DNA from: Macrocystis pyrifera
Taxonomy: Eukaryota; Sar; Phaeophyceae; Laminariales; Laminariaceae
DNA length: 64,000 nt
Assembly (NCBI GenBank): GCA_031763025.1
Contig: JASSKH010000007.1
Location: 14,222,080-14,286,079 of the forward strand
Direction: 5' to 3'
Positions within the stretch are counted from its first letter, which is position 1, and each line of letters opens with the position of its first letter. This document shows positions 1 through 64,000 of the stretch, piece after piece. The translations under genes and the position numbers were made by a program. The notes under the pieces were generated by a model. That model was not told the DNA's origin. It did not search any database and saw only the letters and a program-made list of their open reading frames with translations.

Positions 1-9
1 GTTGATCGT

Positions 10-468
10 GTGATGGAAAATTCGACAAAAAAATATCCCGAGATAAAAACAAAGGACATCCAGTCTTCATGTATCAGGCAAACGGTGCCAGACATGAAAG
101 CGGCCGCACGCCGAGCGATGGCCATCACACCCGGTGTCATCGCCGCAGCGAATACCATCTGTGATCGGGCCTTGATGCAGCAGGAAGCGAGTTACCCCCA
201 GCGTTCAGATGCGAACGTATCACTATTGGTGTCTCACGTGAGAAAACGATCGAGGAAAAATACTCTACCGTATAACCCTGTCCGGAAATATAAGAATGGT
301 TTAATCATAAATGAAAAAAAGTTTTTCTTTACTTTTCCGGACAGAATGGTAGGTACGTACGAGTACATACAGCAGCAGCATGCAGATTTCACGCGCGTGG
401 TGAATGCAGCCTTGGCCGCAAGGCTCAAGCCTTGCTGCACCCACATCAACAACTTGCCCATGAGCTAG
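10..468 (+). CDS. Hypothetical open frame, 152 aa
   Basis: An ATG-started frame of 152 codons at the left edge of the window. I recognise no domain. The translation is hydrophilic to mid-range, with no signal peptide, membrane span or repeated motif, and it runs through an AT-rich stretch (about 280-340) that looks non-coding. A 150-codon frame can arise by chance at this base composition. It could be a real single-exon gene, part of a decayed transposon, or chance; chance is about as likely as the rest. Confidence 0.15.
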   Translation: MMENSTKKYPEIKTKDIQSSCIRQTVPDMKAAARRAMAITPGVIAAANTICDRALMQQEASYPQRSDANVSLLVSHVRKRSRKNTLPYNPVRKYKNGLIINEKKFFFTFPDRMVGTYEYIQQQHADFTRVVNAALAARLKPCCTHINNLPMS

Positions 469-1233
469 AATTGGGGCGCGCTGCCACGGAGGTGCAGACA
501 GCGCTGTCGAACTCCCGGTCTCGGCGAAGTGCAGTATAGCAACACGCAGCCGAGTGTCGATGCTGTGTGTAGGTATGTTCTTCTTGTTTACACGTGTCCA
601 ACAGCAGTAAAACAGGACCGCATACTGCGACTTGATCTGTACAAGATGTGTTTCACAGGGGGGGGCAGCTTTCTCGTGCTGGCGGTCGCCGATCCCAAGG
701 CCTCCCCAGGAACGTGCGATTCGTTCACGCTCGCGCGTCCGTGTCTACGCTGCTGCTCTACGCTCTGGGCTTGGCTGTGCGCTGTCCTGTAGCACGTGTC
801 GTGCAAAAAGCAAGGCTCGACTTTTTTTCAGCTATAGCTTAACGCCACAACATCGATGCCGGCACTGTTTTTTATTTTATTTTTGAGAGGCAGCATCATA
901 GAACGGATTTTTTGGTGGCATAAGTTTTTTTTTTTTCCCATTCACGGATTGGTGAATTTCCGAAATATTTTTCCCCCCCGGTAACGACCATGCGACATCC
1001 TTTGTTTTTTTTGTACGTACTATTAATAAAACGAATCCATTCCCACCCCTAACTGTATGATCTAGCCATGTTGCCGGGTGGGAGCTGTACACATCTGCAT
1101 GGTTTAGCACACGTTTCCTGGGGTTGGATCTGTACTCTGCAGATCCTGCACAACCTCTCTCGTTTCGGCAGGGGAGGAACTACAGTAGATGATCTAGATT
1201 ATGATCTATCTGTAGATGATCTGATGGTCTGTC
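469..1233. other. Gene-free stretch
   Basis: No exon or repeat could be supported here. It contains a moderately GC-rich block (about 470-830) with short overlapping open frames in several phases, then AT-rich DNA with T and C homopolymers at 920-980. Confidence 0.4.
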
Positions 1234-1343
1234 CTATTACGCGGGACGATAGTAAATAGGACCTGCGGTAACACAAAACCCTATATATTTCCTTATTTTT
1301 ACCAACAATATTTGGTTCTATTAACGATGGTCCTCCGTAATAG
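1234..1343. mobile_element. MITE-like inverted-repeat element, copy 1
   Basis: A ~110-bp element starting CTATTACGCGGGA and ending in the matching inverted TCCTCCGTAATAG. The internal AT-rich core (CCTTATTTTTACCAACAATA) is shared with seven other copies in the window. No coding capacity. It has the form of a non-autonomous DNA transposon. Confidence 0.7.
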
Positions 1344-1511
1344 GTGTGCAAGGTGCAAATTGACCCCAAATTTCTCGTTGACGGAGCCCCTCAACGAAAG
1401 AGCCACCCAACAGTTTTTTGATCCGATGCGTGTATGTATATATATAGCACGGTATATACCTCGTCGGGTGTACCTGGCCCATGAGGTTGAGTATCGGGCG
1501 TATATATAGCT

Positions 1512-1762
1512 CGCAACTCTGGGAGTAAATATAGGAGCCGTTTGGTATTACTATTAGTGTATAAAGGGTCCCTATATTTCCGACCAGGGTGGTAGCACTT
1601 TTAACGAAAAGTGGATTATTGGGTGAGGTATACATAGCACTCTGGGCGTAAATGTAAGGACTGCTTGGTGTTGTTATTAGTGCGTAAGCGGTCCTTATGT
1701 TTCCGACCATAATGGTAGCACTTTTTTCTGAAAAGTCAGTCGTTGAGTGAGGTATACATAGC
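1512..1762. repeat. Tandem duplication, ~123-bp unit x2
   Basis: Two adjacent diverged units with a period of about 123 bp. Both contain CTCTGGG(A/C)GTAAAT, TTTCCGACCA, GGTAGCACTTTT and GAGGTATACATAGC in the same order. Confidence 0.7.
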
Positions 1763-2490
1763 TCCCCTCAAGTTTGACGAGCCTCAGCAACAATATGTGC
1801 TATACTAAGTATACCCCTGACCCGACCGCAGCACTTGTCTCAGAGCAACATATGACACCAAGGATACCTACCAGGGAAGCTTTTTGGTTTTTGCAAATCT
1901 CGAGTCTTGAGAGTGTTTTAAGCACCGTGCCCCCGCGCGCGCGCGCTCTCACTCACGGTCGGCTTTCGGGACGAGGAGGCTTTGGCTTCGGCCCCGCCTT
2001 GCATCGGGAAGGGCCGCTCGCCTCTCGTCGTTCGCAATGTAGGGCTGCTGTCGCTAGTGATAGGAACACCCGAATGGTGGCTATTTGAAACTGTCGTCAA
2101 CCATTGCCGTCAGCTGTGTGTGCTGATGGAAAGCGCTTGGTTTGTCGTGATTGGTCAAAACAAAATCGGAGAGTTGCGGTCGGACGGCGCGGAGATTTAG
2201 CTTCAGACCTCCGGCTTGATTCACCACCCGACCCACACTCCTCTGACCCGGTATTTAACACACATGCTGTTGCTGTTGCACCATCATGCTGTGAAGGCTT
2301 CGCTGCTTGGTGCAGCAAACAAATTCTGAGACGTAACTGCACCTGGTGCACACCTGGTGTTTCCCTGTTCGCGCGTCGGCCACAAGGGCAAAGTCCAACG
2401 AGCCTCGTGTGCAGCGGTAGTACAGGAGCCCGCTGAAAGGCGCACAGTGTGCCGTCCATCTGGCCAGCAGTTTATGAACGTTAGAACTGT
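1763..2490. other. GC-richer stretch, no gene assigned
   Basis: Between about 1920 and 2460 the DNA is GC-richer than its surroundings and open in several frames on both strands (for example + 2104-2436). I cannot recognise a domain or choose a frame. It could hold upstream exons of the partial gene at 2702-6935. Confidence 0.25.
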
Positions 2491-2675
2491 TGGGAGACGC
2501 CGAACACCTTCCTCACGGCGCTTCGCGCTTGGTGCAAGCTATGTTTGCGTATTGGGAAAAAATCTGACGTGCTCCGTCCCGGCATTGTTTATAGAGGGAT
2601 GCGAGGGCCTATGGTCATACGATTACGGCCATGCATGACGTGAGTACACCCCCCCCCCCCGCCCCCCCCCCCCCG
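2491..2675 (+). repeat. Poly-C-bordered repeat family, 3' fragment
   Basis: Matches the right-hand part of the larger copies at 5318-6232 and 54186-54945. It has the CACGGCGCTTCGCGCTTGGT block, the GATGCGAGGGCC block and the ACTACGGCCATGCATGA-like signature, followed by a C tract interrupted by one G (2650-2674). The left half is missing. Confidence 0.7.
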
Positions 2676-2701
2676 TCCAACCCCTCCCCTGGGTGTGGCA
2701 G

Positions 2702-5700
2702 TTTTTGTACTGCAACAGCGCGTTCGAGCCGAGCCAGGACCAGAGCCTCTCCGACCTGTACAAGGTAAGCGCGCAATGCGCTGAGCGGGGCCTCACTATC
2801 ACAGAGTCCGCTCAACGTGCTCAGCATCTGCCAGGGTATGTACTTAGGCATAGTTCTTTACAGATATTACCGGAGGGCCGTCGTAATAAAAACCCATGGA
2901 AGGCTTAAAAAAACACACGCACCCCCCTGTGTGTTACAATACCTTATTTTGGAGGCTGTGTATTATACCCTCGAAATTATAACATCAGAAGACACGTGTG
3001 CAGTGCAGCAGCTCAACGCCCTGGCCACTCGCGCTCTTCAATATTGCACGCCAATGAGAGAAATGCCACGGTAGGAGGCGTGCCTTACAAGGGTGGCGCT
3101 TTACAAGGGTCGTGCCTTACAAGGGTGGAGCCTTACAAGGGTCGTGCCTTACAATCAATATCTCACCGGAAACACGACTTCGAATAATTTGTTGGTGCAA
3201 CCCCGGACCAGCATTTCTGTGCACTACGCAGTCCTAAAGCGAATGTACTATGAGTAGTAAGAGTATCGTACTGGCCGGTACACTAATGGTCGCTCACTTG
3301 AGGAACTTCACCGGTCAGAGAATATTGCCTTAGAAGGCAAAAAGTGCAACCAATCTACCGTGGGATGAGTCAAGAGTACGTTAAATCTGAGCGCGCGTCG
3401 CCTGCTGCATGCAACCTTGTCCAAGCAGGCGTGATTCGATAGGTTTGCGAGCAGTTTTTTTGGCTATACTGTCACTGGGACTGATAATTAATTGGCTCCT
3501 TAAGGGCTCTGAGGGAACTTCCCGTTAAAGCTTGCCTTGTTGGACAATATAATCTGAAAAATGCCTTCATACGAAAGATATTTGTTTGGGCAAAACAAAT
3601 CTGACTGATTATGAAGCCTCTTGGGACACTCGAGAGAGGAAAACTGACGGTCAAAAGAGTTGATGATCACAGCAACGGCCACTCACTGCATGAGTCGGGG
3701 GTGATACAAATCAGTGCAGTGTCTGCTGAGGAGTCGCACCGCACGGGCGCAAGCAACATGATCCTACCTATATACCTGTTACCCGTACTGCTCGGCGCTC
3801 ACGCTGTGCTCGTGGACGTTTGACAACACCAAACAGTTGTCGTTTTTGGTCGCCGTGTTGAGGTCCCAGAGAGGTTAATACGCTCCTTAAGGGCACTAAG
3901 GAACCAAGGGACTAAACTACTTTATAAGGCACGCCTCCTTGTTGAATAAGGCATGCCTTGTTGTTGCAAAATATAATCCAAACAATGCCCAATGATAGGC
4001 AGAGATTTACCCGTCCATTTTTTTTCTCGAATTATTTTATATTTTGGGAAGACATACATGATATATATATATATCGATCTCCTTTAGTGAGGATCTAAAA
4101 AATAGGTGTATTTATATAACCCGTACCGTAGCACACGTTATTAGCCCATTTAGGACTGCAGTCCCGTTTTGGGGAGCAACTACTCAGAAATTGAGTGCTT
4201 TGTCCCCATAGCGGGAGAGCAGTCCTAGACGGGTCAAGAGTATCTCAGCGCCATCTTGGTACGTCTTTCCCGCTGGCGAGAGCGGCTTGAAGGGAGGCGG
4301 GGGCGGCGGCGGCGGCGGGGGGGGGGGGTGTACTCATTATCATGCATGGCCGTAGTCGTATGACCATTGACCATAGACCCTCGCACCCCTACAATGCCGA
4401 GACGGAGCACGTCGGGTTTTCACCGACCAGGCAGACATTACTTGCACCAAGTGCGAAGCGCCCTGAGGTGTTGGGGAAGTCGCGTGAAGGGTGAGCTGCA
4501 TCCTACTAAGAACCGCTTTGGAGGCGGATTTTCTTGCATATGGATGACAGCATCAATGAATCGGTTTAATTTCCGGTGTGGCCACTTCCAGAGACAGGAA
4601 TGGGTTTACTATGTAACTGCCTCGTGGGTGCCTCGCTATATACACACATGATACGACCATCCCCCTTGTGCGGAGTAAAGGTTCTCCCCGCACAAAAATG
4701 ATCTAACTTGACCGCCAGCCGTGGTAACCGCCAAAAAAATAAACAAAAAAAAATGACGCCCTGCGCAGTGAGAGGCGTGTTTTACAGCGTCGTCGCCAGC
4801 CGACGCCAACCCAACCAATATATATATATATATACCAGGTATATAATATACGGGGGGGGGCAGCGGGGGGGACAAACAGCCGGCGCCTATTTTTGCGGCC
4901 GCGCGCTAATGTGAGCTACCCGTGGGGGATAATATAACCCGATTTTCCGCCACTGCAAGGCACTGCATGGGCGCGGTCATACTTCCGGGTTTCGTTTTTA
5001 ACAATCTGCGCGCGCGTTGATTGGCTCGGCTGCGGTTGTTGCTGTGGCGGTGGCAAGATGCGTGGAGGCCGTGGCATGTCGTGCACGCCATCAAAGCGCA
5101 CCCGCGCGACGCGAGCACCCGGCCGAAAAGCGCCACGCGAGACATTTTATTGTTAGGGACCGCCGGTGTGTTTGAGGAAGTGTTGGGTTGGACCGAATCG
5201 GCAGGTTTCAGTGAGACCGACTTGCTCGTAAGTACGTTCTGTCTGCAGCTCCGTCGGTCGTAGCGTGCGTCAACTATTAATAGGCTTGACACACGTAACA
5301 TATACGTACCCCCTCCCCATTATATGCCTTTACTCCGCACAAGGGGAATGATCGTATAATATCACGTACCTGGTAGTGTTTATGGTAAGGCACCCAAAAG
5401 GCAGTTACATAGTACTCCCATTGCTGTCTCTGGAAGTAGATACGCCGGAAATTAAATTAACTCATTGAATCTGTCATCCATATGTAAGTCCGCCTCACAA
5501 GCGGTTCTTAGTAGGATGTAGTTCACCCTTCATGCGACTCGCCAGACACCTCACGGCGCTTCGCGCTTGGTGCAAGCAATGTCTGCCTGGTCGGTAAAAA
5601 CCCGACATGCTCCGTCCCGGCATTGTAGGGATGCGAGGGTCTATGGTCATACGACTACGGCCATGCATGAGATTGAGTACATCTCTCCTATCGAGTATAC

Positions 5701-6935
5701 CCCCCCCCCCTATTATATATAAGTTGGGTTGGCGTCGGTTGGTATCGGCACTGTAAAGTATGCCGCTCGCTACGTAAGCTAGACAATCAGTACTACCGTT
5801 TTTTTTTTTTTGGCGATCGGCTACATCTGGCGATCGGGTTAGATAATTTGTGCGGGGTGGAGAGCCTTTAGTCCGCACAAGGGGAATGATCGCATCACGC
5901 AGTGTTTATGGTAAAACACCCACGAGGCAGTTACATAGTCACCCGATTGCTGTCTCTGGAAGTGGCCACACCGGAAAGTGAAGTAGCTCATTGAAGCCGT
6001 CGTCCATGTGCAAGTCCGCCTCACAAACGGTTCTTAGTACGATGCAGCTCACCCTTCATGCGACTCGCCGAACACCTCACGGCGCTTCGCGCTTGGCGCA
6101 AGCAATGTCTGCCTGGTCGGTGAAAACGAGGCGTACCCGTCCCGGCATTGTAGGGATGCGAGGGTCTATGGTCATACGACTACGGTCATGCATGACTATC
6201 GATGATATCGAGTACCCGCCCCCCCCCCCCCCACCCTGAGTTCCACAGCTTCAGACTTTGTTCCCCTCGACCTTAAAAAGGGATACCACTCTGACCGCGA
6301 ATATAATACTCGTTTCAACTCTGATATCACTATCAAACGAAGATTATATTCCCGGTCAGAATGGTACCTGGTGTATACTCTGCATGAGGTCATACGTATA
6401 AAACCCGTAGTATGCGATCGAAGTATGATACACAGCTTGCAAAGGTGTTTCTCGAAAAATTCCTCGATCTCACCGGTGATGTATTTTAGCTCCTTACAAA
6501 TACCTGGCACGTATGTAGCTGACGCGTCGTAGATAAGGACTTGTTCTTTGTTTTTTCTTAACCTGATGTTGGTTGTCCTCGAAGGCGGCAGCGGTACCCA
6601 CGGACGATGATAGAGCGGCGCCTGTCCTGCTTAAACCTCTCGCAGCCTTTTTCTTTCTCGTCGGATGGAGGACTATTTTCCCCTGACCCCTTCATTCTCA
6701 AGCCTCAGTTGGCGCCACCTGTTCTACCCGTTCGTGTGCTTCACCTGTCCTAGTTTAACCGCCCCGCTCCATCTCGGAAGGCATGCGTGGTCAATGGTCA
6801 TATTACCAAGACAATCAACGAAATGAGTACGCCCCGCTTCCCCGCCCCTGCCCCGTGTGCATGCCTCGCTTTCAACACCAGTGTTTTCACGTGAACAAGG
6901 AGCTGCTGATGAGCTACAGCATCACGGAAGCGTGG
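2702..6935 (+). CDS. Partial gene: two short exons, unrecognised
   Basis: Two short coding islands join in phase. Exon a (2702-2764, 21 codons) follows GTGTGGCAG and ends AAG|GTAAGC, a consensus donor; its peptide ends in SLSDLYK. Exon b (6882-6935, 18 codons) follows TTCAACACCAG and ends TGG|GTATAG; its peptide starts CFHVNKELL and ends ITEAW. Both junctions are phase 0, so the product would read LYK-CFHVNKELL. The 4.1-kb intron between them holds three copies of the poly-C-bordered repeat. A further terminal exon may follow the strong acceptor TTTTTTTTCAG at 7198 (open to about 7350). I do not recognise the family. No start codon was located; upstream exons would lie to the left. It would be convergent with the methyltransferase gene that ends at 8076. 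Confidence 0.3.
3079..3154 (+). repeat. Short tandem repeat, ~18-bp unit x4
   Basis: The phrase CCTTACAAGGGT recurs four times with small spacer changes (GGCG, CGTG, GGAG, CGTG). Confidence 0.85.
3155..4300. other. Non-coding stretch with diverged repeats
   Basis: No exon supported. The segments at about 3487-3561 and 3873-3988 are diverged direct copies (GCTCCTTAAGGGC, then a TGCCTTGTTG block). The segment at 3730-3860 has a relative at 41025-41160 (shared TTACCCGTACTGCT and GGCGCTCACRCTG), so both belong to an interspersed family. A TATATATA run lies near 4060. Confidence 0.5.
4310..4845 (-). repeat. Poly-C-bordered repeat family, copy A
   Basis: Near-complete copy in inverted orientation. 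It runs from a G tract (poly-C on the family strand) through the GGCCGTAGTCGTATGACC signature to a conserved hairpin (TTGTGCGG at 4666-4673 pairing with CCGCACAA at 4688-4695), then the AACCCAACC / TATATATA end and a second G tract at 4853-4861. A frame starting MTIDPR is similar in copies A, B and D but carries no recognisable domain, so I treat it as repeat sequence. Confidence 0.75.
5021..5229 (+). other. Open stretch ending at a good splice donor
   Basis: A GC-richer open frame ending GACTTGCTC|GTAAGT, a consensus donor. The C-terminal peptide (TAGVFEEVLGWTESAG) looks coding. It lies in the intron of the partial gene at 2702-6935 and could belong to it or to another gene, or be chance. 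No domain recognised. Confidence 0.2.
5318..5711 (+). repeat. Poly-C-bordered repeat family, copy B
   Basis: Truncated at its left end: only the right arm of the hairpin (CCGCACAA near 5334) is present. It is otherwise collinear with copy C, ends with the ACTACGGCCATGCATGA signature and a C tract at 5700-5711, and is followed directly by copy C. Confidence 0.75.
5712..6232 (+). repeat. Poly-C-bordered repeat family, copy C
   Basis: The fullest copy in the family orientation. It has a TATTATATA start, a GGTTGGCGTCGG block, a T tract (5800-5811), the hairpin TTGTGCGG (5848-5855) / CCGCACAA (5873-5880), the CACGGCGCTTCGCGC block, the CGACTACGGTCATGCATGA signature, and a terminal C tract (6219-6232). 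Head-to-tail with copy B. Confidence 0.8.
6233..6870. other. Gene-free stretch
   Basis: Nothing supported: no consistent exon, repeat or structured RNA seen. Confidence 0.4.
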
Positions 6936-7197
6936 GTATAGTCAGCTCAAGGACTTACTTCGTACACGTCTTGCTCGGGCCAACGGGCACCTCTTTCGGG
7001 ACGTAGTTCCGCTGGTGGCTTGACAGGATTGACGGTTTTGCCGCGCGTTTGAAGACATGCAGGATGTGTACTAGGAACTCCCATCATCATGGTGTGTTTG
7101 TTACGGGTGTGTGCTGCTGTTGGTCGGAGTCTGACCTACAGTAGGTCCTTCCGCGAGGGAGTTGCAGATGTAACTGGGCTTGTTTGACGTTTTTTTT

Positions 7198-7350
7198 CAG
7201 AACGTGGTTGACGGTGGTGGGATGGCGCTGAGATGCATTGGAAGATTGGGCGTCAGCTCAAGTCCACCCACGCGCTTTAGAACAGTCGGAGTTGGACGGC
7301 GGCGCGCAACGTCCATTAGTAATCGCCGCGTTGGTTTCTGCGCTGTTCCT
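7198..7350 (+). other. Possible terminal exon after a strong acceptor
   Basis: A polypyrimidine tract with TTTTTTTTCAG is followed by a frame open for about 50 codons to a stop near 7350. It is GC-richer than the flanks. The peptide (NVVDGGGMALRC...) matches nothing I know. Phase 0 is compatible with the exon ending at 6935. Confidence 0.2.
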
Positions 7351-8075
7351 TGATAAACTGCTCTGTTTTTATATTTAGTAGCCATGGCTTACATAACACC
7401 CGATTCGTGGTTGTTGCTTCGCGTTTAACACCGTGATCTGCACGCAGCTCGATTATATTAAAATAAACCCCAAAACATTCACGATCTTCGTCTCTTACAT
7501 CGAACCCGATCACCACCGATTTTTTTAATTCCACACCATTTCCAAGCAGTGTGTCTCGGAAAACGACGGCGCGGTCCTGAAGAGGTTAGCAAAACAAAAA
7601 CACCTTCGTGGGTTAAAATTAGGGAAAACGTCCATTAAAAAAAAAAACATGATGCCGTGATGCCCCGCCCAGAGCGCGTTGGAGTGCATGGGTTAAGATT
7701 TCATTTTTTTCCAGCTTTCCCCCCGAAAAGCCACAGTTGCTAGCAAACCTGCAGGGTCGTCGGTATCTGTGCACAATACTATCCCTTGACCACTCAGTAC
7801 GTCGTGACTCCATAAATTCGGCGAAAGGCACCTGCGGCTAACAATTCCCAAACCCGTTATCACACAACTCAATGCAACTAGAGTAAAACCAAGTCCATGC
7901 TGAATTCTCGCATCAACAATAATCCCCCCCGTCTATTGTCATACGACTACGGCAATTCCTGACACGCCTAACCCCCCCTCCCTAATAGTCCATGCTGAAC
8001 TGCAACATTCAACAACGACCCCCCCCCCCCGCCCCTTCTTCCAATTACCACTGCCCGCCGCTGCCCCCATTATTC
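7351..8075. other. Intergenic stretch between convergent genes
   Basis: No exon seen. A diverged piece of the poly-C family lies at 7925-7980 (GTCATACGACTACGGC followed by a C-rich run), and another C tract at 8020-8034 sits just beyond the stop codon of the methyltransferase gene. Confidence 0.4.
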
Positions 8076-11000
8076 CTACGTCGTGGTCGGCGCCACCGCT
8101 GCCTTCGTCGCGGCGAGCAAGTGGAACAGCATGACCCCCCCCGTGACGCTAACGTTAAGCGAGTCCACCGTAGATGCCGCCGCGCCCTCCGCTTCGGCGC
8201 CCCCACCCGCCCCCGTCACCTCGACCAGAAACTCGCACTCTCTCAGAACGTTGGTGCGCACGCCGTAGCCCTCGTTCCCCAGCACCACGATGGTTGGAGG
8301 CGCGTCCGGGCCCGCGGGCAGGTCGTGCAGAGGGGCCGACCTCTCGGTTACCGCGGTGCCCACCACGCGCCAGCCGTTCTCCCGGCTCCGCTTGAGGAAG
8401 CGCATCATGTTCGCCGTCGAGTGGATCCGCATCACCTCCACCGCGCCGGCGCTCGACTTGCTCACCGTGGCCGTCAGAGACGCCGAGTTCTTGGCGCAGG
8501 CTACGACCCCACTCGCGCCGAAAAAGTGGGCCGACCGCAGCAACGCGCCGAAGTTTTGCGGGTCCGTGACCTCGTCTAGGGCTAGCCAGACCTGCCCGTT
8601 AGCTGCGCCCAGAGGCGCGGCCGGTGCTCGCGCGACCTTCGCGGCCTCCTCTTTGTCACCGCTTTCTTGGTCGTCGCCGTCATCCGTTGCCTCTGCCGTG
8701 GAGGGGGCTGATTCGACGTCGGCGTTGGTCACCTTGGAGGGGGGGGTGGATTTGCCCTCGACACGCGGCAGGAAGAGGATCGGCTCGAAGTCTAGCGGGC
8801 GCGCCTTCAGGATGAAGCCCTGGTGGGGGCGATTCCCGCAGAGCGTGTTTAGGTGCCCTTATCCGTAGTGGTCATCCTGCGCGAGGCATATAGCAGCGTG
8901 CAGCCGGAGAGTAAAAATACAAATATAATGAAAGAAGGAACCAAAAAGTGAGCATTGCGTTGTTTTCGTTTTCGGGTTTGGACTAGAGAGGTTGGCGTCA
9001 TCGGTTTGTCAAAGGCATGCACGCAGTCGGAGCACCACAACCGCATCCCTCCTCTATAGGAGGTGACGCCTCATCACTCGCATTTTTATTTGCAAGTTGG
9101 CAGCCAAGGATTGGATGGAAGTGAACCCCAGGCGCATAGGATACAATACACCAACCCTCGCTTTTCCATTGCTATCACTGCTCATGCAGAGGTGGGGGGC
9201 ATTGTGGGACATACACAGTGCCTGGGACACTGCTGCTGGGTTCGGTGGAATCGTCGTTCCTGCAGGCGGCGGAGTAGGGTTTATCCTCGTAGCGCATGGC
9301 ACAGGGAGACGTTTCCCTCGATAACTAGAAAACCCCAGCTCGTGCTCCTGTCGCCCATCGCAGCCTTGACGAGCGTCTTCCACGGTAAGCTAGCAGGTAG
9401 CGGTATCAGCCCACACAAATGTACGAGCAATTTACGATCAGCCGCATACCAAAAAGAAGAAATCAAGTCAATAAAACGCATCGCGCAAAAACGACGGGCA
9501 ATTCACGATCAACCGTGTACCAAAAAGAAGAAATCAAGTCAATAAAACGCATCGCGCGAAAGCGACACGCTTCACGGTAAGAACGCCTCACATGACGTCG
9601 GACTCCCTCGCGAGGTCGTAGATGGTGTTGGCAGCGGCGCGGTCTTTCTTATTTGCCGGCACAACTCCATCTTGGCAGTACAGCCCGAGCTTCTCGCGTC
9701 TGTCGTTGCGTAGCGCGTTGAGCACGGGGGCAATGCCGTACACCATGTCGAAGTTCGTGTCCTCGTCTATGTTGTGGCCCGGAGCGAGCTCCGACTGGTA
9801 GTTGGCTGAGGGTGAGAAGAGCGGCGGAATAGGGGACGCTTGGGGATGAGAAAAAAGGATAACCAAAACCACAACGAGGGGTGTTACCGTGCGATTCTAT
9901 ACGGCCGCAGTATCAATAGTGATTACCGCGTTACCGCGTATTGGCTCATCTATATACAGGCTTTTCATGCCGACAGACAATACATACTGCCGTAAAATAC
10001 AATAACACCTACTACGCAGGCCTGCTTCATTTTTTTTCGCATCTTTGGAAGAATCTCGGGAAAGTTCCTTCTTACTTTACAGTAGTCTCGAGTGCGACTG
10101 GAGGCTGGGTAGAACTCAGCCTGCTATGGTGGTGCTACGACATGATGCGCGTATGTGCCTACTCGCATGCTGAACCCAACTTATGTATTTGGTGAGCTCG
10201 TGGGCTACTGTACACTTATTGGCTCATCTATATACAGGCTTTTCATACCGACAAGACAATACATACTGCTGCAAAATACAATAACACCTACTGGTACTTG
10301 GTACGCAGCTCTGCTTTATTTTTTTTCGCATCTTTGGAAGAATCTCGGGAAAGTTCCTTCTTACTTTACAGTAGTCTCGAGTGCGACTGGAGGTTGGGTA
10401 GAACTCAGCCTGCCATGGTGGTGCTACGACATGATACGCGTATGTGCCTACTCGCATGCTGAACCCAACTTAAGTATTTGCTGAGCTCGTGGGCTGCTGT
10501 ACACTTACTACTTGTTAATCCAAACTCGCTGCCCCGATGATACTTACCCCCCCCCGACGAACCGCTATCTTCAGTCCATGGAGTCAGTTCAAGGCGTTGA
10601 CATTTCAACAGGAAGCATGGATGTTCAGGGTTACCCGAGACTATTTTCCCACTTTCGAACAACCCGTGGCACTATCTTCTGGCTTTTCAAATCAAGATAG
10701 AATGAATTCATCGAGCTGTTGGAGGTTGCTGAGGTGTGCAAGGCGTGGCTTTAGAGAGCAACGCGCTGCTAAAAATCAGTTTAGGATGGCGTGGTTGCAA
10801 ACAAACCTAGAGGCAGTGGTGCAGCAGGGAACGCAGAGGACCGCTTTGGTGCTTCGGCTCCAACGAGCAACGGATGCTCGGCAGCACCACCACAAGGTCT
10901 TCGTCCGATCATGCAATCAGGGCGAAAAGCGGCACCGAGTTGTGGGCTGCCGTTTTAATAGCTCGATCTACGATGCTCGGAACGTTTGGCGTCGAAGGTT

Positions 11001-12563
11001 GAATCTATATCTTTTCAAGGGTTTGTTGGGTAGGGTACGTACCTAAGTATACCGGGGATATTTTCTCGGTAAATACCTACCGAGGTCTGCCGCAAGGTTT
11101 GGTGCGGCTTCAACATCCTACAGAACACCCCGGTAACGTTCGGTATGAAGTCGATACCACTACCCGACACTTCGGTATGTTCGGTACGCCCACCGAAAAT
11201 ACCTCGGGTACCGGTATACCCTACCTAGCACACCTTTGTTGTACGCACCAAGTGCCACTTTCGTCAGCGGCTCGTGAATCGTGACACATTGTGGCGAATC
11301 ATTACCGTTACGTACATGTTTCGAGACCCACCGATTACCCATGACCGTCCCTGCCTACTCATACCGTTCTCACTGCGAAAAAAGCACGACAAATAAAAAC
11401 ACCTCTCTCCCAACGTTCTCACATAGTTCTCCCCTCATCCACTCCGAAGCAGGAGTCGACCCTTCCGCCCTCCGCCCCCCCGCCTGCTCCTCCAAGTCAC
11501 CCTCGTTTTCCTCCCCGTAGTCGTCCCCGTACCCTGCGTCATCCCGGTCCACATATCGATCAGTGCCCTTGCGCCGCTGCCCCCCACCCCTCTGGCCTCC
11601 ATACCCCACAACATCGCCGTCATCACCGCCGAGCTCCGGAGTCCACGCGCGGGACGGCCCGTCGTTGCTCCTGGAGCTGCGCCCCGCTCCTCGCCCCATC
11701 TCCCCTCCGCGAGGAGGTCCACGGCCGCCGAATGAGCTACCGCGACCTCCCTCCCTGGGCCCTCCCCGTCCTCCCCTGTCGTCCCAGTCGCTGCTGCTTC
11801 TGCCGCCGCTTCTCCTGTCTCCGAAGTCGGCGTTGTAGCCGCTGCGACCTCCCGCCCTCCCGTCTCCCCACCCGCCTCCTCTGCTGTCTGTTGCCTGGTC
11901 CCAGTCCCCGCCCCCATCCCTTCCCCCCCTGCCTCTCTGTTCGTACCTATCGTTCGCTCGGCCGCTACCACCTCCTCTAAACCTGTCCCCATTTCCTCCT
12001 CTCCTGCCGCGCCCGCCTCGCTCGCCAGAAAACCTCTGCTGCCTCTCGCCGCCGCCGCCTCTATCGCCATGGCTGTCGCCACCCCAATCGCCCCCTCCTC
12101 TCCTACCGCCACCTCTACCTTCTGACGGGCTTCGGTGATTGCGGGCGCCGCCGCTAAAGCTTCTGTCAGTCCTGTCAGTCACACCGCCACCGCCCCTGCT
12201 GCTGCTGAATCCTCGGTCGACCTCCCGCCGCTCGCGAGGCTCTTCTCCGTCCCGCCACGCCATCATGGAGAGGGCGTAGGACTGTCGAACCGTAATGGGA
12301 GGGCAAGAGTTCAACGCTGCTGTTGCTGCTGCTGCTGCTGGCGCTGCTCTTCTTCTGGCAAAGGGCAGCAGCTGCAGCGGCAGTGCTGTAGACGCGCGCC
12401 GTAAGGCGGTACGAGTGCCCGTAGAGAGCATGGTGTTGACGTGCAGGGTGTGAAACGCGTGGCCTTGCTGCGCTAGAACCGCGAGGGACGTGGCCACTGT
12501 TGCCACCGTCCTGAGCGTAAGGAAGAGCGGCTTGTCGACTCTCTTGATGCACGTGATGCACAT
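8076..12563 (-). CDS. SpoU/TrmH-type rRNA 2'-O-methyltransferase, organelle-targeted, RGG-rich
   Basis: Predicted to methylate a ribose 2'-OH in rRNA using S-adenosylmethionine; closest in layout to mitochondrial MRM1/RlmB. Exon 1 (12563-11423) encodes a leader and a long Gly/Arg-rich region. Exon 2 (9805-9592) encodes the substrate-binding domain start (MVYGIAPVLNALR). The last exon (about 8857-8076) encodes NRPHQGF and the SPOUT motifs: NFGALLRSAHFFGA, VVLGNEGYGV and SLNVSVTGGVMLF. Exons 1 and 2 join in phase (CTAT|GTGAGA; ACCCTCAG|CC). Exon 2 ends GTCAT|GTGAGG, phase 2, which does not fit the acceptor seen before the last exon; about 8 residues expected in this family are also missing, so a small exon is probably unplaced. 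The leader (hydrophobic stretch, then HAFHT) resembles a stramenopile plastid pre-sequence, but a mitochondrial role cannot be excluded. An upstream in-frame ATG exists at 12635. Family assignment is strong; targeting is inferred. Confidence 0.8.
8858..9591 (-). other. Methyltransferase intron with a direct repeat
   Basis: Intron between the substrate-binding and catalytic exons. It holds a 71-bp unit duplicated head-to-tail at 9427-9568, both copies containing AAAAAGAAGAAATCAAGTCA and AATAAAACGCATCGCGC. A short unplaced exon is expected here. Confidence 0.5.
9941..10508. repeat. Tandem duplication, ~280-bp unit x2
   Basis: Units 9941-10218 and 10219-10508 are near-identical, both starting TTGGCTCATCTATATACAGG. 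The second has small insertions around the CTACTGGTACTTGGTACGC segment. It lies in the large intron of the methyltransferase gene (9806-11422). Confidence 0.9.
10509..11422. other. Rest of methyltransferase intron
   Basis: A 169-codon frame on + (10537-11046) has no recognisable domain and lies antisense within the intron, so I do not call it. The stretch 11040-11225 is rich in TACCGA/TCGGTA phrases of both polarities, which would let it fold on itself. Confidence 0.35.
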
Positions 12564-12635
12564 GAGCACGGCTGGTGAGACGTGCAGCCTTCTCGTCAGC
12601 CTGTACAACCTGCGTACACAACAACACAAGTGCAA

Positions 12636-13789
12636 GCGACCCTTTCCTGATTGAATTCATGCGGTGCTGCTGGGTGCTGCTTGCTTGCATGCTTGGGGTT
12701 TCCACCAATAATACAAACTGGTGCCTCGTCGGGGATGATCCTTGCATGACCCCGCTATAGAAATTTGAATTTTTGAATTTTTGAATCTCCGCATCTTCGT
12801 GCTGTGCGGGTGAGAAGTGAGAAGCGATGCAGGTGCCCGTACCGAATCAGTACGACATATCCGTGGACACATGCCAGCATGATACTTGTAGGACATCGAG
12901 CACCAAGCTAGGAAGGTACGTCTTTGCGCTGACATGCTGATGGGGACAAGGTCGTGGGGACACCGCTGAAACGAGGCGAGCTATCTGCCGCACAGATGAT
13001 ATAGGATGCACACCTCGCGTTTCTCGAGGGCCGAGAACTGCGATAGTACTCTGTGCCAGTTAATCTGGAAGCGCGCTTGGAGTGAATGAATTCTACACTC
13101 AAATACCACCGATGATGCCTTCGGCAGTACTACCGCAGAGCAGTGGGTGCGCTGCAGTGTATTGTAGCCGGTACCACAGTCAGCCAAGAACACTCGAGTT
13201 AAACATTTGAGACATACGCAGGGGGGAGGAGTGTCCGCTATGCGACCCCAGATCTGAGTTACGAAAGGGAAGGAGCTTGAGAAGTAGGTGGGGGAAAAAA
13301 CCCTAGTACCTGGTAGAAATAACGCCAATCTCCAATCTCATAAACACAGCCCAGGGCAATAGACTGCGTTGGAAGGTGTGGCGCCTAACCCCGTGCTACG
13401 GCAGCATTAACCTATCAATAGACTGCGTCGAAAGGTGTGGGTATACCGAGAGGCGGGCACATCTGGGCATATACACGCCGGGTATTATAGCAACTACCAA
13501 TATTCCTGGACCCACACTCCATTTTTTTCATTTTGGGCCCGCCAGGGGGGGGGAGATTCTCCTGGTATACTAAATCATATATAATCAACAACGCAACAAT
13601 AATCCCTATACCTAGTACATTACAAGGTCACGTGATGATAGGCTGAGCAATCCGGCTGTCTATTTAATAGGCCATGTGAGTAGTGAATGCGACATACACC
13701 ACAGACACCTTCCTCGAGTTCACCGTGTACGAATGCGCAGCTGAAGTGTATATTATGTCCTGACCATTGGGAATGGATGTACTCTATGA
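12636..13789. other. Intergenic stretch
   Basis: No exon supported. Contains a short TTTGAATTT repeat at 12764-12785 and two related phrases, CAATAGACTGCGTTGGAAGGTG near 13360 and a similar one near 13415, marking a small degenerate duplication. A C-poor poly-purine run lies near 13545. Confidence 0.35.
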
Positions 13790-14275
13790 AGACACGTGGA
13801 CACCAAGCACGCCACAGCCGCGAAGCCGAGGAGCAAGGACTCGGACGGTCAACAGTCTCTTGCGAGTATTGTTGTCAGCGAAGTTGAAAAGAAAGGTGTG
13901 GGTGCCTTGTTAAAAACGGATCTTAAACCAAGGGGTGTAGCAGTTGGTGCACGCACAACTCAGGTGTCTGTTCGCGACAAAAATACGGGAGGAACCTTGA
14001 CCAAAGACACAGGAAGGGTAACAAAGGTTCCGGGGGCGACGTCAGCAATTTCAGCGAATCTGACAGTGAATTTGACAGCGACGTCGAGAGCGAGGAAGAA
14101 GAGGACAAGGTGGAGGACGACGAGGAAGACGAAGACGAATAATGGGATGAAGGAAAAGGACAAGAGAAATAAGAAGAAAGAGAGGAGGAGGAGGAAGAAG
14201 AAGAACAACAACAAGAACAAGAATAAGCCGGCAGGGAGGGAGCGGGGAGGGGGCGGGGATGCGTGGGGGGAATAG
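13790..14275 (+). CDS. Unrecognised gene end with acidic C-terminal tail
   Basis: Two overlapping frames both look partly coding. The first (open from about 13790) encodes KDSDGQQSLASIVVSEVEKK and then becomes a run of Lys/Arg/Asn, typical of a non-coding frame. The second, open from 13927 to the TAA at 14149-14151, ends in a convincing acidic tail (SESDSEFDSDVESEEEE, then mostly Glu/Asp). A small intron from the GT at 13893 to the AG at 13963-13964 would join the two in phase, but the donor (GTGTGG) is weak. No domain is recognisable; acidic tails of this sort are common in chromatin and RNA-processing proteins, which does not identify this one. The upstream start was not found. Confidence 0.3.
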   Translation, partial: RHVDTKHATAAKPRSKDSDGQQSLASIVVSEVEKKGVGALLKTDLKPRGVAVGARTTQVSVRDKNTGGTLTKDTGRVTKVPGATSAISANLTVNLTATSRARKKRTRWRTTRKTKTNNGMKEKDKRNKKKERRRRKKKNNNKNKNKPAGRERGGGGDAWGE

Positions 14276-14636
14276 TGACCGCACGAAGTCTTAAAAAAAT
14301 GTTAAAGTGGTGTCTGTAAGTAGCAGAGGCCGGACAGTGTTCGCGAATAGGAAGTGGAAGGAGGGCTCATCATCGGATGATGATGCTGAATAGGGGACGT
14401 AGGGGCAGGGGGCGGCGCCCTGCCAGGGACGGGGCAGGGGAGGATAATTGTAACGGACGAAACTTGGCCGAGGGGTTCCGAAGGAAGTGGTCGGAGGTTT
14501 ACATAGCTATGCATGTGTCCTCTGCCTTTTTGGCGTCCATTCAAGTACCGTGGGTTGTGGTGTGGACGGTTCCATCTCCCTTGCCAAAAACAGAAAATAA
14601 TCAAGTTAAAACACAACGCCGCCGCACACCCACATG

Positions 14637-14790
14637 TTATAAGGATTACCCGGGGCTGGGTAATCGATCGGTCTTTTACCCCTATTGCTCAGTAGGTAAC
14701 ACCTTCACAATTAACGTCGTCCAGGTTACGGGTTCGAGACTCACTTCGAAAGTTTCTTTTACAGAAACGCTTGCGCGTGCCTAAAAAAAC
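14637..14790 (+). repeat. tRNA-derived SINE-like element, copy 1
   Basis: A leader (AAGGATTACCCGGGGCTGGG) precedes an A-box-like TTGCTCAGTAGGT, and about 45 bp later a B-box-like GGTTCGAGACT. The D- and T-stems do not pair well, so this is not a functional tRNA. Shared leader and A box at 14903 and 24430 mark it as a repeat. Confidence 0.55.
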
Positions 14791-14902
14791 AAAACACATC
14801 TCCCTGGTTCCCCACGTAATGAAACGAAGAGGGTAGGTCAGCGTGCAGACGTATACGGTTCTGACGCCCCAAAGATCCCGCCGTTCAGAGGGGGGGAGAG
14901 TG

Positions 14903-14972
14903 TTATAAGGATTACCCGAAGCTGGGTAGATCGATCGTTTATCCCTGTAGCTCAGTAGGTAATGCCATCACA
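14903..14972 (+). repeat. SINE-like element, copy 2 (5' part)
   Basis: Repeats the leader (AAGGATTACCCGAAGCTGGG) and A-box-like GTAGCTCAGTAGGTAA, then diverges before the B box. Confidence 0.55.
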
Positions 14973-16302
14973 TACATTAACAACACCATTACTTACGTAC
15001 TTAAGTATAAACTCTAAACTTGTTGTCTTGCTTGTAGTCTGCATCATCACACATATTACAACACGCACCAAATTTGATAAAATACACTCTTCGTCAAAAA
15101 AGCCTTTTTGTCAACTTTTTTTGCCGACACACTTGGACACACACTGGACACATGCGTACATACATACATATTATATGTGCTGTGCGCGCTGGTTTGCTCA
15201 AGTTGGAACGCAGTTTAAGATAACAAAACAAACAAAAAAAAGGCACGTCGGTACCGTTTACGATAGACGTGGCACGTATACTGTATACTCGTATCGATGT
15301 AAAAGGGTTTTGATAAGGCTTCGAAATCAACCCTAAATACGTATTTAGTTTGGGGATTCTTTTTTTCGGGGGCCGGCCGAGCGAGGGGGGGGGGGTTAGT
15401 GTGAGTCAACATTTTGTTTTTTGCTTACCCTTGGGGTATCTGATATGTTGACCATTATTGTTCTTCTTGTGGTCTGCCTGATATACTCGTACGCTTCAAA
15501 AACATCGGGCCAATCGGGCCGGAATTCCGCATACTTTTACTGACTGCTCGTATTATGCAACGTACGTCATAGGCCATACATATTAGTATATCGTATCGAG
15601 CGAAGGACACATCCGGCTCAGGGTTTATCACAACCACCGATGCATGGTATGATACAACTATCACAAAAATTGCATTCGACGGTACTGCTGCTGCCTGTAA
15701 TATACCCGTAACTGTTGTTAATGCTAGCGCTTGTACACGTTCTCAGTACTCTGTCTGGCTGTATAGTCTATCAATAGGCCTTTGATAGCAGCTAGCTGCA
15801 GTGGCATAGGCTCTACTCCTGTTCCTAAAATCCGGCCACAGATGATGTAACCGCCATTTCGCCAGCCTCGTTCTCTGCTGCGTTCTCACCACCACAGCAG
15901 TACTGATGGCGACAACCCCCCCCCCCCGCCACTAATATACACGGCGTCACTACGAGTGCCGCACGAGCCCATGATCATATTCATACCTTCTGCCTTTTGG
16001 ATGATGTGTCTGCCGCCTTGCCGACTGCCGCCGTACCCTACTATCCAAACATTCCATGAAATTTCCCAACGAGACGCAAGGAGTCAGTGGAGTTCCTAAA
16101 TTCTGGGGTGTTGGTCGTAGTCTAAATATTAAAATATTAAAGATTCAACATACTTTTCTTGCGGGCATACACCCAACCAAGCTCTCACAACCAACCTTGC
16201 TCACATCACGTTCGTTCTCCATCCTTCATCATTGATAAAACGCGGGACCCAGAGCACTCGAGCTACAGTAATAGCTAGTTATTAATAGTTTTGATTATTC
16301 AG
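14973..16302. other. Upstream region of the oxidase gene
   Basis: No exon supported. AT-rich with T and G tracts (15361-15395) and a C tract at 15917-15929. The last 30 bases before the oxidase ATG (TTTTGATTATTCAG) resemble a splice acceptor, so a 5' exon further upstream cannot be excluded. Confidence 0.35.
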
Positions 16303-19300
16303 ATGACTGACTACTGCCGCCGCACCGCTGATAGGGAGCGAAGCACACCCGGGTCGTCCTATGGCCGAAGGTCTAACCTCAACCGCCGTGTTTCTCTCAC
16401 CTCGACCTTGGCGGCCGGAAGTTATGTTCTTCTTCTCTTGGCAGTATTGTCTCGGGAGGTGTCTGCCGCCTCGGGGAGGAGGACCTACGCGAAAGACTCA
16501 AACCGCAACTCGGACCGACGCAAGAAGCCATCGGTTAGCACCGTGAGGAACTTCTACATCACCACCGAACTCGTGAGTTTTGCTGTTATTAATATCTTGG
16601 TGCCGTGTCCAGTTAGTTGCTTACCGTGTCTGTGTCTCCGAAGAAAGAGCAAAGGTGTGTACATTGTGTATTGTATGTGGTGAGAGACTGAAACGGTGTC
16701 TATCTGCAAATAAATGAGAAACCAATAGCACATACAAAGTTCTAACAGTATCCCGTAGACTTCAACATTAATTATTATTGCTCTGTAAAAGATGCTGTAC
16801 CCAGTGAACCAGGGACCATGTATTAGGTATTAATACACTATTCGTTTCGGCTTACTGTACTGCAGCAGTATACATACATCATAGTCATTGTCCATTGACG
16901 GCAGGGTATATATAGTACAGAGTCCGCGACAGCCGTCATCGCTGACTTGGGAGTCGATAAGTTTTGGCTGGACTTTTGCACGAAACACAAGAACACCTTT
17001 TTCGCACTGAAATTAGTTAGGAAACACTCTCGCCTAAAAACTATTACGGGGGACCACATAGTAAGTAGGACCAAGTCTTGGTAGAAAAAATGGGTATATA
17101 TATAGATTTTTGTGTGTACCTTAGGTCCTATTAACCATAGACCACCGTAATAGTAGTCTTGGTGTCGCGTACTCTGCGTACTTGTACAAGTGAAGTGAAT
17201 AGTTATACATGAAGTTGGCAAAGCGAACGTGGGGTGGTATGTTCAGATTACACGTGCCCTCGCGGACGAAACTGTCCCCTCAATTTCTTCCACACCATAC
17301 AGGTATTGATAGTACTGTTGTTGTAGTGCGTTGGTACAAAGTACGCTACCGTCGTTGTACTTGGCGTAGAGCATTATCTGCTGCCTCTAGACCCCTAGAC
17401 CCTACTACGAGCCCTACCATACTGCTGTAGAGCTCTCTCTGTCTGTGTGTTCAGATCTATTTTCTTCAGAACACCAACAACGCGCCCTTCTTCGTTCTTC
17501 GCATTGTAGCCAAAAGATACCAAGCCGTGGAGGTTTCAGTGTAATCGCATGTGTGAGTGGAGCAGTGGCCGGGGATCCTGTGTGATGTCCCCTAGCCACC
17601 TGGCTCGTGGTCCGATGAGGATCACTCCGTGATAATACAAGCTCTAAGAACAAGACTTACTGAGTGCGAGGCCAGCGAGACTGGTGGAGTCCCTCGCTGG
17701 AAGCCCTCTTGCTGATATCATCTGGCAGAGGCCAGAATATCTAGATATTCGCGGAACTTCTGTTGGAGGAGTTTTCGGCTGCGGAGTATTGGGTCACAGC
17801 TGGGAAGGCAGTTGGCCCGTTGGACGGATCGAAACGGCTTGAAGCGCACAGCAGGGGAGGACGCTCCGGGAGCTGGAGGACGCACAGGTCAGGCGGCAGT
17901 TTCTCCGTTATTACAGTAGAGTCCAGGTGGACTGCTGTGGATTATGGCGCACACGGCAAGCACGCCGCTGGTGGTAGGGGAGTCTCTGACTCCACCGAAA
18001 TACGGAGAGGTGTGGACCGAGCAGGCCTCTCGTGTTTTTTACGCAGCGTACCTCGATTATGAGGAACGGCTGCAGCTCGCCAACGCTCAGGGGGTGGTTC
18101 AGCACTCCAAAGTGAGCATGGGCCAGCTTATCCCCAATTACATTCATCGGTGTTTTGAGGGATTTTACAAGCATCAGACTACGATGACCGCCTCGGAGTT
18201 GTTGGACGCTGTTAGGCAGCACGCTGGTTACACAACCACCAGCAACAGATTTGACACCTCGCGGGCGGCAGCGGACTTGCGTCGCGTTCTCTCAATGAGG
18301 CGCGATGAAAAGCAGGGCGGTGAAACATCCGTCAAAGACCGCGCGATGATGGTAAACTCCGCTATGGAAAAGTATTTTGCGGAGAATCACGCGGTGCATG
18401 CCATGTACCGCGCGCAGGACCGTTCGTGGTTGCCCGGACCGGCGGAATTTGTGAGCATGGCGTTGGTGGATGGCTTATGGCCGTCCGAGTTCAAAAAGTA
18501 CGTAAAAGGTCAGCTAACGTACGCTGCAGGGTGGAAGAAGGACCCGGCATTGGTCATGGACCAAATTTTTTCTGCTGCAGAACAGTGGAAATTCATCGAG
18601 GCGTATGGTCGGAAAGATGCTGCAGGGGCAGCTGAACCGCGACGCCAACAGCAGCAGAAACCGAAACAGCAGCAGTCCGCGAAAAAGTCGTTTGTTCGCG
18701 TCTGTTTCGAGTGTGGTGATCCCAACCATTATGTTTCTGATTGCCCAAAAGCTCGCGGTGGCGGCACAGCTCCCAGCAGTGGTGGGCGCGGGTCGTCAGG
18801 GTATCGCGGGGGCCGCAATGGCGGCCGGGGCAGATTCAACCATGGACGCGGGCGCGGTGGCCGTGGTGGCAATCAATTGACAGCGGGCGGTGGAACTTCT
18901 GCTGTTGCTTCTTCAACTTCTGGTGCGCCAGCGGCAGGAGCCGCTGGGTCGGGATCTGGTTCGTCTGTTGCCGGCCGAGCTGTATACGTTGGAGGAGCTG
19001 GAACATCGGTGGGTGCTGCTGGAGCGAGAACTTCGCCATCCACCGAGCGGGCGGAGTCAGTGTCTGGTGCTGCTGCAGGGGCGGTAGCGCCGGAACCGTC
19101 TGTATATTCGACGTCTTGGTCGGGGTGGACCGCCGATTCTATTTCTTCGGCGCCGGCTGTAGGAGGGCAGCCATGGCGTCAGGTGACTCTTGGTACCGAC
19201 CAGAGTTCAACGGCAGGTGAAGTGCCTGTCGATCGCAGCGCTGAGTGTTTACGCGCTGATCTCTCTTTGCCAGGGTCGGTTGGTTCGCTGATGGCGCGTG

Positions 19301-22300
19301 TGATCCTTGATTCGGGGTCGGCGCTCACGTCCATCGGTGTCGGCTTACTTCAGCAGCTGTCTTCGCATTTCGGCGGCGCCGATCTGCAAATTCCGTTCGA
19401 AAATGGCCCGCAGCAGGCGAAAACCGCTACGGGTGTTTCAGTGATGGTCACGCACAAAACGGTGCCGATTGCCGTGAGTGTACGGACGCCGTGGGGAGCG
19501 GTGAAATTGGAGCCCATCACTTTCGCGGTCATGCCTGGTACAGATAACGTCGTTCTGTTTGGCATGGCTACCATGAAAGCTCTTGGCATCGACGTCTACC
19601 GTGAAGCTCTGGAGAAGCTTCGCCCTCGCGCAGTGCCGGTATCGACCGGTGTGGAGACTCCGAGTTACCTTGCGGCGCGCAGAGTGACGGTTTCCGTGCG
19701 TGCTTTTCAGACCGAGGCTACGGTGGATGCTCCGGAGGACAAGGCGGTGGAACATTTGGTCGACCGGGGGCCAGACATGTTCATGGATCCGGAGGAGGAG
19801 CGGACGGCCCGAGAACGGGCGTTGGAGGACAGCGTGCAGCAGGCAGAGCAGAGTGGATTAAGCGTCGGCGGAGCAACCCGTTTGCGCGAAATTTTGGCTC
19901 GTCGCGTGGGTGCTTTTCGCCGTGCGCTGTGTGGTGATCCGCCAGCGCAAGTGGAGCCGATGCGAGTGCAGCTGAAGCAACAGGCGAAGCCTGTCAAGGC
20001 AACGCCACGTCGGTACGAACCGACGAAAAGGGACTGGCTCTCGAAGTGCATTGCTGCTTTGGTGTTTTTTGGCTTTGTCTACCACAACATCCAGGCGGTG
20101 TGGGCGAGTCCGGCGATGGCGGTGCCCAAGAAGGACTCTTTCCGTTTGGTGAGCGACTACTCGGCGGTGAACGCACAGGTGGAGAAGTCCCCGGGCGTCA
20201 TGCCCAACCATGAAGACATGGGAGATCTGCTGGGGGCGCGTTTCTTCGGCAAGCTGGACCTACTTCAAGGGTACTGGCAGATGCCTTTGGCTCCGGAGGC
20301 GCAAGACGTCTTCACCATGGCGACAAGCGACGGTTTGTTCACGCCTACCCGTGTTCCCCAAGGTGTTTTGAATGCGACTTCTTATTTCCAAGGTGTCATG
20401 ACTGAAGTGTTGCGTGGTTTGGATTGCAAAGTTTGGGTCGATGACGTTTTCTTTTTCGCAGACACCGAAGAAGCTCTTCTGCAGCTGCTTGATGACATTC
20501 TTGAACGCCTGGAGAATGTTGGACTGTTTGTCGCCGCCCACAAGTGTACCTTCTTCTCTCGTGAACTGGTCTGGTGTGGTAAGGTGTATTCCAATGGTGT
20601 CGTGTCCCATGACCCCGCTCGAGTGCAAGGTTTAAGTGAAATGCGTCGTCCCGAAAACGCTGGAGAACTAATGCAATTCTTGCAGGCTGTCAACTGGTTG
20701 CGTACATCGTTACCACGTTTAGCGGAAACGGTAGCACCGTTACGTGATTTTTTGGAGGAGCTCCTTGTTGGGGCTACACGTCGGACTAAGCGAGTGGCGC
20801 GCAATCGTGTCATCAAGGATACCGCGTGGACGGAGGATCGGGTGCGGGCGTGGAATGCCGCACGGGGTTTGGTGGCGCAAGCAGTGCCGCTTCATCATCC
20901 TCGTCCCGGGTGCGTTGTTTTTGATGTTTCCTGACGCTTCTGATTTCCATTGGGGTAGTTTTCTCACCCAAGTGCCTGAACACGAATTTCGCAGTGGATT
21001 GGCGTTGGAAAGCATGTCTCACGAGCCTCTCGGATTTCTGAGTGGTTCGTTCACAGGTTCGCAGTTGCGCTGGGCGACTGTCGACAAAGAAGGTTTTGCG
21101 ATCGTTAATACGTTCCGGAGGCTCGAATACCTGCTTTGGGGTGGTGTTCATATCTTTACTGATCATCGAAACTTGCAGTACATTTTCAATCCGGAGAAGT
21201 GTGTCACGACGGTCACAAAGACCATGGCACAACGCCTAGAGAATTGGAAGGGTGTTTTAGGACAATACCGCTATGCAATCGAACACATCCCTGGCGATCG
21301 AAACTGTTGGGGGGATCTGTTGTCTCGTTGGGTCAAAGTTCCTACGGTGCCTGTTCGTTCGGTTGCCGTGCACAGCCCATGTAATGCTGACGATTCGCTT
21401 CCCGCATTGGATGTGATTCGTGCCTCGCAACAAAGGTCTGTCGCTCGTATCGGCGTTGGTGTTCATGAATTTTCGACAACCTTCGGTCAAGCTACCTTGG
21501 CCGATGATGGTTTGTTTCGTGTGCGTGTTGGGGTGCGTGACGTCTTGTGGATTCCGCCGGATGATCTTGCTCTTCAAACTCGTTTGATGGTGTGCGCGCA
21601 CATGCGCTCGGCTGGTCACCGTGGTGTGGCGCCGACTTTGTTTCGCCTGAAGGAATATTGTGTTTGGCCTCACATGGATTCTCAGGTTCGCGAATTCGTT
21701 CGCCAGTGTTTGCACTGTGTAGACACGCGTGCAGGTGCACTCATTCCTCGTCCCTACGGAGACACGGTGCATGGTACCGCTCCGGGAGAAGTGGTGCACT
21801 TTGATTTTTTGTATGTTGGCCACAGCGGGCCCGAAGGTAGCGATGGCCTGCCTGATGAGGATGGTTTCCGATATGTTTTGGTCATCATGGATGATTTGTC
21901 CAACTACGTGGCGTTGGAACCGGCCGAGGCTTGTACAGCCGAGGTCACAGCGAAGCATTTGCTAGCCTGGTGTAAGACTTTGGGGGTGCCGCGTGTGTGG
22001 GTGAGTGATACCGCCACGCATTTCAAGAACAGGGTGCTTGCTTTGTTGAGCGACGCGTTGCACATCGAACATCGTTTTGCTGTCGCTTACACGCCGTGGT
22101 CGAACGGTACGTGTGAACGCATGGTAAAAGAGGTGGTACGTGCTCTGCGTTCCATTCTGTCAGAACAGCGTCGTCAGGTTTCGGAGTGGGTTGATGTTTT
22201 GCCGGCCGCTCAGTGGGCCTTGAACACTTCGTTTCGTGAACGTTACCGAAGCACTCCGTACAGCGTGATGTTTGGGCGTGCTCCGCGTACCGATTTCTCG

Positions 22301-25300
22301 GCGCTCGTTTCTGAGTCTGATGGCAGGTGGAATGTTGACGTGATGAATGCTGACTTGTTGCGTGCGAACGTCCGTGAAGTCGTTGCAGAGCAGGAGAGAT
22401 TTTGCGCCGATATTCGCGCAGCTGTTGCCGTGTCTCGCGACAACAAACGTAAACAGGCTCAGGGCCAGGTGGTGTTGCCAAAATTTGCGGTTGGTGATTT
22501 CGTGTTGTATGCTCGTGTTCGTCGGCAGGGTGTCACACCGAAATTGTTGTCCACATGGACTGGTCCGTGGCGTGTGGTAGCAGCTGATCATGATCATGTG
22601 TACTCAGTTCAGAACATCGTTTCTGGGAAGGTGCATCAAGCTCACGTGGCTCGTTTACGATTTTATGCGGATGCGACGTTGAACGTCACCGCTGATCTGA
22701 AGGATGTTTTCCAACATTCCTTTGCGCAGGGTGAATGCCGCATGAATGCTTTGGTGCATGTGGCCGAAGATGATGCCAACGAGGTGATTGTCTTGGTCGA
22801 TTGGGATGGTTTCGAAGCAGAGGAGCGCACGTGGGAGTCTTTGCGGTCGATTTATTCTGCTGCGCCTGAATTCGTCGTGAAGGAATTGCGCAAATTACGG
22901 ATGACCCGTGCGCTCAAGATTAAAATTGCTTCAGAGTTCAGCATTGATTTGTGATTTGCCGCATGCGATTTCGTCTTGGTTTTTTGGTTTTGTCAAGCTC
23001 GTTCGTGTCGAGTGAACTCGCTTTGGGGGTGCTGTAGCCAAAAGATACCAAGCCGTGGAGGTTTCAGTGTAATCGCATGTGTGAGTGGAGCAGTGGCCGG
23101 GGATCCTGTGTGATGTCCCCTAGCCACCTGGCTCGTGGTCCGATGAGGATCACTCCGTGATAATACAAGCTCTAAGAACAAGACTTACTGAGTGCGAGGC
23201 CAGCGAGACTGGTGGAGTCCCTCGCTGGAAGCCCTCTTGCTGATATCATCTGGCAGAGGCCATAGCATACAATATATACACGCACACGATCGTCGTGATT
23301 TGTTGCAGGTTGAATGGGACTACGCGCCGACGGGTGAGGACCTTATCGATGGCGTCCCTCTGGAGGACAACGAGGATGCCGTCGTCTTCATCGAGGACAC
23401 TCCGTCGCTCATAGGACAGAAATACATGAAGGTGAGCAATGACGATACTATTTATACTACTACACACAGTTACTGCTGTCTGTAGACTACAGTACATAAT
23501 ACGTATCAATATTGATATATACCTAATTTATATATGTATAGTTTCAAACTATGCCACGATCACTTTTAAATTACGAGTCCTGCTGTACTGAATCACGAAT
23601 ATCGTACGATTATATGTTTTGGGATCTCCATATCTCAATTAAACGCCCCGGTCATATTTTTATGCCTGGTATCCAGACATAATGCTGTATTGTATTTTCA
23701 TTCTTATCAATGGCGAATTTGACCACAGCAGTACTCCAAATAGTATCTCTCTAGGATGAGGAATCAGGGCGGGCACTGGGTGTACTGATGTACTAAATAC
23801 TACAACAGAAATTGCCGTCTATATAATGTGAACACGAGACACACCTGTCACGTACATCTCGAGAGTGTGGGTTTATAGGTGTGTTTACTTCACATTAAAC
23901 CGTTTTTTCTACCCGTCGACATCCAGCTCAACCTGTCCGTGCTGAATCTTCAATCCTAGAGAGTTACAAATTTCGTGGTCACTAAGCTACGCACACAGAG
24001 ATACCTGTACTACATTGCATTGCTATGCGCAGTAAGCAGAGTAGACAACGCAATGTGCCATATCATCATGCTGGATACGACATACACGAGATACACATTC
24101 TATGAAAGAGAGATAACAAAGAAATGGAGGCAAACAAACAAACAAAAAAAATAACCCCGAAAAAACAGAAAACAAAGAAACAATCAAACAGAACAAGGAG
24201 AAGGAGAAATAAAAGAAAACTCGGTCGTGCCTCCCCTCAGCAGATAGATGATGTGGCAGAGACTTACTTAATCCTTTTAGTTACGCGGATGTAGAACCAC
24301 CTGTCGCATTTTGTTGTTGTTGTTGTTGTTCTCACACTACCTAACTACAGCAGTAATGCCCTAAAGATTGAGTCCGTAATTATTATGGCATACGCCTATA
24401 AATGTGAGTTTTCACGCTGCTGGGTAAGCATAATATATAATTACCCTGGGCTGGGTAATTTGATCGATCTTTTACCCCTATAGCTCAGTATAGGTAACAT
24501 CTTCACGCTGGCACAATAATCAACCATGGTGTGATCTAGACAAGATGGTCCAACCATATTCTGGTAGTGAATCCAGCTACTGCGAACTGAACTGCTGACC
24601 TCAAGATGGTCCAACCATATTCTGGTAGTGAATCCAGCTACTGCGAACTGAACTGCTGTGCTTTTCGGCTCTGGAAACTATTCTGCACCTCTCCCATCAA
24701 TTTTCGGAGGACCCCATGCCACCATTTTTGCTTTTATTGTTATCACATCATATTTCCGACTTCCCGAACGGGGCATAAATTCGCCCGCCAACGATTAGAC
24801 ATTCTCCGAGTGTATTGTATAAAATAGATGCCTCCACTCGCTCGAAGGCCGACACGCCAACAAGTCGGAGCAATTCGTATTGCAAAAAAAAAATGACAAA
24901 CGAGTAACATCGACATATATACGAGTACGTCACGCGAGTGCCCCCCACCTATATGCCGCTAAAATGCTGCAGCTTGCTGTTGATGATGCTGGCCGTATGT
25001 ACTATATACAGAGGACCAATAATTTTGTGAGTGTGCCTACTTGTGCAGAACGCTGTTAAGATCAGGGTCGGGGCACTTTGTACCCCTGGACAGGTTTGCC
25101 TATCAATTCACTCACGTGTGTTGTTGCTTCGGGATAGAAGAAGAGCAGCTTTTAATTTATTAGTTTCGTGCACGCGCAGACTAAGAGCCGAGCTCGAGCC
25201 TCGCTGGGAAAACCCCTGGTTTTCCATCTACGATACGCCTCCCAAGTACTACAAATACGATCCTCATACTCGAACCCAGGTAATTACCGGGCTTTCAGCC

Positions 25301-28300
25301 TCCTTCAAGGCAGTATCATAACACTAGCCCACTCTGATGAGCCGTATACGCAGAATCATGTGAAACTCGCGGAAACCCCGATTCCACGAACTAGAACATG
25401 ATGGGTCGATGATGCGGCTCCTCAAAACCCACTCCCCAAAAATCCTGCCGACGACGCCACTTGTTAAGATCAAGGTCGGGACGCTTTGTATCCCTGGACA
25501 GATTTGCCTATCATGTCGGTACTCGTTGGTACTCACGTGTGTTGTTGCTTCGGGATAGAAGGAGAGCAGCGTTATTCTTTATTCCTTTCGTGCACGCGGA
25601 GACCAAGAGCCGAGCTAGAGCCTCGCTGGGAAAACCCCAGGTTTTCCGTTTACGATACGCCTCCCAAGTACTACAAATACGATCCAAATACTTGAACCCA
25701 GGTAATTCCCGGGCTTTCAGCCTCATTCAGTATCATAACAACGCACTGCTGTATGCCAGAGAGTAATCACAAGTGGAGTCATTTGAATTCCACCTGGATT
25801 GACCTGATCCGCTTGATCATGTCTGCCCGGGTCGTTGCTCGCCGGAGGTAGCTTGTATCATGTATTATACTCTACAGGTACGTTGTACCACTTTTCCGAG
25901 AAAATGGTTGACAACACTGCTGTACAGCACCACCAGTATTATACGACTATACCACCATTTTACTATTAAATCATTTCAGCCATGTAAACCAAACCTCGAG
26001 CCAAACCTGATCAGTCATTGTTTAGAGCAAGTTAATCTTCTTCGTCTCGTATATTGTGTATGCGATCGCCGCCAGCTGCAGCAGCTGAAACAAACGTGGT
26101 CTCTTCCGCTGTCTTCTTTTTCTTTTGCCCTTGACCCTCTTGGATTTTCATTTTATTACTTTATGTTTCTTCCTTCCTGTCCTTATGAAAGGAGTCCTGT
26201 GGCGTGGGCGGCGAGCCTGCTCCGCTTGTTTCGTATTGTCTGACGCATATTCTCCGGGGGTGTGGCATAGTTGACGAACGCAGGACGGAGACGGCAGACA
26301 GGGTAGCAAGGCACCCCACCAACCACTGTACGAGGGAGAACCTGGCTATCTATGTTCCTTGTACCACAAACTGCTGCGGCTATCTGGAGGTTGCTTTGTG
26401 CTTCCGGTTTGCCTGTTCTTTCCTTGGGTGCTTAGTATTACTTTGTTTATATGCGTACTTACGACATGTGAGCGAGCGTAGCGGAAAACCGCTCGCGACG
26501 CAAAGAGTATGTGGCGTCCGAGCTGTTTTCTCCTGAAGCATGCATGGCGGCGGGACTCTAGGCATTGTCAAGTCGCCAGTTTGCAACTATTAATACAATC
26601 AATCATGAAAAAAACTATATTCAATAATGGACCTCTGTCCGCTTCGCATAATTTGATGTACTTTTCCTTCCTGAGCGAGCTTAGCGGGCGGCGTAGGCCG
26701 CCTGCGGAGCGAAGCGCTTTGCATAACTTGTAACTATCTAGGATCGAAGAATCGGCACGGAAACTGGTTGTGCTGGATGTCGACCTGTAGAAAGAACGGT
26801 TCAATCTGAAGAACACACATAAAGAGTAAGACTAAGAAGCAAGGGAAATAACGGGCAAAGGTTATGATACTGCCTTTTCTTTTTTTGGCGCCCCGGAGAG
26901 CGAGTACCTTGAAGGAGGCTGAAAGCCCGATAGTTACCTGGGTTCAAGTATTAGGATAGTATTTGTAGTACTTGGGAGGCGTATCGTAGATGGAAAACCA
27001 GAGGTTTTCCCAGCGAGGCACGAACTCGGCTCTTAGTCTCCTCGTGCACGAAAATAATAAAGCTGCTCTTCTTCTATCTCTAAGCAAACAACACACGTAA
27101 GTACCAACGAGTACCGACTTAATAGGCAAACCCGTCCAGGGATACAAAGTGTCTCGACCTTGATCTTAACAAGTGGCGTCTTCGGCAGAATAAAATGGTT
27201 TTTGGTATTCCCTTTTCGCTTCTCTATGCAACCTCCTCGCTCTCCCCCCCGTTGCGGGTGGCATGGCGATGGTTTTCGTTGACGATTTATTCCCGCCTCT
27301 TAGGGCTGGCCTTCCTTTAAAATTTCTTTCTCTTTTTATTCTTGTCGGCTTCGTCGCCTCGCCGTTCATAAGTGTGGGAGTGGGTTTTGAGGCGCCGCAT
27401 CTTCGACTGATGTTCTAGTTCGTGGAATTGGGGTTTCCACGAATTTCCCATAATTCTGCATATACGGCTCATCAGGGTGGGCCAGGGTTATGATACTGCC
27501 TTGAAGGAGGCCGAAAGCCCGGTAATTACCTGGGTTCAAGTATTAGGATCGTATTGTGGTACTTGGGAGGCGTATCGTAGATGGAAAACCAGGGGTTTTC
27601 CCAGCGAGGCTCGAGCTCGGTTCTGAGGCTCCTCGTGCACGAAAGGAATAAAGCTGCTCTTCTTCCATCTCTAGGCAAACAACACACGTGAGTACCAACG
27701 AGTACAGACTTAATAGGCAAACCTGTCCAGGGATACAAAGTGTCCCGACCTGGATCTTAACACAAGCCGAACAACAAAGCACCTTCCAGGTAGCCGCAGC
27801 AGTTTATGGTGCGAGTAGCATAGCCATGTTCTCCCTACCAGGCGGTCTGGTACCTGGCTACCCTGTCTACCGTCTCCGTCCTGCGTTCGTCGACTATGCT
27901 CCACCCCCGGGGAGGATGTGTCAGATACGAAAAAAGCAAAGAAGGCTCGTCATCCATCCACGCCACACGACTCCTCCCGTGAGGACAAAACGAAAGAGAA
28001 AGTATTAATTAGAGAATCATGGAGGATCAAGCGCGAAAAGAAGAAAAAAGACAACGTTCGAACCAGCTGCACCAGTTGGCGGCACAAGTAGCATAGACAT
28101 GTTTTACTTACTATTATAGTCGGCCTGGTGCCTTGTTACCCTGTCTGCCGTCTCCTTCCTACTTTCGTCCACAGCGGTTTTCTTTCCACTCCTCCTGCTG
28201 CCCCCCCTCCCCATATTCCTTGGTTGGGTTTCCTTCCACTCCTGTTGTTGCCCCCCCTTCCCCCATTCTCTTGGGCACTACCCACGGCGGATTCCCGGCG

Positions 28301-31300
28301 CTGTCTACTCAACTGTGCCTCACCCTCGTGCCACCTCACCATGAACCGTTCGGCTGCTTCAAGGACCCCCCCGTGCCACTTCCCCGCCTTTTAGGCTGCA
28401 GTGCACCACGGCACGGTCTCAACTCCAAACACCAAGGGGGAGTGTTCCGTTGATCTTTCGGTGGCTCGAAACTCCCTAAGGCCTTTGATTATGCATTTAT
28501 GCTAAGTCTTAAACTGTCCGCCAGGTCTCGGGTTCTCCCCGCCAGCCATCGTCTCGAACATTACCCGACTGAGTAATCGCTCCTTGCTTTGCCTTCGCGT
28601 ACGAGAGGGTGGCGTGGTCAGTGCAAAGTCGGCGCTGGAAGCCAATGACTCGCAAGAGGACTTGGTGGTGAGCCGTTCGAAGCTTGGCAAAGTGTTCCGC
28701 TCTGAGGGTCCACGTCACACACCCGTACAGCAGCGTCTCAATCACCTCGGCCTTCAGCATTTGGACTTTCAGGCCAAGCGGGGCGGTCGTCCTATCATAC
28801 AACTCCGGGCCGAACCGTTTGAGGCACGCCCGCATGAAACAGATCCGTCGGTCGATTTCAAGCGAGAGGTCACCGTTTTCGTCTGTAATGCCGCCCAGGT
28901 ATAAGAACTGGGCTGTCTGCTTATACTTCTGGCCTGCTGCTTCAATGACGAGCGGTGGGGCGACGGTTGTCTGGTCTGGTGTTCGCAGAAGCATTGTCTC
29001 CGTCTTCTTTCAGATACCGTGAGACCTGCTGCTTCGAAGACAGTCACGATGACTGTCATCATTTTCGCGCGCCTTTCAGCCGACTTTGAGACAATTCCTG
29101 CGTCATCGGCGAACAACATGCCCCGTACAGCCCTTCGCACGCATGCCAACGGCTCCTGTTCCTCAGTTCCGACTACTCCAACATCATTGAGTTGAGCCAA
29201 ATCCCTGACGATGGTTTCTTCTTTGCTGAAGCGTACCAGTACGAAAGCAGCAACGAAGAACACGTTGAACAGTAACGGTGATAGCACGCAGCCTTGTCGC
29301 AGCCCCCCCAGTGACTTCAAACCATTAAGAGTGCTCGCCGTTTCCGTACGCACACGAGCCCGTATGCCGTCGTGGAAATTGCGGATAATTGTAAGCAGCT
29401 TGATTGGTACGCCAGAGCGTTTGAGTACTTTCCACAGCAGGCAGCTCTCGGTCGACAGAGTCGTACGCTTTCTGCAGATCGATAAATCACAAGTACAGGG
29501 GGATTTCCCTCTGTCGTCCGAGCTCTTGCAACCAGCGCACGACGCACGAACAACATACCGATCGTTGATCGTGCGGGGCGGAAGCCGCACTGTCCCTCTG
29601 GGAGTAATTCCTCGGACTCGCAGTAGTCGCTAAGGCGGCAAGCCACGATTTGCAACAACACTTTGCCAGCGTGGGCAACAAGCGAGTTCCCTTTGTAGTT
29701 GTTGCAGTCAGTTCGGTCCTTCGTTTTGTGAAGGACCTTGATGATCGCATCTTTCCATTGCTGGGGGACTTCTCCTGGTACCCAAACATTGACAAGGATG
29801 TTGTGAAAACACTGGGCGTAGCTTTGTGACCACATAACTTGTATCTCTCTCCATTAATATGATTGAAGAATCAGCACGGACACTACCGGTTGTTGTGCTG
29901 GATGCCGACGGGTAGAAAGTACGGTTTAATGTGGAGAACACACACAGCTATTTACTCGATGGTCAGCTCTTCTACTGATCCATCAATATTTTCCGTAATT
30001 ATGCTGCTGTCTTTTGTCCGCTGGAACTCGTGTGCGACGTGACGACTTAAACTCTACTCGTATGATACTCTGCCGTCACTCAAACGTTTGCTCCCCCCAC
30101 CACCCACCTACTGCCTACACTAGTAGCACTTCGTATATAATATATTAGCAGCAGTAGTAAGAGAGACGTCGTATGCCTTCACCATGTCATATTGATGGTT
30201 TACTAGGAGCATTCGAATGACTGAATGATCGGATGTTAGAATGATGAATGATTGAATGATTGCATCTATGTTGAATGATTGGATGTGATTGAACTATTAA
30301 GTGCTCGATTGAGTGCATGGATGAGTGAACGGTTGAATGATAGGATAGCATGATCACATAATATAACAATTTAACAGAGTATCGAATTATTGATTGATTG
30401 AAAGATGGAATGATTGAATGATAGCAGTATTGAATTATCGATGATTGAATCGTTGGATTGGTGAATGTTGATTGAATACTTGATCAAATGATTGAATGAG
30501 TGGATTATAGGATTATTGCATAATTGAACGATCCAACGGAGTATTGAATGATGGAAATGATGGAACTGTTGAATTATTTTTTTATTGAATAGTCGAATGA
30601 TTGCCCGATTGAACGATCGAATGACTACTAGATGATTGAATTGTTGAATGGTTGAATGAATGACTGAATGGATGATATTAGAAGATGATACTTGTCAGCA
30701 GCCATAATAGTCGTTACTCGATAACATCAGTAACACTTAAGCCATCTGATATACATTTACGCATTTCTAAGTACAACAGATAGTTCTGTGGGTTATAGTT
30801 TGTTTAATACAGCAGTATACAGCAGCACCAGTCTTACACTATCTGCTGCTGTGCACTCGTACACATTGCAGAATAATTTTCAATAAACAAGTAGTATCGT
30901 GGATTTACTGCATCACGCACGTACATTTTCTACAGCAGCACATGCACAGTAGTACGTGCGCACTGGTAAATAATGGAAAGGTATCTTTAATATCCCTCCG
31001 AGACCAGTAGCATAGTTGTAGTTCTGGGTGAAGAAACAACATAGATAGGCTACACGAGGGTCGTGAGTACGTACCCCAAGAGACATTGATTTTTACAGTA
31101 GAACTGTGGGTCTCCGTGTTGTTTGGTATTGAACTGAATACAAGGGTACATCCCTATTTTTGTTTGTGTTTGAAATAAGTGTAAGGGTCGTCCTTTGTTG
31201 CGAGCTGCGAGCGCACGCGCCCCCCCCCCCTTTAAGCTCACTCCACTTTTGCTCACCATCAGCTTCCAGCTGAGCAAATCAATTTACACATCGGCCTGGG

Positions 31301-34300
31301 GTCGATATCATTTTCTTTCTTCTTCTTCTCTTCTATTGAAGCTTCTCATACAAGTCACCTGACAGTGACCCTGCGTTTCCCTCGAACATCGACTGTGTAT
31401 CGATCAGCCATCGGCAATCGAGTCGAGACGTAGACACCAGCTACGAGCTGGTACACACGCCAATCGCCATACCTAATAGGTTATGAGCCTCGTGAATGTG
31501 AAAGGATGAATGGATAGGATGGATGGATGGATGGATGGATGGATGGATGGATGGATGGATGGATGGATGGATGTATGTATGTATGTATGGATGAATGAAC
31601 GACTGAATGAATGCTTATATGTTTCAATGATTGAATACTGGTCATGGCGTGGTGAGGGCGGAGTTGAAAGAGTTTAGCGCGTGCAAGGTCTTGCGCCCGG
31701 CACAGCTGCAGTACTTTATCGTGAAAAAGACCCGTGGACCGTCCATATTGACGTAGATTACGTACCAGGTAGGTTCGGTACCGGCATGTTCGTCGTACGC
31801 TTTTCTCTTTTTTTCAAATTTTGTTCACACTATGAATAACTCAAGCCGTTGACGTTTTGCAGTAGTTTGCTCATACCCTATCTATATGTCCTTTTATATA
31901 TGTATCGAATTGTTATGGGATGCCTCTGGTCTTAAATGCAGGCATACGCTACTTGCTGGTGTAGTGTCAGCATATATATTGTTCCAAAGTATTGTTACGT
32001 TAGTAACTACTTTTGGACACTCATACAGCCCATACAGTATAGTAACCTAGACACATTTCAAGTGGCAGAACACCCAAGCAATTCTCGCGGAAATAACGCG
32101 AAAAACATTCTTCCCAGTTGTATCAAGTATGTACACGTACTACGGCTCCTGTCGAGTTTCCTGAAGTGTCCGACGCACACCGTCCGCGATACGCACACAA
32201 AGGTAGATGATATCTACAAATATCCTGGTGCCCGAGTTCCTAGCGAAAGCTAACCTATCGTTGTCCCTTGCCCTCGCCCTAGCTGTTAATAGTACTTCGT
32301 ATGTGCACCGCGGGCAATTGTTGTAATTTCGTTCTGCTCCCTGCTGTACTCCTGCTGCACAGTCCCTGTACAAAGAGTACACGGATGACACGTACACGAC
32401 GGAGAAGGAAGCGCCGGAGTGGGCGGGGAACCTCGGGCCCATCATACGGGCCGAGGTTGGCGACACAATCATGGTCCACTTCAAGAACATGCTCCCGGAG
32501 TGAGTTTTCTACGATCAATACATGACATCAATGTATGACATCAGTGCATGACACCACCATATGGGCGAGACAGATACGTGCTACGATAGGGACATCACAT
32601 ATGTTTCCTATTGATAGGGGTACAACGAAGTATGCGGACTGAACGCGATATCTGTAGGTTGCATATACTACTACAATTATTTCGCACCCACTATCACCCC
32701 CACCCCCACAGACCCCCCGCCCTTTTTTTCTCTGACCCCGGCAGCCTCCCTGCTTCCATGCACCCCCATGGAGTGCTCTACACCCCCGAGAACGACGGGG
32801 CCTTCTGGAGGCTCAACACATTCCCAGGGTCGTCTGTTGCTCCCGGCGACAGCTTTGTTTACGAGTGGACTGCGCGAGAGGCCTCTGGCCCAACCGGGGA
32901 CGACAACAGCAATCTCTGGTGGGAAAGATGATGCTGCGATGATTGTCATCGCGAGACAAGTAGTTGTGAATTTGGGTCGTATAGGGAGGGCCAGGAGAGA
33001 ACGGCATCGTTTTGTAGCGGCCGGTGCAGAGTGTATACAGTGTCTACAGTGCGCGAGTTCGGTTGTTACACTTGTGCTCCGGGATAGGCCGGCCGTTACC
33101 TGAAGATTTCGCTTGCTCTCTCTCAGGGCGCCTGTGTTTTGTCGTCGGGTCAGTCGCTCGAGATCGATCGTTTTTTTGTCGTTATGGATGTGGGAGTCGA
33201 CCAACCTCTCCTCCCTGCGGTGCCACATATATGTTGTTATCATACCTGGTGTGCTTCATAGGTTTTACCACGGACATGTAGATTCGGTCCGAGACATTTA
33301 CGCGGGGCAAATGGGACCGCTCATCATCTACAAAAAAGGGGTTCTCAATAGCCGTGGGCTTCCCAAGGCAAGTATATCGTTCCACGCAGCACCACTAAAA
33401 CTACAGTACGTCATATATGTGATGCTGTTGAAGTATTTTTCTGCGTCGATACGATACCCCTCTGAAGGGAGCTCGCGCCTTTTTCTATTCCCGCTTATGG
33501 ACTCATCTGAAGTCTTGAAACTGGTTCTCACGGTCCCGGTACGAGTACCGCTACCGCCATGGTGGCAATTCGAGACCGTGATGTCGAAACTTCGCACAAT
33601 TTTTAAAGTGAGCGATGGAGCCTAACAAATGACTTGCAGCGCGTTTGCCGAATATCCCCTTTCCTTCAATCGCCGCAGAGACCTCTCTGCCCGAAGTGGG
33701 TACGGTGACAGTTCACATTCCTTCAAGACGCATGGACCGGTTTAGTGTAGGCTCGTAGGGTCGCCATTTTTTTACGGAAGGCAGGGGGTGAGCCACGTAC
33801 CAGGGAAGTTAGTATATGGGATAAAAAGAGACAAGACACGTGCTACGATACCGGTATTAATAGAACTTTTCCGTCCTATTGCTTCTGACTGATGGGAAAT
33901 AACTCTTCAAATGGGGTTAAGTACTACTACAGGTCTGTTACAATTACCCAATATCGTCGGAACACCGTTTGCTTTCTTTCAGAAGTATTGGCAACAAACC
34001 TCGCAAGTCAATAAGCCATCGGGCTGTCGCAAGATGTTTACCTGAAGTCAATTCTTTAGGTAAGGTACGGGGATGCTCGAGCGAGGAGCCCCGTAAACAC
34101 TGTTAACAGGTGCACCAGCACCGCAGCATGCATCACACTACACCACCGTATTGAGGGTCCTGCAGGTCTAGGTATAGCTAGACAGAGCTCCACCACTACA
34201 CCTTCTTGGTTGACGCCGATTCCGCTACCCCCGCTGTCGACTAAAGGGCGGTGTAGCATCTCATAACATGGACAGCAGATCGAACTCGATATGTGATACC

Positions 34301-37300
34301 CACCACAGACAAGCAGTGAGCGTCATGCTGTAAGCCGTCCACTTTCGTTGCGTTTTCTGTACAATAGTCCCACTCCTCTGCCACCTTTCGGCCCTTAGCC
34401 ATCACCCTCGACTGTTGTTGTACCTATACAATGTACGTATGCGGGGGCGAATTGGCAGCGACCACCTCGACTGTTCTTGTATCCATACACTCTACCCATG
34501 CGTGGACAAAGTTGACCTTGCCCCACCTCGTGCGTTTTCGCAGGACGTCGACGAGGAGTTTGTGATCTTGTTCATAGTGTCTGACGAGAACCAGTCCCAC
34601 TACTTGCAGACCAACATCGACATTTTTGGCGGCGACCCCGATGACCCGGTGAGCTGACCGCCGACGCGCATACAACCGTCGCAAACAAGTATGTCAGCCA
34701 TCGCACGCCAAACACGTCACACATTTTAGCTTAACGGTCGGCGCTATGCCTCACCGTTGGCAGCCACCGCCGGTTTATCGAACTTTGTTGGTTGTCAGAA
34801 ATATGTTGGGAGGGGTCGCCTCTCGGCGAATGGAGATGACCAGGTGTTGCTTGGTGGCCGCCGGTTGTCGCTGTAAAGAAGCCGCCGGAGACAGTTGGCT
34901 GACGTTTCGGGCGAATGACCAGCTGTTGTCAATAGCGGTCGATACAACATATCATGCCTATGGTAGACTTTTGCTTTCTTGGAGTTAGTTCTGTAAGTTT
35001 CCTGTAGCTATTGTGAGACTTATTAATAGCTACCTGGTACAGTAGTTGCCTAGTCGCAGACTCTCAGCAGCAGGCAATCGCAACGGGCAAGAGCAGCAGA
35101 GCCAGACGCACACTGCCTCCCGTCTCGCTGTACTGTGTCTCGGTGTGGCATCTAGCACGGCCCACGCTGACCGACAGTTGTGCCTGGCTTGGTTGCTAAT
35201 CAGAAAATGCCCGTGTCGGCGGCATGCGGCCGTATCCAAGCAACAACATTTGTGAAGGAAAGAAGGGCGGAAGCTCTGCGATGCAAGAACTATCAACGAA
35301 CACTTCATCGTCGCTGACGTCATGCTCGGTTTTGATGCGACGAATAAGAGACAGATTGCTGCCGCCTGGTTTGTCTGTGGATCATTGTCGCGCGTGAATA
35401 TCGAAATCAACAAACAAGAAAGGACACATACACATTTTCCGCATTGCAGGTTCTCGACGAGTCTCGCCTGATGCACTCGATGAACGAGTTCAACAAGTCA
35501 AAACAGACACATCTTAATCAATTGTCGTCCTCGTTGCATGCGTTGCAGGATTTTGAAGAGTCTAACCTGATGCACTCGATGAACGGCTTCGTGTACGGTA
35601 ATCTGCCCGGCTTGAAGATGAAGGAAGGAGACACCGTGCGCTGGCACGTTGCAGCATACGGCACGGAGGTGACCTACACCGTTCCTATTAATCGACCTTT
35701 GGTTGTCGTACTGTGGCGTACGTATATACGCGGCGACAGTCTTGTCACCCGCTCGCTTGTACTACATTTTGTTCACCTGTTTTGCTGTTGAGGGAGACAG
35801 GCTAATCGCACCTCTGTGTCGGCGTAGATTGCTCGATTTGGCGTCGTTGACCACTTTGACCGAAACAGGGAAGCCTGACAGACGAGACGCGGCAATCAGC
35901 CAACTTTTGCGCGATAGTCAATGGTCTTACAGATGGTGCCTTGACGATGAAGAACGCGGTTATCTCACCCACTGCATTAGTTCAGAAGTTGAAATTTACG
36001 CTGTGCTCCGCCTCGAAAGGGATTCGTGGTCAATGATGGTCAATCGACTAAGGCAAGAAACACATGAGTGCACCATTCACTCCGCCCCTCTTCCAAAGCG
36101 CATGCAAGGGTCGAGACCCTCACCACCCCCATCCCCCCTAAACCAAGTATATAACAACGCTCACAAAGGAACTTGCATTTGAAACCTGCGACACCCCGGA
36201 AATATATCACCTCAACCCTCCACATCAAGCCCCCCCCCTGTATTTTGATGGTTTGATGAGTTCCTCGGGTCTCACGGCATTTCCCCCACGTTTATACCGT
36301 ATCAGGTGGATCTTCACACCGCACACTGGCACGGAAACAACGTCAAGTTCGAGGATAAGAATGTGGACACGCTCGAGCTGTTGCCCTCGACCTTCCTGAC
36401 GGCAATCATGACCCCAGACTCCGTCGGCAGTTGGCTGTGAGCCTTGTACATGTATCGGGCGAACGCTTGTAATTCTCGACGCAGTAGTAGCAGCGGCCAT
36501 ATGTCTCGTTGGAGCCTTTGGGATGAGTCGACAACATAGCGATTCCATCTTGAATTGACACCAGCCTGTAACTAGTCTAGGCCACTAGGTTTCGCTGAAA
36601 AAGGCTACCATGATCGTATTTGCAGGGGTAAAGGTACACCTAATATTTTCTGAGGCTCCTCACTTGGGCTCTATACGAACTCCCACTCAAAAACTGACCT
36701 TATTGAAAAAGTGATTTGCGTATCCGGTGAACAATGTCCATGGCCTAGGAACACATTGAAAAATAGCGTAGAACGCAAACGGTACCCCAGTGACATTCGG
36801 TAAATGCTCAGTTGAGGAGTATACTAATAATAGCCAGACACAAATATTTCGGCCTCAGAGTGCGACCCCTATAGCATATGGCACGCGTCCGTACAGTGCG
36901 GAATCATTGTAACCTGCCTGGCATTACCGACCCTTCCCGTTGCTGTCCGCGTTTGTTCCGCGGCTCGTGCGATTGACAACTTTTTCTGACTGCCCGCTTC
37001 AACCGCTGGCGCTGGTGCTGGCACCATAACTACGCCTTCCGACTACCGTCACGCGGCCTCGCCTGACAGGTTCCATTGGTAAGTTTCTGTTTCAACTGGA
37101 GCCAAATTATCCTGGCTCGTGACGTGCTGCTGTCTTTCGAGCATTTTGCCAGAAATTATAGCATGATGACGCGTGCTTCGATAGGCTTCGTAACATTTTC
37201 CCCCGAGATTGTTATGACTTAAGGCACTACTCGTATAATAAGGGCCATTATCATTTGGAGAGCTTTGTTTTTCGCGCATTATTTGTCTTTCCTGATTTAC

Positions 37301-38071
37301 CAGGTATTTTCTAAATATGTGAAATTTAACTTTCCTGATACTTTTCCTTCTGAAGAGTTTCACAAATCGTGACAGAACGCCTTCCAAGTCTTGGTACGTT
37401 TTTTCCCAATTTTTCCAAATTAGGAAATTCTTGAAAAAAAGCTCACTGACAACAACAACGGCCCTAACGGGGCTGCCCAACTGGAAACAACTCTACCCAA
37501 TATCATCGGGACCTTAATGCGAAGAAGCTTTGTTTTACAAGATATCAACACAAGTTGTGGAATAACTACAGCTTACAATTATCAAGATCGGTTGTTGGGT
37601 GACGTACAAATAGGATAGAGCCCCTCAAAAGAGGAGCTTCATAAAGTTCAGGCGTTACCCTCATGGAGAGAGCAATATATGTTTTTCATCCACGGAGTTT
37701 CTGGGGGCCTCTACGAGGGCGCAGACGTTTTTTTTTTTGCGGTTGCACCGTACGAAAAAGTTCCCATGTATATTTTCACCGCGATTTGACATTTGTTTGA
37801 TGAAGTTTATCGCTTGTCCCGCGTCGTTGCATACAATGCTTGGTTGCTTGTACTACCATGCGTTATTTGATGGACCTATCGTTGGTGTCATTGTGCTGTT
37901 GAACGCGACTACCGTGCCTCCCCAGTACGGTGCTTGTTCCACGCCCAAAAGCTGCTGCCTGGCGTTGATACCGGGAGTGTTATTACACAACGCCCATCGC
38001 GATGCAAATATTGTAGTAGCCCACGACTTTTTTATTTCCAATTTTTTCCTAACTGCTCACTCCCACGTTCT

Positions 38072-38147
<76 letters not shown>

Positions 38148-38367
38148 ACTACGGCCATGCATAACAATGAGCACCCCCCCTCGCCCCTGCCCACCCTGTT
38201 GCTCTTCACGCCTGCTTTTCTGTCCCCCCTTCGTTGGCCTCCGATGGCGATGTTGATGCTGCTACTGCTGCCTGTTTTTGGTCTCCATTTATTGCAGCCA
38301 TGTCAATGACCACATCCTGGCTGGAATGCAGGCATTCTACACTGTTTCGCCCAAGAAAGGCGAATAA
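16303..38367 (+). CDS. Two-domain multicopper oxidase, ceruloplasmin/hephaestin-like
   Basis: Predicted copper oxidase coupling substrate oxidation (possibly Fe2+) to O2 reduction, secreted or membrane-anchored. Exons: 16303-16572, 23309-23431, 32363-32499, 32745-32918, 33262-33367, 34544-34648, 35549-35668, 36306-36436, 37070-37078, 38298-38367. Total 1245 nt, 414 aa plus stop, all junctions in phase. Residues 36-49 are a hydrophobic signal or anchor. Domain 1 has HPH (183, 185) and HGH (238, 240); domain 2 has H349-x2-H352-x-H354, then H391-C392-H393, H397 and M402. Spacing equals ceruloplasmin domains 1 and 6, giving a full trinuclear site plus one type-1 site. Intron 5 is GC-AG; others are GT-AG. 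Intron 1 holds a young Ty3/gypsy element, intron 2 a LINE and two TRIMs. Substrate specificity is inferred only. The region just before the ATG looks like an acceptor, so the N-terminus may extend upstream. Confidence 0.9.
17041..17153. mobile_element. MITE-like inverted-repeat element, copy 2
   Basis: Starts CTATTACGGGGGACCA and ends in the inverted GACCACCGTAATAG; ~113 bp, in oxidase intron 1, just left of the Ty3/gypsy element. Confidence 0.75.
17505..17734 (+). repeat. 5' LTR of the Ty3/gypsy element
   Basis: 230 bp, TG...CA ends, identical by eye to the 3' LTR. The last bases form a small hairpin, CTGGC-AGAG-GCCAG, the final G being the first base past the LTR. Confidence 0.95.
17735..17750 (+). 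promoter_or_regulatory. Perfect 16-bp palindrome at primer-site position
   Basis: GAATATCTAGATATTC starts at the first base after the 5' LTR, where a tRNA primer-binding site normally sits. It does not begin with TGG and so does not fit a tRNA 3' end. It may take part in an unusual priming mode or be coincidental. Confidence 0.5.
17944..20934 (+). CDS. Retrotransposon Gag-protease-reverse transcriptase
   Basis: 996-codon frame encoding the first half of the polyprotein. Gag-like region first; a CCHC zinc knuckle ([14 protein letters not shown], residues 254-267) for RNA binding; a Gly-rich linker; a retropepsin-type protease with LDSGS (DSG 456-458); reverse transcriptase with LDLLQGYWQ (Asp 772) and the catalytic WVDDVFF (Asp 833 and 834; the usual Tyr of YxDD is Trp-Val here). 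It ends in the RNase H lead-in, and the RNase H core continues one frame over in the next CDS (191-nt overlap). Start chosen as the first ATG of the frame, 210 bp after the 5' LTR. Confidence 0.9.
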   Translation: MAHTASTPLVVGESLTPPKYGEVWTEQASRVFYAAYLDYEERLQLANAQGVVQHSKVSMGQLIPNYIHRCFEGFYKHQTTMTASELLDAVRQHAGYTTTSNRFDTSRAAADLRRVLSMRRDEKQGGETSVKDRAMMVNSAMEKYFAENHAVHAMYRAQDRSWLPGPAEFVSMALVDGLWPSEFKKYVKGQLTYAAGWKKDPALVMDQIFSAAEQWKFIEAYGRKDAAGAAEPRRQQQQKPKQQQSAKKSFVRVCFECGDPNHYVSDCPKARGGGTAPSSGGRGSSGYRGGRNGGRGRFNHGRGRGGRGGNQLTAGGGTSAVASSTSGAPAAGAAGSGSGSSVAGRAVYVGGAGTSVGAAGARTSPSTERAESVSGAAAGAVAPEPSVYSTSWSGWTADSISSAPAVGGQPWRQVTLGTDQSSTAGEVPVDRSAECLRADLSLPGSVGSLMARVILDSGSALTSIGVGLLQQLSSHFGGADLQIPFENGPQQAKTATGVSVMVTHKTVPIAVSVRTPWGAVKLEPITFAVMPGTDNVVLFGMATMKALGIDVYREALEKLRPRAVPVSTGVETPSYLAARRVTVSVRAFQTEATVDAPEDKAVEHLVDRGPDMFMDPEEERTARERALEDSVQQAEQSGLSVGGATRLREILARRVGAFRRALCGDPPAQVEPMRVQLKQQAKPVKATPRRYEPTKRDWLSKCIAALVFFGFVYHNIQAVWASPAMAVPKKDSFRLVSDYSAVNAQVEKSPGVMPNHEDMGDLLGARFFGKLDLLQGYWQMPLAPEAQDVFTMATSDGLFTPTRVPQGVLNATSYFQGVMTEVLRGLDCKVWVDDVFFFADTEEALLQLLDDILERLENVGLFVAAHKCTFFSRELVWCGKVYSNGVVSHDPARVQGLSEMRRPENAGELMQFLQAVNWLRTSLPRLAETVAPLRDFLEELLVGATRRTKRVARNRVIKDTAWTEDRVRAWNAARGLVAQAVPLHHPRPGCVVFDVS
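20744..22954 (+). CDS. Retrotransposon RNase H-integrase-chromodomain
   Basis: 736-codon frame, +1 relative to the preceding frame. True homology begins near residue 63 ([10 protein letters not shown], RNase H Asp 64), so the first ~60 residues are probably not translated. Next come the RNase [10 protein letters not shown] motif and integrase with an HHCC zinc site (H286, H292, C322, C325) and catalytic D354, D422, E458, with exactly 35 residues between the second Asp and Glu. The C-terminus carries [16 protein letters not shown], a chromodomain-like motif (about residues 682-715) that in chromoviruses directs integration to marked chromatin. Stop at 22952-22954, 78 bp before the 3' LTR. Confidence 0.9.
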   Translation: MIFWRSSLLGLHVGLSEWRAIVSSRIPRGRRIGCGRGMPHGVWWRKQCRFIILVPGALFLMFPDASDFHWGSFLTQVPEHEFRSGLALESMSHEPLGFLSGSFTGSQLRWATVDKEGFAIVNTFRRLEYLLWGGVHIFTDHRNLQYIFNPEKCVTTVTKTMAQRLENWKGVLGQYRYAIEHIPGDRNCWGDLLSRWVKVPTVPVRSVAVHSPCNADDSLPALDVIRASQQRSVARIGVGVHEFSTTFGQATLADDGLFRVRVGVRDVLWIPPDDLALQTRLMVCAHMRSAGHRGVAPTLFRLKEYCVWPHMDSQVREFVRQCLHCVDTRAGALIPRPYGDTVHGTAPGEVVHFDFLYVGHSGPEGSDGLPDEDGFRYVLVIMDDLSNYVALEPAEACTAEVTAKHLLAWCKTLGVPRVWVSDTATHFKNRVLALLSDALHIEHRFAVAYTPWSNGTCERMVKEVVRALRSILSEQRRQVSEWVDVLPAAQWALNTSFRERYRSTPYSVMFGRAPRTDFSALVSESDGRWNVDVMNADLLRANVREVVAEQERFCADIRAAVAVSRDNKRKQAQGQVVLPKFAVGDFVLYARVRRQGVTPKLLSTWTGPWRVVAADHDHVYSVQNIVSGKVHQAHVARLRFYADATLNVTADLKDVFQHSFAQGECRMNALVHVAEDDANEVIVLVDWDGFEAEERTWESLRSIYSAAPEFVVKELRKLRMTRALKIKIASEFSIDL
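20912..20934 (+). other. Frame junction inside RNase H
   Basis: Frame 1 ends in TGA at 20932-20934, while the RNase H core is in frame 2. The overlap includes a run of five T (20918-20922). One surplus T, or a +1 translational shift, reconnects GCVV to FPDASD. Confidence 0.75.
23033..23262 (+). repeat. 3' LTR of the Ty3/gypsy element
   Basis: 230 bp, identical to the 5' LTR as far as I can read. It is preceded by a short purine-rich patch (GGGGGTGC) at the position of the polypurine tract. Confidence 0.95.
23880..23993 (+). repeat. Interspersed ~110-bp repeat, copy 1
   Basis: Shares CACATTAAACCGTT, CTACCCGTCGACATCCAGC and GTCCGTGCTGA with segments at 26740-26820 (inverted), 29862-29945 (inverted) and 44450-44505. 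The 29862 copy abuts the LINE remnant, and the similarity here runs on into that junction (GTGGTCACTAAGCTACGC), so it may be a LINE 5' end. Confidence 0.6.
23994..24429. other. Oxidase intron 2, AT-rich
   Basis: No feature apart from an A-rich block at 24110-24220 and a (GTT)n microsatellite at 24313-24330. Confidence 0.5.
24430..24525 (+). repeat. SINE-like element, copy 3 (5' part)
   Basis: Leader ATTACCCTGGGCTGGGTAA and A-box-like ATAGCTCAGTATAGGTAAC, as at 14637 and 14903; no B box recognised. Confidence 0.5.
24541..24658. repeat. Perfect 57-bp direct repeat
   Basis: 24541-24597 and 24602-24658 are identical (both begin CAAGATGGTCCAACCA and end GAACTGAACTGCTG), separated by ACCT. A recent local duplication. 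Confidence 0.95.
25054..25740 (-). mobile_element. TRIM (miniature LTR retrotransposon), complete, with TSD
   Basis: Two LTRs (25054-25323, 270 bp; 25462-25740, 279 bp) with inverted ends TGTTA...TAACA enclose only 138 bp with no coding capacity. Target duplication ACGC on both sides (25050-25053 and 25741-25744; five bases AACGC if the shared A is counted). Read on the minus strand, the primer site TGGCGTCGTCGGCAGGATT begins 2 bases after the LTR (plus 25441-25459). Its complement reads as a tRNA 3' end: AAT of the T loop, CCTGC T-stem, CGACGAC acceptor strand, G, CCA. It must be mobilised in trans. Confidence 0.85.
25745..26570. other. Oxidase intron 2, no feature assigned
   Basis: Short open frames only. 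A small inverted repeat at 26469-26497 (GAGCGAGCGTAGCGG / CCGCTCGCGACGC) is the sole structure noted. Confidence 0.4.
26640..26735. repeat. GC-rich inverted repeat
   Basis: Centred near 26696 on GGCGGCGTAGGCCGCC, flanked by CGAGCTTAGCGGG / CTGCGGAGCGAAGCG and more distant arms CGCATAATTTG / GCATAACTTG. It could form a stable stem. Confidence 0.5.
26740..26820 (-). repeat. Interspersed ~110-bp repeat, copy 2
   Basis: Inverted copy of the repeat at 23880 (GGATGTCGACCTGTAGAAAG, CGGTTCAATCTGAAG). Confidence 0.6.
26860..27762 (+). mobile_element. TRIM element, longer copy
   Basis: Same family as 25054-25740, opposite orientation, 1.1 kb away. Left LTR 26860-27171 contains a ~35-bp T-rich insert; internal region 27172-27485 (314 bp); right LTR 27486-27762. 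Primer site TGGCGTCTTCGGCAG starts at 27174, two bases after the LTR. The internal region is longer than in the first copy, so that copy is a deletion derivative. Target duplication is not clear. With the first copy it gives the intron a long inverted repeat. Confidence 0.8.
27763..28499. other. Oxidase intron 2, C-rich stretch
   Basis: Short open frames without domains. CCCTGTCTACCGTCTCCGTCCT at about 27861 and a close variant near 28139 mark a small diverged duplication. Confidence 0.4.
28505..29840 (-). pseudogene. Decayed LINE reverse transcriptase
   Basis: Remains of a non-LTR retrotransposon ORF2, antisense in oxidase intron 2. In order on the minus strand: [20 protein letters not shown] (RT entry motif), [22 protein letters not shown], the catalytic FADDAG (about 29090-29110), [16 protein letters not shown] and finally [10 protein letters not shown]. 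These sit in at least three frames, so it carries several frameshifts and cannot encode an active enzyme. The endonuclease half is absent. A short repeat shared elsewhere (29862-29945) abuts its 5' side. Related to the LINE tail at 53700-54110. Confidence 0.9.
29862..29945 (-). repeat. Interspersed ~110-bp repeat, copy 3
   Basis: Inverted copy of the 23880 repeat, immediately upstream of the LINE remnant on that element's strand. Confidence 0.6.
30190..30685. repeat. Degenerate GATTGAAT-type low-complexity array
   Basis: About 500 bp dominated by variants of TGAATGATTGAA with a period near 8 bp, heavily diverged. Confidence 0.8.
30686..31500. other. Oxidase intron 2, no feature assigned
   Basis: AT-rich DNA with many ACAGCAGTA/TACTGCTGT phrases; one C tract at 31220-31230. 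No exon or element supported. Confidence 0.4.
31513..31600. repeat. (GGAT)n microsatellite
   Basis: About 16 copies of GGAT from 31518, grading into GTAT and then GAAT/GACT variants. Confidence 0.95.
33368..34543 (+). other. Oxidase intron 5 with GC donor
   Basis: Donor AAG|GCAAGT instead of GT, acceptor TTTTCGCAG. The flanking exons join in phase 0 and keep the family alignment, and AAG|GCAAGT is the known consensus of GC-AG introns. Confidence 0.8.
35450..35548 (+). other. Duplicated exon start upstream of oxidase exon 7
   Basis: A 99-bp in-frame unit beginning GCATTGCAG|GTTCTCGAC repeats the start of the real exon 7 (GCGTTGCAG|GATTTTGAA). Both encode the phrase ES(R/N)LMHSMN(E/G)F. The frame is open across the unit, so the upstream acceptor would add 33 residues. 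The downstream acceptor gives the sequence that fits the family. Confidence 0.75.
37070..37078 (+). CDS. 9-nt microexon of the multicopper oxidase
   Basis: GTTCCATTG, preceded by CCTGACAG and followed by GTAAGT. With TGGCT upstream (exon 8 end) and CCATGTC downstream (exon 10 start) it yields W-L-F-H-C-H-V. It supplies one type-3 His and the type-1 Cys ligand. Skipping it keeps frame (411 aa) but removes both ligands. Confidence 0.85.
38074..38165 (+). repeat. 73-nt poly-C tract plus family signature
   Basis: Uninterrupted C from 38074 to 38146, then GACTACGGCCATGCATAA, the signature of the poly-C-bordered repeat family, then a second C tract (38175-38181). Lies in oxidase intron 9, 132 bp before the last exon. 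Confidence 0.9.
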
Positions 38368-41024
38368 GCCTCATCTACCACTACAGCCCCGTAGACTGCG
38401 ACATGATATAAGGTGCCTGGTGCATGTCGTAGTGCATCGCAGCGGTTTTAGACACAAGCTCGCTATCTTTTCTTGTACAAAAAAAGTACTTGGAACTAGT
38501 GTGGGATGAAGTTTTCAATGTTGAAGGTGTTAAGGCCAAGTGTGGCTCCCTGACTTGTACCTGTGCCGGTTCATCTCATCCCGCCCCAAAACGATCGGCA
38601 CCTGGAGTGTAATTTTTACTGTATGAGTAGTGTATAGGTGTGTTGATGTCTTATCCCCGTGATGTTTCTGTCACGGTTGTGTGGGAAGGCCACCTTTTTT
38701 TCTCTTCGTGAGCATTAACCGTAGCACATGCAGTAGGCGTGCCGGTCCCTCTGCGGTGCCAGTTTGCACCAGGCAACAATACAAGCACTATGATATAGCG
38801 GCAACCGGCACGAACTACTCTGCGCACTACCACACTGGTTCAATCCCGCATGTGCCAAGCGATTCCACAGACCATATACAGCGGGCAACCAGCGCCATAG
38901 AGAGACCACTACCCTACCGTCCAGGCCGCATACATCGCGACCAGCGTTACCGTGCATACTATGCTTCGAAGTACATGGCGACCTCGGTTCTATTTGTTCT
39001 TGGCTTTGATATTTGGTAGACGTTGTTCAGTGTGTAGTCTAGAAGTATCACAATATGTACCCCACGTCGAGTGGGACGGAGCGGGATATTTTGTAGTCTT
39101 TGTCTTTGTGCGACGTTGGCCGCTCGGAAGTACACCCGATAAAGTCCTGGCGTGTACACCATACGATATCAGCCGGGCGCGCCGGGAGTAAGGTCGCATC
39201 ATGTGTACCCCCCGCGCTGTACAGTATATTATTCAAACATATCACAATCACAATCACAATCATAATCACAATCACAAACCCCGATACAAGCACAAGCACA
39301 ATAGCTGCCGTCGCTACGTTAGCTTACGACCGTGGGTTGATCCAGATACTTTATGGTCTAATGTAGGCGAAAAGGCTGATACTAATCGACCTGTGGACAA
39401 CGTGCACCGCGCCCACTCTAGAATGTACAACACCACCACCGCCAGCAGCCGCAGCAGCAGCTATGAGGAGTAGGCGGGGTGGGGGTAGTAGTGGGAGTTA
39501 CAATCGCGTGCTGTCATGACATGCGCTGTTTTTGCAGCGGAAACTATTGAGAATTCCGTTCGTGGCGAGGTTGTCTTGTAGCAGCATGCCCTGGATTTTG
39601 CTTTGAGTAGCCGATTTCAAGGCAGCGAGGGCCGTAAATATAGGGCGAGCGCATGCCACATGTTTTGCTGGCCACAAGGATAGTAGTTCCAATTCTGGAA
39701 ACATGAACTTTCTTGGGCTACTACGAGTACCGTGCGTCATCATTTGCAATGGAGTAAGGGAGGGTCACGTAGCGTGGATATTGGCTGCATACCTGGTAGG
39801 CACTACTGCGCGGTGAACTACAAGTCACAGCAGCTGTACGTAGCAAGTAGAGATTCATGTACCAGCGTATATGCTACTTCTCCGTATCGGGCCAAGAGCC
39901 CCACGGAGTCGTTTCACCCAAAACTAGAGTACGGTGCGCCGGAAACTTTTCATGAGATAATCATGTGCCGACTGTGATTTATCCTGAGTGCCTCCCTCTT
40001 TCTTGTGTACAACATCCGAAGAAAGCATATAAGCGGCTGTAGGAGAGCGGGTTTCTGGTACGAAGTAGGTGTCGACCCTGCCTGCCCTTCATTTGCGAGA
40101 TGGGAACGGTCCAAGCGTGTTGGTTGCGCTAGTTACCGGGGGCAGTTAAGAGCGCGCCGCACTGACCTCTCTAGTATGGACCATTGACATTATCTCTGTG
40201 GCGAGTCTCCCGAGCAACGGCGTCAGCCCCCTACACGGGACGGGTGGTATGTTTCCTCCATTGCGCTACGTTTCGAAAGGAGTACTCGCTCCCGGCAAGG
40301 GGTGGTGGGGACATACCATCATGTTGGGTGCGGGGTAAAAAGTGGAAGGACCTGGTGGGAGTGTTGGTCCTGGATTGCCGCAGGATCCACTTGGCGACGA
40401 AGACCCGTGAGCGAATGAACATCGCTGGATATTCACTATAGCGATCACACGTAAACGGGCTATGTAGGTCGCGACTGAGACAAAGACACGGCCGATCAAA
40501 TCCGGACAACGAGGGACCGTAGTGCGAGCGTACCGCAGTAATGATGCACAACACGTGCGCGAGGATGTATGCATGCGTACCGTTGTCAGAGGTGCCACCG
40601 CTGCTGAGTACAACTCTCAGGAGTGACGCATCGGCGATGAGAGTGCACACTACAATAAACTGCTTTCCGTACGAGTCGTGTGGTGTATGTTACAGCCTCT
40701 AGCCGAGGCAGTAGTCGGGGCAAAACGAGTAAGGTAGTCATAGTATTTCGGAAAGCACCGACATCGCCCGTGACCTCGACGGGGCATGCAAAGACCCCAA
40801 GCTACGGTTGGAGGAGGCCGCTCTTTTTCAGCGCAAACACTGACGGGGGCTCCCCAACTTTCTAATAACAAACTACCCGGTATCGTCGGATCCGATGTAC
40901 TATCAGTACCACCCTCTTGGGACGCCAGTGGGAAATTGACGATATCATGTAACGATTTCAGCAACGCCACCTGCATGATTGGGGGGGGGGGGGGGGGCGA
41001 TACACATTGGTCTCCGCGTTACAA
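38368..41024. other. Region downstream of the oxidase
   Basis: No exon supported. It holds a (CACAAT)n-like microsatellite at 39238-39280 and a 17-nt G tract at 40981-40997. The segment 40850-40900 resembles phrases at 33945 and 37495 (CCCAATATCRTCGG), an uncharacterised dispersed repeat. Confidence 0.4.
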
Positions 41025-41160
41025 CGCAAGGGGTCGTGCGACACGCCACGGGCGCGACATATTGCTACCCGTACTGCTTCTAGGCGCTCACACTGCTCTT
41101 ATGTAGGCAATGGTTGATAATACCAACGTTACCATTGGTTCGGTCGTCACCTCGGGGTCG
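41025..41160 (+). repeat. Dispersed repeat related to 3730-3860
   Basis: Shares CACGGGCGC, TACCCGTACTGCT and GGCGCTCACRCTG with the earlier segment; both end near a GGTCGYC phrase. Confidence 0.5.
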
Positions 41161-41399
41161 TTCACAGGGATTATTATACATGTTTAGCAATAATTCGTTC
41201 GATACCCAACCCGCATGCTTGCGTTGGGTATGGGGCGTAGCTTACGCTTTATTCGGAAACCATTTTTTGGAGCTGAAGCGAGGAGCCTCACACGCAGGTA
41301 GGCGCTACGTATGATACATAGCCCTATCATGCCCCTATTGCATTAGCTATGTTATCTGTAGCATACGTCACAGGAGACTTTATAGCTATGAAAATAAAT

Positions 41400-41750
41400 G
41401 GTTGCGTCTCGTGCAGGTGTTCCATTTCATCGGCGTTTATTGTGATCAATTTGGTTGCATCTCGTGCAGGTGTTCGGTTCAGTTGGCGTTAAGAACACGA
41501 GGGACTGCATCCCGTGCAGGTGTTCCATTCCATTGGCGTTATTATGATCGATCTGGTTGCATTTCGTGCAGGTGTCAAGTTCAAGTGGCATTGTAAAGAG
41601 CATAGAGAAAATGTGCATCGTGCAGGAATTCCATTCCATTGACGTTATTGTGATCGAGTTGGTTGCATCTCGGGCATGTTCCTTCAAAGTGGCACCATGA
41701 AGATCAATGACTGCATCTCTTGCAGGTGTTCCATTCAATTGACACAATTT
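41400..41750 (+). repeat. Minisatellite, ~50-55-bp unit x7
   Basis: Seven diverged units, each with a GGTTGCATCTCGTGCAGGTG-like core, at about 41400, 41453, 41502, 41554, 41611, 41660 and 41710. Most continue TTCCATTCCATTGGCGTTAT. Confidence 0.85.
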
Positions 41751-43242
41751 GTCACTAATCAATAATCTCGCGCAAGCAGAGGGCGTGCTTTCAATCGAGT
41801 ATACATGGATCTTACACGCGAAGAAGCAAAACTCCACACGAATCTTATACAACTTGCAGTCCGAACGACTAAAGTTGTATGCACAACACGCAGTTTGAAA
41901 AAACCCCCAACACATACACATACATCGAACTTGAATAGCACGCATCCGGAATAAATACCGAACTGATCGCAAAATTCTGTCCTAATTAACACCAAATTTC
42001 TGCAACATGCAGTCCCATTGAACGCCAAACTTGATATTGCCAAATGGCACGATATGAGCGGCCTCCCCCCCCCCCCCCCCCCCCCCCCTGCCCCCTGCCC
42101 CCTGCCCACGTTTCCAATACCTCGTCCTCACACCACACGTCGGCTTACTCTTTACACACCGCACATCCAATACAGTAGCCAGGGCGACAAGGGCCCTGTT
42201 GTATTCCCACTATGGCGTCCTCGCGAAGAAAGTGAGTCACTCACACATACACACGTGGATCTTTTCTTACACTCCCAGGCGCCGTTTGCACGCTTGCGCT
42301 CGCACGCGTCGACTAGACGATACGGGTTCACCACGCGCGTGCAACTCGAACGACAAATCGCTCAGCACTCACGCACAAGACAGACACATACAGTTGCCAC
42401 TCTCTCACACAGGTTAAATTGTATACGAGGCATAGCTTACGCACGCCGCCCATCGTGAATCTCGTGCATGACCCCAAGCCATGCCCCCCCCTCTACCGCC
42501 CACTCCATGTGTCGATGTATGTTACCCAGCAATTTGACCGGTGGGAACATAATCTAGCCATTCCCTGTCTCCCCCCTGCCCTCGCCTCTTTCGTGCCCGA
42601 GCTATCCACCGTCCACCAGGCTCAGCCCTTCTAGCACTCGTGGACTTGGCACCTGTAGACTCCGCCACACGTCTTGTGATTTTGTGCTCCCATGGGCTAT
42701 TCCAAAGCGCGCTCCGCACGCTGTGTTAACTACGCTACTGGGGTACCTCAGTCTTGATAGAGGCGCACCGTTTCTTCTACAAACGGGCCATGGGCATTGA
42801 GAATCGCCCCCAAGCCCGATTGATTCAGGTGTTGGCATTGTGATACCGTTATGTCGTGATATATGTCCCCGCTATCGGTGGGCGGCCGGTGTACTACAGT
42901 ATACCAGGTAATATTCACTGACGTGTATTGCAAAAAATATCAGTGATGTACCAGGCAAATCAAGCACCCCTGTGTTTCAGACTGAATTTCGGTTGTAAAC
43001 AATACAAGAACGAAACCCGAGGCTGAAAAGAAGCAAGGCACACCCGTCCGCGCATGCGCGTTCTGTGAACAGACTACAGTACTGTAAGACTAAGCACAGC
43101 AGGGCATTGGGTATACATGGCTATGCCGCATGCCGCCTTTACTGTGTATGCACCGATCAATAGAGTTCGCGACAAGGGGACGCCGATCATGTATCATCAT
43201 CAGCAGCAGTTTTAACGCTTGGAACTGACCCATCCAGGCAGT
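41751..43242. other. Gene-poor stretch
   Basis: A 24-nt C tract at 42065-42088. A short exon-like island at 42180-42231 (after CCAG, ending AAA|GTGAGT) and an open stretch at 42413-42634 (after ACACAG) have plausible splice edges but their phases do not join into a long product. Confidence 0.3.
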
Positions 43243-43660
43243 CTACTCCGGGACCTCCTGCTCTTGCCCGGTCCGCCGCTCCCACGCCACCCCGTCGCGG
43301 TCGAAAGACTGCTGCTGTCGCTGAGTGCCGACCACCAGTCTACCGAGTCCCCCACTGCGGGAGCGAAGTAGCCCAATGACCACCCCGCAGCGGGCGCAAC
43401 GCGGGTGATGCAGCTGGTCCTGTGGTGTGTGGACCAGCAGCTTTTTTTCCCCCCCCCCGGGAGAGAAAAGGCCTAATGCAGTCCATGTGGAGTGCCAGTC
43501 CGGAGTTTTCATCGTCCCACCGGTGGCTTGTGGGGTCTTGCCTTTGCGTTGACGGGTGCCTTGCTCGTCAAGGACGCATGCCACCACGCTTAAGCACACG
43601 CCATACGTTTTACGGTCAACGTCGGACTCTGGCTCCTGCAAGTCGGGGGGGTGAGAGAAA
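43243..43660 (-). CDS. Possible unrecognised exon
   Basis: A GC-richer stretch open on the minus strand to a stop at 43243. The peptide includes LHHPRCARCGVVIGLL and ends TGQEQEVPE. CxxC is the only motif visible. The frame continues upstream into the pentanucleotide array (Leu-rich translation), which is certainly not part of the exon. It may be a terminal exon of a gene I cannot identify; chance is possible. Confidence 0.25.
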
Positions 43661-43710
43661 GAGACCGACGGAGAGACACGTACGCGATGGATAGATACGC
43701 AGATCGACGG

Positions 43711-43978
43711 AGCAAGCGAAGAAAGCAAAACAAGCAAAACCAGCGAAGCAAGCAAAGCAAGCAAAGCAAGCATAGTAAGCAAAGCAAGCAAAGCAAGCGA
43801 AGCAAGCAAAGCAAGCAAAGCAAGCAAAGCAAGCAAAGCAAGCAAAGCAAGCAAAGCAAGCAAAGCAAGCAAAGCAAGCAAAGCAAGCAAAGCAAGCAAA
43901 GCAAGCAAAGCAAGCAAAAAAGCAAGCAAAGCAAGCAAATCAAGCAAAGCAAGCAAGGCAAGCAAAGCAAGCGAGCAA
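43711..43978 (+). repeat. Pentanucleotide-type array (AAGCA/AGCAA)
   Basis: About 260 bp of alternating AAGCA and AGCAA units. The long open frames across it on both strands (KQSKQS; LLALLA) are artefacts of the repeat. Confidence 0.95.
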
Positions 43979-44097
43979 ACGAAATGGTGGCCGGTTAATT
44001 CGTCAACACATTGGCAAAAAAAAAACGAAACAATGCCCCCCCCCTGCATTTCTGTCTATCACGCCCTGCCTATTGGCACCGGTTGCGGCAGTCGGTT

Positions 44098-44212
44098 GGT
44101 TGGCGATAATGATGGTGATGAAGATCACAATTATGGTGATGGCAATGATGATGGTCATGGTGGTAATGACAAAGTGATGACGAGGATGATTATGATGATG
44201 ATGTGATCACAT
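44098..44212. repeat. (GATGRT)n-rich microsatellite
   Basis: Degenerate GATGATGGT/AATGATGATG run. Confidence 0.8.
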
Positions 44213-46720
44213 TACAGCTGTAGTACATAGCCCTTTCCGGTGAAATCGTAGCCCGTGGTCACAAAAACAGGCTACGAAGATAAACACGCGACCTGTTGGA
44301 AGAAAAACTCGCACAAAGTAGCACCAGGTATAGTACTGCAGCGTACCTACTCTGTACCGTAGTCTTGGATATCGAACGAGAACCGAGGTCCAGACGATAC
44401 CGACAAACAAAAAAAAACTACCAGGTAAACGATACAACTTCGATATATGATACATGTGTGTGTTGTTCACATTAAACCGTTCTTTCTACCCGTCGACATC
44501 GACACTTTCGTTCAGTACCTACACTACCTGCATAAAAACACGCGGGGATTTGGGACTGCCAGGGATCGGAGGGCAAAACACGTGTTCGACTCTTCGGCAC
44601 GGCGCGATGTATCCAAAGTTCGACTTTGAATACATCGAAACTTTCGAAACGATGTAGTATCCAACGCTACATGGTGAAGGTACACGGTCATTGGACAGGT
44701 CGGCTGCTATGCGACGGGGCCGTTCGTATCTCAACGGTCCGGTTATTCAACCGTATCCCAACGATTCGGATATATATGCATGTGTTCGAATGCGAGACGT
44801 TTCTTGGACGTTCGTATACGTGTTCGTAGTGTAGACCCACACGAACTACAGCGCGTACAGTACCATACACAACCTGATCAACTACACGCACGCAAGAAGC
44901 CAACATGTCTCGTTCATGTCTATTATGTACATATACATGTGCTTGAGTACTGACAAATGCGTTCTTTCTTCTGCTTGCGGGAAGGAAAAGCACGTAGTAA
45001 AGCACGTACATATACATGAATCATAACAAATCGTTGACTTTCGCCAGAGCTGTTCCTCTTGATCACTGCGAGTTGTACCTCGTACAATACAGTAGTTTCC
45101 GAGCGGGGAATTTCTGTAGTTTGAACCGACATCGCTCTTCCTGCCTCAGCTACCTTGAGCAAGCGTACTACTGTGATCCTGGCACCTTGGAGAGGGAGGT
45201 AATCGACTTGCCCACATAGTTCACAAAATAAAAAGAGCGCGTGTGGCCGACCCATGACGTATGGTGATACAGTCACTGCTGTACTGTAGGTTGCAAAACT
45301 GTGAGTCTACAATGTCTGCAGTACAGTCAGTAGTAGGTTGAAGATACAGCAACAGCTCGGTCTCTATTTGAAATGTAAAAGGGAGTATCAGTGAAAAATA
45401 CTATCGGTTCGAGAAGATCACACGACTGTAACTATGTTTACCAAGCGTCGACTATCGTTGAAAATTTCTACATGCAACAGCCCCTACGTGGCGAGATACA
45501 CGACGAGACTGCTGGCATGGCTGTGGCTGTGGCTGTGACTGTGGCTGCGGCCGAGGCTACCTGTGCCGTGTCTCTGACGGATAGCGCCCGTCCACAACAC
45601 CGTGAGGAGCACTCTTTCACACATGCTGGATGAATTGTGCGTGCTTTTGTCCCCGCAAAAAAACACGGTGCTACGTGCGTGCATAGTCTTATACTGCTGC
45701 TGTTGTAGCAGACGGAAGTGCAGTCATGAAACATGTCTGTACGACTCCTACCGCGCGAAATAGCGTATCACAAGCGGCCACGGTCGCTTACCTGTACGAG
45801 TTCGGTGACCCTCCCCGCCCCACCGCGTCCCGGAAGAAGATCATATACGCACATCCTATGCTCCCTGTTCTCACGGTAGTACAGTGGTACAGTACTGCCT
45901 GTAATACGGCTGTTTGGTCGTCCGACCCAGCTGTCCTGTCCTCGAAATAAGTTTGTTTACTGATCGCCGCGGGTAAGCCCAAACCCGGTTTTTGGCGATC
46001 GTCCGATCGATGTACAGTAGAGTAGGCCGCACAGCAGTAGTAGAGCAATGGAAGAGTACGCGTGTCCAAAGATTTATGCTTGCGTCAGCAGGCGGGTTGG
46101 TTGCGTCGCGGCAAAGAGGAGACTAAGCAGAATATTGGTTGTGTTATGCTGTGTTGTGCTGCGTTGTTCTGTGGGCAGGTGGGCAAGAGACAGGTGGGTC
46201 CATACGGCCGTGGGGAATTGAGCCAAAATGTTCAAACGATCAAATCTTTGGAACCGAAGGGGAAGAGTTAAATATCTGATTATTTTCGTATGGAAGATAC
46301 GGATAATATGCTGTAGGTTTACGGTCTTATATTCGTGTGCATACGGCAGTCGTCGACACCACAATCTTGGCCAAACAAACAGCCCGGCTGCTCCTGTTGT
46401 AAACGCTACCGGCACCTTACTCTCCACACGAGTAGCCTATAGCTACACAATGGCCAGCGGGCCGTTTTCTGGAAATGTCTGGTCAGGCACTATTTTAATG
46501 GCAGGCGGAGACACATAGGCACGTGGAACAGAGACGAAAATAAACGAAATAAACATACCAGGTACGTACCTGGTAGTCAAGATGAAATACAAAATTCTGA
46601 AACGCCAAACATCTACTACTACCAGTATTTGTATATTTTAAATTATCGCTTTTACTTTCTAGCTCAACTTGTAGGAGGTTTTACGCTCAGCGATCTTCTG
46701 GACAAAAGTCGTGGTCAAAG
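44213..46720. other. Gene-poor stretch
   Basis: A copy of the ~110-bp repeat of 23880 begins at 44450 (CACATTAAACCGTTCTTTCT then ACCCGTCGACATC). A GTGGCT microsatellite lies at 45520-45555. Open frames elsewhere are short and have no recognisable domains. Two TACCAGGTA motifs face each other at 46556-46575. Confidence 0.4.
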
Positions 46721-46727
46721 GTGTCGT

Positions 46728-46751
46728 CCCCCCCCCCCCCCCCCCCCCCCC
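46728..46751 (+). repeat. 24-nt poly-C tract
   Basis: Uninterrupted C run immediately left of the TRIM fragment. Confidence 0.95.
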
Positions 46752-46829
46752 GGTATGTGCCTTCATTTTTATCGCGCATAGGGTTCAGCATTCCGACAGC
46801 TCGTCGACTATCTATGTTGCTACGCAGAC

Positions 46830-47352
46830 ACTTTCTCACTCTACCCCCGTTGCGGGTGGCATGGGGTTGGCTTTCGTTGACGATGTATTCCTGCCCTTTA
46901 AGGCTAGGCCTTCCTTTTTTTTCTGACATACCCTGCCGGCTTCGTTGCCTCGACGTTCAGAGGTGTGGGAGTGGGTTGTGAGGAGCCGCATCTTCGACTC
47001 ATGTTTTAGCTCGTGGAATCGGGGTTTCCACGAATTTCCCACAATTCTGCATATATATACGGCTCATCAGAGTGGGTTAGTGTCATGTTCTGCTTTGAAT
47101 GAGGCTGAAAGCCCGGCAATTTCCTGGGTTCAGGATTCGGGATCGTATTTTTGTAGTACTCGTACTTGAGAGGTGTATCTTACAGTAGATACAACACCAG
47201 GGTTTTCCAAGCGAGGCACGAGCCTTGTCCTCAGTCTCCGGGTGCACGAAAGGAACAAAGCTGCTCTTGTTCTATCTCTAAGCAAACAACACACGTGAGT
47301 ACCAACGAGTACCGACTCAACAGGCAAATCTGTCCTGACCTTGATCTTGATA
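46830..47352 (+). mobile_element. TRIM element fragment (internal + 3' LTR)
   Basis: Matches the internal region (GTTGCGGGTGGCATGG, GCCGCATCTTCGACT, CGGCTCATCAGAGTGGG) and the LTR (47081-47352) of the 26860 element in the same order. The left LTR and primer site are missing. Confidence 0.75.
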
Positions 47353-47574
47353 AGTTGTTTATTCTTTTGCACTTTTCGCCCACGGCTTTGTATGCAAGAA
47401 AAAGTACCGTCGAGTGTGTGCAACCGGTGGGAACTGAACCCTCGAAATTGATTGTAGTAGGCACGCGGACCACCTACCAGGTACGCCGTACCAAGCCAAT
47501 GGAGGGCCCCCCTTTCACAATCTGTGAGCTCGGAGCTTCAGGTTGGTAGGCTGTTCTGGCATTTTGGCTCCTGT

Positions 47575-47770
47575 TGGGATCAAGTTACGGGCGAAGACCC
47601 AACCCAACCCCTGACCCTATTCCTAACCATAGCCCTAACCCCAAACCGCAGCAAAAACGGGCCAAAACTGGCCATAAACGCGGCTGCGTCACGTTCGCAT
47701 CGAACCAGGAAATTTCTCGATTGCGGACGACTCTTCCGAAGTGCAGGCCTCGCTACGCAATTGTGGAGTC
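47575..47770 (+). repeat. Telomere-like arm of a large inverted repeat, left
   Basis: Degenerate CCCTAA-type phrases (CCTGACCCTATTCCTAACC) followed by AACGCGGCTGCG and AGGAAATTTC. Imperfectly inverted at 52090-52270. Confidence 0.55.
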
Positions 47771-47959
47771 AAAAACACCCCCAAAAGATCCGAGCTCACG
47801 GATTGTAAAACCTACTCAACGGGCGCGCCGGCAACGTGCCTTCAACTGCCCATCTAATTATAGCATACCAGACATCACAGGTTCCAGGCGGTTAAAAAAA
47901 ATGTTATGCGAAGACGTGCATAAAACCATTTCAGCACCCCAGGGGGTCCGGTGCACTAT

Positions 47960-50860
47960 TGTTTTTCTTCTTATTAGTAGAAGACAAGGAACTACCCATG
48001 GAAGCGGTGGAAGTTTCCACGGAAGTTGTGGAAAAAGCTGTGCAAACTTCCACCACAATACTCCAATATATTTGCAGGCGCCTGAAGAAATATATCGTGC
48101 AGGCGACCTGCGCTTGGCACCCTGACCGGAGGAGTGCCTGGGCTCAGGGTGGCAGGTGGGCCTCCGGCGGCTTCTGCGCATGGCTCTGAATATATTTCTG
48201 CACGTTGTGAGTGGGAGCAGAGTGCGAAAAGGGAAGGGTCCACTGCGGGGTCAAATGCCAACGGGGAGCAAGGTACCAAGCGCAGCAGCTCGCCTGCAAG
48301 ATTTTTTCATCAGCCGCACGCAAGTATCATTTTCATGAAACTTCCAGCTGAGCTGGGTTCACCGCTGTGTAGAAGGAGATAAGTTTCCAGGAATATTCCC
48401 ATGCTCTGTAGACGCCTGTACGTATACGCACTACGGCCATGAACAGCTTAAGAATATCGTGGAGGTGATCTGGGGGTGTGGAGGGTGATATGACTCCGCG
48501 GTCTATGTTGCCCAGCACCATGGGAGGTGGAGGGTGATACAGCTCAGAGGTCTATGGTGCCCAGCACCATGATTTACCGGGGTGCGACGTTTTTTTATTT
48601 TTTATTTCATCCGACGATTTTGGACCGTTAAACGCTTTCTGACCGTTTACGGTTCACGCTTCGCGCTCACGGCCTCCGGCGGCTCCTGCGGAAGGGTAAT
48701 TATATCTCTGCACCTTGTGGGTGGGAGCAGGGTGCCAAATAGGATCACATCCGGGCGGGATCAGGTTCGGGTGGGATCAGGAGAGTCAAACAGGGGCCTG
48801 TTTTTGTTTTCTCGCTTTTTATGGAGAATATGCCCAGAAAATTATTTTTGTACAACACGGAGACCTCTACTGTTCCAGCTTGTTTCGCCGTGGAAAATGC
48901 AGAGGAACTTTCCTGGGGAAGTTTTCGTGGAAAATCCCAACTTCCTTGAAAGTTTCCACGGAAGCTTCCAAGGAGCTGTATCGACTTCCGCGAACATCCA
49001 CGAACTAGCACAAACAACTATGAACTTAGGCTTACCTCCACCATATACCACGCACTCTTACTGGACGTTTAGGTTGTGGGTGGGAGCAGGGTGCTAAATA
49101 GGATCACATCCGGGTGGGATCAGGAGAGTCAAACAGGAGCCTGTTCTTGTTTTCCCGCTTTTATGGAGAATAATCCCAGAGACTCATTTATGTACAACAC
49201 GGAGACCTCTACTGTTCCAGCTTGCTTCGCCGTGGAAAATTCAGAGGAAGTTTCTAGGGGAAGTTTTCGTGGAAAATCCCAACTTCCTTGGAAATTTCCA
49301 CGGAAGTTTCCAAGGAGCTGTATTGACTTCCGCGAACATCCACGAACTTGCACAAACAACTCTGAACTTCAGCTTACCTCCACCATATACCACGCACTCT
49401 TACTGGAAGTAAATGTATAATCCCATGGGCGTCCATTAGGTTGTCGGCAGCTTCCATGGAAGCAGTTCGGACATCCGCAGAAACTTCCATAGAAGTACCT
49501 CGGACTTCCACACAAGCTTCCATGGAAGTTGATGAAAAATCCTTTAAAGTTGGTTCCATGGAGGCTTCCGTGAGCGCAGGATTGTTATTTCCATGGAAGT
49601 AAAGGAAGCTTCCACGGAAATTCCCATGAAGCCCCACTGACAAAAAATAGTAGTAGTGCGGAAGACCGCGTGGGTCGGCTGTCCAAGCAGGAATTTTTCC
49701 ACAGAAGCTTCTTCTAAAACTTCCATGGAAGATTCTGCTATACTTCCTTCCATGGAAGCTCCTACTACTTCCATGGACGCTTCCATATGCTTCTGGGGAA
49801 GTCGTGGAAGCTTGCGTAAATTTGTGAAGGACTTCCTTGAAAGAAGATAGTGACAGCTACAGCTTTCGTGGAAATACTGCAAGCTGCTTCCAAGGAGCTG
49901 TACATACTCCCGCTGGATTCTACGTACTCCCACGTCCTGCCAAGTATAGCATACGAATCCGACTTCGATCCCAGTATATGCGAGTTCACACTTCTTTTTA
50001 GTTGTTCGTTTTGACTGATCTCGGCGCTGCACTATGCGGGTGGGAGCAGGGTACCAGACATGATCAAGTCCGGGTGGAATCAGGTCCGGGTGAGACAGGC
50101 CGGAGAGATCCGAGTGGGATGGCAAGAGCTTCCACGGAAGCTTTCATGAAAGCGCATGACCACGGAAGCTGCTTCCGTGGAACTAGTGGAATCTTCCACG
50201 GAAGCTTCCACGAAATTAGCTTCCTTGGAGATGGTGACAGCTTCCTCTACGAAAGCAGTTCGGATTTCCACAGAATCTTCTATAGAATGGCATTAGCGCA
50301 TGAAAGCTTGCAGTGAAGTAGCTTCCGTGGAAGTAGTTGAAGCTTCCGAAGCTTCCATGGGGGTTTTCGCGTAGGCATCCACTACTTCCACGGAAGCTTC
50401 CAGTACTGCCATGGAAGCTTCCACAACTTCGATACAAGCTTCCACGGATGCAAGCTTTTCTTACTTCCATGGAAGTAATGGAAGCTACCATGAAAATAGA
50501 GGAGGCTTTGACGGCAGTAGTGGACGCGTTCCAATGATTTTTCCATGTACTTCCACCGAACGAGCGAGTAGTGCGGAAGACCGTGACAGCACCATGAAGG
50601 CACTCTAACTTCATGGAAGCACCACAGAAGCACCACGGAAGCTCCATGGAAGTGCACTATTAAAATACTGGAATCCCACAGAAGCACCATGGAGGGAGTA
50701 TCATGCAAGTCCACAGAAGAAAAATGAAAGCCCCAAGGAGACACCAAGAAATATTCCAATAGAAGCACTCTACGTATAGGAGTCCCATGAAAGCGCGATG
50801 AAAACACCGAGGATGTCCTGGAAGTCGCATGGAAGCAGTGCTGCAGTAGTTTAATCCCAT
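47960..50860. repeat. Field of TTCCATGGAA-type palindromes
   Basis: More than 20 copies of TTCCA(T/C)GGAA, usually as CTTCCATGGAAGC, densest at 49440-50660. Because the unit is self-complementary, both strands translate into repeated SMEA/FHGS peptides; I take these frames as artefacts. Confidence 0.8.
48690..49410 (+). repeat. Direct duplication, ~340-bp unit x2
   Basis: 48715-49062 and 49075-49410 are closely similar: GTGGGTGGGAGCAGGGTGC, CACGGAGACCTCTACTGTTC and GCGAACATCCACGAACT occur in both. Shorter relatives of the head lie near 48207 and 50038. Confidence 0.9.
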
Positions 50861-50879
50861 GGTGTGTGTACTGCGATAA

Positions 50880-51335
<456 letters not shown>

Positions 51336-51533
51336 ATCATTTTTTTTGCCAATCTTTATTGGTTTATATTTCCAATTGATCGTGTTCCTGGAGTGAGGAG
51401 GTACTGTACCCAATCAACAATCAACAATGTCGTTGGATTTTACTCCTTTCGTTTTTTCATCCCATTTATTATCTTCGCCCTTCTTTTCTTTCTCCATCCT
51501 ACTGCACTAACTCAAACCTGGGGTCAGATAGTA

Positions 51534-51641
51534 CTACGGGGGACCACAGTTAATAGGACCAAATAATTTTAGTAAAAATAGGGAAATGCATAGGCTTTTG
51601 TGTGTACCGTAGGTCCTACTTACTATGGTCCTCCGTAGTAG
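51534..51641. mobile_element. MITE-like inverted-repeat element, copy 3
   Basis: CTACGGGGGACCACAGTTAA at the left end, inverted ACTATGGTCCTCCGTAG at the right; ~108 bp. Confidence 0.75.
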
Positions 51642-52089
51642 AAGGCTTTCATCCCCTCTCCCCACTACCGCTCGTGCCTTGATTTTTATCGCGAGGCGAC
51701 TTGAGCGCTTTCTTCTCTCGTCGACTCGCGTCGACGTTTGCGTCTCTTAATTACCTACAGCCTACAGGAGGGTTGCATGGGGTTGTCCAACGGATTGTAC
51801 TTCCCCTTTTTCTCACGGTCAGCTTTTGGGTGAGGTGTGGAGCTCGTATACTATATTCTAGTGAGGAGCTTCAGAAACACTATCATCAGGCGGCAGGCCG
51901 AACGTTATGGTACCACGATGTAGCTTTCTGGTCTTGATCTCGGCGAGATTTATATAATATCTGCGTTCACCGCTTGCGGACACCCATGTGGGTCCTCATC
52001 GGAAAATCCACCGAAAAAAAAAGGGCGTCTTGACCCGATCTCAGCCCGAAGATCGAAACAAGCACACTCATTCACCGATCTTGTCTCGG
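51642..52089. other. No feature assigned
   Basis: Short open frames only (for example + 51701-51937), no recognisable motif. Confidence 0.35.
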
Positions 52090-52270
52090 GCCACTTCGGA
52101 ACCGCGGCCCGCCTTCAGGATTTCCTAGCTCAATGCGAAAGCGGCGCAGCCGCGTTATTTGACCGTTTCTGGCCCGTTTTGGGTCCGGTTTGGGGTCAGG
52201 GTCGGGGCTAGAATTAAGGTTAGGTTTATTCAGGGCTAGAGGTAGGGCTGATTCTACGCCCGTACCTTGC
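52090..52270 (-). repeat. Telomere-like arm of a large inverted repeat, right
   Basis: Reverse complement reads CCCCGACCCTGACCCCAAACC, then AACGCGGCTGCGCCGC and AGGAAATCC, matching 47575-47770 in order. Confidence 0.55.
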
Positions 52271-52374
52271 TCTCGCCAGGAAATGCTTTCTCACCCGCAA
52301 AACAATGCGATGCAGTACGTAAAAGCCCACCCCCTAAGAATCCGTGCTAACATACCATACTAGGAGCTCCCTTA

Positions 52375-52870
52375 TCCCTATCGTGGCAAGCGTCCACGCA
52401 AGTATCATGGAACTCCCATATTGAACTCCCATGGAAGCACCATGAACGTCCCATGGAAGCACCACGAAAATCCCATAGGACTGTGCCAGTCCCTATAAGC
52501 ACTATATCCCATGGAAGTCCCATGGAAGACCGTAGGAAGCACTGTAATCCCATGGAATCATCATGCAAGTACCACGGAAGCACCATGGAAGCATCGTGAC
52601 AGTCTCGTGGAAACAATCCCATTGCAGTCCCTGGAAGCCCCATGGAAGTCCCATGAAAGTCCCATAGAAGCACTGCATTTCTCATGGCATCATTACGCTT
52701 CCGTGGATGCCCCATCGAAGCCCCATGGAGCCACCGCATAAGCAGCATGGGGGAGCACGTTTCTTCTTATGGTGCTCCCATGGAATCCATTGAAGCCACG
52801 GGACCTTCATGGCCACCCACCATTGTGCTGCCATAGGACTTCTTTGGTGTTTCCAAGTGGTGGTGTATTC
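52375..52870. repeat. CCATGGAAG-rich repeat block
   Basis: Repeated CCATGGAAG(C/T) phrases at irregular ~15-25-bp spacing, as at 50585-50700. Related to the palindrome field but more like the CACCATGGAAGCACCA sub-type. Confidence 0.8.
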
Positions 52871-52989
52871 ATGGAAATTCGACGGGAAAAAAAAAAAAGC
52901 AAAGTATATTACACATGATAACTGAAGCACATCTACACCTCAGACAAGAGTAGAAAGTGAGGTCCGCGCACGTACGTATCAGGTACAAG

Positions 52990-53500
52990 CTGTACGCCGT
53001 AGAAGTCGTCACAGAAACCGAGAAGACAGCACAACACCAACGAGAAAACGACAGGATGAAAAAACAACTAGACTTCGAAAAATCGAAATCAAAATTGAAA
53101 AACTCAAAAATCAAAAAGGGAAGAAGAAAGAGAAAAACAAAGTGAACAAGAAAGCAAGAAAAAGGAAACACACAAGAGAATGCGTCATTTTTCGCAGATT
53201 GCAGGCTCCCAAGCCTCGGGTGTAGAACAGAGATAATAACCAAAACCAAATATACTTACTCCGCCACCAAGAACACCAGGGAAGCAAAAAAGAAACTAGT
53301 AGACAAAAAAAAACGAAAAGGAAGGCGACGAAGCAAAGCAAAAAGAAATAGTAGACAAGCAAAAAGCAAAAAGGAAGATACAGAGACACAAAGGGGCAAA
53401 CGGGAAAGAAGGAAAGAGGAGCAAAACAAAGAAGATGGAAAAAAGGGACTAAAAGAGACAAAAAAGGGACGCAAAGGGGTTGGGGGGATATAGATAAGGC
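52990..53500 (+). repeat. Purine (A/G)-rich low-complexity stretch
   Basis: About 500 bp dominated by AAAAAG/GAAAGAAG phrases; no coding interpretation. Confidence 0.7.
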
Positions 53501-53623
53501 GAAAGGCAGGCACTGGTGCATACAGACACGCAAAGGTGCCCGGATGGCACCATGCTATTAATAGTTACTTGGGTCCCACAGAAGGGAGCGCATCATGACG
53601 CCAGGCGTCAGTTTGTTGGGCAG

Positions 53624-53694
53624 ACCGCCCCCCCCCCCCCCCCCCCCTTTCCCACTCCCCCCTCGTCCCCCTTTCGCCCCCCCCCCCCCCCCCC
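53624..53694 (+). repeat. Two interrupted poly-C tracts
   Basis: C runs at about 53629-53647 and 53680-53694 separated by a C/T-rich spacer. Confidence 0.9.
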
Positions 53695-53699
53695 ACTCT

Positions 53700-54110
53700 T
53701 CCCTGCCATCCTGCGCCCGTGCATTTTGCGTCAACGGCTGTAGTCGGGGTTGCAGCCATCCTGTGCCGTTCTGCCGATGCCCCCTTCTCATTCTTATGCC
53801 ATTTCCGCATGAAGACCACCGCCCCTTCCTCCACCCGTTGGAACCATCTTCCGGCTTTTCTGTGCTGCCTCGCGCAACCTTTCGAGCTTGATGCCAAACT
53901 CCCTGAGGTCCTCCTCAAGGTACGTCATCCAGTCCCACTCCTGTCCTCCGGAGTAGCCCTTACCCCCTACTATCTCCCCAAACATCACCCTCTTCGGCAG
54001 ACGCTCCTCTCACATGCGTGTCACAAAGCCCGTAAGCAACAGTCTACGCCTGCATACCGTCGTCTCAACGCTCTGTGTACGCTCAGGCCCAATACGAACA
54101 ACAGGAAGCA
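53700..54110 (-). pseudogene. LINE ORF2 C-terminal remnant
   Basis: On the minus strand: RRRLLLTGFVTRM, then VMFGEIVGGKGYSGGQEWDW, YLEEDLREFGIK, and after a frame change GRWFQRVEEGAVVFMRKWH. This is the tail of a non-LTR retrotransposon ORF2; the RVMF(G/E)..(V/A)GG block recurs in the larger remnant ending at 28505. The RT core is absent and the frame is broken once, so it is a dead 3' fragment. A C-rich tract lies directly beyond its end. Confidence 0.75.
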
Positions 54111-54185
54111 CACTGAGAGACCGTCGTACGAGGCACTGGCACTGCTGTGGTGCATTCTTATTATGTATATCCCCCCCCATTCGAA

Positions 54186-54536
54186 GGGGGATGATCGTAT
54201 CACGTAAGTGTGTATATGGTGAGACAGCCACGAGGCAGTTACATAGTAAGCCCATTGCTGTCTCTGGAAGTGGCCACACCAGACATTAAATCAATTCACT
54301 GATGCTGTCATCCATATGCAAGAAAATCCGCTTCTAAAGCGGTTCTTAGTAGGATGCAGCTCACCCTTCATGCGACTCGCCCAACACCTCACGGCGCTTC
54401 GCGCTTGGTGCAAGCAATGTCTGCCTGGTCGGTGAAAACCCGACGCGCTCCGGCCCGGCATTGTAGGGATGCGAGGGTCTATGGTCATAAGACTACGGCC
54501 ATGCATGATAATAAGTACCCCCCCCCCCCCCCCCCG
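54186..54536 (+). repeat. Poly-C-bordered repeat family, copy D
   Basis: Lacks the left arm; runs from GGGGGATGATCGTATCACG through GAGGCAGTTACATAGTA, CACGGCGCTTCGCGC and GACTACGGCCATGCATGA to a C tract at 54519-54535. Followed directly by copy E. Confidence 0.8.
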
Positions 54537-54945
54537 ATTCGAGTTAGAGAGATTATTTGTGCGGGGAATAAAACCCTTTACTCAGTACAAGGAGAAATAT
54601 GGTATCACGCGCTGTCGTGTGTACGTACGTAGTAAGGCACCGACGAGAAACCTACATTCATAATATACTCGTTGTTGTCTCTGGAAATGACCAGAAAACA
54701 AACCAATTCATTCGATGCTGTCATCCATACGCAAAAAAGTCCGCCTCATAAGCGGTTCTTAGCAGGATGCAGGTCACCCTTCTTGCAACTCGCCGAACAA
54801 CCTAAAGGCACCTCGCGCTTGGTGCAAGAAATGTCTGCCTGGTCGGTGAAAATTCGACGCGCTCCGCTCCGGCGTTATAGGGATGCGAGGATCTACGATC
54901 AAACGGCTACGGCCATGCATGACACAAGTGCACCCCGCCCCCATT
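54537..54945 (+). repeat. Poly-C-bordered repeat family, copy E
   Basis: More diverged copy head-to-tail with D. The hairpin's left arm (TTGTGCGG) is kept but the right arm has decayed (CAGTACAA). Ends GGCTACGGCCATGCATGA and a broken C-rich tract. Confidence 0.75.
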
Positions 54946-56408
54946 CTCTTCTCACGAATTCCTCGTGCCCGACGATGATGTCAGCGTCCCTTGAGCCACT
55001 ACACAGGTGGTCAGACCCCCCCCCCTGCGCACTGTCGGCGTAAAAAAACTCCCTGTGGAGACCTTGAATAACGCTCACATCTATAGCAAACCCCACAAGG
55101 TGCCGACAACCTCTCAATTCGATACGCCTAATGGTGTGCTACATTACTCAACCTCTCCACAGGCATTTTTAATCGCCCACAATATGCAGGGGGGAGAGTA
55201 CCGGCCACCTTTGTACTCCATACAACGTATGTTCCCAATGCATGTATATATGCATGCAGTGTATATATGTGTCTGCAAGGATCATTAGGATACTTTAGGA
55301 GAACGCTCCGGGGATCTCGGGGATGACTTAAGGCCGACGCTCCTTGGTCGGCGTTGTGTGAAGGGTGAAGGGTCCTGGTTACTGGACTTCGACGCAGATG
55401 TCATCTTCGGGGTAGCCGATCACGGTCGAGCCATCTTCCACGTAACCGACCGTGCACACGGGCACAAGTACCTGTGGATGCACGAGGCAGAAGTCGCGGC
55501 AGAAGAAAGTACGAGTCGGATATTGCCGGACGAAGGAAAAAGGGCAGGTTGTAGTCGCAGCAGCGGTCTCATGAAATAAAACATGCGACGTAGGAGATCC
55601 CGGTAGTTTTGTGCGCGTCAAGGCCGTCTCTTTTGGCCTTATTCCTCGCGAAAGTGTAGAGGACGGTCCATCAAGAGGTCAAACCGCGGTTTCCTATTTC
55701 GGGGGAACATACAGTAGTAATCAGGACCTTATAGGGCGTGTAAACATGGGGGGATACATGATTTTCGGGTCCGTCGTGGGTTCTGATTACAACATTGCCC
55801 CCCCAGTGCTAGCGTATTGGCATGCATTATTATAACAGTTGGGTTCGCGGCTAATGTTGATACATGCGGAGGGGGGGGGAGGTGGAGAAACTCGGCGAGC
55901 GGCTCAGAATCTGGGGGAATTCGCGCCCTCGGCATTTGATGCCCAGCTGAAGCCTGTGGGATCGTTGCGGGGTGCTCCTGCTGTACCGGCAGTTGCCAAA
56001 TAGTCTAGGTAGGCGGTCAACATAGGGGGGCTAGCTTGATTGTGCGCCAACAAGAGTCAGAGTCAGAGAATATCGCACACCAAACTTGGCCAGCCAACCC
56101 GCCCGCTCGCCTTGAACGTCTCATTCCTAGCGGTATATCCGCCATCACACCCTTTTTTGCATAGTGTGCATGCAAAAAAAGCTTTACTGAATTGTCTGGA
56201 ATATTATTCTTGGTCTAGTCAACTTGTCCGGCTGGCCGCACAAGCCAGCCCCTGCAATGTGCCTTGTTTCGCAAACGTTTACGACCGTGGCGGGCGTTAC
56301 TCTGACAGGTTGAGTGGCGAGCGCGGGACCTCACGATAGCAAGGTGAATGCCACCGCTAATGAATCTTCAGTGCATGCTTCGTGATGAGGACACGGTTCC
56401 TCGCAGCG
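54946..56408. other. Gene-poor stretch with two GC-richer open blocks
   Basis: 55341-55580 is open on both strands; the minus reading (CRDFCLVHPQVLVPVC) is Cys-rich and ends near 55379. 55611-55835 (+) encodes a Gly-rich peptide ending VLAYWHALL. Neither shows a family I recognise and splice edges are unclear. Confidence 0.25.
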
Positions 56409-56410
56409 AT

Positions 56411-56568
56411 CATTCCTGAAGTCGACACTTCTAAGATTCAATGGATACTATCATTCGCAAGTCACCACTTCAAGATTTAACGGATATTAGCATTCCCGAA
56501 TCACCACTTCAAGATTCAACGGATTCTATCTTTCCCGAGTCACCACTTCAACATTGAACGGACACTAA
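56411..56568 (+). repeat. Minisatellite, ~40-bp unit x4
   Basis: Units start at 56411, 56452, 56491 and 56530, each CATTCCCGA(A/G)TCACCACTTC-like followed by AAGATTCAACGGATACT. Confidence 0.95.
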
Positions 56569-56744
56569 AAGTACGTTTGTCGGAGTTGTCGCGGAAAGTT
56601 GTTGAAGATGCCACATACAGTGCATACAGCCCGAGAACAGTCGCTCCAGCAGTGTGGTCGTGTATCGCTCGAGGAAATCGCGCAAGAGCTCAACTCTACC
56701 GGAGCCCGCGAGAGCGCTCGCTAGGTCGTGGGCACCCACTAAAC

Positions 56745-56848
56745 GATGCGCGATATCGGTAATACTATTGGTATTGGTATTGATAGTGGTAGTGATATTG
56801 TTATTGGTAGTGATACTCATTCAGTGATATTGGTGTTGGTAATGGTAT
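56745..56848. repeat. (ATTGGT/GATAGT)n microsatellite
   Basis: Degenerate run of TATTGGTATTG and TAGTGATATTG next to MITE copy 4; it resumes on the other side (56960-57060), suggesting the MITE inserted into it. Confidence 0.8.
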
Positions 56849-56958
56849 TATTACGGGGGTACATAGTTAATAGGACCTATGGTATACATAAAAACCTATA
56901 TATCTACCTATTTTTACTAACAAAATTTGGTCCCATTAACTATGGACCCCCGTAATAG
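56848..56958. mobile_element. MITE-like inverted-repeat element, copy 4
   Basis: TTATTACGGGGGTACATAGT start, inverted ACTATGGACCCCCGTAATAG end, core CCTATTTTTACTAACAAAAT. Confidence 0.85.
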
Positions 56959-57059
56959 TAAAGCTACTGATACTGGTATTGGGATTGCTGTTAGCACTGA
57001 TACCGGTAATGTTACAGGAAATGGTGTTGATGTATTGGAGGTATTTGGTAATGGTATTG

Positions 57060-57240
57060 GTGCCCACCTCGTCGCCGAATTCTTCAGGAGCGATAGAGTT
57101 GTTCCTGGTCCTTACGACGGTAGACTTCTTGAACGTCAACAACCCATCACCGGTGGCGATCGCTTCTCCGCTTGAAGGCGACGACGACGTACGCGGAAAC
57201 GAGAACACAGGAGAAAGGGGTTACGTAGGCATCAAGGCAT
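57060..57240. other. GC-richer open block, strand unclear
   Basis: Open in several frames: + reading LTTVDFLNVNNPSPVAIAS, - reading GDGLLTFKKSTVVRTRNN. No family recognised; could be a lone exon. Confidence 0.2.
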
Positions 57241-59400
57241 CACTGACCACTTCGGTCGGAAATATGATCCACATTTTTTATTCACGTCGGAGTCTAATTA
57301 TTTGTTATATTATCGACCAGAGTAACCTACCAGGTACAACGGTATACTTGACCCCTCTAGGAGATGGAGGCATGTCTTAAGGGGAGAATCATATCGAAAC
57401 GAAAAGTGACGCTTACACCTAATCAGTGCCGGACATGACATGGAGGCATGTTTTAAATGGAAATACGGGCAAAAGTGACGACTACAGCATCGGTCACACC
57501 AAGCAAGCAGCCCGGATTGCCGAGGGATGGGAAATGGGATGTATTCGAGCTGCACCGGAATACACTACTGTAGCTACTCGTGATGCTACGGCATGCTCCC
57601 ACTCGATGACTCGAGCGGCCGCACCTGGTGAAGTTTTGGCCGGTGCGCCAGGCCTTCAAATGGGTGTAGATGTCAAAGGCGTACCGAATATTCCACAGCT
57701 CGGACAGGCACTCGATTCCTATACTCGTACTCGTACTGGGTGAGCTACAGTAGGTCTTTCGAGGTAAATGCCTTCCTGATCTGCGTGATCTGGCTCATAT
57801 TACCGGGTGGAAGCCGCATAAGTTGCATGATCTAGGACGCGGTTTTCTCGGGTTGATGAAATCTGTGCTACAACAGATCCCGCACGGCATCTCATACCGA
57901 CAGATAGATTATCCAGATGGTGCATGAATACTGTAGATAGATAGATCGTGATGATCTGTCCAAAGCGTAAAATATTCCTACCGTGACGGCTCGTTGCAAG
58001 CTTTCGAGGTTTGCCCACAGTCGAAGAGTGAAATAATGGCTGCTTATATACATCGTGTCGGCGGCATGCCATTGTGTTTTTATGTACGTATGTACCGCGT
58101 ACGGTAGGAGCATCCTGTGTCTGGCTACCTGTCGAATACGCTGCCAGACGTGACGATGAAAGCGCCCCCCGTTTCTCTTGCCTCGTTTCCATCAAACAGC
58201 ACGGCCTTGTTGAACCTGAGGCGCGTACCAACAAAAGGACAACATGCAACATGTCAAAATGACGGAGGGGTGGAAGAGAGGAGCAGGCGTGCATGGCGTA
58301 GCTACAGTGTTCACACCAAGAAGGCTGTGGGCCTTTTTCAGTGGTGAACAGAGACGAACATACGGCAACAGGTCGCGCCCCCCGCAGAGTGTGGTGTGGC
58401 CCACAAGCGACAAGAGCAATAGGTCAGACATTGATAACACGAAGGCTTGGATGAAGCTGAGAGCCTTGCAAGCAGCAATATCAAGCGTGGTGGTGGAGCA
58501 AAACAAAAATATAGCTCGTGATTTCCACCTCGAGGGCCGCAATGTGAGCTACCTGCCAGCCGGGCAAAACTTGCTCCATGTAAACTCTGTACATATGGTG
58601 TGGTTGTGCTCGCCGAAACATGCTAAGAACCATCTACAAACCCGCCCGTATCGAGACACACGCGAGCGTTGGCGGTCTACCAAGTGCATGCTTCGAGGTC
58701 CACCGCGCAAGCGTCGGCGTTGCATACAAGGGATTAATTCCAGGGGGGTGTTCAGGGTCCCGACACGAATAACGAGGACACCGTTTTTGCGGGTCTGAAT
58801 GTGGCCTGAATGGCATGTGCAGCAGTCCCGCGCGTGTGCACTGGTACGTATCTTCTGTGTTTTTCTTGTACGTTGTTTTTGTTTCTTTCTCCTGCCTGTG
58901 CTGACGCGTACTCATGGCTTGTATCGGGGTACCACATTTAGGCGAAACCATTGTCCGACTCGTCTCACTGACGGGGCCTCTAGACCGAGGGACTCAGCAA
59001 CGTTGTTGAACCCCCAATCATGTCTTTACATACCAAGTACTTTCGTTGAATACCCATGGCATGATATTGTTTTCATCTTCGTCCGCCATTGTTTACTAGG
59101 TGACACAGAGATAGCTCCTCGAGGGTGGGGAACCTTACACATTTTATGAGCTACCAGACCCCCGCCCTCTACCGTAGACTAGCGTTTTTCTAGCTTGTGT
59201 TGTTAGCTCACGTGACGTCGCCGCCTTCCACAGAGAGACCGCCACCAGAGTTTGCCGTATTGCCGACGAATTGCGCGGCTGCCCCGAAGCTGAAGCACCG
59301 AAATAAAGGAAACGGCCACGTCAAGAGGTCGCCTGTGAGATCGTGACCCGCACACATATATATCTGGCACAACATGTAAACATGAAAGCGTGAGCATGCT
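57241..59400. other. Gene-poor stretch
   Basis: Contains a 181-codon + frame (58256-58798, starting MTEGWKRGAG) and a 105-codon + frame (57426-57743) without recognisable domains. The former is basic and Arg-rich at its end. A diverged duplicate phrase (GACATGGAGGCATGTTTTA, near 57365 and 57437) is present. Confidence 0.25.
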
Positions 59401-59406
59401 CTACAA

Positions 59407-59408
<2 letters not shown>

Positions 59409-59462
<54 letters not shown>
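59409..59462 (+). repeat. 54-nt poly-C tract
   Basis: Uninterrupted C run. Unlike most others here it lacks the ACTACGGCCATG signature on either side. Confidence 0.95.
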
Positions 59463-59994
59463 ACGGAGCATCCCAACATTTTACGCGTTCATAGCGAGGT
59501 AGGGGTTGCCTTACACCGACTGAAATATCCTGGGAAGCTACACGCATACAATACACGTGAAGCACGAAAATGTGAAAGTTGTTCACTGTTTTTTTCTTCA
59601 AATTTCCCAAGTTTCCGACTTTCCCGCCAAGAAGGGTTGCTGGCAAAGAGAAAAGAAACACTTGAAGAATGCAAAATAGTAATTTTGGAGCTACAAGAGA
59701 AAAACAACAACCAACACGTAGTGACCACAGATTTTATTTAATTGCGACTGTTCCGCGGAATGTGCTTGTTTCGACCAAACTATGACGTTTGCACAGCTTG
59801 TGAGATGCGGTGGACGGCACCCATCGCATTTTCGTCTGCATCGCAAATACGTATACACAACAACCAGAATGGCACAACCCCATTGCCCAGCGCCAGAGCA
59901 TGCGACCTAGCATCGTCAGCTCACGTCATGGACCCCACGCGATTCCGCACGGCTCCGCCGTTGCTGTTGCTCTCGTTATCAATGAAGAACGCCT

Positions 59995-60345
59995 TCCCGT
60001 AGAACCTATTATTAGGCAATGCATGGCAGGAAGAAGAGTTGATCGACATGCAGGCAAAATGTGGTGTGTACGACAGCAGAGCCTAGTACCAACAATTGAC
60101 CATGATAACAGTGAATCCATATGAGAACAAAGTCTTGTATTCGTACGGGCCACGGCGAGAGTGAATCGATACATATACAAACGAAGTGCGGCAGAACCCT
60201 TTCAACACGAAGGCCGCGGGAAAAGTGGATTGACAGACAAACGAAAGCAGGTGGTACTGCTGTAGTACCTGTCAATAAGCCATAGCAAGAAGAGCCAATC
60301 GATAGGCAAACAGACAAGCTGTGGCAGCACCCAACAACCCCTCCG
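59995..60345 (-). repeat. Degenerate minisatellite, ~70-bp unit
   Basis: Repeated phrases of the type AGAGTGAATCGACAxrxxAACAAA followed by TGTGG/GTGCGGC and AACCTATCAAT. The same pattern reappears at about 60895-61005. Heavily diverged, about four to five units. Confidence 0.5.
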
Positions 60346-61191
60346 GGACCCCGGGAGACGGGTGCCACGATCAAGGTAGCACCTTTCCGCTAAAATGTTC
60401 TCTGAATGACGGGGCTCCTTAACCTAAAATCGTCGGAATGTCAATCTTGCTTCGAAAAATGACTTTTTTTGTATACTTGAGCGGTGGGACTATTCATCGG
60501 GATGCGATTTGAGTTTTGCTGAAGTCGGCTTGCGGGTGAACTATTAACAGTATGGAGCTCCTTAAGGTCAAGCGAGGAGCCCCACAAAGAAAATGGTTCA
60601 CCTCTACAGTAGTACTGCTGTCTGTAGCATATGTTCCGGAGACAGCGAAAAAAAACAATGGTCGGTAAAAATTGGTGTTATCAATCAATTGTCTATTAAT
60701 AGGAGCAGCATCAGCGCCTAGCGCTACGAGTAGGGTCATCATGTTGCACCCGTGCCGTGCGACTAATATTTGCATTCAACCATTGTAGCTCGGCCACCAT
60801 TTTGTGTGAGCCACCTGATCACGCAGTGGCCGTTCGTTGCTGTACTCGTCACTTTTTGCCGTCGACGTTTCCCTCGGAGGTCTCGAGAGGGTTATGGCAA
60901 GAGACAAGACTGAATCGACATGTGAACACAATGTATGTGGTGCTATAGAACCTATCAACAGGTCACGGCGAAACATAGTGAATCCACATGGAAACAAAAT
61001 ATGCGGGGGGGGGGGGAGGGATGGGCGAAGTATCGGTATAGGGACTTCGCGAACACACGATGAGGTGAGGGGAAGACAGCCAACTCACGGCAAGGATTGG
61101 TCGTTTACGAGGAGACACTCTCTGACCGAAACAGCACGGATATACCTCACGTGGAGACTCGTGCACACATACCGGTACACAAGAAGCAGGT
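60346..61191. other. Gene-poor stretch
   Basis: No exon supported apart from the further degenerate minisatellite units at 60895-61005 and a G tract at 61005-61019. Confidence 0.35.
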
Positions 61192-61437
61192 ACGGAGCAA
61201 GTACGATACGATACCCGAGAGACATGGAAGAGGGGCTCACTTGACTGTCCCAGAAGAGCTTATCGCCCCAGGACCATCGCAGCTGTGCTGGGTGAAGGTT
61301 GCATCGCCACGGAAGCTGGCCACAGGAAAATATCAGCAGGGGTGGCGGAGGGGGGGGGGGCGATGGCGGGGATTGGAGAATGAGTACTCAAAACGCGCAA
61401 AAAACGGGCAGTACGAAATTATCGGGTACCATCCGGG
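61192..61437 (+). CDS. Possible unrecognised exon
   Basis: Open stretch between a plausible acceptor (AAGAAGCAG|GTACGG) and donor (CCGGGG|GTGAGG). The peptide contains LTVPEELIAPGPSQLCW and ends GQYEIIGYHPG. A run of ten G inside it would encode Gly and weakens the case. No domain recognised. Confidence 0.25.
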
Positions 61438-62400
61438 GGTGAGGGTGGTTCTTTCTTGAAACGGCCGCCTTGTTGGCCACACTGGCTGGGACACCTGGCG
61501 CAACCCGCCTCACAGGAGTGCCCGACACCCGTAGGCTCGAGCACCGCCTTTCAAGCGTAAGAACCAATCGAGTCCCACAACCTGCTTTACTGATGACCAC
61601 AGCGAGGGGGACAAATTGCTTAAGACGGTGTGGCTGGCTTCATGTATGAGGATTTCGTCACGGGCTTTGGGTAGAAGGGGAGGAAACGACTAACCCAACC
61701 CGGGGAAAACAGGCCTCCTTGCTTCTGTACGATACGGTGGCTACGGTAGGAGGCGATACCCCCATTTAACTCCCGGGTCTGCAGGCCATACTTTCGCGCG
61801 AATGATTCTATGTACCGCGCTGGCACTCACCGCTCAAAAACGGACTTGAAACTATTTTGGTTGACGAAGCGTAAGAAATGATCCCACCGTGTAGCCGTGC
61901 ACATCGCCAAAACCAAAACGCTTTTTCTTTTCGAGACTTTCCACCAACAATCAGGGTAGCTCCACAGCAGTCACAGGCACTTGCGCGAGGGCTCTGAGCC
62001 GCTTAAACACTTGAACAAACTAGAGACAAATGTGAACCCCTCCCCCCTTCTACCATTTTCTCGGGTTATGATAGGAACAAGCGTCTGATGAGAGCAGGAA
62101 TGGGGACGAAGCGTCTGGTGAGCAGTGTTGAAACCTGATGTATACTCAGAACAATACCTGGTATAAAATACGAGATAGTGCTCACAAGCCTCGACAACAG
62201 CAGAGCAGCATCATCATATAAATAAGGCAACAAGAATATACAGTAGGAAGGGGGCCAAAAGGTCTGATGAGAGCAGGAAGGGACACAAAGTGCAAAGTGT
62301 GTGGTGAGCAAACGCGTGACACGGCAGGTACTGGGGTATGAAATACCTGCGGTAGCTCCTAAGTTTTCTGAGGGACTTCCCTCCCCTGAGGAGCTCTACC
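61438..62400. other. Gene-poor stretch
   Basis: Two related phrases, TGATGAGAGCAGGAATGGGGACGAAG near 62086 and TGATGAGAGCAGGAAGGGACACAAAG near 62266, each followed by GGTGAGCA, mark a ~180-bp diverged duplication. Nothing else supported. Confidence 0.4.
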
Positions 62401-62518
62401 CTATTATCACGGGGGTCCGTAGTTAATAGGACCTATGGTATACATGAAAAAACTATCTATTTACCTATTTTTACTAAGAATATTTGGTCCTATTTACTAT
62501 GATGGCCCTCCGTAAAAG
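62401..62518. mobile_element. MITE-like inverted-repeat element, copy 5
   Basis: Left end CTATTATCACGGGGGTCC, right end GGCCCTCCGTAAAAG; diverged termini. Confidence 0.75.
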
Positions 62519-62807
62519 TCAAAGCTGATGTTTGATCAAAGTCGTAAGCTAACCGGGACACACCTTTCAATGGACTTTGCAAAAAAATGGTACCAGATAC
62601 TACGCAGTTTTTGACCTCGGATACCACCAGCTTTGGAGTCTGGAGGTTCAAATCCCGGCATCGAATCTTTTATTCTGAAAGACACTACCTGTCGAGGAGT
62701 GCCTGTTGCAGCGTGGGTATGTATGTATGATGCGCACACTTACTTGGGCGAGGGAAGAAAGAAGTGCTGAGCATGAGCCCTTCTCGCGACAAAAATGCAA
62801 GGTGTAC

Positions 62808-62922
62808 CTATTACGGGGGACCATAGTAAATAGGACCAAATATTGTTAGTAAAAATTGGTAAATATATGCCGTAGGTTTTTATGTATACCATAGGTCCTA
62901 TTAACTATGGACCCCCGTAAAA
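62808..62922. mobile_element. MITE-like inverted-repeat element, copy 6
   Basis: CTATTACGGGGGACCATAGT at the left, ACTATGGACCCCCGTAAAAT at the right; inverted relative to copies 5, 7 and 8 by its core. Confidence 0.85.
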
Positions 62923-63400
62923 TACCTACATACCGCAGTGGTGGGGAGAGGGAAGGAAAGCCTATTATGTACCAGGTATGTGACCCCGGGTCTGAGTGAC
63001 GCCTATTGATAGGAGGGAAAGAGGAAATATTGGCGAAGACAATGGATGGGATGTCAAAAAAAAAAAAACTTACCAGGTACATCGGATCAGGGGCGTCCGT
63101 GAAAAAGAGAAATCAGCACACGACATTCCCAGAGGTCGGAATGGAAAACCGTTGCAACCGCCGTTATGATCGCATGATGGTATACGTTTTTTTTTTTTTT
63201 TCACTTGGTGCTAGTAATATCCCCCCTATCTAGCGAAAAAAAATTCTGTGACGGTTCACATTTTTTTATTCAGGGTGCTAGAACATCGGATGCATACAGC
63301 AATATTATATCAGGTATACGGGTACATCATATACATGGGGTATATTGCTCTTCAGTTGTAATGGTTGAGGAGCCTGTCATCGAGAGATGTTTTGGCTTAA

Positions 63401-63452
63401 CACGACGCGTGCTGTACCAGTATGCGCGACGCGTGCTGTACCAGTATGCGCG
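63401..63452 (+). repeat. Perfect 26-bp tandem repeat x2
   Basis: CGACGCGTGCTGTACCAG followed by TATGCG occurs twice in tandem. Confidence 0.9.
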
Positions 63453-63506
63453 ATACATAGGGGGTTCGTATCACATTTTGCCTTGCAAGGCGAATATTTA
63501 TTAATA

Positions 63507-63610
63507 CCATTACGGGGGTCCATAGTTAACAGGACCTACGATGTACATAAAAACTGTATATTTGCCTATTTTTACTAACAAAATTTGGTCTCGTTTGACC
63601 CCCGTAATAG
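63507..63610. mobile_element. MITE-like inverted-repeat element, copy 7
   Basis: CATTACGGGGGTCCATAGTT to TTGACCCCCGTAATAG; the right terminus has lost about 8 bp. Confidence 0.8.
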
Positions 63611-63657
63611 TGACTATTAATAACACACTCCTCAACTGATGGACTACAGCAGTACAG

Positions 63658-63768
63658 TTATTACGGGGGACGATAGTTAATAGGACCTACGGTACACCCA
63701 AAAACCTAAATATTTGCCTATTTTTACTAACAATATTTGGTCCTATTTACTTAGGTCCCCCGTAATAG
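63658..63768. mobile_element. MITE-like inverted-repeat element, copy 8
   Basis: TTATTACGGGGGACGATAGT to TAGGTCCCCCGTAATAG, only 48 bp from copy 7. Confidence 0.85.
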
Positions 63769-64000
63769 TAGTGCCCAATATTGCTGGATCGTCGTTTGTT
63801 TGTGTTTTTTACAATGAATACCAAGTACTGGCATCAATAGTATTTTTCGCTACACGCCCAAGTCACGGAACTGCTCATCGGGTTGCACTTTATTTGCCCT
63901 CGCTGGCAGCGTTTGCATGGGGGTATAGGGCTTCTCAAGCGGGCGGGAGCCTAATCAAATAGTAGGTGCGCCTGTATTGTAGCATGGAATAGAAGAGGTG

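Follow-up and report, generated by a model that had tools for sequence, protein, structure and literature searches.

A nine-nucleotide segment at positions 37070-37078 of the DNA analysed here is almost certainly a genuine coding exon of a gene for a ceruloplasmin-like two-domain multicopper oxidase, as judged from genomic sequence. The window, a stretch of 64,000 nt from Macrocystis pyrifera with a G+C content of 50.7%, sits within a 16.46-Mb contig of a 537-Mb genome. The microexon, GTTCCATTG, codes for the third base of Leu389, for Phe390 and His391 and for the first two bases of Cys392. Its splicing-in would complete the HCH...H...M copper signature of the enzyme; in its absence, Phe390, His391 and Cys392 would be missing, and the type 1 copper with them. 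By homology, we take Cys392, His397, Met402 and His349 to be the ligands of the type 1 copper, and His391 and His393 are presumably ligands of the trinuclear site. Cys392 is one of two cysteines in the model protein, the other being Cys5.

We rebuilt the gene model from tblastn matches with the proteins of brown-algal relatives, together with splice sites and phases. The gene has 10 exons and runs from 16303 to 38367 on the plus strand, coding for 414 residues with the microexon and 411 without it. Exon 1 (16303..16572), located by tblastn with P0001 and P0002, begins at a putative start codon, codes for a hydrophobic N-terminus and is followed by a phase 0 donor, gtgagt. Exon 2 (23309..23431), which ends with ...QKYMK, was located by tblastn with P0002 (85% identity). 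Exons 3 to 8 were placed by tblastn and the gene model. They comprise exon 3 (32363..32499), exon 4 (32745..32918), with the HPHG copper motif at residues 183-186, exon 5 (33262..33367), with the YHGHV motif at residues 237-241, exon 6 (34544..34648), exon 7 (35549..35668) and exon 8 (36306..36436), which carries the HTAHWHG motif at residues 349-355 and ends with TTGGCT in phase 2 before the donor gtgagc. Exon 9 is the microexon, for which the evidence comes from a segment scan, shuffled sequences and two paralogues. Exon 10 (38298..38367), located by tblastn with P0004 and P0086, starts with CCATGTC after ttgcag and codes for the last base of Cys392 onward. The introns are of the GT-AG type, with the sole exception of intron 5, a GC-AG intron that begins at 33368 (AAG/gcaagt). 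Part of the beginning of exon 7 is present twice, positions 35441-35486 matching 35540-35585; use of the upstream acceptor would add 33 residues in frame (35450-35548). A motif search found a single copy of the duplicated stretch at each of the two paralogue loci described below.

The microexon is flanked by canonical splice sites, tgacag before it and gtaagt after it, and it lies between two phase-2 introns of 633 and 1219 nt. Its phases fit those of exons 8 and 10, and the product of their direct joining would read ...GSWLHVNDH... and lack HCH. The original prediction had placed the end of exon 8 at 36436, the microexon at 37070-37078 and the start of exon 10 at 38298. These positions and the phases were all reproduced, and the proposed lengths of 414 and 411 residues agree with our independent 10-exon model, which gives 414 with the microexon and hence 411 without it. 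It had further been claimed that exactly one segment repairs the motif, and this held: among 1269 segments of 1-150 nt bounded by AG and by GT or GC in the interval between exons 8 and 10, 37070-37078 is the only one that brings back HCH with the frame kept open. Similarly, a scan of both strands of the whole window for W-x-x-HCHV gave a single match, at the microexon. The segment thus has three features of a small internal coding microexon, a length of ≤15 nt, canonical splice sites and conservation, here among three paralogues of one genome. A run of about 70 C is found at 38074-38146, in the intron that separates the microexon from exon 10.

Multicopper oxidases are defined by four His-rich copper motifs. 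All four are present in the model protein, with HPHG starting at residue 183, YHGHV at 237, HTAHWHG at 349 and the HCH motif spanning residues 391-402; the fourth is present only with the microexon. Both Pfam domains found score above their cut-offs, Cu-oxidase_3 with 60.2 bits and Cu-oxidase_2 with 47.0 bits. Without the microexon the Cu-oxidase_2 score falls to 23.7 bits, which is still above the cut-off of 20.4. A sequence search of the PDB returned ceruloplasmin first (5n0k, E 7.9e-197, three of its repeats being matched). The last of these has the same HCHVxDHIxAGM, and the Cys-x4-His-x4-Met spacing that had been likened to that of ceruloplasmin is indeed the same by sequence comparison. 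An AlphaFold2 model of the relative P0004, computed with 39 relatives, has a mean pLDDT of 80.7 and places HCH (residues 367-369) at the end of a strand. The 50 fold matches listed for this model begin with ceruloplasmin, followed by coagulation factors V and VIII and a related venom protein, and then by two-domain laccases. By its sequence and the predicted fold of P0004, the window protein is a single two-domain unit of the ceruloplasmin type, and it would be expected to bind copper and to have oxidase activity. Two-domain multicopper oxidases of the ceruloplasmin type are known as homotrimers, with the trinuclear site between subunits.

Could the nine nucleotides match by coincidence, the gene having lost HCH or supplying it in another way? 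We used dinucleotide shuffles of the 1861-nt interval between exons 8 and 10 as the null, and defined an exact fit as a 9-nt segment coding for L[FYLVM]HC. Inserts of any kind of ≤60 nt that restore HCH are common, as they occurred in 778 of 4000 shuffled intervals; hence, the strength of the evidence rests on the exact fit. The latter was found in 178 of 30,000 shuffled intervals, and in none of the 30,000 when splice scores no worse than those observed were required on both sides. In a separate shuffle run, an exact fit with W-x-x-HCHV occurred in 18 of 4000. The persistence of weak intron similarity between the gene copies speaks for coincidence as well, but a 17-mer identical in both paralogues, never obtained in 8000 shuffles of either paralogue interval, speaks against it. 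Altogether, a chance match is hardly conceivable.

We also asked whether another choice of donor or acceptor supplies HCH. The model set comprised 821 open models, with 11 possible exon 8 donors (36406-36469) and either no inserted exon or one of 3-150 nt; the only AG in the tested exon 10 stretch, 38240-38319, is the one for 38298. When scored with a homologue profile, which was built from 225 HCH-bearing proteins and hence favours HCH, the microexon model was the best of the 821, with 487.8 bits compared with 464.5 bits without an insert. Second came this exon spliced at a shifted donor (478.2 bits), and the best other insert reached 476.0 bits. As the microexon model outscores all other open models, we rejected this possibility. 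Splice-site strength was assessed with a matrix trained on the remaining eight donors and eight acceptors of the gene. Against these same eight training sites, the microexon acceptor scores 3.8, below all the others (7.3-15.0), and its donor 5.1, also below all the others (5.6-10.5); its inclusion might hence be inefficient. Within the interval, the donor nevertheless ranks second among 101 GT sites and the acceptor eighth among 76 AG sites.

At E ≤ 0.01, a search of the genome gave at least 26 exon matches, and those listed lie on a single contig and correspond to the window gene and two more copies. The latter form a tandem pair on the minus strand, at a distance of about 0.85 Mb (G000:C221:13364772-13391805). 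Both harbour the same ag, GTTCCATTG and gtaagt in succession, with the microexons at G000:C221:13365531-13365523 and 13384601-13384593 on the minus strand. The coding strand of each paralogue stretch (5.5 and 10 kb) contains one match to the microexon pattern, between exon 8 and the exon coding for HVNDHI, and the predicted spliced products of both paralogues across the microexon give the same 21-residue stretch. Thus, three gene copies of one genome share the nine bases, the preceding ag and the following gtaagt without a difference. Shuffling the paralogue intervals gave an exact fit in 100 of 8000 and 37 of 8000 cases, respectively, but never the identical 17-mer in the 8000 shuffles of either interval. 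By exon 8 peptide, the Undaria protein P0002 is closest to the tandem copy L108 (two differences in 44).

The introns around this block differ between the copies. Those preceding the microexon are 633, 2049 and 669 nt long and those following it 1219, 687 and 785 nt. In 12 comparisons between copies, the 120-nt intron flanks show 57-73% identity in gapped alignments, compared with 83-88% for exon 8. Those identities, close to the 54-73% of shuffled sequences, suggested that the flanks had decayed to the shuffled level, but the alignment scores contradict this: in seven of the 12 comparisons the score exceeded those of all 60 shuffles, in one it was reached by one shuffle of 60, and in four it was like that of shuffled sequence. 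Part of the conservation of the block could therefore reflect slow decay. This residual similarity does not alter the odds, because an exact match in all three copies is independent of intron decay. An unchanged 17-base block amid diverged introns appears to be best explained by selection on an exon that is used, and we infer that transcripts include it.

We then considered homologues. The set comprised 230 proteins, i.e. the best 120 of 5349 matches and 110 new ones among the 120 listed of 379 in a C-terminal search. HCH is present in 225 of them, always as HCHxxxHxxxxM, and is preceded by WLF in 136, as it is in the window protein. The five without it are P0001, P0002, P0003, P0006 and P0010 (which has HCE); four of these are truncated or partial brown-algal models. 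Among the matches listed, the closest proteins are brown-algal, P0001 with 89% identity and P0002 with 86%, both labelled Undpi1, which we read as Undaria pinnatifida. Further brown-algal relatives are P0003 of Pylaiella littoralis and P0006 of Laminaria digitata, both partial and uninformative at the microexon site. P0004, a eukaryotic model (g12045.t1) with 67% identity, has an intact WQFHCHINDHI. No further named brown-algal protein was found among the 120 matches listed of 379 in the C-terminal search or the 120 listed of 746 in a search with the N-terminal half; beyond P0001-P0004 and P0006 the best listed identities are 68% and 56%, respectively, and many of the listed proteins are nameless. 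The 52 stretches that a scan matched in viral contigs include no relative, and the best 80 of 128 relatives in a scan of prokaryote genomes all carry bacterial or archaeal titles.

The gene models of relatives gave a divided answer on the copper site, as HCH is intact in P0004 whereas both P0001 and P0002 end with ...TWL before reaching it. In all three Macrocystis copies exon 8 is followed by gtgag, and read-through into intron 8 yields CTG TGA, a leucine and a stop. Both Undaria models therefore end where a predictor blind to the microexon would stop. One explanation is that they represent real transcripts in which intron 8 is retained, as it would often be, so that splicing would be regulated by retention and the protein would end before the type 1 site. 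The shared Leu-stop in the three copies and the common end of the two Undaria models are in keeping with this, but the models would also end there if the predictor could not handle a 9-nt exon, and P0001 is imperfect elsewhere, as it also lacks part of exon 2. Moreover, missed microexons in plants are described as giving models truncated by early stops, or models that skip a few residues, in the sections of PMC8831610 drawn on here. We thus consider frequent retention unlikely. Most simply, the ...TWL ends would be gene-model errors, the microexon probably having been missed in both Undaria models.

The claim of a 9-nt coding exon at the copper site stands, this exon contributing Phe390, His391 and the first two bases of Cys392; the accompanying proposal of an in-frame on/off switch found no support. 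According to that proposal, the microexon is a regulated cassette whose inclusion gives an active oxidase of 414 residues and whose skipping gives a copper-poor protein of 411. With a length divisible by three and a phase-2 intron on either side, it could indeed be skipped without loss of frame, and its splice scores are lower than those of the other sites of the gene. However, skipping of a 9-nt exon keeps the frame automatically. No skipped form was found among the fetched proteins; of the five brown-algal-like ones only P0004 spans the site, and it has HCH. In addition, intron retention at microexons is reported to be commoner than skipping in plants, in the portion of PMC8831610 considered here. 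If an alternative form has left a footprint in the annotation, it is the ...TWL form, of the intron 8 retention type, rather than the 411-residue one. Identity of the exon, ag and gtaagt in three copies and the occurrence of HCH in 225 of 230 homologues favour obligatory inclusion and argue that the exon is needed for function. A skipped-or-included cassette is hence very improbable, and an obligatory exon fits the sequence data better. It is unlikely that splicing at the microexon, whether by skipping or by retention of intron 8, is regulated so as to tune the amount of copper-competent oxidase in the three copies, e.g. according to copper or iron supply. Inclusion of the microexon is likely to be constitutive.

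Other elements were detected in the window. Intron 1 harbours a Ty3/gypsy-type retroelement (17505-23262) whose two LTRs of 230 nt (17505-17734 and 23033-23262) share 100% identity; matches to reverse transcriptase, RNase H and integrase are found in overlapping frames between them. Such identical LTRs point to a recent insertion; the inspected flanks show no clear target-site duplication. Intron 2 (8.9 kb) contains related repeats of about 150-210 nt between 25156 and 27762, in both orientations and 87-93% alike. A reverse-transcriptase fragment is present on the minus strand at 28772-29629 (RVT_1, 30.6 bits), and an overlapping minus-strand frame, 29317-29853, appears by eye to be more of it; together, 28772-29853 looks like a decayed non-LTR element. 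On the minus strand, the open frame 8079-8858 codes for a SpoU rRNA methylase domain (95.8 bits). Scans of the window for tRNAs and Rfam families gave no matches.

In one brown alga, catalytic residues are thus predicted to be coded by a 9-nt exon that is identical in three gene copies whose introns have changed, which parallels the invertases of land plants. As both Undaria models stop before the copper site, they would pass for dead or truncated oxidases, and active-site motifs that microexons split may escape surveys of brown-algal gene families that build on models of this kind. Searches guided by the motif, like the present one, can recover them.

The window protein differs from ceruloplasmin in having one repeat where ceruloplasmin has three. 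It resembles the prokaryotic multicopper oxidases labelled 'hephaestin' or 'manganese oxidase' in having two domains; identity with the named ones among the matches listed is about 50-53%, and with the best 80 of 128 prokaryotic loci it is 37-51%. Those prokaryotic genes code for HCH in one uninterrupted frame, whereas the window gene has it split by introns. The two-domain laccases of Streptomyces are among the fold matches of P0004, but structural alignment with them gives an identity of only 19-20%.

Exons of nine nucleotides at active sites are already known from plant glycoside hydrolases of family GH32; a brown-algal multicopper oxidase would be a further case, and our search of open-licence papers found no report of such a microexon in brown algae or in multicopper oxidases. 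In plant acid invertases and fructan exohydrolases, a 9-nt mini-exon codes for the D-P-N of the beta-fructosidase motif and is unannotated in rice and maize, according to the part of PMC8831610 used here. One of the three active-site residues is on this mini-exon, whose loss results in a putative non-functional allele of chicory 1-FEH IIb, in the excerpts of PMC4477480 consulted. The kelp microexon and that mini-exon share their length of nine nucleotides and their place within a catalytic motif. For the invertase exon, phase 1 is given in the same part of PMC8831610, whereas the oxidase microexon lies between phase-2 introns and belongs to a different enzyme family and lineage. The GH32 mini-exon is backed by transcript and allele evidence, the oxidase microexon by genomic sequence. 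The AP2 transcription factors of land plants also have a microexon of nine nucleotides, nearly always unannotated in rice and maize, as described in PMC8831610 within the same limits; it codes for the core of a DNA-binding domain, whereas that of the oxidase contributes to a predicted metal site.
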